From: Weizmannia acidilactici
GTDB taxonomy: Bacteria > Bacillota > Bacilli > Bacillales > Bacillaceae_C
DNA: 35,943 nucleotides
Reading direction: 5' to 3'
NCBI RefSeq assembly: GCF_008974185.1
Contig: NZ_BKZP01000033.1
Span: 1 to 35,943 of the forward strand
Below, piece by piece: positions 1-35,943 of this stretch. The stretch's first letter is position 1; every line of letters starts with the position of its first letter. The position numbers were made by a program, and so were the translations under genes. Under the pieces are notes generated by a model, which worked only from the letters and a program-made list of their open reading frames with translations, ran no database searches and had not been told where the DNA came from.

Positions 1-251
1 CTGTCATGCATTAATGTGCGTTTAAAGTACACATTTCCAAACAGAAACTGAATGCTTCTGCCATCACGTCTGCAGTACTCCCAGCCTTCTTCGAGTTTCT
101 GCTCTGTTATCATCCGGTCTAATTTCACAAATACGTCCCCTACCAGTTGCGTAAAGACCTCCTGCATAAAAATATTGAACTGCTCTTCAAAATCGATAAG
201 GCTCTTTGTATCCTTTAATAACTCAGCAATTTTTGATATAATGTTTTCCAT
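1..251 (-). CDS. ISLre2-family transposase, N-terminal part (cut by window edge)
   Basis: Reading the minus strand from the ATG at 251 gives an uninterrupted frame of 83 residues that runs off the window. It begins MENIISKIAELLKDTKSLID and later contains an EEGWEYCRRDGRSIQF segment followed by FGNVYFKRTLMHD. This matches my memory of the N-terminus of ISLre2 (formerly UPF0236) transposases, which open with MENII-type helices and then a TFGTVxFKRT-like strand. An AGAGGTG ribosome site lies just upstream of the ATG. The outer end of the element should lie between about 300 and 360, but I cannot define its terminal repeat because the other end is outside the window. Whether the full transposase is intact cannot be judged here. 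Confidence 0.72.
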   Translation of the reverse strand, partial: MENIISKIAELLKDTKSLIDFEEQFNIFMQEVFTQLVGDVFVKLDRMITEQKLEEGWEYCRRDGRSIQFLFGNVYFKRTLMHD

Positions 252-356
252 GGGAACACCTCTTTCTAAATGTATTCGCGTGGTAGCGCACATTAAATGA
301 TAGAGTGTCTTCCTATTTTTTTCCACTCATAAGTCCCCGAGTAAAATTTTACACAT

Positions 357-384
357 ACAAGAAACCGCGCATTTGATTGCGCGG
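357..384 (-). terminator. Rho-independent terminator of cbpB
   Basis: On the minus strand a CCGCGC / GCGCGG stem with an 8-nt loop is followed by TTTCTTGT. It lies about ten bases after the cbpB stop codon. Confidence 0.7.
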
Positions 385-394
385 CGGCCGTACT

Positions 395-841
395 CTAAAA
401 ATGGTTTAGTTTATGAATATGATGGTTTAACTCTTTTAACAGCGAACGCCTCGTAAAAATACCGGCAAAAAACCCTTCGTCATCTTCTACACACAAAAAA
501 TTATGGTCGACAAGCCATCTTAATGCTTTTTCAAAATTGTCATGCACATTGAGCCTTGGGATATTCCGGTTCATCACCGCTTCTACTTTAATTTCGCCCA
601 GTTTTTCGAATTCAATCCTCTCCAGGCCGAGAATCGAATCGGTAATCATCGCTGAACTGATCAGGCCGTGCAGCCGATATTGCGCATCCAGCACCGGCAC
701 CGCGGAATATCCGCTTTTGGTAAGCACCAATAAAGCGTGTTCCAAATTATTCCCAATCTGCACATGGGCGACCTTTTCTGATGGAATCATAAAATCAATG
801 ATTTTAGGTTCAAGAAACTCGTGGCTCTGTAAAGAGATCAT
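395..841 (-). CDS. cbpB: CBS-domain c-di-AMP-binding protein CbpB/DarB (YkuL)
   Basis: The protein has 148 residues, close to the 147 of B. subtilis YkuL. It is built of two CBS motifs, roughly residues 15-70 and 85-145. Signature stretches include KVAHVQIGNNLEHALLVLTK, the RLHGLI turn, LGLERIEFEKL and the C-terminal GIFTRR. In B. subtilis and Listeria this soluble dimer binds c-di-AMP; when apo it stimulates the (p)ppGpp synthetase Rel and also acts on pyruvate carboxylase, linking potassium status to the stringent response. The start is ATG preceded by AAAAGGGGAT with rather long spacing (about 11 nt). Between ykuJ and cbpB there is a hairpin terminator and a gap of about 180 bases, so cbpB probably has its own promoter. 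In B. subtilis ykuK and abbA lie in this interval; I see no such genes here. Confidence 0.93.
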   Translation of the reverse strand: MISLQSHEFLEPKIIDFMIPSEKVAHVQIGNNLEHALLVLTKSGYSAVPVLDAQYRLHGLISSAMITDSILGLERIEFEKLGEIKVEAVMNRNIPRLNVHDNFEKALRWLVDHNFLCVEDDEGFFAGIFTRRSLLKELNHHIHKLNHF

Positions 842-984
842 CGTGCAAAAATCCCCTTTTCTTCATTTTTTTCAGGTAACAAAAACCATTAAAGAGGAGA
901 ATGCTGAAATTTATCATGTTTGCCATCATGGATGTAAAGATATAACCGATCTTTTATATTTTATCATAAACAGAAGCGGATTGA

Positions 985-1015
985 CGAAAGAAAAACGCCC
1001 GGCTAGATGCCGGGC
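985..1015 (-). terminator. Terminator of ykuJ
   Basis: Minus-strand stem GCCCGGC / GCCGGGC (7 bp, 5-nt loop) followed by GTTTTTCTTTC, starting about ten bases after the ykuJ stop codon. Confidence 0.85.
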
Positions 1016-1025
1016 AGACCGATTT

Positions 1026-1277
1026 TTAGCTGTTCGAACCTTCCTGGACAATATCAAAAATTTCAATCGCGGCGATATCGAGATCGTCAAATTGGTATTT
1101 GTTGGCGTGTTTCTGTCCGTCGTAAACTTCCAATTCAAATGTGCCGTTCTGTGGGAAAAATTTCACCTGGCACAGCGTTTTTCCGTTTACTTCAAAACGT
1201 CTTTGCTGAACTTCGCCTGTATCTTTCGCTTCCTGCATTGCCTGCAGCCTTTGGATAATTCCTAGTAGTTGAGACAT
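1026..1277 (-). CDS. ykuJ: YkuJ family protein
   Basis: The 83-residue product begins MSQLLGIIQRLQAMQE and continues with RRFEVNGKTLCQVKFFPQ, FELEVYDG and a QFDDLDIAAIEIFDI segment. This is the layout of B. subtilis YkuJ (about 79 residues). It is a small cytosolic alpha/beta protein with a solved fold in that family but no assigned reaction. The ATG is preceded by GAAAGGAG at ideal spacing, and the gene ends at its own hairpin terminator. The next minus-strand gene is cbpB, which keeps the B. subtilis neighbourhood (ykuJ-ykuK-abbA-ykuL) apart from the missing genes. Confidence 0.9.
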   Translation of the reverse strand: MSQLLGIIQRLQAMQEAKDTGEVQQRRFEVNGKTLCQVKFFPQNGTFELEVYDGQKHANKYQFDDLDIAAIEIFDIVQEGSNS

Positions 1278-1537
1278 AATGGACTCCTTTCAACGAACAT
1301 GAGTGCCCTTCCTGTTTTTGGAAGTTTATACAATCCCTCTCATCAGCAACGAATGTGATTTTACTATCCCATACGAATTGTACAGTAAATCTTAAACTTA
1401 GGAAAGGGACTGACGACAAATTTTTTCATTTTGCAACGTTTTCTTGCCTTATTTTATCCTAAAATCCGCACGGCATTGAAAAAATTTTAAGCGTTTATGA
1501 CAGATTTCGATTTGCTAACCGTAAAATTTTTAAAATA

Positions 1538-1748
1538 AAGGGGCAGTCCTAAAAGCCGGTAAATTGGCCAAAGGACACCCCTTTAATAACAAAATTTTTG
1601 ATGATCGCGAAATTCACTCGCTTTCCGCACGCGTCGGGAGCCTCCTCGCCCGATACCTCAGCACGAGGGGGCTCGCTTTTCCCGCAGGATTCCCGAAAAT
1701 TTCGCGATCATGATCTCTACTTTTCAGGGCTTTGGGACAGCCCCTTTA
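1538..1748. repeat. Dispersed palindromic element, copy 1 (MITE-like)
   Basis: The element is bounded by inverted GGGGCWGTCC-type ends: AAAGGGGCAGTCC at 1538 and GGGACAGCCCCTTT ending at 1746. The left end folds on its own, because TTGGCCAAAGGACACCCC (from 1565) pairs back to it. Inside, 1600-1715 is a second palindrome: ATGATCGCGAAATT at 1601 against AATTTCGCGATCAT ending at 1711. It encloses GCTTTCCGC and GCTTTTCCCGC blocks. The first 37 bases of the inner core recur exactly in copy 2 at 28182. No reading frame of note is present. The right end abuts the acetamidase stop codon by two bases. Bases 1278-1537 between ykuJ and this element hold no gene that I can support. Confidence 0.8.
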
Positions 1749-1750
1749 GT

Positions 1751-2641
1751 TTAAAACAAATCCGGCAAAATTTCTTTCGGTACCGCAATCCTTACTGTGG
1801 CAAGTGGGTTTACAATTTGGCTGATTTCCAGGCCGCATGCGGCGCTGAGCAGCCTGTACGCATCGTTAAAGATAAGCCCATGCGCATCCGCAAGCCGGCG
1901 CACCGCAATGCGCATCCCTTTTTTTGCCGCCAGTTCAATATTCTCTGCCGATGAAACAAAAAACCAATTGTCTGTTGTTTCGACAACCGGGATGCCAACC
2001 GGAACCGCGCCATCCCATTTCGTACACTCGAGCGTAACTTTTCCGCCGATTTCCACACCGGATCCGTCCAGTTCCCCGTCTCCCATTGCGGCGTGGAGAT
2101 CACCGAGCGCAAGCAGGGCGCCTTCATGGAAAACGGGCAGGTACAATTTTGAACCGACCGTGATCCACTTCGTATCCATATTGCCGCCATGGTCGCCGGG
2201 CGTTTCGCACAGGACTGACCCTTCCGCCGGTGCTACGCCGATCACCCCGATCATCGGCCTTGCCGGAAATTGGAGCCGGCTGTTGAACAGTATTTTCCCG
2301 TCTTTCACCGGGATAATACGTGTATCGGATTCTTTCACGTCCCTTCCGAGCGCCCCCATCCCCGGATAAAGCACCATCACACCAACTTCGTTTAACGAAA
2401 TATCCTTTATTTCCACACAAAGCGTATCGCCTTTTTTTACGCCTTCAATATAAATCGGGCCGGTTGCAGGATTTATAAAAGGGATATCTACTTCCGTCCG
2501 CAGCTGCGACGGGGAAGTAATTTTTCCGCAATAGCAGTCGTACGTTTCCACAGCAAATGTTTCGTTCAATCGGACTGTATACGCCGGTTTGTTTTCCGCC
2601 GAAAAATGGGTAATAAAATGTTCTTTTTGCAGTTGTTTCAT
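1751..2641 (-). CDS. Acetamidase/formamidase family protein
   Basis: The product has 296 residues. It resembles the FmdA/AmdA acetamidase/formamidase family, which hydrolyses short-chain amides to the acid and ammonia. Family-like features are INPATGPIYIEGVKKGDTL, the PARPMIGVIGVAP block, the metal- and substrate-site region CETPGDHGGNMDTKWI, LGDLHAAMGDGE, and a C-terminal domain resembling the family's small barrel. The length matches the single-domain bacterial form of about 300 residues. The ATG has an AAGGAGTGGACA leader. It starts 22 bases after the fadH stop on the same strand, so the two are probably cotranscribed from the FadR-controlled fadH promoter. The natural amide is unknown. 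A repeat element follows the stop codon at once. Confidence 0.88.
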   Translation of the reverse strand: MKQLQKEHFITHFSAENKPAYTVRLNETFAVETYDCYCGKITSPSQLRTEVDIPFINPATGPIYIEGVKKGDTLCVEIKDISLNEVGVMVLYPGMGALGRDVKESDTRIIPVKDGKILFNSRLQFPARPMIGVIGVAPAEGSVLCETPGDHGGNMDTKWITVGSKLYLPVFHEGALLALGDLHAAMGDGELDGSGVEIGGKVTLECTKWDGAVPVGIPVVETTDNWFFVSSAENIELAAKKGMRIAVRRLADAHGLIFNDAYRLLSAACGLEISQIVNPLATVRIAVPKEILPDLF

Positions 2642-2663
2642 TGTCCACTCCTTCCGCGGCCAT

Positions 2664-3428
2664 TTAAAAAGGATGCTGGTTCAGCCACTGGCCGCCATCC
2701 ATTGTAATGACTTCCCCATTGATATAAGACGCTTGGGGGGAGAACAGGAAATAGGCGAGTTCGGCAATTTCCTCCGGTGTACCGAGCCTGCCGAGCGGGA
2801 CACTGTTTAACGTCCTTTTCGCCGCTTCTTCCGATACCCAAAGCTTATCGGCTCCGCCCGTCCTTTCAATTGGGCCGGGCGCAATCGCATTGACACGGAT
2901 ACCGTATTTTCCGCCCCATTCGACCGCCAGCGTGCGCGTCAAAGACAGTACGCCCGCTTTCGCCGCTGCAGAATGGGAAACGCCTGCTCCCGCCCTCCAT
3001 GCATAAGTGGCTACCATATTTATGATACTTCCTTTTCTCTTTTTGTCTATCCAATAATTTCCAACCGCATGTGAACAATAAAAAGTGCCGTTTAAAACAA
3101 TATTGATCACCGCATTCCAGCCGTTGACCGACAATTTTTCTGCAGGACAAATAAAATTTCCGGCGGCATTGTTGACAAGAAAATCTATGCGTCCGAACTG
3201 CCTGTCCGCCTCCGTCACCATCCTGCGCACATCTTCCGGGTTTCTGACATCCATTTGAACCGTCAGCGCATCCGGAGTAATGGCGAGCAGCTCCTCTTTC
3301 ATTTTCGTCAATTTTTCCTCATCCCTGCCTGTGATCACAACTTTCGCCCCGGACTGCGCAAACTTTAATGCCATCGCTTTTCCCATTCCGTTTGATCCGC
3401 CTGTAATGATGACCACCTTTTCTTTCAT
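2664..3428 (-). CDS. fadH: 2,4-dienoyl-CoA reductase (SDR), FadH/YkuF
   Basis: A 254-residue short-chain dehydrogenase with the cofactor motif ITGGSNGMGKAMA near the N-terminus and NNAAGNFICPAE in the middle. In place of the usual YxxxK it has SHSAAAKAGVLSLTRTLAVE, with a tyrosine earlier in MVATYAWRAG. Loss of the YxxxK tyrosine together with an upstream TYA is the hallmark of dienoyl-CoA reductases, where an upstream tyrosine takes part in proton transfer. This, together with the FadR box in front, supports fadH over fabG. The enzyme reduces 2,4-dienoyl-CoA intermediates during beta-oxidation of unsaturated fatty acids using NADPH. ATG follows GGGAGGAGAAAAG, a very strong site. It heads a two-gene unit with the acetamidase gene. 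Confidence 0.93.
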   Translation of the reverse strand: MKEKVVIITGGSNGMGKAMALKFAQSGAKVVITGRDEEKLTKMKEELLAITPDALTVQMDVRNPEDVRRMVTEADRQFGRIDFLVNNAAGNFICPAEKLSVNGWNAVINIVLNGTFYCSHAVGNYWIDKKRKGSIINMVATYAWRAGAGVSHSAAAKAGVLSLTRTLAVEWGGKYGIRVNAIAPGPIERTGGADKLWVSEEAAKRTLNSVPLGRLGTPEEIAELAYFLFSPQASYINGEVITMDGGQWLNQHPF

Positions 3429-3445
3429 CTTTTCTCCTCCCTAGG

Positions 3446-3465
3446 ATGAATGAATAACCATTCAT
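3446..3465. promoter_or_regulatory. FadR operator upstream of fadH
   Basis: ATGAATGAATAACCATTCAT is a near-perfect palindrome. It agrees with the Bacillus FadR (TetR family) consensus WTGAATGAMTANTCATTCAW at all but one position. It lies 18 bases upstream of the fadH start, where it would overlap or follow the promoter. In B. subtilis long-chain acyl-CoA releases FadR, so this site predicts derepression by fatty acids. Confidence 0.82.
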
Positions 3466-3483
3466 TTTATTTTTAAAGTTTTT

Positions 3484-3511
3484 AACGGGCAATCGCATGG
3501 ATCTGCCCGTT
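3484..3511. terminator. Hairpin between the 71-aa gene and fadH
   Basis: AACGGGCA at 3484 pairs with TGCCCGTT at 3504 across a 12-nt loop. It follows the stop of the 71-residue gene on the minus strand but has no clear T-tract, so it is a weak terminator at best. Confidence 0.35.
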
Positions 3512-3565
3512 ATTTGCCGTTTTGTGCTGCCCCGGCGGCCATTTGGCTTGCGGGGCGCAATAAAA

Positions 3566-3781
3566 CTATAAATCTCTTTTTAATTTCAGCAGGGATTCGT
3601 GCATTTTCGTTAACGACCGGATAATCGTTTTTTTTCGGTTATAGCCTTTCACAACGACCGTTAACCCGTTATATTCCGTAAAAACCTGCCCCCAAGAACT
3701 GTCATGCAAAAATCCGTAAACATAAATCTTAATATATCCCTCTTTGGCAGGAATAAAAAACATATCCATTCGTTCGCTCAT
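3566..3781 (-). CDS. Small hypothetical protein
   Basis: The 71-residue product is MSERMDMFFIPAKEG... and ends in a basic helix with KTIIRSLTKMHESLLKLKRD. I do not recognise the family. The beginning looks like beta strands (EGYIKIYVYGF, GQVFTEYNGLTVVVKGY), followed by a lysine- and arginine-rich amphipathic helix; there is no signal peptide or membrane segment. An AAAGGAG ribosome site lies 10 bases before the ATG, which argues for a real gene. It is transcribed toward fadH but is separated from it by about 140 bases holding a hairpin and the FadR box, so it is probably its own unit or the tail of the GGDEF/EAL transcript. Confidence 0.7.
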   Translation of the reverse strand: MSERMDMFFIPAKEGYIKIYVYGFLHDSSWGQVFTEYNGLTVVVKGYNRKKTIIRSLTKMHESLLKLKRDL

Positions 3782-3953
3782 TTTTGCACGCTCCTTTCGC
3801 CGTCTAAAGCGCGGCTCCGTTTCCCGGCTGCAGAACGGGGGTGCCGGTTTGTGTAAAAGGAACCGTCTTGCTGCATCATCTTATCCTATACAATACAATG
3901 TACCATTAGTACGGCAAAAAGAAAATATTTTTTTGCAATTCTGCGGGATGCTT

Positions 3954-5633
3954 TTACAGAAAAAACCGTTTTTCCACTTCTTCAGCGGTGATCGGCCGGC
4001 TGAAGAAATATCCTTGCGCTTTCTGGCAACGGACGGACCGCAAAAACTGCACCTGTTCTTTCTCCTCAACGCCTTCCGCCACCACTTCAAGCCCAAGATG
4101 GTGGGCCAAATGGATGATCGTTTTTGTAATCGCCACATCTTTTTTACTAATTTGCAGTTCACGGACAAAAGACTGGTCGATTTTTAAAATGTCTACCGGA
4201 AATTTTTTAATATAATTCAAAGAAGAATAACCCGTCCCAAAGTCATCGACCGATATCGTCAGCCCCATGTTTTTCAGCCTGTTAAGCATCTTTAATATAT
4301 TGTCCTTGTCTTCCATCGCCCCTTCCGTAATTTCGATTTCAAGTGCAGAAGGCGGAAGACCGTATTTTCTCAGTGTCTTCCCGATAAAACCGGGCAGCCC
4401 CGGATCGAGAAACTGTTTTGGCGAAATATTGACAGCGACCCGGATATCGGCCCGCCCTTTTTTGCGCCATTTAGCGAGTTGGGCGCATACATGGTTGATC
4501 ACCCATTCACCGATCGGAATGATCAGCCCTGTTTCCTCTGCGAGCGGAATGAATTTCAGCGGCGGGACATTCCCGAATTTCGGGTTATGCCATCTTAAAA
4601 GCGCTTCAAAACTTTTAATCCGACCCGTCTTGAGCTGCACCTGCGGCTGGTAATTGATTGTCAGCTCGTTTTTCTCAATTGCTCTCCGCAAATGGGCTTC
4701 CAGCATAAGATAATTATAGAAATCTGTATCCATATTTTTGCTATAAAAACGGAAATGGCCTTTTCCGCTTTCCTTCACTTTAAACAGCGCTGTATCTGCA
4801 TGTTTGATTAATGTTCCCACTTCTTCCCCGTCTTCCGGATAAATACTGATCCCGATGGAGGGGGTAAGAAAGTAATCTTCGCCATCGATTTTAAAAGGTT
4901 CATAAAAGGCAGCCAAAATCTGCTCTGCAATTTTTTCAACCTCTTCTTTTGGGTGGCCGGAAACGACCGCAATAAATTCATCGCCACCCTGGCGATACAC
5001 TTCATAATCATGAAAGGGAAGCTGTTTCAACCGCCGGGCCGCCAGCTTCAAGATTTCATCACCAACATGCTGGCCCAAAATATCATTAAAATACTTAAAA
5101 CGGTCAAGGTCGAGATATAAAACAGCAAGCTGCGGCCCGCCTGCTTTTTCCTTCCCGGTTTTCTTTTGAAGTTGTTCGAGCAGTGCGCGCCTGTTCCAAA
5201 GCCCTGTCAAATGGTCGCGCATTTGGAAATATGTATGGGAAAACGGCAGTTGTTTACCGTCTTGAATCAGCTCTGTTATTTCCCTTGTGATCGCAATCAC
5301 CCATTTGCCTTCATGTACGCCGACTAAAGATGTGTGGAAGACACGGTTGCTGTCCGGCCCGTGGATAAAATGGACCGGCCTTTTTTCTTCCAAGGCGGTT
5401 TTGCAATAGTGCTCGAACCGGGCGGCTTCCCCTTCCCCCAAAACTTCGTGTAAAAACTTGCCGATTTCGGCCGTATGCTCATCTTTGTTTACATAGGCAA
5501 ATTTAAATGCCGGCCCCTGTTCCACTTTTAAAATGCTGACCGTATCATAAAACTGGGACAGGAAATCCCGGCTGAAAAAAGCTTCAACTTGAAGATCATG
5601 AAATTTCTCTCGTGCTGCTTTCGCTTCGTCCAT
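3954..5633 (-). CDS. PAS-GGDEF-EAL c-di-GMP signalling protein
   Basis: From the ATG at 5633 (AAAGGATG leader) the product is 559 residues. The order is an N-terminal PAS-like sensor (about 15-130), a GGDEF domain (about 135-300) and an EAL domain (about 310-555). The diguanylate cyclase signature RQGGDEF is intact. The inhibitory RxxD site expected a few residues before GGDEF reads PFHD, so product inhibition there is unlikely. The EAL signature residues are all present: SFEALLRW, VNISPKQF, LEIEITEG, DDFGTGYSS, LKIDQSFV, VVAEGVE and QGYFFSRP. Both synthesis and hydrolysis of c-di-GMP are therefore chemically possible. There is no membrane segment. An upstream in-frame ATG would add 28 residues but lacks a good ribosome site. 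B. subtilis has an EAL protein (YkuI) near ykuJ, but that protein lacks this layout. Confidence 0.93.
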   Translation of the reverse strand: MDEAKAAREKFHDLQVEAFFSRDFLSQFYDTVSILKVEQGPAFKFAYVNKDEHTAEIGKFLHEVLGEGEAARFEHYCKTALEEKRPVHFIHGPDSNRVFHTSLVGVHEGKWVIAITREITELIQDGKQLPFSHTYFQMRDHLTGLWNRRALLEQLQKKTGKEKAGGPQLAVLYLDLDRFKYFNDILGQHVGDEILKLAARRLKQLPFHDYEVYRQGGDEFIAVVSGHPKEEVEKIAEQILAAFYEPFKIDGEDYFLTPSIGISIYPEDGEEVGTLIKHADTALFKVKESGKGHFRFYSKNMDTDFYNYLMLEAHLRRAIEKNELTINYQPQVQLKTGRIKSFEALLRWHNPKFGNVPPLKFIPLAEETGLIIPIGEWVINHVCAQLAKWRKKGRADIRVAVNISPKQFLDPGLPGFIGKTLRKYGLPPSALEIEITEGAMEDKDNILKMLNRLKNMGLTISVDDFGTGYSSLNYIKKFPVDILKIDQSFVRELQISKKDVAITKTIIHLAHHLGLEVVAEGVEEKEQVQFLRSVRCQKAQGYFFSRPITAEEVEKRFFL

Positions 5634-5791
5634 AATATCATCCTTTTTATCCCGATTAAAGGGAAATATGGCCACCACGGCGTGGGATTTCCACATTTCC
5701 CGGCAAATGCAATACATTTGGAAAAATCTACTTCTATTTTACAGGGAAAAGCAAAAAAAGAATAGAAAAAACGGTGAAAACGGGTACAATA

Positions 5792-5815
5792 GAACAAGCG
5801 GATACCCGCCTGTTC
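5792..5815 (-). terminator. Hairpin after the MMPL transporter gene
   Basis: GAACAAGCGG and CCGCCTGTTC form a stem with a 4-nt loop immediately after the transporter stop codon. The T-tract on the minus strand is weak. Confidence 0.5.
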
Positions 5816-5817
5816 TT

Positions 5818-8800
5818 TTATTCCTTACTGGCGATAAATGGCCACCAATTTGCCTTGCCGAGCACTTTTACGATTACCGGAACGAAGAGCGGAAGAATGA
5901 CAAATGCATAGAGCAACAATCCTGTCAGCGTCAGTGTTGCAATTTGGAGCAATGACAAAACACCGGACGGCATCATTGCTGCAAATGTGCCAGATAAAAT
6001 GATTGCCGCTGAAATGATAACAGTACCCATATTTTTCATTGACAGCAAAATTCCTTTGCGCACCGGCAAATCCTGATATTCATTGAACCGTTCCATCAGG
6101 AAAATCGAGTAGTCAGTGCCAAGCGCTATTAAGATGACAAACCCGAAGAACGGCACCGCCCAGCTGATCCCAGGGTAGCCAAGCAAATGCACAAAAATGA
6201 GTTCGGCGAGCCCGACGGAAGCATAGTACGTCAGCAGCAGGGAAGCAAGCAAATACAGCGGCATCATCAATGACCGCAGGAAAATCATCAGCGCCAGCGT
6301 CACCCCGATCATCATATATGTAACGGTGCGGCTGTAATCCGCTTTCGACATTTTGTTTAAGTCATGATTAATGCTGGATACCCCGCCGATGCCGATATGG
6401 GCATTTTCCAGTTTCGTCCCTTTCACCGCATCTTTAACGGCCTTGCCGATGTCATCGATTGTGGCCATCGCGCCGTTTGAATATGGGTTTTCATTCAATG
6501 TGATGTTAAACGTCACCATTTTCCCGTCTTTTGAGATATAGTGGTTCAATGCTTTTTGGTAATCGGCGTTGGCCAAAAGCTCATCCGGAATATAGATGCC
6601 GGACTGTTCCATGGTTGTTTCATCCGATAAATCGTTCAAATAAGAGCCGGCATCATAAAGCCCTGCTTTAATTTTGCCCAACCCTTTCGCGCCTGAATCC
6701 AGGCCGTCCGACAACTGGTTGATTTTTGTACCGAATGTGTTGAAGCCGGACTGCAGACGTGCCTGCCCGTCAGCGATGCCCTGAAGCCCTTTTTGGATCG
6801 ACGGAATTTTTTGGATCACTTGGTTTTGCCCGTCAGCTGTTTTGTTGATGCCGGACTGTAACTGGTTTAGCCCCTGGATGATTGGCGTAAAGCCATCCGC
6901 AAACTGGCCGAGGGCGGTTGAAATGGCTCCAAGCTTTTCATTCACCATCTCCAGTGTGGATGTCATCGTATGAATCCTGCTGTACAATTCGGCAATCGTA
7001 CCACTGCTTGAACCGATGCCGAGCATGACCATTTCTTGCTGCAATTTTTGGAACTGCGGATCATTCTTCACTTCCGGATGGTCTTTTAAAAATGCTTGAT
7101 AGGATGCCTCAAGCGTTTGCAGCTGTTGCGGGATGTCGCTCGGCAACTGGCCGGTTTGCTCGATAAACTGGTTTATGCCGGTTTCGACCTGCTGGTATTT
7201 TTCATAAAGCTGATTAAAGCCGGATTGCAGTTCCCTTGCCTGGTCCTGCGCTTTTTTTACACCGGTTTTCAGCTGTTCCGCACCTTGCGACCCGCTTCTG
7301 ATCCCATTTTCAATCTGGCTGAGCGATGTATTAAGATCCCCCATGCTGGCTGCGATTTTCTCCGTTCCCGTCTGCAATTGGCCGATGCCGTCCGTTGCTT
7401 CTTTAAATTTCGATTTGGAATCTGCTAAAAACTGTGACGCTTCTTTCAGCCCTGATTTGATTTTGCCGATGCCGTTATTGCTTTTTTCAATACCTTCGCT
7501 TAATGTTTTTGCCTGGTTTTTGACGTAAATTTCTTTCATGATGCTGCCATCCGGCCTTGTAGCACTTTGCACCTGGGCGACATCCTTGACCTTATCGAGA
7601 TCCGCGCTTATTTTTTCAATTAAGGCCAGATAATCTTTTGATTTGACGGATTCGTCGTTTTCAAGCACCACTTCGACCGGCATCACTTTACCTGCGCCGA
7701 AACTATCAGAAATGATATTGAACGCTTTTACGGCGTCATATCCGTTGCCGAGTTCGTCCAATGAATTGAATGACAGCTTTCCGTCATAGCTGACCGAGAG
7801 CGGGACCGTCAAAAGTGCAACGATCGCGAGGGCAAGAAACGGCCTTGCAAGCGAAAAAAGCCCGGCCCGTTCCCAAATTTTGCTTTCGCGGTGGGAAATT
7901 TCCCCACGTACCGGCCAGAACAGCCCCTTTTTCAGCGTAGCCATGAAAAACGGCACAATCGAAAATAATGCGCACAAAAGTACGACCACCCCGATCGCAA
8001 CTGCGGAAGCCGACTGGTACAATTTAAAGCTGGCAAGCCCGATCGAAGCAAAACCGATCAGAACCGCAATGCCGCTAAACAATACCGTTTTCCCTGCCGA
8101 CTTATAAGTAGTGGCGATCGCCGGAAGCACTTCATTTCCTTTTGCCAGTTCTTCTTTAAACCGGCTGAGCAGCAAAATGCAGTAATCCGTGCCGATCCCA
8201 AACAAAACGGCGACAAGGAAAATTTGCGTAAAATTCGAAACCGGGAAATCAAACTTGTCTGCCAAAATCGCAACAATGAATTGGCTGATCATATAAGAAA
8301 TCCCGACGGTTAAAAGCGGAATAATAGGCGCAACAACCGACCTGTACACAAGCACGAGCACCACAAGAATAAAAATCACCGTAATGGTTTCCGTCTTTTT
8401 CAGCCCTGCTTGCGAGCTGTCCGTCACATCCTCATTGATCAGTTTGTTGCCTGTCATCATCGCCTCAACACCCGGCGTTTGGACCGCTTTTTGCAAATCA
8501 GCGCGGACACTTTTAAAAGGCTTGCCACCTGCATCGACCTGCGCCACAACCATCACCGTTTTGCCGTCTTTTGACACAAGCTGGCTTTTTAGGGAAGGAT
8601 CGTTAAAATGTGTGGTCATATTTTGGATCGCGTACTGTTTCTTATTGCTTTCCAATCGCCCGACCGTGTTCCGGATATGATCCATATCTGAAGCCGAAAG
8701 CTTTTCCCTGCCATGAAACACAATCATGACACTTGTTGTATCACTGCCTGCATCATCGTGCCGGCTTTTGATCTCATCCGCTAAAGATGATGCATAGCCT

Positions 8801-8928
8801 CTCGGGACCGTGATCTGGCCTTTTTCACGGACTAACGGATCCATTGCCGGCGCTTTCCATGCCAATAAAATCCCGGCAGCAGCCCATAATAATACTACAA
8901 CCCACCTGAACTGCACAATTCGCTTCAT
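5818..8928 (-). CDS. MMPL/RND-type membrane transporter with extracellular coiled-coil insert
   Basis: From the ATG at 8928 (G-rich ribosome site 9-10 bases upstream) the protein has 1036 residues. One helix (about 8-25) is followed by an outside domain. A bundle of five or six helices follows (about 160-345), carrying the MMPL signature GIGTDYCILLLSRF. After another helix near 360-380 comes a very long outside region, about residues 400-800. It consists of heptad-like segments such as GIGKIKSGLKEASQFL, LQTGTEKIAASMGDL and LQSGFNQLYEKY, in the style of YhgE/Pip proteins. The second helix bundle holds ALGTDYSIFLMERF. The paired TDY motifs suggest a proton-driven exporter of lipids, lipopeptides or drugs. 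B. subtilis YdgH and YdfJ are relatives. The substrate is unknown. No TetR-type regulator gene is adjacent, but a palindrome sits upstream. Confidence 0.92.
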   Translation of the reverse strand: MKRIVQFRWVVVLLWAAAGILLAWKAPAMDPLVREKGQITVPRGYASSLADEIKSRHDDAGSDTTSVMIVFHGREKLSASDMDHIRNTVGRLESNKKQYAIQNMTTHFNDPSLKSQLVSKDGKTVMVVAQVDAGGKPFKSVRADLQKAVQTPGVEAMMTGNKLINEDVTDSSQAGLKKTETITVIFILVVLVLVYRSVVAPIIPLLTVGISYMISQFIVAILADKFDFPVSNFTQIFLVAVLFGIGTDYCILLLSRFKEELAKGNEVLPAIATTYKSAGKTVLFSGIAVLIGFASIGLASFKLYQSASAVAIGVVVLLCALFSIVPFFMATLKKGLFWPVRGEISHRESKIWERAGLFSLARPFLALAIVALLTVPLSVSYDGKLSFNSLDELGNGYDAVKAFNIISDSFGAGKVMPVEVVLENDESVKSKDYLALIEKISADLDKVKDVAQVQSATRPDGSIMKEIYVKNQAKTLSEGIEKSNNGIGKIKSGLKEASQFLADSKSKFKEATDGIGQLQTGTEKIAASMGDLNTSLSQIENGIRSGSQGAEQLKTGVKKAQDQARELQSGFNQLYEKYQQVETGINQFIEQTGQLPSDIPQQLQTLEASYQAFLKDHPEVKNDPQFQKLQQEMVMLGIGSSSGTIAELYSRIHTMTSTLEMVNEKLGAISTALGQFADGFTPIIQGLNQLQSGINKTADGQNQVIQKIPSIQKGLQGIADGQARLQSGFNTFGTKINQLSDGLDSGAKGLGKIKAGLYDAGSYLNDLSDETTMEQSGIYIPDELLANADYQKALNHYISKDGKMVTFNITLNENPYSNGAMATIDDIGKAVKDAVKGTKLENAHIGIGGVSSINHDLNKMSKADYSRTVTYMMIGVTLALMIFLRSLMMPLYLLASLLLTYYASVGLAELIFVHLLGYPGISWAVPFFGFVILIALGTDYSIFLMERFNEYQDLPVRKGILLSMKNMGTVIISAAIILSGTFAAMMPSGVLSLLQIATLTLTGLLLYAFVILPLFVPVIVKVLGKANWWPFIASKE

Positions 8929-9038
8929 GAATAGAATCCCCCCCTGTTCCTTGTTTTGCCGGAAATAACTGATATGCAACGATTATAAAGAAAACGGCTG
9001 TATTAGTATGTAAAAAAATTGGAATTTTAATTAAGTTT

Positions 9039-9061
9039 ACTTTCCAAAGTCTGTGGAAAGT
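9039..9061. promoter_or_regulatory. Palindromic operator-like site between the MMPL gene and ykyB
   Basis: ACTTTCC and GGAAAGT form a 7-bp inverted repeat around a 9-nt centre. It lies in the divergent region, inside the probable ykyB promoter spacer. A dimeric repressor could bind here; which one is unknown. Confidence 0.45.
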
Positions 9062-9069
9062 AGTATAAT
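9041..9069 (+). promoter_or_regulatory. Probable sigma-A promoter of ykyB
   Basis: TATAAT at 9064 is preceded at 17 bases by the weak -35 TTTCCA at 9041. The ykyB ribosome site follows about 30 bases later. The poor -35 would fit a controlled promoter. Confidence 0.45.
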
Positions 9070-9113
9070 TAACGAAAAAGTAAAATTATTTAAAAACGAA
9101 AGGAGTTCTATAT

Positions 9114-9581
9114 TTGGATTCGCATAAACCTGCTCCATTGCAACCTACAATCCAAAACCTCTCTTATGCTATATTCACGGTCAATCGCCATGCGAAAACC
9201 GCTACCGACCCAAAATTTTTATACCTTTTGAAGAAAAAAGCCCTCGAAAAAATGATCCAGGAAGGAAAAGCGCTGAAAGTCGGCCTGCATTTTTCGGAAC
9301 ATCCGAAGTACAGCCAGCAGCAGTCAGACGTACTTGTCCGGTGCGGCGATTATACCTTCCATATTCCGCCTTCAAAAGCGGATTTCAAACAACTTCCCCA
9401 TCTTGGAAAACTCGACCATTCGACAAGAAACCCGAAATGCCACATGTCCCTCAGCCAGGCAAAACACTTGTTGCAAGTTTATACAGGGCTGAAAGAAAAC
9501 CAGCATCCCGGGCAGCTGCCCCGTTCCGGCAAAAAAACTTACAAACCTGTTTTTAAAAAACTGGGCGAATCGTTCTTCTAA
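9114..9581 (+). CDS. ykyB: YkyB-like protein
   Basis: A TTG start at 9114 with AAAGGAG seven bases upstream gives 155 residues. The core matches B. subtilis YkyB: YAIFTVNRHAKTA, FLYLLKKKALEKMIQEGKA, KVGLHFSEHPKYSQQQSDVL, YTFHIPPSKADFKQLPHLG and a SLSQAKHLLQVY helix. No ATG is available that keeps the conserved N-terminal PTIQNLSYAIFT, so TTG is chosen. No biochemical role is known to me. As in B. subtilis it lies next to cheV, here convergent with it. A shared hairpin terminator separates the two. Confidence 0.9.
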   Translation: MDSHKPAPLQPTIQNLSYAIFTVNRHAKTATDPKFLYLLKKKALEKMIQEGKALKVGLHFSEHPKYSQQQSDVLVRCGDYTFHIPPSKADFKQLPHLGKLDHSTRNPKCHMSLSQAKHLLQVYTGLKENQHPGQLPRSGKKTYKPVFKKLGESFF

Positions 9582-9630
9582 ACCAAGAACGGGCAGCGGA
9601 TGGCGGGAAACGCGAATCAAATATTGCATA

Positions 9631-9660
9631 AAACCCCCCGGCACAAGGCAGGGGGCTTTT
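9631..9660. terminator. Bidirectional terminator between ykyB and cheV
   Basis: A C5/G5 stem (9635-9639 with 9651-9655) is flanked by an A-run on one side and CTTTT on the other. It can serve both converging genes. Confidence 0.7.
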
Positions 9661-9669
9661 CGTTTGCCC

Positions 9670-10572
9670 TCACAGCACATGTTCGTCAATCGAAAGGATC
9701 AGTTGATTGATTTCAGGTTTGCTGATTTGTGCATCTGCACCGACCATTTCCCCCTTGTGCCGCAGTGTGTCGGTAATCAGCGAGGAAAAAATAATGACCG
9801 GCAATACGTTTAATTCGCTGCTTTGTTTAATTTTTTTCGTCAAATGGTGGCCGTCCATCAGCGGCATTTCAATATCCGTGATGACAAGCTGCACTTCATC
9901 GGTAACGTTTTTCCCGCTCTCCGCGATTCCGACCAAATAATCGTACGCCTCTTTTCCGTTTTCAAAAAACTCAATTTTTTCATATCCCGCTTCAAGCAAA
10001 GTATCGTGGAGCAAACCGCGCAAAAGGCCGGAATCTTCCGCAATCAAAATCCGTTTATTGCTCCGTTCCCTTTTCCCGAGTTTTTTCACATCTTCCACGC
10101 GGATGCTTGTTTGCGGGTTGATTTCCGCAATGATCTTTTCAAAATCAAGCATCAGGATCATATCCCCGCCATTCTTGATGACCCCAGTGATGTGCGAAGA
10201 TGCACCCGTATACATTTCGGACGGCTTCTCGATCTGGCCCCAGGAAAAGCGGTGGATTTTTGTTACACTGTCCACATGGAATACAATTTTTTGCTGATTG
10301 AATTCCGTGACGATAAATTTATCGTTTTCACCCATTTGCACCTGCTGCCCGAGCACTTTGCGTAAATTGACAACGGGCAGCACTTCCCCGCGCAGCTGGA
10401 TGATCCCTTCAATATAAGGATGGGCGTGCGGAATCGCGGTGACCGGAACCGGCATAATAATTTCCTTGACTTTAATCACATTAATGCCATAATAGCTCCC
10501 GCCGGCATGAAACTCAACGATTTCTACTTCGTTTGTCCCGCTTTCCAGTAAAATGCCCTGCTCTTGATTCAT
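9670..10572 (-). CDS. cheV: Chemotaxis coupling protein CheV (CheW-receiver)
   Basis: The start at 10572 (ATG after GAGGGGGCAGGACC) gives 300 residues. Residues about 15-155 form a CheW domain: VEIVEFHAGGSYYGINVIKV, a PYIEGIIQLRGEVLPVVNLR strand-loop and GVIKNGGDMILMLDFEKI. Residues about 175-300 form a response-regulator receiver with ILIAEDSGLLRG and the acceptor aspartate in VITDIEMPLMDG. The conserved lysine is in GADAQISKPEI. CheV couples chemoreceptors to CheA and is phosphorylated by CheA during adaptation. The length equals B. subtilis CheV (about 303). The gene is monocistronic, with a terminator after it and the divergent or upstream RDD gene about 160 bases away. Confidence 0.95.
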   Translation of the reverse strand: MNQEQGILLESGTNEVEIVEFHAGGSYYGINVIKVKEIIMPVPVTAIPHAHPYIEGIIQLRGEVLPVVNLRKVLGQQVQMGENDKFIVTEFNQQKIVFHVDSVTKIHRFSWGQIEKPSEMYTGASSHITGVIKNGGDMILMLDFEKIIAEINPQTSIRVEDVKKLGKRERSNKRILIAEDSGLLRGLLHDTLLEAGYEKIEFFENGKEAYDYLVGIAESGKNVTDEVQLVITDIEMPLMDGHHLTKKIKQSSELNVLPVIIFSSLITDTLRHKGEMVGADAQISKPEINQLILSIDEHVL

Positions 10573-10734
10573 GGTCCTGCCCCCTCGCGTATTTCTCATT
10601 ATCACATGGACGGTTTTTGTATAATACTGGCAAATGGGCCTGCAAATGAAGCACTTCCCATTTCCGCCCACATCTTTTATATCGGCAAAAATTGCGAGGA
10701 TTTCACTACACATCCGGCAAAAAGGGGAATGGCT

Positions 10735-11211
10735 TCAATCGTTGATGATCACATACGTGCCGGCGATCATATCATGGAGCGCCTGTTTTTTCTCTGTAAA
10801 AGCAGCCAAAAGATAACCGATGTAAAATACAGCTGACAAAGACATCGCCAAAGCCCTTCCGAGTGCGCGCCAAAATGAGATGCGCCCGCCATCGCTGCCG
10901 ATAATTTTCAAACCGAGCGCCCTTTTTCCGAGCGTTGCCTGCCACTTGGAAGAATGGAAAATGGCGAAGTACAGGGAAAAAACGAACGCGGATACAACCG
11001 CCGCAACCGCAAAACAGAGCGCAAAAGCAAAATCCTGCTGCGGGGTAAAATCCTCTGACCCGGATCCGCCGATCACGGCAACGGATACGATGATGATGCC
11101 GAAAAATACCACAGCGGAGGGAATGCTGACAATCAATAAATCTATGAGATAAGCGGCAAAACGCAGCCAAAAACCGGCGTATCTTCTTTCAATCATCTGG
11201 CTCTCTTCCAT
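10735..11211 (-). CDS. RDD family membrane protein
   Basis: Starting at the ATG at 11211 (GGAG eight bases before) the product has 158 residues. It starts MEESQMIERRYAGFWLRFAAY with the R-D-D signature pattern RFAAYLIDLLIV. There are three or four membrane helices at about 16-45, 70-95 and 115-140. Between the last two lies the cytosolic segment SKWQATLGKRALGLKII, which is typical of RDD proteins. The family includes sodium-proton antiporters and proteins of unknown function, so no specific transport is claimed. The gene is divergent from patA. Confidence 0.85.
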   Translation of the reverse strand: MEESQMIERRYAGFWLRFAAYLIDLLIVSIPSAVVFFGIIIVSVAVIGGSGSEDFTPQQDFAFALCFAVAAVVSAFVFSLYFAIFHSSKWQATLGKRALGLKIIGSDGGRISFWRALGRALAMSLSAVFYIGYLLAAFTEKKQALHDMIAGTYVIIND

Positions 11212-11391
11212 TTTTTCAACTCCAATCCTTTTAAATATATACGATAAAAATGAGAAAATCATTCATTTTCGGTGAAAAAGGTCTCATTTCTTTACCCGTA
11301 AAAATTTTCCGTCAAACCAAATGCGTGGTAAGATAATAAGGAATGCCATACATATACAGAAAGCTGCACTGTTAAAGGAGGAAATGAGTTT

Positions 11392-12546
11392 TTGGAACAT
11401 TTATTGAACCCGCATGTACTGGAGATTGAAATTTCCGGAATCCGTAAGTTTTCAAATATGGTTGCAGATATAGAAGATATCGTTTCTTTTACGATCGGGC
11501 AGCCCGATTTCCCGACACCGGAACACGTCAAGCAGGCAGGCATCCGTGCGATTGAAGAGAATGCAACCACTTATACCCATAACGCCGGCGATCTTGCTTT
11601 ACGGAAGGCGGCCGCCAAGTTTGCGGAAACGAAATACGGGCTTTCTTACAAGCCGGAAACGGAAGTGATCGTGACGATTGGCGCCAGCGAGGCAATCGAT
11701 ATTGCTTTAAGGACGATCCTTACACCCGGTTCTGAAGTCATATTGCCCGGCCCGGTTTATCCGGGATATGAACCGGTGATCCGCCTGTGCGGCGCTGTAC
11801 CGGTATACGTTGATACAAGAAACAGCCAGTTTAAGCTGACGGCGGATTTGATCCGGGAGGCGCTCACGAATAAAACAAAATGCATCATACTCCCATATCC
11901 TTCCAACCCTACAGGGGTAACTTTGGAAAAACGGGAATTGCAGGAAATTGCCGATCTCATCCGCGGCAAAGAATTATTTGTTCTTGCAGATGAAATTTAC
12001 AGTGAACTGGCTTATGATATGCCGCACGCTTCCATCGCTTCCTTTTTACGGGAACAGGCAATTGTCATCAACGGCGTTTCAAAATCGCATGCGATGACCG
12101 GCTGGCGTATCGGCTTCGTATTCGCCCCGGAACAACTTGCCAAACATATTTTAAAAGTCCACCAGTATAACGTATCATGTGCCTCCTCGGTTTCACAAAA
12201 AGCGGCGCTTGAAGCATTGACAGCCGGCATCCATGATTCGGAAGAGATGAAAAAAGAGTATCGAAAAAGAAGGGAATTTGTGTGCAAAAAGCTTGCAGAA
12301 ATCGGCCTCCATTATGTAAAGCCGGACGGCGCTTTTTATGTTTTTGTCCAACTGCCAAAAAAATATAAAGGATCGTCTTTCGATTTTGCAGTTGAAATGG
12401 CCCAAAAAGACAAAGTCGCGGTTGTTCCGGGCAGCGCCTTTTCCAAATACGGCGAAGGCTGGTTCAGAATGTCGTATGCATGCAGCTTGGAAACGCTCGA
12501 AAAAGGGCTTTTGCGCATGGAAAAATTTATTTCAAACCTCAATTGA
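11392..12546 (+). CDS. patA: PLP-dependent aminotransferase PatA
   Basis: A TTG at 11392 preceded by AAAGGAGG opens a 384-residue class I/II aminotransferase. It begins EHLLNPHVLEIEISGIRKFS, which closely follows B. subtilis PatA (N-acetyl-L,L-diaminopimelate aminotransferase, lysine biosynthesis via acetylated intermediates). The nearby ATG at 11384 is out of frame, so TTG is the start. Fold-type I features are present: TIGQPDFPTP, TIGASEAIDIAL, PGPVYPGYEP, ILPYPSNPTGV, VLADEIYSEL and the Schiff-base lysine in VSKSHAMTGWRIGF. The C-terminal FRMSYACS holds the carboxylate-binding arginine. It converges on ykwC at a shared hairpin. Confidence 0.95.
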   Translation: MEHLLNPHVLEIEISGIRKFSNMVADIEDIVSFTIGQPDFPTPEHVKQAGIRAIEENATTYTHNAGDLALRKAAAKFAETKYGLSYKPETEVIVTIGASEAIDIALRTILTPGSEVILPGPVYPGYEPVIRLCGAVPVYVDTRNSQFKLTADLIREALTNKTKCIILPYPSNPTGVTLEKRELQEIADLIRGKELFVLADEIYSELAYDMPHASIASFLREQAIVINGVSKSHAMTGWRIGFVFAPEQLAKHILKVHQYNVSCASSVSQKAALEALTAGIHDSEEMKKEYRKRREFVCKKLAEIGLHYVKPDGAFYVFVQLPKKYKGSSFDFAVEMAQKDKVAVVPGSAFSKYGEGWFRMSYACSLETLEKGLLRMEKFISNLN

Positions 12547-12550
12547 GCAA

Positions 12551-12579
12551 AAAACCCGCCGGAAAATTTGTCCGGCGGG
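12551..12579. terminator. Shared terminator of patA and ykwC
   Basis: CCCGCCGGA and TCCGGCGGG make a perfect 9-bp stem with a 7-nt loop. The minus strand side ends in TTTTTTGC, so it is best for ykwC. The plus side ends in TCTTCC and is weaker for patA. Confidence 0.85.
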
Positions 12580-12588
12580 TCTTCCCTG

Positions 12589-13452
12589 TTATTCTGCCCA
12601 ATACTTGATTAACGCCTGCGTACCACTGTTTTCTTCCCCCTTTTGGGCAAGCTCCTCATATAATTTTTTGCTGAGGGCGAGGCCCGGCAGGTCAAGCCCC
12701 ATTTTTTCCGCTTCATCCAGGGCGATTTTCATATCTTTAATAAAATGTTTGATAAAAAAGCCCGGTGAATAATCGCCTGCAAGCATTCTAGGCACGAGGT
12801 TGGACATCGACCAGCTTCCGGCCGCCCCCGCACTGATGGATTGCAGTACTTTTTCCGGATCGAGCCCGGCTTTTTGCGCATATACAATCGACTCCGTCAC
12901 ACCGATCATATTGGAAGCAATCGCGATTTGATTGCACATTTTTGTATGCTGGCCTGCTCCCGGCCCCCCCTGCAGGACGATATTTTCGCCCAGAACGGAA
13001 AAAATCGGTCTGGCCGATTCAAACACATCTTCATCGCCGCCGACCATGATTGTCAGTGTCCCTTTTTGGGCGCCGATGTCCCCGCCGGAAACAGGCGCAT
13101 CCAAAGCTTTCAAGTTTTTCTCTTTTGCAGCTTCATAAATTTTTTTCGCTAACGTAGGCGTTGACGTCGTCATATCGATCAGTAGCGTTCCCTCTTTTGC
13201 GGCGCCAAGCAGCCCATTTTCCCTAAAATAAACTTCTTCTACATCATGCGGATACCCGACCATCGTTAAGACGACATCCGCTTTCGCAGCCGTTTCCGCG
13301 GGCGTGGTACACCATTCGGCCCCCTGTTCAAGAAGTGGGGCTGCCTTTTCTTTTGTCCGGTTGTATACAAAAAGCGGATATCCTGCTTTCAGGAGATTCT
13401 GTGCCATACTCCGTCCCATTACACCTAATCCGATAAATCCGATATTTTCCAT
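12589..13452 (-). CDS. ykwC: Beta-hydroxyacid dehydrogenase YkwC
   Basis: The start at 13452 (ATG after a GGGGGA site) yields 287 residues. It has the Rossmann dinucleotide motif IGFIGLGVMGRSMAQNLLKA and the substrate loop LDAPVSGGDIGAQKGTLTIM. The catalytic lysine is in GAGQHTKMCNQIAIAS. This is the 3-hydroxyisobutyrate/tartronate semialdehyde reductase superfamily, NAD(P)-dependent oxidation or reduction of short beta-hydroxyacids. In B. subtilis ykwC also lies near patA. The physiological substrate is not known. Extending the frame upstream would add about 43 residues lacking family resemblance and was rejected. The 245 bases upstream of the start hold no gene that I can see. Confidence 0.9.
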   Translation of the reverse strand: MENIGFIGLGVMGRSMAQNLLKAGYPLFVYNRTKEKAAPLLEQGAEWCTTPAETAAKADVVLTMVGYPHDVEEVYFRENGLLGAAKEGTLLIDMTTSTPTLAKKIYEAAKEKNLKALDAPVSGGDIGAQKGTLTIMVGGDEDVFESARPIFSVLGENIVLQGGPGAGQHTKMCNQIAIASNMIGVTESIVYAQKAGLDPEKVLQSISAGAAGSWSMSNLVPRMLAGDYSPGFFIKHFIKDMKIALDEAEKMGLDLPGLALSKKLYEELAQKGEENSGTQALIKYWAE

Positions 13453-13697
13453 TCTTATTCCCCCGTTATCATGAAATTCTTTGCAGCCCGCCGCGGCGCA
13501 TTGCATAGTTCCTACAAAATTCGGACAGCATTGCGCGCAACCAAATACAAAAAAGCCTGTACTGCGACAGACCAAAGTCAAATGGGGTGCAAGAAAGAAA
13601 ACAATCTCTCACGTTTGCTTTCTTTATCCCCGCATTTTCGGACTTTAAACCAAAATTTTTTGTAACAGAGAATTTTTCCCCTTTTAACCGGCCAACT

Positions 13698-14483
13698 TTA
13701 AATTGATTTTACCTTTCCGCCGTCGATCAGGAAACTGCTTCCGGTTACATAGGAATTGGCTTCCGATGCGAGGAACGCGACAAACTTTCCAAATTCGTCC
13801 GGTTCGCCGTATCTGCCGAGCGGGATCGACCGCAATTCCTGCGCCTGCACTTCCTTCACCGTTTTTCCGGTTTTCTCGGCAGTGACTTGATCAAGATGGA
13901 CAATTCTGTCTGTTGCAATCCTGCCCGGACCTACCGTATTGACAAGAATGTTGTAAGGCGCCAGTTCTTCCGCAAGCGATTTGGATAGTCCGACGATACC
14001 GGTGCGGAACGTATTCGACAAAATCAGCCCAGAAATCGGTTCTTTAATCGATGAAGAGGCAATATTGATCAGCCTACCGCCGTTTTTCTTCAAAAGCGGC
14101 AATGCTTCGCGGATGATGCGTATGTATGAAAGCAGGTTCAGTTCAAACGATTTTTGCCAGTCTTCATCACTCATATCTTCAAAATTCCCGGCTGGCGGAC
14201 CGCCTGCATTATTCACGAGAATATCCAGCCTGCCGAACACTTCCTTCGCCTTTTGCACCATTGCCTTAATGTCTTCGCGGTTTGTGATGTCGGCGCGGAC
14301 ATATTCCACATTTCCAGTCCCTAAAGCGGACAATTCATCTTTTACCGCCTGCAATTTTTCTTCATTCCGACTTGTGATGAGGACATTGGCCCCTTCCAGG
14401 ACGAGTTGTTTCGCAACAGCCTTTCCAAGTCCCTGGCTGGAAGCTACAACAAGCGCTGCTTTTCCTTTCAACCCTAAATCCAC
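13698..14483 (-). CDS. SDR family oxidoreductase lacking the YxxxK motif
   Basis: A GTG at 14483 behind GGAGG (7-nt spacing) gives 261 residues. The cofactor region reads ALVVASSQGLGKAVAKQLV, a variant of TGxxxGxG, and LVNNAGGPPAGNFEDMSDED is typical of SDRs. At the active site, where YxxxK is expected, the protein has GLILSNTFRTGIVGLSKSLA, so the tyrosine and lysine positions appear to be serine and arginine. I recall the same SNTFRTG pattern across a whole subgroup of Bacillus SDRs annotated as 3-oxoacyl-ACP reductase-like. It is therefore likely a family trait rather than damage. Substrate and even reductase activity are open. A longer upstream frame to 14735 lacks SDR similarity. Confidence 0.85.
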   Translation of the reverse strand: MDLGLKGKAALVVASSQGLGKAVAKQLVLEGANVLITSRNEEKLQAVKDELSALGTGNVEYVRADITNREDIKAMVQKAKEVFGRLDILVNNAGGPPAGNFEDMSDEDWQKSFELNLLSYIRIIREALPLLKKNGGRLINIASSSIKEPISGLILSNTFRTGIVGLSKSLAEELAPYNILVNTVGPGRIATDRIVHLDQVTAEKTGKTVKEVQAQELRSIPLGRYGEPDEFGKFVAFLASEANSYVTGSSFLIDGGKVKSI

Positions 14484-14639
14484 GAAAATCCCTCCTGAAT
14501 GGTTTGTTAAATTTACAACTGTTTTCATTATAAACGATTTTCTCCCGTCCTTGCATCCGCAAAGCTTGCACATACTTGCAAAAAGCCCCTGCGGGAATCG
14601 CGGCGGCTTTGACAATGGGACGAATTTCACGGCCCAATC

Positions 14640-14669
14640 AAAAAAGGCCGAACGGAAAACCCGTCCGGC
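14640..14669 (-). terminator. Terminator downstream of ptsI
   Basis: On the minus strand GCCGGACGG pairs with CCGTTCGGC (one G-U) and is followed by CCTTTTTTG. It stands about 145 bases after the ptsI stop. Confidence 0.65.
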
Positions 14670-14813
14670 AAAAATAGGGGGAAAAATGAGAAAGAAACGA
14701 TATACATCCGGTATTGTAACAATACTGGATACCAATACCTTACCCTAATACCGGGATAGTTTATATATACCCGCTTTCTTCCCCATTAATCCTTCTTTTT
14801 TTGAAAAAATTTT

Positions 14814-16535
14814 TTATGAATTGGAAAGAACTTTTTTCACGTGTTCCTTCACTTCTTCATTGGTAGAAAGGTTCAAGACTTCCTCAGCCAGTTTTTCCAT
14901 GTCGGATTTATTCAGGCCACGAATTTGGGCGCGTGCCCTTAAAATGGAGGAAGCGCTCATTGAGAACTCATCAAGGCCGAGGCCGAGTAGAATTGGAATT
15001 GCGATTTCGTCCCCTGCCATTTCGCCGCACATGCCGGCCCATTTGCCTTCTTTATGCGCCGCATCAATGACGCGTTTTACAAGGCGGAGGATCGCCGGGT
15101 TGTATGGCTGGTACAGATACGAAATGCGCTCGTTCATGCGGTCGGCAGCCATTGTGTACTGGATCAGGTCGTTTGTGCCAACGCTAAAGAAATCGACTTC
15201 TTTTGCGAACACGTCTGCCATGACCGCCGTTGAAGGGATTTCAACCATGATGCCGACTTCGATATTATCTGAAACTTGTACGCCTTCCTGCACAAGTTTT
15301 TCTTTTTCTTCCAAAAGGATCGCTTTTGCCTGGCGGAATTCATCCAAGTTGGAAATCATCGGGAACATGATTTTCAAGTTGCCGTGTGCGCTCGCACGGA
15401 GCAATGCACGAAGCTGAGTGCGGAAAATATCCTGCCTGTCCAGGCACAAGCGGATCGCACGGAAGCCCAAGAACGGGTTCATTTCTTCCGGCAACGGCAA
15501 ATAAGGCAGTTTTTTGTCTCCACCGATATCAAGCGTACGGACAACTACCGGTTTGCCGTTTAAGCCTTCCAGCACTGCTTTGTATGCCTCAAACTGCATT
15601 TCTTCGGAAGGAAGCTCGTCCCTGCCCATGTACAGGAATTCGGTACGGTACAAGCCGACACCTTCCCCGCCGTTTTTGATGACGCCTTCCAAATCGTTCG
15701 GTGTGCCAATATTGGCTACAAGTTCTACATGGTGCCCGTCTTTCGATACGGATTTTTCATTAACCAGCTTGGCCCATTCGGCTTTTTGCTGTTCGTATTG
15801 TTCTTGTTTTTGTTTGTATTCGTCCACAATTTCCGGAGTCGGATTCACATGGACATCGCCGCTGTTGCCGTCTACGATGACAAGGTCGCCGTTTTGGATA
15901 TCCTGGATCGCGGTTTTTGTCCCGACGACTGCAGGAATTTCCAAAGAACGCGCCATAATCGCAGAGTGCGATGTACGTCCCCCGACATTTGTCGCAAATC
16001 CTTTTACATATTGGCGGTTTAATTGAGCAGTATCGGAAGGGGTCAAGTCATCGGCAATGACAATGACTTCTTCCGAAATCATGCTCGGATTCGGGATTTC
16101 CACATTCAACAGGTGGGCCAAAATCCGTTTTGTCACGTCGCGGATATCCGCAGCGCGTTCCCGCATATACTCGTTGTCCATTTGTTCAAACATGGTCACG
16201 AACATATCGGCAATTTCTTTTAATGCGTATTCCGCATTGATCTGATCATCCCTGATTTTATCCTGGATCGGAGTCAGTAATTCCGGATCGTCTAAAACAA
16301 GCAAATGGGCATCAAAGATAGCCGCTTTGTCCGGCCCCAAAGCTTGAAGTGCGTGCTCCCTGATCGCCTGCAATTCAGATTTGGATTCGGACACAGCAGC
16401 TTTAAAACGGTTAATTTCATCCGCTGTATTTTGGACAGTCGTTTTTTCAAAAGATAAATCAGGCTCTACCAAGCGATAGGCTTTTGCTATCGCAATCCCG
16501 TTGGAAGCTGCTATACCTTTCAAAATTGTTGACAT
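14814..16535 (-). CDS. ptsI: PTS enzyme I (phosphoenolpyruvate-protein phosphotransferase)
   Basis: The protein has 573 residues, the usual length for enzyme I. It carries the phosphorylatable histidine in [20 protein letters not shown], the PEP-binding [13 protein letters not shown] and [11 protein letters not shown], and the C-terminal [17 protein letters not shown] and [10 protein letters not shown] that complete the barrel. It takes phosphate from PEP and passes it to HPr in the cytosol, the first step of sugar PTS uptake. Its ATG overlaps the ptsH stop (TAATG), showing translational coupling. Confidence 0.98.
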
Positions 16536-16801
16536 TATTCGCCCAAACCTTCTTTTTTCATTAATTCAGCTAAAGCGTTTAATGCATCATCGGCGTCGCT
16601 TCCTTCAGCAATAATGGAAATGTCAGCGCCTTTGCCGATCCCAAGGGACATAACACCCATGATCGATTTCAAGTTTACTTTTTTATCCTTATACTGTAAT
16701 TGGATATCTGAATCAAATTTGCTAGCCGTTTGCACAAGCAATGTTGCAGGACGTGCGTGGATTCCTGTATCTGCCGTTACTTTGAATTGTTTTTCAGCCA
16801 T
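16535..16801 (-). CDS. ptsH: HPr phosphocarrier protein
   Basis: The protein has 88 residues. His15 in the motif [11 protein letters not shown] accepts phosphate from enzyme I. Ser46 in [11 protein letters not shown] is the HPr kinase/phosphorylase target that turns HPr into the CcpA corepressor, which is the Gram-positive form. The gene is the first of the ptsHI operon and overlaps ptsI by one base. B. subtilis has ptsG directly upstream of ptsH; here a small unknown gene lies there instead, so ptsHI has its own promoter. Confidence 0.98.
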
Positions 16802-16836
16802 AGGTAAAACTACTCCTTTTCTTTAATATAGTACTA

Positions 16837-16865
16837 AAAATAAAGCACCATGCATTTTTCGTCAA
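16837..16865 (-). promoter_or_regulatory. Candidate sigma-A promoter of ptsHI
   Basis: On the minus strand TTGACG, a 17-base spacer and TATTTT lie about 36-64 bases before the ptsH start. The -10 is only moderately good. Confidence 0.45.
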
Positions 16866-17026
16866 TATTTATGGGGCATCATACATAAAAAAGACAAATA
16901 TTGCACAATGCGGGAATAAAACGAAATCCCCGTAATAGGATAACACGCCTTCAAAAATAAAACAATCATCTGAGTTAACTTCATTTTGCTTAACTTTGCG
17001 CGATTTTATTCAAACATAAAGCAAAA

Positions 17027-17221
17027 TCAACTTCGCGGCGTATCCAAATACCGGTAAACCACATTTCCGCCGTGCTGGGCAATCCCCTTAAAATGCTTAA
17101 AATCGTCCTGGACGACGAGCACTTCCCGAAACGCCATAAAATCTTCGTGCTTTACGTATAATTCTTCAATTTCCCTATTGCGCAGCCGGTTGATTGCGTT
17201 CTTGATTTCCTCTTCCGTCAT
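17027..17221 (-). CDS. Small conserved-looking hypothetical protein
   Basis: The 64-residue product begins MTEEEIKNAINRLRNREIEE and later has DFMAFREVLVVQDDFKHFKG and a C-terminal GGNVVYRYLD. It is charged and soluble, with an N-terminal helix and then probable beta strands. I do not recognise the family with certainty. GGGG lies eight bases ahead of the ATG at 17221; the ATG at 17227 or GTG at 17230 are alternative starts adding two or three residues. It lies upstream of and codirectional with ptsHI but more than 200 bases away, with no sign of cotranscription. The low-complexity gap 16866-17026 contains ATTTTGCTT and AAGCAAAAT as a long-loop inverted repeat. Confidence 0.7.
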   Translation of the reverse strand: MTEEEIKNAINRLRNREIEELYVKHEDFMAFREVLVVQDDFKHFKGIAQHGGNVVYRYLDTPRS

Positions 17222-17427
17222 ATCCATCACCCCAAGCGGTATTTTAGCACATTTTCGCTGCCATTCCCTCTATTTCTTTCTGGCCGGAAGAACTGCCTCA
17301 CCATACAAATTCTCTTTTCCCCTAGAAAAATAGACAACGAATTTTCATTTTCATATTTTTTATCTTGAACTTTTCTGAAAAATAGTGCAAACTGGTAACA
17401 ATAATTTCACTATTGGGGGAATCTCAA

Positions 17428-17619
17428 TTGAAAAAAGCACAGGTTGGCGACATCATCGAATTTAAAAACGGACTCCAGGGCATTGTTGAAAAGGTAAATG
17501 AAAATTCTGTCATCGTCGATTTAACGTACATGGAGAACTTTAAAAATCTTGAGCTGGAAGAAAAAACAGTGGTAAACCATAAAAATTACCATATTATCCA
17601 GTCCGCTTTAAATGAATAA
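17428..17619 (+). CDS. ykvS: YkvS family protein (KOW-like, DUF2187)
   Basis: TTG at 17428 (GGGGGA six bases before) gives 63 residues beginning KKAQVGDIIEFKNGLQGIVE. It continues KVNENSVIVDLTYMENFKNL and EEKTVVNHKNYHI. This matches B. subtilis YkvS nearly residue for residue as I recall it. The small beta-barrel resembles a KOW motif, implying nucleic-acid or ribosome contact, but no function is established. An in-frame TTG at 17413 would add five residues and would have no spacing to the ribosome site. A strong terminator follows. Confidence 0.9.
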   Translation: MKKAQVGDIIEFKNGLQGIVEKVNENSVIVDLTYMENFKNLELEEKTVVNHKNYHIIQSALNE

Positions 17620-17642
17620 ATCGCTCCATCAGCCCCACCTGA

Positions 17643-17676
17643 AAAGAAACTGGAAGCGACCGCCAGTTTCTTTTTT
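17643..17676 (+). terminator. Terminator of ykvS
   Basis: AAAGAAACTGG pairs with CCAGTTTCTTT around a 9-nt loop and runs into TTTTTT. Confidence 0.9.
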
Positions 17677-17878
17677 ATGGTGCCCAAAGCCACTCTCCCA
17701 CAGTTTCTTGTTAATTTTGTGAAATTTTTAACATTATTTTTCGCCATTTTACCAGATACCTTTTTCTCCGCTTCTTTGATAAAATAAGGTTTGGTATTTT
17801 ACATTGGACTGTCTCCCGGACAAACGGCCTTTTTCAGCCGGTGTTTCTTTTTCAGCCTAAGAAAGGAGAGCTTTATCG

Positions 17879-18496
17879 GTGACAAAAAACATGATTGATA
17901 CAAAGCTCCTGGGAAGTATCATTATCGCCCATCTCCTTTTATATATTACTTTTCAGGATCTTTCTGTTTTTTGGTATTTGTACTCGGGCGCAATGCTGTT
18001 TTTGGTCAGTTATGCTGTTTTTCTAGGGAAATCGGAAAAACATGAAAAGCTTTCCTATCTCCAATTGTTCATGTACGGAATCCTTTCCGGTTTACTTTTA
18101 TATATCGTTTTTAGGCTTGGCAATGCAGTGCTGGGGCTGTTGCCTGGCGGGCTTGACAGGGAAGTCGTACTGGCATACAGGCGGTTCTCCCCCGATACGA
18201 TCTGGCATTACCTTGCGCTGGTTTTCATTTTGGTCCCCGGAGAAGAAATTTTCTGGCGCTCATTTGTCCAGGCACGGCTCATGAAAAAGGCGGAACCCAA
18301 ATATGCGATCCTCATCGCCGCTGTTTTAAATACTTCCGTTTATCTATACTGCAGTTTAAAGATTATGGCTATTGCCGCATTTGTCGGATCCGTTTTTTGG
18401 GGTTTGCTTTATGCAAAAAAACGGAGTCTGACCATCCAAATTTTATCGCATCTTACTTTTGATTTACTGCTTGTCGTCTTCCTGCCAATTTATTAA
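17879..18496 (+). CDS. CPBP-family intramembrane metalloprotease
   Basis: A GTG at 17879 with GGAGAG upstream gives 205 residues; an ATG four codons later is an alternative. There are about six hydrophobic helices. The CPBP (Abi) signature is VPGEEIFWRSFVQARL, giving the EExxxR motif, and a later HLTFDLLL supplies a probable metal histidine. Family members cleave within membranes or act as prenyl-protease relatives; some protect against self-produced bacteriocins. No bacteriocin gene is nearby, so I assign only the family. It lies alone between ykvS and the convergent ykvI. Confidence 0.88.
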   Translation: MTKNMIDTKLLGSIIIAHLLLYITFQDLSVFWYLYSGAMLFLVSYAVFLGKSEKHEKLSYLQLFMYGILSGLLLYIVFRLGNAVLGLLPGGLDREVVLAYRRFSPDTIWHYLALVFILVPGEEIFWRSFVQARLMKKAEPKYAILIAAVLNTSVYLYCSLKIMAIAAFVGSVFWGLLYAKKRSLTIQILSHLTFDLLLVVFLPIY

Positions 18497-18522
18497 TCAG
18501 GGCGGCAGCTTTTTTACGGAAA

Positions 18523-18663
18523 GGCTCTGTTAAATTTTATTGCTGAGATCGCTTGTTTCTGAGATTCCAGCGGGATAAGCGGGGAAGAAGAGAAACCTCG
18601 TGCTGGGGTATCAGGCGGGGAAGCCCGCGGCGCATTATGAGCGAAGCGGATTTCGCGATCACC
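18523..18663. repeat. Dispersed palindromic element, copy 3 (inverted, diverged)
   Basis: Read on the minus strand, the core 18543-18663 starts TGATCGCGAAAT and ends near GCGATCTCAG. In between it retains GATACCCCAGCACGAG, which parallels GATACCTCAGCACGAG in copy 1 (from 1651), and CCCGCTGGAAT against CCCGCAGGATT. It is preceded by GGCTCTGTTAAATTTTATTG instead of the GGGGCTGTCC end. It sits in the gap between two converging genes and contains no credible reading frame. Confidence 0.7.
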
Positions 18664-18712
18664 AACATTGATCACGAACATAACCTATGGAAAAGTTTGC
18701 AAATCGCCACGG

Positions 18713-19747
18713 CTAGTTCCGGATGGTTTTATATCCAAGCATAACGATAAAAAGAAGGCTGAAGTACCCAAATAAAGGATATAAAAAAGACAGCAGCGCC
18801 CCGTAATGCATAAAGCTGATCATGGCAATGGCAGCCAAAATCAGGGCAAACATCCGCCCGCTTTTCATTGGCATGTATTTTTGCAGCTGTTTTTCAAGCC
18901 CGTACACATCACCGATGATCGAAGTAAAAATCTCCCCGAAAATAAGTACCACATAAATAGAATAAATTGCCGGGAAACTCATTTTGACAATATGCGCCAT
19001 TGGGATTTCCACAGTCGAAACATCCGGCAGCATTATCAGCGACAAATGGCTCGAGATCAGGATGAGCATTAAAAACAACCCACCCAATATTCCGCCGGCC
19101 CGGACAATGCTTTTATCCTTTACTTCTGCCGCAAGCGGAACGAGCACCGCCTGCGCAAGCGCGAGATTAAAAGCCGCATAGGATAATGCACGGAGGATCG
19201 CGTGTGGAATCTGCCCGGTTTCCGGCCGCGCCGCAAAAGATTCGAAAAATCCTTCTGCCCGGACGGACTGCGACATCAGCAGCAGATTAAACGCAATCAT
19301 CAACGGCACGACAAACGTATTCACGCCGAGGAGGCCCTTCGTCCCGGTGCACATGACAGCAAAAGTGAGAATGATGGTGAGCGAAATGCCGGTAATCCGG
19401 CTGAGATGAAGCTGTTCCTGAAATACGGCGCCTGCACCCGACAGCATGACCCCGCACACGCCAATAAGCATGGCCATCATCAAAAAGTTCACGCCGCCGG
19501 CAAACGTTTTTCCAAATAAATAATGGTTCAATTCTTCATAGGAGTCTGCTCTTAAATCAATCGCGATTTCCATCATTTTTGTACCGAACACAATAAACAA
19601 AAGCCCCGAAAAGCAAATGGCAAATAACCCATATAATCCGAAACGCGTAAAAAACTCCGCAATTTCTTTTCCTGTCGCAAATCCGGCCCCGATGACCGTC
19701 CCGATATAGACAGCCGCAATTTGCACAGCCCCGGCCCATTGCTTCAA
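18713..19747 (-). CDS. ykvI: YkvI family membrane protein
   Basis: I chose the TTG at 19747, giving 344 residues, because AAGGGG then has about 8 nt spacing and the product starts KQWAGAVQIAAVYIGTVIGA like B. subtilis YkvI. GTG codons at 19750 and 19756 are alternatives. There are about ten membrane helices. The first carries GTVIGAGFATGKEIAEFF, a break typical of sodium-coupled transporters of the LeuT/APC fold. Transport activity is inferred only from the fold. The gene is divergent from clpE, as in B. subtilis, where ykvI also adjoins clpE. Confidence 0.88.
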   Translation of the reverse strand: MKQWAGAVQIAAVYIGTVIGAGFATGKEIAEFFTRFGLYGLFAICFSGLLFIVFGTKMMEIAIDLRADSYEELNHYLFGKTFAGGVNFLMMAMLIGVCGVMLSGAGAVFQEQLHLSRITGISLTIILTFAVMCTGTKGLLGVNTFVVPLMIAFNLLLMSQSVRAEGFFESFAARPETGQIPHAILRALSYAAFNLALAQAVLVPLAAEVKDKSIVRAGGILGGLFLMLILISSHLSLIMLPDVSTVEIPMAHIVKMSFPAIYSIYVVLIFGEIFTSIIGDVYGLEKQLQKYMPMKSGRMFALILAAIAMISFMHYGALLSFLYPLFGYFSLLFIVMLGYKTIRN

Positions 19748-19869
19748 CACCTGCACCCCTTTTAATGAAAAACATTTTACGGAAAGCCGCGGACGGGCCC
19801 CACTACTATCCTATGTATATCGGTATCAAAATAGCCCAGATAAATCGGGTTCCGCCCGCCTGAAAAATT

Positions 19870-19886
19870 GGTCAAAAAAAGTCAAA
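19870..19886 (+). promoter_or_regulatory. CtsR operator O1 of clpE
   Basis: GGTCAAAAAAAGTCAAA fits the CtsR heptad repeat RGTCAAANNNRGTCAAA exactly. It lies upstream of the first promoter. Confidence 0.85.
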
Positions 19887-19893
19887 AAAACAC

Positions 19894-19922
19894 TTTACAA
19901 CCGAAAAACATTGCCGTATACT
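19894..19922 (+). promoter_or_regulatory. clpE promoter P1
   Basis: TTTACA, a 17-base spacer and TATACT, close to sigma-A consensus. Confidence 0.75.
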
Positions 19923-19930
19923 ATAGCCAA

Positions 19931-19947
19931 GGTTAAAATTAATCAAA
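19931..19947 (+). promoter_or_regulatory. Degenerate CtsR site after P1
   Basis: GGTTAAAATTAATCAAA differs from the CtsR consensus at two positions and lies 8 bases after the P1 -10 box. Confidence 0.5.
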
Positions 19948-19966
19948 CCAAGGTGATGCGAATGAC

Positions 19967-19995
19967 TTGCGTTTTCGAAAACTTTGGTATATAAT
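19967..19995 (+). promoter_or_regulatory. clpE promoter P2
   Basis: TTGCGT, 17 bases, TATAAT. ACTTTG lies three bases before the -10, as in P3 and P4. Confidence 0.75.
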
Positions 19996-20006
19996 GTCGT
20001 TGCAAA

Positions 20007-20023
20007 GGTCAAAGATGGTCAAA
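20007..20023 (+). promoter_or_regulatory. CtsR operator O2
   Basis: GGTCAAAGATGGTCAAA, a perfect match, starting 11 bases after the P2 -10 box. Confidence 0.92.
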
Positions 20024-20060
20024 GATAAAAAGGCAAAGCTGATGTGTAATTGCAAAAATC

Positions 20061-20089
20061 TTGCATCCGACATCACTTTGTTCTATAAT
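20061..20089 (+). promoter_or_regulatory. clpE promoter P3
   Basis: TTGCAT, 17 bases, TATAAT with internal ACTTTG. Confidence 0.78.
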
Positions 20090-20100
20090 TAAGCTGTAAA

Positions 20101-20117
20101 GGTCAAAGATGGTCAAA
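20101..20117 (+). promoter_or_regulatory. CtsR operator O3
   Basis: GGTCAAAGATGGTCAAA, identical to O2, again 11 bases after its -10 box. Confidence 0.92.
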
Positions 20118-20140
20118 CAAAGTGCACGGAAGCAAATCAA

Positions 20141-20169
20141 TTGCATCTTGTGAAACTTTGATTTATACT
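20141..20169 (+). promoter_or_regulatory. clpE promoter P4
   Basis: TTGCAT, 17 bases, TATACT with internal ACTTTG. Confidence 0.75.
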
Positions 20170-20180
20170 TTTGCAATAAA

Positions 20181-20197
20181 GGTCAAAGTAAGTCAAA
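20181..20197 (+). promoter_or_regulatory. CtsR operator O4
   Basis: GGTCAAAGTAAGTCAAA, perfect consensus, 11 bases after the P4 -10 box. Confidence 0.92.
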
Positions 20198-20225
20198 TCA
20201 CTTTGATCTGTTTTTCAATTAAATT

Positions 20226-20242
20226 AGTCAAAGATAGTCAAA
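20226..20242 (+). promoter_or_regulatory. CtsR operator O5 near the clpE ribosome site
   Basis: AGTCAAAGATAGTCAAA, consensus. It is preceded by ACTTTG at 20200 and a decayed -10 position (TGTTTT) with the same 11-base spacing, but has no -35. It looks like the remnant of a fifth module. Confidence 0.88.
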
Positions 20243-20271
20243 ATCAAACCGATCAAAGGGAGGAATGTTTG

Positions 20272-22440
20272 ATGCTTTGCGACAAATGCCATCAAAACGA
20301 AGCAACGATCGGAATGCATATAAATGTGAACGGAAATCAAAAAACATTAAACTTATGCCAGTCTTGCTACCAAAAAGAACGTGCAAAATTTGAAAACAGC
20401 TGGGGAGGTATGTTTATGAATAACGGATTTGGAAATTTCGGAGGTTTTGGAGGCTTTGGCGACTTCAATGATCTCTTTAACCAAATGAATGTGAACGGAT
20501 TCCAGCCGAACGGCGCAAAACAAACCGTGCAAACCCAAACGCAGGGCGGCGGCAACGGATTTCTTGACCAATTCGGCCGCAACTTGACGGCCGCTGCAAG
20601 AGCCGGCCAGATCGACCCTGTCATCGGGCGCGACGAAGAAATTGCGCGCGTAATCGAAATTTTAAATCGCCGCAATAAAAACAATCCGGTCTTAATCGGT
20701 GAACCTGGCGTCGGGAAAACTGCGATCGCAGAAGGACTTGCTTTAAAAATCGTTGAAAAACAGGTTCCTGCAAAATTGCGCAATAAAGAAGTTTATTTGC
20801 TTGATGTTGCATCCCTTGTCGCCAATACCGGCATCCGCGGCCAATTTGAAGAACGGATGAAAAAATTGATTGCTGCACTTGAACAGCAAAAAAATGTGCT
20901 CATCTTTATCGATGAGATCCATCTGCTCGTTGGCGCTGGTTCTGCTGAAGGTTCGATGGACGCAGGCAATATTTTAAAACCGGCGCTTGCCCGCGGCGAA
21001 ATCCAAGTCATCGGGGCGACGACTTTGAAAGAGTACCGGCAAATCGAAAAAGACGCTGCACTTGAACGGCGTTTCCAACCGGTCCAAGTCAATGAGCCGG
21101 GCCTCAATGAAACAGTCATGATTTTGCGCGGCTTAAAAGACCGGTATGAAAAATACCATCACGTCACTTATACCGATGAAGCGATCGAAGCTTGCGTAAA
21201 CTTGTCGCACCGATATATCCAAGACCGCTTCTTGCCGGATAAAGCGATCGACTTAATGGATGAAGCGGGCTCGAAATTGAACTTGACAATCACCGTGCCA
21301 AGCAAAGAAGATATCCAAAAACGGCTCGCGGAAATTGCGCAGGAAAAACAGGCTGCGCTCGCGAAAGAAGATTATGAAAAAGCAGCTGAACTGAAAAAAG
21401 AAGAAGAGAAACTGCAGGAAATGGCTGCATCAGGCCAAGAAGCTTCAAAACCGGTAGTGGATGTTGTGCAAATCCAGGAAATCGTTGAAAAGAAAACGGG
21501 CATTCCTGTCGGCAAACTCGAAGCGGATGAAGCGCAAAAATTACAGCATCTTGAAGAAAACCTGGCTGCAAAAGTGATCGGCCAGGAAGAAGCGGTCAAG
21601 AAAGTTGCGAAAGCGATCCGCCGTTCACGCGCCGGCCTGAAAGCGAAAAACCGCCCGATCGGTTCCTTCCTGTTTGTCGGCCCTACCGGCGTCGGGAAAA
21701 CGGAATTGACAAAACGTTTGGCGGAACAATTGTTCGGCACGAAAGATGCGATGATCCGCCTCGACATGAGCGAATACATGGAAAAACACAGCGTTTCGAA
21801 ATTGATCGGTGCCCCTGCCGGATACGTCGGTTACGAAGATGCGGGGCAATTGACGGAGAAAGTGCGCCACAACCCGTACAGCATCATTTTGCTGGACGAA
21901 ATTGAAAAGGCGCACCCGGATGTTTTGAACATGTTCCTACAAATTTTGGACGACGGTCGCTTGACCGATGCGCAGGGCAGAACGGTCAGCTTCAAAGATA
22001 CCGTCATTATTATGACAAGCAACGCAGGCACCCAATTTAAGCATAAAGAAGTAGGATTTGCGAAGAGCGAAGCGATCAAAGAATCGAATATCCTCGACTC
22101 TCTCGGCGAATTCTTCAAACCGGAATTTTTGAACCGTTTTGACAGCATCATTGAATTCAAATCGCTTGAAAAAGAACATTTGATCAAAATTGTGGATTTG
22201 ATGCTCGGCGAATTGAGTGAAATGTTGAAAGAACAAGCGATTACGCTTGAAGTATCGGAAGAAGCAAAAGAAAAAATCGCTGACCTCGGTTATGACCCGG
22301 CATTTGGCGCACGCCCGATCCGCCGTGTCATCCAGGAAAAAGTGGAAGACCGGATTGCCGACTTTATTCTCGACCATCCGGAAGTGAAAAACTTAAAAGC
22401 GGAAGTCCGCGGCGGCGAAATTGCCATTGCTGCGAAATAA
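20272..22440 (+). CDS. clpE: ATP-dependent Clp protease ATP-binding subunit ClpE
   Basis: The ATG at 20272 has GGGAGG nine bases upstream and gives 722 residues; a longer upstream frame would run through the CtsR operators. The N-terminus is the ClpE zinc finger with Cys3, Cys6, Cys29 and Cys32. A Gly/Phe-rich linker follows ([12 protein letters not shown]). AAA+ module 1 has Walker A GEPGVGKT and [16 protein letters not shown]-type coiled coil has [20 protein letters not shown]+ module 2 has [20 protein letters not shown] and [13 protein letters not shown]. The C-terminal D2-small domain has [16 protein letters not shown]. ClpE unfolds proteins for ClpP and helps inactivate CtsR during heat or thiol stress. 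Transcription is clearly CtsR-controlled. Confidence 0.98.
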
Positions 22441-22451
22441 TGGCGGACTCT

Positions 22452-22486
22452 ACCGGCATGCAGCGCTTTTGCATGCCGGTTTTTTA
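22452..22486 (+). terminator. Terminator of clpE
   Basis: ACCGGCATGC pairs with GCATGCCGGT (10 bp) around a 9-nt loop, then TTTTTT. Confidence 0.92.
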
Positions 22487-22515
22487 TATACCGGAAGATA
22501 CCCGCTGGTGTATCA

Positions 22516-22805
22516 TTGCGGAGTACCGCTGATTTCTCTCTGCTTTCCGCTGATACTAGATGCGTACCCGCCGATTTCTCTGCCATATTTGCTGATTCTT
22601 TGATTCACGACAAATTTGCGGCAACCGTAACGAACCAGTTCCCCACTATTTTCCTGCAAACCTCTTATAGGCATTATTTTTTTCTACTTTTTTGGCGGTT
22701 CGCTGATTTTCTCATCCTTTCCGCCGATTTTTTGCACCGCACCGCTGATACTGGATGCGTACCCGCCGATTTCTCTGCCTTTTTCGCTGATTCTTCCGCG
22801 GCGGA
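22516..22805. repeat. Imperfect repeat block built on ATCAGCGG-type units
   Basis: A 38-base stretch at 22547 (CCGCTGATACTAGATGCGTA onward) recurs at 22742 with one mismatch, and the likeness extends on. Within each block the unit CCGCTGAT/CCGCCGAT returns roughly every 20-23 bases. On the minus strand both blocks are in the same codon phase and spell EKSAGTHxVSA with further KSA/ESA units. No start with a ribosome site or continuous frame spans them. I treat it as an intergenic repeat rather than a gene. Confidence 0.75.
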
Positions 22806-22910
22806 TACCCGGTCCGCTATGATCGTCAAAAAATTTACCTTGCCACCGGATTCCTGTTGCAAAGAAAAAATGACCATGATTACCAATGTTCTTTCACCGG
22901 GGAAGGCTCT

Positions 22911-23553
22911 TCAACCCCCCCGCTGCATCAGCTTGTAAACCGGAAACCCGATCACAGTAAGGGCGCGGCACCCATGCTCAAATGTGCGGCTGCCATCCCG
23001 CTCGGATGGGAAAAAATTGCGCGTCCCTTTTTCATAAACCGAAAAAGGCAATCATAAAAATCGGGATCAATTTTCCGACGATAAACATAATCTGGATAAA
23101 ACCGCCGAATTTCGTACCAAGCAGGTTCATCGTTGTTAAAAAGAGTACGGTCAAAATGCCGATCCACACTTTGTTATTTTGGACGGAACCGAAAAAATTG
23201 GCAAGGATCGAACCGAAATACATTCCGAGCGCACCGATAACCGCAGGCCCGTAAATCAGCGACTGGTTCCATCCGCATAAAAAGTCCCAAACTTTTCCAT
23301 ACACGGTTTCCAGATATGCGTACAATCCCCCTGTCCGCGGAATTTTCACGCTCACTTCGGCAATCGTTAAGCCGCCCGCCAGCGTGATCACACCGCCGAT
23401 GACCCATGCCAGCATCGCCATTGCTGAATTTCCGGCAGAAGAAAGAATGATGCCTGGTTTCATAAAAATGCCGGATTCGATCAGCGAGCCGATGACAATT
23501 GAAGTGGCAACAAAAAATCCGATGGTCTTTTTCAACTGTGGCTTGTCTTTCAC
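22911..23553 (-). pseudogene. APC-family amino-acid permease, internally deleted
   Basis: From a GTG at 23553 (GGGGGA leader) the frame encodes the first five or so helices of a SteT/YkbA-like antiporter: KDKPQLKKTIGFFVATSIVI, then GSLIESGIFMKPG, ITLAGGLTIAEVSVKIPRTG, GLYAYLETVYG and FLCGWNQSLIYGPAVIGALG. It stops at 23032 after MIAFFGL, about 174 residues against roughly 440 in intact relatives. In another frame, 22911 to about 22965 encodes ALTVIGFPVYKLMQRGG, which looks like the last helix end of such transporters. A large internal deletion plus a frameshift therefore seems to have fused head and tail. Helix 1 still holds the substrate-binding GSLIESGIF motif. A functional transporter is not expected. 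Confidence 0.75.
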
Positions 23554-23680
23554 GCCAAATCCCCCAAGTGGTATAAATATATGCACATTATATCACAACA
23601 TACTTTACTAAAATAATTTTCAGAATCATTTTATTTTAGAAAACATCTTCCCTTCTTTTTTTATTGGAAATCTATATACA

Positions 23681-23730
23681 AAAAAAGCCGGAAAGAATAT
23701 TCAATCAGGAATATTCTTTCCAGCTTTTTT
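23681..23730. terminator. Long hairpin terminator overlapping the mhqR stop
   Basis: AAAAAAGCCGGAAAGAATAT pairs with ATATTCTTTCCAGCTTTTTT, a 20-bp stem with one mismatch. The mhqR stop codon falls in the loop, so the last codons of mhqR form one arm. It can act in both directions. Confidence 0.88.
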
Positions 23731-24135
23731 GATCAAATCAATGGCAGTACGTTTCTCATCGTCGCTTAAAATCGACATAATCGAGTGGATCCGCCTTTTA
23801 TGTTCGGGAAAAACCGATTCAATAAAGGCCCTGCCCCGGTCCGTAATATGCGCGTACGTAATACGGCGGTCATTCGGGCAGGAAATCCTTTCTAAATAGC
23901 CTTTTTTTTCAAGCTTATCCACCACATAAGTGATGCTTCCGCTTGCCAACAGAATTTTTCCGCCAATCTGCTGCAGCGGCTGATCCCCTTTATGGTACAA
24001 AAGCTCAAGAACCGCAAATTCAGTAGGATTAACCCCCTGTTTTTGTATAAATGTATTGGTGTATTCTTTAATGGCGCGTGAAGCTTTTGACAAAACGACA
24101 AATAATTTTAATGACAGCTCCATGTCATTTCCCAT
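23701..24135 (-). CDS. mhqR: MarR-family repressor MhqR
   Basis: The ATG at 24135 gives 144 residues (B. subtilis MhqR about 145). The winged-helix core is nearly that of MhqR: ELSLKLFVVLSKASRAIKEY, NTFIQKQGVNPTEFAVLELL, GDQPLQQIGGKILLASGSIT, YVVDKLEKKGYLERI and the wing CPNDRRITYAHIT. MhqR represses dioxygenase and nitroreductase genes and is released by methylhydroquinone and catechol-type electrophiles. None of those targets is in this window. B. subtilis also places mhqR close to clpE. A sigma-A promoter lies just upstream. Confidence 0.95.
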   Translation of the reverse strand: MGNDMELSLKLFVVLSKASRAIKEYTNTFIQKQGVNPTEFAVLELLYHKGDQPLQQIGGKILLASGSITYVVDKLEKKGYLERISCPNDRRITYAHITDRGRAFIESVFPEHKRRIHSIMSILSDDEKRTAIDLIKKAGKNIPD

Positions 24136-24165
24136 AGTATCGAATCCTTTTTTCCTTTTTACACC

Positions 24166-24194
24166 ATTATATTTGGAAATTGGCACATTGGCAA
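24166..24194 (-). promoter_or_regulatory. Sigma-A promoter of mhqR
   Basis: On the minus strand TTGCCA, 17 bases, TATAAT, about 31 bases before the start codon. A direct repeat TGCCAATGTGCCAA covers the -35 and is a possible operator. Confidence 0.72.
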
Positions 24195-24306
24195 TGCATG
24201 GGTTACTCAGCTTACACGCCGCCCGTGATATGCAGGCGTTGTCTAATGATTTGGATTTAAAAGGTGGGATCAGGATGAGCAATCAGAAGCAGTTTCCAGG
24301 TTCACA

Positions 24307-24597
24307 TTAAACAAGCTGCATTTTTTTATGTTCTTTCCGTGCTTCAACCAAATTCGGCCGTTGCACTTTTTCATATAAAATAAACGACATTTCCCTGATG
24401 ATGACCATCTCGGAAGAAAGGGTGCTGTGCTGCTTGCGGTATGCTTCATACTCGTTCATGAGCGCATCGAGCTGTTGGCTGCACTGCACCGTTTTCTCAT
24501 GGGTAAGCCCCAATTCTTTTCCAAGTTTCATCATTTCCTGGCGTTTTTTCTGAATACGTAACAGATACTTGTTCTCCTCCAACCAATTCTTGTCCAC
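24307..24597 (-). CDS. Spo0E-like aspartyl-phosphate phosphatase
   Basis: The GTG at 24597 (AGGAG nine bases before) gives 96 residues; an earlier in-frame stretch lacks a ribosome site. Residues about 15-55 form the Spo0E helical hairpin: RIQKKRQEMMKLGKELGLTH, then EKTVQCSQQLDALMNEYEA. The SQxLD motif (SQQLD here) is the phosphatase signature. Members dephosphorylate Spo0A~P and so restrain sporulation. The C-terminal extension of about 40 residues is charged and helical, without any clear domain. It lies between mhqR and the mtnU remnant, and kinE is about 1.7 kb away, an arrangement similar to the B. subtilis region containing spo0E, kinE and ogt. The assignment is to the family, not strictly to spo0E. 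Confidence 0.87.
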   Translation of the reverse strand: MDKNWLEENKYLLRIQKKRQEMMKLGKELGLTHEKTVQCSQQLDALMNEYEAYRKQHSTLSSEMVIIREMSFILYEKVQRPNLVEARKEHKKMQLV

Positions 24598-24917
24598 TTT
24601 CAAATTCTCCTTTTGCCTTCTATTTTTCGCTGATTTGGTTTCTGTTGTCCCCCATGCAAAGCAGATTCCCAAAAAATGTGTGAGATTCTACACATGGAAA
24701 ACGCCGGAAGTCCTGTTGATTTTCCGGATTTCAAACCATTACTAAAGCATTATCGCAGGTCTTGACGTAAATGTAAATAGATTCGCAATATTAGACAAAA
24801 TTTTCACCATATCTTTTCGTTCCTTTCTGAAAATCAACGGCTTTTGACAGCATTATGTTTTTTTGGGGTATGCCAAGGAAAAATAACAAAAAACTCCTGA
24901 GAAAGGTGAGACGGATC
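24598..24917. other. Intergenic stretch without a recognised gene
   Basis: It contains a small inverted repeat TGTGAGATTCTACACA near 24680 ahead of the Spo0E-like gene and an isolated TTGACA near 24845. No S-box leader, tRNA or convincing frame was found. Confidence 0.5.
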
Positions 24918-24998
24918 ATGAATCAATATTTGCTGGCAAAAGCGGCCGGATGGCTTTTCCGTCCAAAAGTAAAGCAGCATTTAAAAGACAGGCAGTAA
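24918..24998 (+). CDS. Possible 26-residue peptide
   Basis: An ATG at 24918 behind GAAAGGTGAG encodes MNQYLLAKAAGWLFRPKVKQ plus HLKDRQ and stops with TAA. It is basic and amphipathic, with a Trp-Leu-Phe patch that could sit on a membrane. A real ribosome site and correct spacing favour it, while the tiny size and degraded downstream mtnU argue for caution. It may be a leader peptide of the mtnU transcript or chance. Confidence 0.35.
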   Translation: MNQYLLAKAAGWLFRPKVKQHLKDRQ

Positions 24999-25032
24999 AG
25001 TAAAAACACGGAGAAAAGGAGACACAAATCGG

Positions 25033-25735
25033 ATGAAAAGGAAAATTGCCTGCATTCAAATGGATATTGCCTATGGGGATCCTGAAAAAAATTTTAATAC
25101 AGCGGAAAAATGGATTGAAAAGGCAGCGGCTTACGGCTGCGATCTGGCCGTTCTGCCCGAACAGTGGACCACCGGTTATGACCTTACCCGCCTGGATGAA
25201 CTGGAAAAAGGTTACGCCGTGCATCTCTCAGACGGAAAATATTATAATACTTTGCTGATTGCCGAAAAGGACGGCAAATGCAGCATACCGTACAGTTTCA
25301 ATTGATGGATGAGCACCGTTATTTTGCACCAGGGGCAAGCGACGGCCTGTTTACACTCGGCGGCGGAACATTCGCGGGCGTTATCTTGTTATGATATCCG
25401 CTTTCCTGAATGGGTCCGTAAAATTGCTTTACGCGGTGCAAAAACGCTGTTTGTGCCGGCTGAATGGCCGCTTACACGGCTCGACCACTGGCGTACCTTA
25501 TGTATGGCACGCGCCATTGAAAACCAGTTTTTGTGATTGCCTGCAACCGGGCCGGAAATGACCCTGCCAATACTTTCGCCGGGCATTCGATGATCATCGG
25601 CCCGTGGGGGGGGACATTTTAAGCGAAGGCAGGGAAAGGGAACAGCTCGTGACTGCTGAAATCGATTTGGCCGCCGTGGATGAAGCGCGCAGCATAATCC
25701 CTGTTTTTTCCGACCGGATGCCGGATTTTTACTAA
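25033..25735 (+). pseudogene. mtnU: Nitrilase/omega-amidase family gene (MtnU-like), multiply frameshifted
   Basis: The ATG at 25033 has AAAGGAG upstream and opens with KRKIACIQMDIAYGDPEKNF and the catalytic Glu in LAVLPEQWTTGYDL. The frame stops at 25303. Recognisable family pieces then continue in shifting frames: LMDEHRYFAPGASDGLFTLG, the catalytic cysteine block CYDIRFPEWVRKIALRGA, FVPAEWPLTRLDHWRTL, FVIACNRAGNDP, HSMIIGPWGGD and a tail EIDLAAVDEARSI. A segment is also missing before YFAPG. I count at least three or four lesions, one near a run of eight G at 25606. MtnU is the omega-amidase of methionine salvage. The rest of the mtn operon is not in this window. Sequencing error could explain single shifts but not the deletion. 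Confidence 0.8.
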
Positions 25736-25742
25736 TTGTATT

Positions 25743-25785
25743 AAAAAAGCTTCCAAAAATCCGTCCACACCGGATTTTTGGAAGC
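25743..25785. terminator. Terminator of ogt (also end of mtnU remnant)
   Basis: GCTTCCAAAAATCCG pairs perfectly with CGGATTTTTGGAAGC (15 bp). On the minus strand it is followed by TTTTTT. Confidence 0.92.
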
Positions 25786-25789
25786 CCCT

Positions 25790-26248
25790 TCAGCATAAAC
25801 ACCCTTCCAGCCGCAAAAGGATTTCCTTTTTGTCCAGCTGCTTTCCGGCATAGCCGGTCAGCGACCTGTCTTTTCCTATCACACGGTGGCATGGGATAAT
25901 AACCGGTATTTGATTTTTTCGGTTGGCCTGTCCGACCGCCCGCACCGCTTTCGGCCTGCCGATTGCTTTTGCAATATCCGAATACGACCGCGTTTCCCCG
26001 TATGGGATTTTTTGCAGTTCCTTCCAGACAGCCATTTGAAAAGCCGTCCCTTCAACGCAAACCGGCACATCAAAGGCCTTCCTTTTCCTTGCGAAATACT
26101 CTTCCAACTCGCGGACGGCCTGTGAAAGGACCGGATGCCCGGGATCCGGATTGCCTTCTGCACGGCCGAAATCGATGGCTGTTACCCCTTCCTCATTTGC
26201 CCATACTGTTAAAGGGCCGATGGGGCTCTCCATCCATGTGAAAGCCAT
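25790..26248 (-). CDS. ogt: Methylated-DNA-protein cysteine methyltransferase
   Basis: The 152-residue product has the active-site IIPCHRVIG with the acceptor cysteine, preceded by the DNA-binding helix region PKAVRAVGQANRKNQIPV and AVWKELQKIPYGETRSYSDI. It removes alkyl groups from O6-alkylguanine to its own cysteine in a single-turnover suicide reaction. The length matches the short Ogt/AdaB form without an Ada regulator domain. Its ATG lies ten bases after the kinE stop, and the AGGTGATG ribosome site overlaps that stop, so kinE and ogt form one transcript. B. subtilis keeps the same pair as neighbours. Confidence 0.95.
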   Translation of the reverse strand: MAFTWMESPIGPLTVWANEEGVTAIDFGRAEGNPDPGHPVLSQAVRELEEYFARKRKAFDVPVCVEGTAFQMAVWKELQKIPYGETRSYSDIAKAIGRPKAVRAVGQANRKNQIPVIIPCHRVIGKDRSLTGYAGKQLDKKEILLRLEGCLC

Positions 26249-26258
26249 TTTTCATCAC

Positions 26259-27737
26259 CTAACCGTTCTGTGTGGGAAGAAAAATATGGAATGTTGTGCC
26301 TTCCCCCACTTTGCTTTCTACATCGATCATTCCTTTATGCTCTTTGATAATTTTATAACTGATCATCAGCCCAAGTCCAGTGCCCCTTTCTTTTGTCGTG
26401 TAAAACGGCTCCCCGAGCTTCTCGATTTTATCTTCAGGGATTCCTTCCCCTTCATCCCGGATGCTTGTGTGGATCAGCTGCTTCCCTTTTTCATATTGGA
26501 TTTTGATCCCGATATTTCCCCCGTTCGGCATCACTTCTATCGCATTTTTAATAATGTTGATAAAAACCTGCTTAATTTGATTGCCTTCACAGTAAACATC
26601 GGGCAACGGCTCATGGAAATGACATGAAATTTGGATATTATGCATGAGCGCCTGCGCATTCAAGAGATCAATCGTATCGCTCATAATTTTCCGGATATCG
26701 TGGTTTTGGAACTGAGTGGCCTGCGGTTTGGCCAGCACCAAAAATTCGGTAATAATTGATTCAATCCGCGCCAGTTCCGACGTAATCACATTAAAATACA
26801 AAGAATGTTCCTCTTCTTTCATGCTGCTTTGCAGCAATTGGATAAATCCTTTCAAGGCCGTCATCGGATTGCGGATCTCATGGGCGATCCCCGCCGCCAG
26901 CTCCCCGACAATGTTTAGCGTGTCCGATTTCCGGAGCTGCTCCTGCATTGCCCTTTTTTCGGTAATGTCCCTGATGACCGTTAAATTCATATTGGATGTT
27001 AAATTGCCTTTTGATATAATTTCATAGTATTTGGTATAATTGGTCCTCGGCACGGTAATCAAATAGTCTGCCACCCCGTTTTCTTTTAATTTAAAAAGAT
27101 GTCTGAGGAAATCTTTTTGTATTTTTTCATCATCATCTGTATGTAATAAAGCGTGCAACGTTTTCCCGATCACTTCTTCTCGCCGACATCCAAAATATTC
27201 GGCGGCAACAGGGTTGATATCCAAAATTTTAAAATCCCAGTTCCATAACACCATGCCGTCGAATGACCCTTCAAACACTTTCCGGAAGCGCTCCTCGCTG
27301 TCGTGTAAAGTCTGTTCCATCTGGTACCGGTCGCTGACATTACGGAAGATCGTTATATGGTATTTTTCAGCGCTCATATACTTCGAAGTAAACTCCAAAT
27401 GTTTCAGCTGCCCGTTCGGCATTTTAAACAGCAGCTCATCCCGGACAGCTTTTGTTTGATTAAGTTTGTCCAGCCATTGGCAGTTCTGCCCGTTTTCCAA
27501 ATAAACAAAATCCCACAGCTTTTTTCCCATAAATTCTTCCATTGTACATTCAAAAATTTTTAATGCTGCCTCATTTGCCAATAAAATCCGTCCGCTGCGG
27601 TCCCAAAACACGATCGCATCAATTGCTTCCAAAAAAAGGGTCCGGTACAGCTGTTCATTATCTTTTAGCACAATTCCCTCTTTTTTATTCCGGTGAAAAT
27701 CTTCCTGTTTTCTTAAAATAAAACGATTAGTTCCCAA
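26259..27737 (-). CDS. kinE: PAS-domain sporulation-type histidine kinase (KinE-like)
   Basis: The TTG at 27737, with AAGGGGAG seven bases before, gives 492 residues. The longer frame upstream has no kinase similarity. Two PAS domains are visible, about residues 38-140 (AIDAIVFWDRSGRILLANEA) and 155-265 (FDGMVLWNWDFKILDINPVA). HisKA has the phospho-acceptor in AGIAHEIRNPMTALKGFIQL. HATPase_c has the N-box NIIKNAIEVMPNGG, DEGEGIPEDK and TTKERGTGLGLM. There is no membrane helix. Such soluble kinases feed phosphate to Spo0F in the sporulation phosphorelay. The symbol rests on the ogt linkage; B. subtilis KinE is longer. No receiver gene is adjacent (orphan kinase). Confidence 0.88.
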   Translation of the reverse strand: MGTNRFILRKQEDFHRNKKEGIVLKDNEQLYRTLFLEAIDAIVFWDRSGRILLANEAALKIFECTMEEFMGKKLWDFVYLENGQNCQWLDKLNQTKAVRDELLFKMPNGQLKHLEFTSKYMSAEKYHITIFRNVSDRYQMEQTLHDSEERFRKVFEGSFDGMVLWNWDFKILDINPVAAEYFGCRREEVIGKTLHALLHTDDDEKIQKDFLRHLFKLKENGVADYLITVPRTNYTKYYEIISKGNLTSNMNLTVIRDITEKRAMQEQLRKSDTLNIVGELAAGIAHEIRNPMTALKGFIQLLQSSMKEEEHSLYFNVITSELARIESIITEFLVLAKPQATQFQNHDIRKIMSDTIDLLNAQALMHNIQISCHFHEPLPDVYCEGNQIKQVFINIIKNAIEVMPNGGNIGIKIQYEKGKQLIHTSIRDEGEGIPEDKIEKLGEPFYTTKERGTGLGLMISYKIIKEHKGMIDVESKVGEGTTFHIFLPTQNG

Positions 27738-28099
27738 ATTTATTCTCCCCTTCATCTTAAGAAGCATGATCCCATATTTCCTTCTCTTTCTGCGAAACGA
27801 GTTCAACCAAAAAGAAAAGCACAGCCTCCTAACCAATGGGATATGCCCATGCGGAAAAGCCGCTGCTGCCATCCAGGCATATCGGGGCCCTGAATCCGGC
27901 AATATCAAGAAGCGCATCAGCAGAAAGCTTCCGCCGCAATCAAGAACAAGTACTGCCATGGCAAAGCAGTTGCAGTTATGTAATTATTTGTCAAAAACGG
28001 TTGGCGAAATAAGTGTGTATATGGAGTTATTTCGTTAAATAACAGGAATCTCCTGCTTCGAGTTGCAAATTTTCATGAGGAAAGTCCCAAAGGGCAGAC
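27738..28099. other. Leader region upstream of kinE, no supported gene
   Basis: A frame continuous with kinE extends to 27959 but lacks a ribosome site and resembles no kinase part. TTTTTGACAAAT on the minus strand near 27995 gives a -35-like box without a good -10. I see nothing else that I can name. Confidence 0.4.
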
Positions 28100-28306
28100 A
28101 AAAAGGGGCTGTCCCAAAAGTCGGTTAACTGACTTAGGGACACCCCTTTTTCATGCAAAGTAAAAGTTATTAGAGATTGTTGATGATCGCGAAATTCACT
28201 CGCTTTCCGCACGCGTCGTGATCCTCCTCTCTCGTCCCTCAAGCACACTGGGTCTCTTCTTGCTCGCTTTTCCCGCAGGAGTCTCGTGAATTTCGCAAAT
28301 CATCAA
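28100..28306. repeat. Dispersed palindromic element, copy 2
   Basis: The left part, 28100-28151, is a long hairpin: AAAAAGGGGCTGTCCCAAAA against TTAGGGACACCCCTTTTT. The core 28181-28306 has terminal inverted repeats TTGATGATCGCGAAATTCAC and GTGAATTTCGCAAATCATCA. Inside it CTCGCTTTCCGC is repeated as CTCGCTTTTCCCGC. The first 37 bases of the core are identical to copy 1. It lacks the right-hand GGGACAGCCCC end found in copy 1. Confidence 0.8.
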
Positions 28307-28329
28307 CGAGTCATATACAGAGAAAATGC

Positions 28330-28390
28330 AAAAAACCGCCTTTTCCATTATAATATAAATGTCTAGCAAACATTGAATGGAGGCGGTTTT
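28330..28390 (-). terminator. Terminator after the two tiny genes
   Basis: AAAACCGCC at 28332 pairs with GGCGGTTTT at 28382, with inner CCATT/AATGG pairing and a long loop. The minus strand continues TTTTTTGC. Confidence 0.7.
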
Positions 28391-28415
28391 CTTGAGTAAC
28401 TATTCAGCTACCTTT

Positions 28416-28550
28416 TTACTTTCTTCTGCGGTGTTGTTTTTTGTCCCGGCCCGCAGCTGATTCCGCCATGATTTCGTATATTTTCCCGGCATTGATATCA
28501 CCGAATTCCAGCGCCGCCTCTTCACGGAAATGTTCTTTTCGGCGCTTCAT
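28416..28550 (-). CDS. Tiny basic protein, 44 aa
   Basis: ATG at 28550 with GGGGAG six bases upstream encodes MKRRKEHFREEAALEFGDIN, then AGKIYEIMAESAAGRDKKQ, and ends HRRRK. It is highly charged with a small helical core. The EEAALEFGDIN stretch recalls the E-F-G acidic motif of spore proteins, but I cannot place it in a family. It starts two bases after the stop of the 52-aa gene, which indicates coupling. Both lie just upstream of sspD on the opposite strand. Confidence 0.6.
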   Translation of the reverse strand: MKRRKEHFREEAALEFGDINAGKIYEIMAESAAGRDKKQHRRRK

Positions 28551-28552
28551 GA

Positions 28553-28711
28553 CTATCTCCCCTGCCGGCCTTTTTTCGAATTTCGGTTGGCGCCTTTGAT
28601 TGCTTCTTCACCGCGGGCAAATTCAGCGGAAAATTCCGTTTCCGCCAAATTCTCCTTTGGGGTTTGATTATTTTTCACAGCTGCATCAAATACCGCTTTC
28701 CGTTTTGACAT
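28553..28711 (-). CDS. Tiny protein, 52 aa, possibly SASP-like
   Basis: ATG at 28711 follows GGGGGGAAGGAAA. The product begins MSKRKAVFDAAVKNNQTPKE and continues NLAETEFSAEFARGEEAIKG, ending in a basic tail. The EFSAEFA stretch resembles the FGTEFAS repeats of gamma-type SASPs and the YfhD-type small spore proteins, but the match is too short to name it. It is lysine-, asparagine- and alanine-rich, soluble, and without cysteine. It heads a two-gene unit with the 44-aa gene, and its position next to sspD and sigI fits a sporulation role. That last point is inference. Confidence 0.6.
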   Translation of the reverse strand: MSKRKAVFDAAVKNNQTPKENLAETEFSAEFARGEEAIKGANRNSKKGRQGR

Positions 28712-28967
28712 TTTCCTTCCCCCCGTATGGAAATCCTTGCGTTTTTAGCATCCCCTTCCCTTCCCGGTTTAAAAGCTGTAATATCTGTATGCAGCGGGCT
28801 GAATTGTTTCGGGATGGATACAAGTGTTTCCAATCATATTTGATAAACTTGCGCCAATACTAACCATTAAACAAAGCTCTGCAGCGGAATCCTCGCGCTT
28901 TCCGAAGCAAACATTCCGCGTAATTCCGCTCCATTTACAGAGCAAAAAACAAAAAAGGAGAATGGAT

Positions 28968-29168
28968 ATGGCTAGAATCAGCAATAAATTATTAATTCCA
29001 GGCATCGAAGAATATTTGGACCAGGTAAAATACGAAATCGCCCAGGAATTCGGCGTACAGCTCGGATCCGATACCGTGTCGCGTGCAAACGGCTCGGTGG
29101 GCGGCGAAATTACAAAACGGCTCGTCCGGCAGGCCCAGGCCCATCTTTCAGGGCAAAAGGGCGAATAA
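28968..29168 (+). CDS. sspD: Alpha/beta-type small acid-soluble spore protein
   Basis: The 66-residue product begins with the ATG at 28968 after AAAAAAGGAG. It carries both SASP blocks: [20 protein letters not shown] with [20 protein letters not shown], and [16 protein letters not shown]. The YEIAQEFGV segment holds the GPR protease cleavage site used in germination. These proteins coat forespore DNA and protect it from UV and heat; expression is normally by sigma-G in the forespore. I could not pick a convincing sigma-G promoter in the upstream 250 bases. The name follows the position next to sigI, as for B. subtilis sspD; several ssp paralogues are near-identical. Confidence 0.95.
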
Positions 29169-29217
29169 ATGAAACGGCAAAGCAGGCATTCTTTAGTACC
29201 CTGCTTTGCCGTTTCAT
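29169..29217. terminator. Bidirectional terminator between sspD and sigI
   Basis: ATGAAACGGCAAAGCAGG pairs perfectly with CCTGCTTTGCCGTTTCAT (18 bp). It begins right after the sspD stop and overlaps the sigI stop codon. Confidence 0.93.
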
Positions 29218-29942
29218 TTTACATATTCTTTTAAAAAATGGAAGTCACCGTTCATGATCAGCACGAGCGCAATGATGTACTTCCGGTTCCGTTCCAGTGT
29301 TTTGCGGCTGACTTCAACTTTTTCTTCCAGCTGTTTCAGCGGAATCCGCCGTTTTTTGTCCAGCACCGAAAGCAGCTCCTTATCTTCATAAAGCACTTTC
29401 GCTGCTTTTAAAGCATGCAGCTTGGCATCCCTATGTTTCGGCCCCTGCCTGATCAGGTCTTCAAACCGAATGCCGTATGTATGTAAAACAGATGCAAACC
29501 GCAAAATTTCCGCTTTCCTGCTTTCTTCCTCCAATTTCTGCCGATATTTTGCAATCGAGGCAGATTGCTCAATATGAAGGGAAATGGCGGTTTCATCCTC
29601 ATCTGTCCCATAAACATCCAAGCTTGCTGCCTTATGTTTGGACACCTGGCGGATGTAGTCGATTACCTTCCTCTTGATCATCACTTCCGCAAAAGGCAGT
29701 AACGAAGCACCTTTTTTGTTGTCGTATTTCATCATGCTATCGTGAAATGCCATCAGTCCGATGCTGAATTCATCATCTTTATGGTCAATATACCGTTTGC
29801 ACACTTTTGCGACTGTTTTTTTAATAAACGGCTGGTAATTCTGCAGCAAAAAATCCGCCATGTTCCGGTCGCCCTGCTGCACGCGCCGCACCAAATCTTC
29901 AAGCGGCTTGTTCCGTTCCGCCTGCGCAACCGCCATTGCCAT
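29214..29942 (-). CDS. sigI: RNA polymerase sigma factor SigI
   Basis: The ATG at 29942 with GGGGGTGA upstream gives 242 residues (B. subtilis about 251). Region 2 is clear: DFLLQNYQPFIKKTVAKVCK, DDEFSIGLMAFHDSMMKYDN, KKGASLLPFAEVMIKRKVID, YIRQVSKHK. The C-terminal half has the SigI-specific DNA-binding part, with KHRDAKLHALKAAKVLYED and PLKQLEEKVEVSRKTLERNR, ending IIALVLIMNGDFHFLKEYV as in SigI proteins. SigI serves heat and envelope stress and, in B. subtilis, is held by the membrane anti-sigma RsgI from the next gene. Here no rsgI follows: sspD converges directly. Confidence 0.95.
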   Translation of the reverse strand: MAMAVAQAERNKPLEDLVRRVQQGDRNMADFLLQNYQPFIKKTVAKVCKRYIDHKDDEFSIGLMAFHDSMMKYDNKKGASLLPFAEVMIKRKVIDYIRQVSKHKAASLDVYGTDEDETAISLHIEQSASIAKYRQKLEEESRKAEILRFASVLHTYGIRFEDLIRQGPKHRDAKLHALKAAKVLYEDKELLSVLDKKRRIPLKQLEEKVEVSRKTLERNRKYIIALVLIMNGDFHFLKEYVK

Positions 29943-30025
29943 TCGGTCACCCCCTGTTCCATGCCACATTGTACCATCTGCATGCAACACAGAGGTTGCG
30001 ATCGGATTACGGTTTGATTTCACGG

Positions 30026-30073
30026 AAAAATTGCCTGCACTTTCCGTAATAAGTTTGAAATAAGCGCAGGCAA
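30026..30073 (-). terminator. Terminator of ykoY/terC
   Basis: Minus-strand TTGCCTGC and GCAGGCAA close a long, partly paired loop and are followed by TTTTTCC. Confidence 0.65.
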
Positions 30074-30077
30074 GCCT

Positions 30078-30902
30078 TTATTTATTCAAATGCTTTTTTT
30101 CTCCTGCTTTGCTGTTTACGCGGGGAAGATTCCGCTCGCTCTTTTTAGCGACGCCGGCATCTTTCCGGATAGAGATGAAATAGCCGCCCGCCACAATCGC
30201 AAGCATGACCGTCCAAAACACAAGCTTCCACGCGGCTGATTCCGGAAAATGCTCATCCAAAAGCCCGACGCCCGGATGGGACAGCGTAAAAACGAGTAAT
30301 TTGACGCCGACCCAGCCTACAATCAGGAATGCGGCGTCTTCAAGGCCCGGATATTTCTTCAGCAGGCGGACAAACTGGTTGGCGGCAAAACGGATCAGGA
30401 CAAGACCGATGGCACCCCCTAAAAACATGACGATAAACTGTCCGCCGTCGATCCCGCCGATCGTAAACCAGCCGGCCGGGCGCAGCGTAACGGCCAAAGC
30501 CACCGCCGCAAGCATTGAATCAATGGCAAAGGCAATGTCGGCCAATTCCACTTTTAAAACGGTCATCCAAAAAGAAGCAGGCTTGCTTTTGGCAGCCGTT
30601 GCCTTTGGTTCAGTTTTTTGGCGTTTTTTCATATAATAGTGGATCATAATGAAGAATAAATAAGCTGCGCCGACCGCCTGGATCTGCCAAATACCGGCGA
30701 GAAACGAGATGAGGAACAAGGCTGTAAACCGGAAAATAAACGCACCCAAAAGCCCGTAAAAAAGTGATTTTTTTTGCTGTTTCTGCGGGAGATGCTTAAC
30801 CATTACGGCCATCACAACCGCATTGTCGGCGGCCAATATCCCTTCAAGCCCGACCAATACGAGCAGCACCCACCCATACTCCAACAGCATTGACATATCC
30901 AT
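30078..30902 (-). CDS. ykoY: TerC-family membrane protein YkoY (MeeY)
   Basis: The 274-residue protein starts with an ATG behind GGGAGG. Seven or so membrane helices are visible. The TerC acidic motifs are EGILAADNAVVMAVMVKHLP in helix 1-2 and KVELADIAFAIDSMLAAVAL in the middle; the D/N clusters probably bind metal. In B. subtilis YkoY helps export Mn2+ or load metal onto secreted enzymes. The leader carries a complete yybP-ykoY riboswitch, which fits a manganese role. The C-terminal tail of about 30 residues is basic and cytosolic. Confidence 0.95.
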   Translation of the reverse strand: MDMSMLLEYGWVLLVLVGLEGILAADNAVVMAVMVKHLPQKQQKKSLFYGLLGAFIFRFTALFLISFLAGIWQIQAVGAAYLFFIMIHYYMKKRQKTEPKATAAKSKPASFWMTVLKVELADIAFAIDSMLAAVALAVTLRPAGWFTIGGIDGGQFIVMFLGGAIGLVLIRFAANQFVRLLKKYPGLEDAAFLIVGWVGVKLLVFTLSHPGVGLLDEHFPESAAWKLVFWTVMLAIVAGGYFISIRKDAGVAKKSERNLPRVNSKAGEKKHLNK

Positions 30903-31035
30903 TCAAACAGTCCTCCCTTTGCCGGCAGCGCCCTAAATCCGCATAGCCTTAATGGAAGAAAAAGCGGCATGCCGGATCTAATCGCTTTGCGGCGTTATTA
31001 GATTTATGCCACTTTTGACAATTTTCCTATAAGAC

Positions 31036-31075
31036 AAAAAGCAAGACCTTTGCCTATATAGGCAAAGGTCTTGCT
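31036..31075 (-). terminator. Riboswitch expression-platform terminator
   Basis: AGCAAGACCTTTGCC and GGCAAAGGTCTTGCT form a perfect 15-bp stem around TATATA, followed on the minus strand by TTTTTGTC. Its 5' arm contains the CCTTTG that the aptamer needs for P1. Confidence 0.93.
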
Positions 31076-31180
31076 GGACATTCGGACAATGCCAACAAAG
31101 CCGATGACACCGTTCAGCGGATCATGTAATGACGACTTTGTTTTAAGTGTGCTACACACACTTAACGCTACTCCCCTTTG
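31063..31180 (-). ncRNA. yybP-ykoY (Mn2+) riboswitch aptamer
   Basis: The minus-strand leader has CAAAGGGGAGTAGCG at 31180, ACAAAGTCGTCA, GGCTTTGTTGGCA and GCAAGACCTTTG ending at 31063, all in the order of the yybP-ykoY class. P1 is CAAAGG pairing with CCTTTG. A local hairpin AAGTGTG/CACACTT adds a stem. Mn2+ binding should stabilise P1, take CCTTTG away from the terminator and allow ykoY to be read. Confidence 0.93.
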
Positions 31181-31209
31181 ACAACTGCCAAAAGTATTTT
31201 GTTGTTTTG

Positions 31210-31238
31210 ATTATAAAGATTTTTTTCATTTCCGTCAA
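31210..31238 (-). promoter_or_regulatory. Sigma-A promoter of the ykoY leader
   Basis: TTGACG, 17 bases, TATAAT on the minus strand, about 30 bases ahead of the aptamer. Confidence 0.88.
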
Positions 31239-31261
31239 CAGTTATTTTTCCAATCATGTCT

Positions 31262-31723
31262 TTACCGGCTTTTTTTCTGCACAATTTTACGGATGACACC
31301 GCCTATTAAAAGCCCCGGGATTGCGAACATCATTGGAAAAAATACCGGTCCGACCGGTTTATGCCAGAACACGGCGGCAGGCGAGACCATTAATCCAAGC
31401 GTCACAAAATAGGCAGCAAACGCAAAAGGAAGATAGCTGTGCTTCGGGGGATTGCTCCAACTTGTTTTATAGGCATCCCACATCGCGAAAAAATATAAAC
31501 ACGGATAGAACATCAGCCATCCGTAATCGACCGTTTCGCCGGCCTCGGCTGTTTTTCCTAAAAAACTGAGCATGATGGCTTCATTAAAGCGGCTGTTCAC
31601 ATTGATGATAAACTCTAAAAAAATAAACAGGATGCCTTTTATATAGCTGCCGGCCAACAGCTGCGCAAAACCCGGCAAGGCAATGCTCCAAAGAATGGCC
31701 TCCAATGGCGCTACTTTTTTCAT
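31262..31723 (-). CDS. Hypothetical multi-pass membrane protein
   Basis: The 153-residue product starts MKKVAPLEAILWSIALPGFA and has four or five hydrophobic helices at about 8-40, 68-82, 97-118 and 126-145. The phrase LPGFAQLLAGSYIKGILFIF is like the helix-hairpin of TM2-type and DUF5683-type membrane proteins (PGxGQ...G...KG), which offers a family hint but no role. A short basic tail ends IRKIVQKKSR. The ribosome site is weak (GGCAGACGC before ATG). It lies between prfC and the ykoY riboswitch, on the same strand, and the ykoY promoter starts right after its stop. Confidence 0.75.
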   Translation of the reverse strand: MKKVAPLEAILWSIALPGFAQLLAGSYIKGILFIFLEFIINVNSRFNEAIMLSFLGKTAEAGETVDYGWLMFYPCLYFFAMWDAYKTSWSNPPKHSYLPFAFAAYFVTLGLMVSPAAVFWHKPVGPVFFPMMFAIPGLLIGGVIRKIVQKKSR

Positions 31724-31842
31724 GCGTCTGCCTTTATATAACCAATGTCCAGATTTTGTTTACCATTATAAACTTCCTTCCTACCTTTTTTGCATGCTGC
31801 GTGGTTTTCCTTGCCCATTCTTTATCGTGCCCCGGTTTAAGC

Positions 31843-31885
31843 AAAAAAAACACCGTCCAGCATTGATTTGCCGTGCGGTGTTTTT
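31843..31885 (-). terminator. Terminator of prfC
   Basis: AAAAACACCG and CGGTGTTTTT with a long inner loop; on the minus strand a run of eight T follows. Confidence 0.75.
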
Positions 31886-31887
31886 CC

Positions 31888-33456
31888 TTATTCCATCGGG
31901 TTATACAGTTTGATTTCCGGGTGCTTGTCGCTGAACCAACGCAGTGCAAAATCATTTTCAAATAAAAACAAAGGTTTTCCGAACCGGTCTTTTACAAGCA
32001 GGCTGCGCGAACTTGAAAGCGATTCATCCACCGCGTCTTCATAAATCCAGCGCGGAATTTTCGAACCGATCGATTCCATGACAACATCCGAATTATATTC
32101 ATTTTTCATGCGGTGCTCGAACACTTCGAACTGCAACTGCCCGACCGCCCCCAAAATATAATCTTCCGTGTGCCAGGTGCGGTACAGCTGGATGGCGCCT
32201 TCCTGGACAAGCTGGTTGATCCCTTTATGGAAGCTTTTCTGCTTCATCACGTTTTTCGCAGAAACTTTCACAAACAGTTCCGGCGTAAATTGCGGCAGCT
32301 TTTCAAATTGGACCGGCTGTTTTCCGGAGTAGATCGTATCGCCGATCTGGTAAGTGCCGGTATCATACAGGCCGATAATATCGCCGCTGACCGCCTCATC
32401 CACCGTGCTTCTGTCATCCGCCAAAAATTGGGTCGATTGCGAAAGTTTCATCTGCTTTCCGGTTCGCGCCAGCGTTACCGACATGCCGCGCTCGAATTTT
32501 CCGGAGCAGACGCGGATAAATGCGATCCGGTCGCGGTGGGCCGGATTCATATTGGCCTGGATTTTAAACACAAAACCGGAAAATTGTTCGCTCAGCGGAT
32601 CGATTACCCCTGCATCCGACATTCTGCCCTGGGGGGAAGGCGCAAATTGAAGATACGTCTCCAAAAACGTCTGGACGCCGAAATTCGTCAAGGCGCTGCC
32701 GAAAAAGACTGGCGTCAATTTGCCGTTTGCAATCCGTTCTTCCGAAAATTCATTACCTGCTTCATTGAGCAAAAGAATTTCTTCCAATGCCTGGTCATAT
32801 AATGCATTTTCTTTGATTGGGTCATCTCCTTCCACTTCCCCCGCATCATTCAACGGCAGGAAGCGCTCGTCTTCATCGACGCGGAACTGCTCAATGCGGC
32901 GGTGGTAACGGTCGTAAATGCCGAGAAATTCCTTTCCCATTCCGATCGGCCAGTTCATCGGATAAGATTCGATGCCCAACACTTCTTCTAGTTCGGCCAG
33001 GAGCTCGAGCGGCGGCCTCCCCTGCCGGTCGAGCTTATTGATAAACGTAAAAATCGGAATGCCCCTCATCCGGCATACTTTAAACAGCTTAATGGTCTGC
33101 GCCTCGATCCCTTTTGCGGCATCGATGATCATGACGGCGCTGTCGACCGCCATCAGCGTCCGGTACGTATCTTCACTGAAGTCCTGGTGGCCGGGCGTAT
33201 CCAAAATGTTGATCCTTTTTCCGGCGTATTCAAACTGCATGACGGAAGACGTGACCGAAATGCCCCGCTGCTTCTCGATTTCCATCCAGTCGGAAGTCGC
33301 ATATTTCCCGGTTTTTTTGCCTTTGACCGTCCCGGCCGCGCGGATCGCCCCGCCAAACAGGAGAAGTTTCTCCGTCAGCGTCGTTTTCCCGGCGTCCGGA
33401 TGGGAAATGATCGCGAAAGTCCTTCTTGATAATACTTCATCTTTAAAACTTGCCAT
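31888..33456 (-). CDS. prfC: Peptide chain release factor 3
   Basis: The 522-residue GTPase starts with ATG after AAAGGAATTG. G1 is [21 protein letters not shown]2 follows at [18 protein letters not shown]3 is [13 protein letters not shown] and G4 is [10 protein letters not shown]. The [20 protein letters not shown] linker is typical of RF3 (as against EF-G). The C-terminal part includes [22 protein letters not shown]3 removes RF1 or RF2 from the ribosome after peptide release. The length is normal (about 525). It is transcribed alone and ends in its own terminator. Confidence 0.97.
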
Positions 33457-33608
33457 GTTTCAATTCCTTTCAATTGTGTATAATGGGCCTTAAATTCGTA
33501 CGCTGCTTTTCTTATTACATCGGCATCACCTTTTTCGGTAAATCTTTTTCCGCTGTCCGCCTTAAAACTTCAACAGGCGCGGATTCAAAGTAAATAGATA
33601 TTGCAAAA

Positions 33609-34646
33609 TTATCCGATCATAGAAGACTGTACATAAGCATACAACAGTTTTTCCGTATTCTCAATGGATGTGATATGCGTCCGCTCGTAAGCATGGGAAG
33701 CATCGATACCCGGCCCGATCAGCCCGTGCGCCAAATCAAACCCTGCCTTGACAGCAGCCGAGGCATCCGACTGGTAAAACGGATAGATATCCACTTTATA
33801 TGCAACCCCATTTTGTTTTGCAAGCTCCACCAGCCGTTTTCGCAATCCATAATGGTACGGGCCGCTTGCATCTTTTGCGCAAATTGAAACTGTATACTCG
33901 TCCGATGCCTGTCCGTCGCCTAGCGCACCCATGTCCACGGCCAAATATTCCGCCGTCTCGGGCGTGATATTGGAATTTCCCCCGTACCCGATTTCTTCAT
34001 TATTTGAAATCAAAAAATGCGTCGTGTAAGGAAGTTGTATGTTTTCTTCGCTGATTTTCCGGATCAGGTTCAAAAGGATTCCGGTGCTTGCTTTATCATC
34101 CAAATGGCGGGATTTGATAAAGCCACTTTCCGTAATCGCCGCGCGCGGGTCAAACGACACAAAATCGCCTTCTGAGATGCCCAGCGCCCGCGTTTCTTGC
34201 GCGCTTGTTGTCTTTTCGTCGATCCGGACTTCCATATTTTCATCATTCCGTTCCAGTTTTCCCGCATCTTTATACACATGCACGGAAGTTTGGTGCATCA
34301 AAATGGTTCCCGTATACGTTTTGCCGGAAACCGTTTCGATTTCGCAATACTCGCCTTCGACCGCATTCCAGCGGTATCCGCCGATCATTGACAAGCGCAG
34401 GCGGCCGTCTGCTTTGATTTCTTTCACCATCGCACCGAGCGTATCGACATGCGCCGTCAGCATGCGGTGTTTTGTGCCGTTCTTGCCTTGAATCGTGATG
34501 AGCAGGCCGCCTTTCCGGTTCCTTTTCATATCTAGATTCAAATCGCTTAAATATTGTCCGCAAAACCGGATCACTTTTTCCGTATTGCCTGAAGGGCTTG
34601 GGATTTCAACAAGCTGTTTAATCAGTTGGATCGTTTCTTGTGCCAA
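33609..34646 (-). CDS. M42-family metallo-aminopeptidase/endoglucanase-like hydrolase
   Basis: I chose the TTG at 34646, because GGGGG is eight bases ahead and the product opens AQETIQLIKQLVEIPSPSGN as relatives do; the ATG at 34661 has no upstream ribosome site. The product is 345 residues. Metal-site pieces of the M42 family are TAHVDTLGAMVKEI (His and Asp), SRHLDDKASTGILL (bridging Asp), ISNNEEIGYGGNSN (catalytic and metal Glu), VDMGALGDGQASDEY (Asp) and the last histidine in ERTHITSIENTEKLL. Such enzymes are dodecameric cobalt/zinc aminopeptidases that trim short peptides. It follows the downstream histidine kinase on the same strand with a 75-base gap. Confidence 0.92.
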   Translation of the reverse strand: MAQETIQLIKQLVEIPSPSGNTEKVIRFCGQYLSDLNLDMKRNRKGGLLITIQGKNGTKHRMLTAHVDTLGAMVKEIKADGRLRLSMIGGYRWNAVEGEYCEIETVSGKTYTGTILMHQTSVHVYKDAGKLERNDENMEVRIDEKTTSAQETRALGISEGDFVSFDPRAAITESGFIKSRHLDDKASTGILLNLIRKISEENIQLPYTTHFLISNNEEIGYGGNSNITPETAEYLAVDMGALGDGQASDEYTVSICAKDASGPYHYGLRKRLVELAKQNGVAYKVDIYPFYQSDASAAVKAGFDLAHGLIGPGIDASHAYERTHITSIENTEKLLYAYVQSSMIG

Positions 34647-34721
34647 TTGGATAACCCCCATTTTATCGTTTCTTATCCTATTCTACCGCAAGCAGTTACC
34701 GGCATCAAAAACGTTTAACGT

Positions 34722-35780
34722 CTACAGCCCGCCCGCTTTTACCCACGGCAGCATAATGGTAAAAACCGTGCCCTTGCCAAGTTCGCTTTCGACGGAAATC
34801 TTTCCCTGATGTTCCTGGACAATCTGGTAACAGACCATCAGCCCCAAACCGTTTCCCCGCTCCTTTGTCGTATAAAAAGGCTGCCCGATTTTTCCGATTT
34901 TTTCAGGTGGAATACCTATGCCTTCATCCCTTACCGAAATGCAGATACAGTTTTCGGGCAGCGCAGATACCTCAACGGTCAGCGTACCCCCGTTTTCCAT
35001 CGCTTCCATGCCGTTTTTGATTAAATTTACAAACACCTGCTTCATTTTCGAATCGTCACAACGGATGTAGACCGGCTGGGATGGAAAAATCGTTTCGATC
35101 TGGATATTTTTATCGTTCGATTGCGTTTCCATTAAGACCAACACTTCTTCCAGCAGTTTTTGGATGCAGTGGATCTTCAATTCCGATTTTTTAGGCCTGC
35201 CGAGAAAAAGCAGTTCGCCCGAAATCATTTCGATGCGCTCTATTTCATTTTGCATAATATCAAGATAATGGTTCGTATCAATGACCCCCGCCTGCATCAA
35301 CTGCAAAAACCCTTTGATTGAAGTGAGCGGATTCCGGATTTCATGTGCGATGCCCGCCGCGAGCTGGCCGATCATCGACAACTTTTCCGAAGATATGAGA
35401 TAATCATACAGTTCTTTCACAATCGTCATGTCTTTCGTCAACAAATGGATATGGGGCGTTCCGCCAAAATTTGAATCTTTGAAAACCGCATAAGTGGATT
35501 CCACCCATTTATAATCGTCGGTTTTCGTTTTCAGCCTGTACATCACCATGCCCATTTCTTCTTCATTTTTATGTAAAAGACCCGTTAATTTGCCAATGTC
35601 GTCTTGATGGATAAAGGAAGAATAAGGTTTCCCAATCCAGTCATCCAAATCAAATCCGGTAACGGCCTGCATATTCGGGGTAATGCTTTTCAGTATCCCG
35701 TCCCTACCAATTACCGCATTAAAAAGATGGAACTGCAGCGGGAGATCCATAAAATCGTAATGTACTTTTCCGTCACACAT
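34722..35780 (-). CDS. PAS-domain histidine kinase, sporulation-kinase type
   Basis: The ATG at 35780 (AGGTG six bases before) gives 352 residues; a GTG three codons earlier is possible. One PAS domain lies at about 15-120 (HLFNAVIGRDGILKSITPNM, FDLDDWIGKPYSSFIHQDD). HisKA has AGIAHEIRNPLTSIKGFLQL, almost the same as in the kinE-like protein. HATPase_c has FVNLIKNGMEAMENGG, RDEGIGIPPEKIGKIG and TTKERGNGLGLM. No membrane helix and no neighbouring response regulator are present, so it is an orphan kinase that likely targets Spo0F. The shared core with the protein at 26 kb suggests an old duplication. Bases 35781-35943 to the window end hold no gene that I can see. Confidence 0.92.
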   Translation of the reverse strand: MCDGKVHYDFMDLPLQFHLFNAVIGRDGILKSITPNMQAVTGFDLDDWIGKPYSSFIHQDDIGKLTGLLHKNEEEMGMVMYRLKTKTDDYKWVESTYAVFKDSNFGGTPHIHLLTKDMTIVKELYDYLISSEKLSMIGQLAAGIAHEIRNPLTSIKGFLQLMQAGVIDTNHYLDIMQNEIERIEMISGELLFLGRPKKSELKIHCIQKLLEEVLVLMETQSNDKNIQIETIFPSQPVYIRCDDSKMKQVFVNLIKNGMEAMENGGTLTVEVSALPENCICISVRDEGIGIPPEKIGKIGQPFYTTKERGNGLGLMVCYQIVQEHQGKISVESELGKGTVFTIMLPWVKAGGL

Positions 35781-35943
35781 ATTTTGCACCTGCCTATCTT
35801 GCTATCAATCCATTATCCCATTCGCATACAAAGCACCCACATGCTCAATAATATATGTATGGTTCTGGCCGGGTATTCCGTAAAGTATGTATATATATTT
35901 CAACTATATATCTTTTCCAGCAAAAATATCTATTTTTTTATAA

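What the first reader, a model, noticed from the sequence alone, without database searches (positions are those of the whole stretch)
19870..20271. clpE control region is a tandem array of promoter-plus-CtsR modules
Three modules (P2, P3, P4) share one layout: TTGCRT, 8 bases, ACTTTG, 3 bases, TATAMT, 11 bases, then a perfect CtsR operator. A fourth upstream promoter (P1) is followed by a degenerate operator, and a fifth module near the ribosome site has kept ACTTTG, the 11-base spacing and the operator but lost its promoter boxes. A further operator lies above P1. The likeness extends into the spacer, pointing to tandem duplication rather than chance. Such a stack could set a steep heat or thiol response, or give cumulative repression. 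CtsR control of clpE is established; the amplified, decaying module array is what deserves a look.
Basis: seen in the sequence. Interest (0 to 1): 0.78.

Follow-up and report, generated by a model that had tools for sequence, protein, structure and literature searches.

The report
Stacked stress-controlled promoters before clpE
The heat-shock gene clpE in this Bacillus relative is preceded by an unusually long stack of on/off switches, most of them pairing a repressor site with what looks like a second, stress-activator site; both regulators of this gene are known from Bacillus subtilis, so this looks like an amplified version of a known kind of control.

Summary
The layout is real. Window 19870-20242 holds five CtsR operators with intact heptads plus one degenerate one; P2, P3 and P4 share the stated spacing exactly, and 0 of 2000 shuffles gave one such promoter frame. 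CtsR control of clpE from several sites and promoters is already described in B. subtilis. New here: (1) Of 131 clpE upstream regions this array is the largest by operators, half-sites and promoter+operator modules (typical: 2-3 operators, one module). Across the order GC sits at -44 in 30 of 128 clpE promoters, against at most 3 at any other position from -64 to -37. (3) P1 with its operators is shared with two other genera; P2-P4 are a genus feature with gains and losses. (4) Two other lineages look separately amplified. Tandem duplication is not shown for the window: outside the shared boxes its modules are about as alike as chance. Best reading: an amplified stack of Spx-activated, CtsR-repressed promoters. 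There are no transcript or binding data, and this genome's own trxA, trxB and ctsR promoters do not show the -44 element.

The parts
19870..19886 (+). CtsR operator above P1
   Evidence: GGTCAAAAAAAGTCAAA, 0 mismatches; counterpart in all 5 genomes held for the genus
19894..19922 (+). P1, TTTACA-17-TATACT
   Evidence: 10 of 12 to the sigma-70 consensus; this promoter type is in 9 of 131 regions: the 5 of the genus and G007, G008, G026, G027 of two other genera of the family
19931..19947 (+). degenerate CtsR operator after P1
   Evidence: 3 mismatches to the strict consensus; only 1 heptad mismatch in G002 and G003
19957..19995 (+). P2: Spx-like TGCG at -45..-42, TTGCGT 19967-19972, ACTTTG 19981-19986, TATAAT 19990-19995
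20007..20023 (+). CtsR operator of P2
   Evidence: 0 mismatches
20051..20089 (+). P3: Spx-like TGCA at -45..-42, TTGCAT 20061-20066, ACTTTG 20075-20080, TATAAT 20084-20089
   Evidence: one of 3 matches of GCA-N6-TTGC-N19-TATAMT in the whole genome
20101..20117 (+). CtsR operator of P3
   Evidence: 0 mismatches
20131..20169 (+). P4: Spx-like AGCA at -45..-42, TTGCAT 20141-20146, ACTTTG 20155-20160, TATACT 20164-20169
   Evidence: another of the 3 whole-genome matches
20181..20197 (+). CtsR operator of P4
   Evidence: heptads 14/14, centre GTA
20200..20205 (+). ACTTTG of the decayed fifth module
   Evidence: 26 bases before the operator as in P2-P4; the last module of G001 has TTGCAA and TATTTT at the box positions
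20226..20242 (+). CtsR operator next to the ribosome site
   Evidence: 0 mismatches; an operator (up to 2 heptad mismatches) lies within 90 bases of the start codon in 108 of 131 regions
20272..22440 (+). clpE, 722 aa, the controlled gene
Evidence: double-AAA Clp ATPase. N-terminal 40 residues match the McsA model weakly

Best explanation
The region is an expanded stack of promoters under double control. An older promoter (P1, with an operator above and a degenerate one below) is followed by three genus-type modules and a decayed fourth. Each intact module joins a Spx-type -44 element and a weak TTGCRT -35 (activation under thiol or heat stress) to a CtsR operator 11 bases below the -10, about +6 to +22 if transcription starts at the usual distance. 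Inferred working: CtsR on each operator blocks its own promoter, and the lower operators also hinder polymerase coming from the promoters above, so the off state is tight; when CtsR is released, several Spx-assisted promoters fire in parallel. Shown: the sequence layout, how extreme the array is, the conserved operators and -44 position, and the presence of CtsR and Spx genes. Inferred: that Spx acts here, that all four promoters are active, and that the operators act in series.
For: Operators and layout far beyond chance. CtsR gene and a Spx protein above the NCBIfam cut-off in the same genome. With a fixed 17-base spacer, GC stands at -44/-43 in 9 of the 10 non-P1 modules of the genus that keep both boxes, against 0 of 5 P1 promoters. 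Order-wide, GC is at -44 in 30 of 128 clpE promoters, one per genome, from 15 family labels (22 of the 30 read AGCA), against at most 3 at each other position from -64 to -37. In B. subtilis trxB, AGCA at -45..-42 and GC at -33/-32 are needed for Spx activation (PMC2801614, passages). B. subtilis clpE is described as completely repressed at 37 C by five CtsR sites, driven by two sigma-A promoters and positively regulated by Spx (PMC12634643, passages). Of the 3 whole-genome matches to GCA-N6-TTGC-N19-TATAMT, 2 are P3 and P4 and the third stands before an FMN-dependent azoreductase gene; reversed control 0.
Against: No transcript or binding data. P2 has TGCG, P3 TGCA; only P4 has AGCA. P1 and the last module of G001 lack the -44 GC. 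The automatic scan, which chose the -35 register by score, put GC at -44 in 5 of 16 genus promoters and one base off in 4; the 9 of 10 rests on fixing the spacer at 17. The trxB A-run (-41..-36) is only partly present (AATGAC, AAAATC, AATCAA). In this genome trxA has TCGCAT but AACA, a pattern scan found no such site before trxA or trxB, and the ctsR promoter has no GC at -44 with spacers 16-18. 98 of 128 clpE promoters lack it.
Confidence: 0.6

Rival explanations
1. CtsR-only array: the modules are plain weak sigma-A promoters with operators, and the -44 GC has no role here.
For: The CtsR operators are the strongest signal; trxA, trxB and ctsR of this genome do not show the -44 AGCA; 98 of 128 clpE promoters lack GC at -44.
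Against: Sharp position effect order-wide (30 of 128 against at most 3) and 9 of 10 genus modules.
Confidence: 0.2
2. Birth and decay without advantage: operators and promoters are gained and lost, one or two promoters do the work, and the rest are relics.
For: P1 operator degenerate here; the stretch that aligns with P3 is decayed in G002 and G003; the fifth module has lost its boxes; modules near chance outside the boxes.
Against: Boxes stay intact while the rest has diverged, which suggests constraint; repeated units are also seen in G020 and G092.
Confidence: 0.3
3. The GCAA-N5-TTGC inverted repeat at -44..-32 is the operator of another regulator rather than a Spx element.
For: P3, P4, and the last modules of G002, G003 and G004 read GCAA-N5-TTGC.
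Against: All but one of the 32 promoter rows outside the genus with GC at -44 have TTGAAA, the other TTGAGT, so no inverted repeat; P2, both G001 modules and the middle modules of G002 and G003 break the symmetry.
Confidence: 0.08

Closest known systems
clpE control region of Bacillus subtilis (CtsR regulon, Spx-activated)
   Same: Several CtsR sites, more than one sigma-A promoter, Spx activation reported (PMC12634643, passages)
   Different: Reported as two promoters and five sites. Window: four promoter candidates, ten intact heptads, or five intact operators plus one degenerate. Whether 'five sites' counts operators or heptads was not checked in the original paper. In 114 of 131 regions an operator lies inside the -35/-10 stretch; in none of the 5 of this genus.
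Spx-activated trxB promoter of B. subtilis
   Same: GC at -44/-43 and at -33/-32 (PMC2801614, passages)
   Different: No CtsR operator at trxB (recalled); here three such promoters stand in a row, each with one
clpE regions of G092 (L197) and G020 (L120)
   Same: Repeated units: four copies of a 40-base operator stretch 120, 121 and 97 bases apart in G092; 88- and 54-base stretches repeated at 174 and 176 bases in G020
   Different: Other spacer sequence and -35 boxes; apparently separate amplifications (inference)

Membership tests
CtsR regulon | RGTCAAA-NAN-RGTCAAA direct repeat at the promoter | tested here: met
CtsR regulon | ctsR gene in the genome | tested here: met
   operator before it
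CtsR regulon | binding by CtsR and derepression on heat | not testable with these tools
   needs footprint and expression data
Spx-activated promoters | AGCA at -45..-42 with G-44 and C-43 indispensable | tested here: met
   GC exact in P2, P3 and P4; full AGCA only in P4 (TGCA in P3, TGCG in P2); absent in P1
Spx-activated promoters | GC at -33/-32 | tested here: met
   TTGCGT, TTGCAT, TTGCAT in P2, P3, P4; not in P1
Spx-activated promoters | Spx protein present | tested here: met
Spx-activated promoters | same element at known Spx targets of this genome | tested here: not met
   trxA has AACA and TCGCAT; pattern scan found none before trxA or trxB. Only these two were looked at, and their real promoters are unmapped
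Spx-activated promoters | Spx-dependent transcription | not testable with these tools
   needs expression or in vitro data
Tandem duplication of modules within the window | likeness between modules outside functional boxes | tested here: not met
   9, 13 and 8 of 28 positions, 7.8 expected; only P2/P4 reaches p 0.02, uncorrected; TRF found only the two period-10 operator repeats

The most novel reading that the evidence does not exclude
clpE control regions are repeatedly amplified, in at least three lineages, into serial arrays of a composite Spx-on/CtsR-off cassette; the copy number sets how tight and how steep the severe-stress response is, and the ACTTTG box is an extra element that the cassette of this genus needs.
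Probability: 0.3. Interest if true: 0.58.

Novelty: new variant of a known kind. Interest (0 to 1): 0.45.

Why it matters
It offers a natural copy-number series (two to four promoter+operator modules within one genus, one in most relatives) for asking whether stacked repressor-activator promoters make a stress response tighter or steeper, and it proposes a DNA element for the reported Spx control of clpE that point mutations can test.

Tried and rejected
Tandem Repeats Finder (score 30 and up) gave only two period-10 operator repeats. The simple promoter scan found P1 and one site overlapping it, not above shuffles, and none of P2-P4. ACTTTG as an extended -10: rejected by inspection, it lies too far up. 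ACTTTG before the last operator order-wide: weak at best; [CT]TTTG starts at -25 in 4 of 108 regions and at the unrelated offset -54 in 5. RNA hairpin in the P4 leader: z -1.27, 22 of 200 shuffles fold as well. One-mismatch operators elsewhere in the genome: 11 of 17 matches, against 6 matches of the reversed control; no clpP operator was identified. Named comparators: 80 loci came back; 14 whose match reaches the ClpE N-terminus were read: 6 (L025-L028, L033, L034) have 2-3 operators, 2 (L031, L032) have 1, 6 (L029, L030, L035, L036, L038, L049) none; L049 did not begin at a usual start codon.

Papers: Rochat 2012 is not held; the Derre 1999 papers were not read (known only as cited in PMC12634643 and PMC10212131). 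Passages, not whole texts, were read of PMC12634643, PMC5506225, PMC2801614 and PMC10212131. Searches whose listings I saw: 15 of 15; 11 of 11; 15 of 5387; 8 of 10; 10 of 26; 8 of 26; 8 of 60; no listed title or abstract start dealt with amplified clpE promoter arrays, and full texts of the rest were not opened.

Rows dropped or short: G089 was left out after because its contig ends at the gene, so one search counts hold 132 rows and later ones 131. G244 gave only 279 bases. G126 begins a few bases off its start codon. The 132 are 112 of the 156 genomes that matched among 299 of the order plus 20 more of the family search (29 of 34 matched); 44 matched genomes were not fetched.

Full report
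Observation. P2, P3 and P4 each read TTGCRT, 8 bases, ACTTTG, 3 bases, TATAMT, 11 bases, CtsR operator. There are five operators with all 14 heptad letters right and a degenerate one after P1. One small correction: the P4 operator has GTA where the consensus wants NAN. In 2000 dinucleotide shuffles of the region no TTGCRT-8-ACTTTG-3-TATAMT frame appeared (3 observed) and at most one operator (5 observed). The strict operator occurs five times in the 3.19-Mb genome, four times here and once before ctsR. Against this, a plain sigma-70 scan of the region is not above its shuffles (2 found, 1.5 expected) and misses P2-P4.

How unusual. I compared 131 clpE upstream regions, 31 of the window's family and 100 of other families of the order. 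With up to two heptad mismatches in 450 bases, 132 regions (one truncated one, G089, still included) gave 2 operators in 82, 3 in 40, 4 in 5, 5 in 4 and 6 in 1; the one with six is the window, and it also has most operators with 14/14 heptads (5; next 3). It has most half-sites (10; next 8). Promoters with an operator 6-14 bases below the -10: none in 22 regions, one in 96, two in 8, three in 4, four in 1, again the window. The five genomes held for the genus are all among the first six when ranked by operators with at most one mismatch. The amplification is therefore real, a genus trait, and strongest here. Caveats: 44 of the 156 order genomes with a match were not fetched, one contig was short (G244), and promoter counts depend on a simple consensus.

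Age of the parts. A TTTACA-17 promoter like P1 occurs in 9 of 131 regions: the five of the genus and four genomes of two other genera of the family (G007, G008, G026, G027), there too with an operator above and one 10 bases below. In 114 of 131 regions an operator lies inside the -35/-10 stretch, in none of the five of this genus; P2-P4 have it only below the -10. An operator within 90 bases of the start codon is common (108 of 131). In the genus, G001 has two ACTTTG modules, the second at the ribosome-site operator with TTGCAA and TATTTT, so the window's fifth module is probably a decayed counterpart, although the alignment splits that G001 module between P4 and the fifth. G004 has one module with ATTTTG; G002 and G003 have a last module with ATTTTG and 13 bases before the operator and a middle promoter without ACTTTG; the stretch that aligns with P3 is decayed there. 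But duplication is not demonstrated in the window: leaving out the boxes, P2/P3, P2/P4 and P3/P4 share 9, 13 and 8 of 28 positions against 7.8 expected (shuffle p 0.28, 0.02, 0.56). Either the duplications are old or the modules were built piecemeal. Two other regions show longer repeats: G092, of another family, has four copies of a 40-base stretch around its operators (68-75% to the first), and G020 repeats an 88-base and a 54-base stretch (72% and 70%). Arrays have thus probably arisen more than once.

The missed element. Upstream of the -35 boxes, P2, P3 and P4 have TGCG, TGCA and AGCA at -45..-42, and TTGC at the -35 puts a second GC at -33/-32. In B. subtilis trxB, AGCA at -45..-42 (G-44 and C-43 indispensable), an A-run at -41..-36 and GC at -33/-32 are what Spx activation needs (PMC2801614, passages); the A-run is only partly present here. 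Taking one best promoter per genome with a 17-base spacer, GC stands at -44 in 30 of 128 clpE promoters, from 15 of the family labels, while no other position from -64 to -37 exceeds 3; 22 of the 30 read AGCA. In the genus 9 of 10 non-P1 modules that keep both boxes have it with the spacer fixed at 17, and 0 of 5 P1 promoters; the automatic scan, choosing the register by score, saw 5 of 16 at -44 and 4 one base off. A whole-genome search for GCA-N6-TTGC-N19-TATAMT gave three matches: P3, P4 and one before an FMN-dependent azoreductase gene; that such genes respond to thiol stress is recalled. A Spx protein and CtsR are encoded. Against: trxA of this genome has AACA with TCGCAT, a pattern scan saw no site before trxA or trxB, the ctsR promoter lacks the -44 GC, and 98 of 128 clpE promoters lack it.

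What is known. A 2025 paper states that B. subtilis clpE is driven by two sigma-A promoters, completely repressed at 37 C by five CtsR binding sites, most affected on induction because of their number, and positively regulated by Spx (PMC12634643, passages). So the kind of control is known. The new points are the size and modular layout of this array, the -44 element as a candidate for Spx action at clpE across the order, and the apparently repeated amplification.

Mechanism. CtsR just below each start would block its promoter, and the lower operators would hinder polymerase from the upper promoters; release of CtsR with Spx at work would let P2-P4 fire together. The first part follows from CtsR biology; the series effect and the multiple active starts are inference. 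The ACTTTG box is conserved while its neighbours are not, so it probably matters; its reverse complement CAAAGT resembles the end of a CtsR half-site with its trailing GT, which was not tested.

Noticed in passing
window 20181-20208: The P4 operator start (GGTCAAAGT, 20181-20189) and the following ACTTTGATC (20200-20208) form an inverted repeat at the expected 5' end of the P4 transcript. In G002 and G003 the pairing letter differs on both sides (CAAAGC/GCTTTG). The RNA fold is not clearly better than shuffles.
   Followed up: partly
window 18713-19756 (minus strand): The divergent 347-aa open frame above the array matches no Pfam or NCBIfam model at E 0.001. By eye, similar sequence lies above clpE in G004, G020, G137 and G158.
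   Followed up: no
window 19807-19816: TATCCTATGT stands between the divergent frame and the array; ATCCTATGT recurs above clpE in all 5 genomes of the genus and in G020, not in G137 or G158, the only other ones looked at. Possibly a control site of the divergent gene.
   Followed up: partly
L139 (G000:C13:13473-13510): An FMN-dependent azoreductase gene has the same GCA-N6-TTGC-N19-TATAMT promoter frame as clpE P3 and P4.
   Followed up: partly
control list: The Pfam CtsR search rang in 1 of 14 control genomes (Lactococcus lactis) and not in Bacillus subtilis, which is known to have CtsR (recalled); the control genome or the first look may be incomplete.
   Followed up: no
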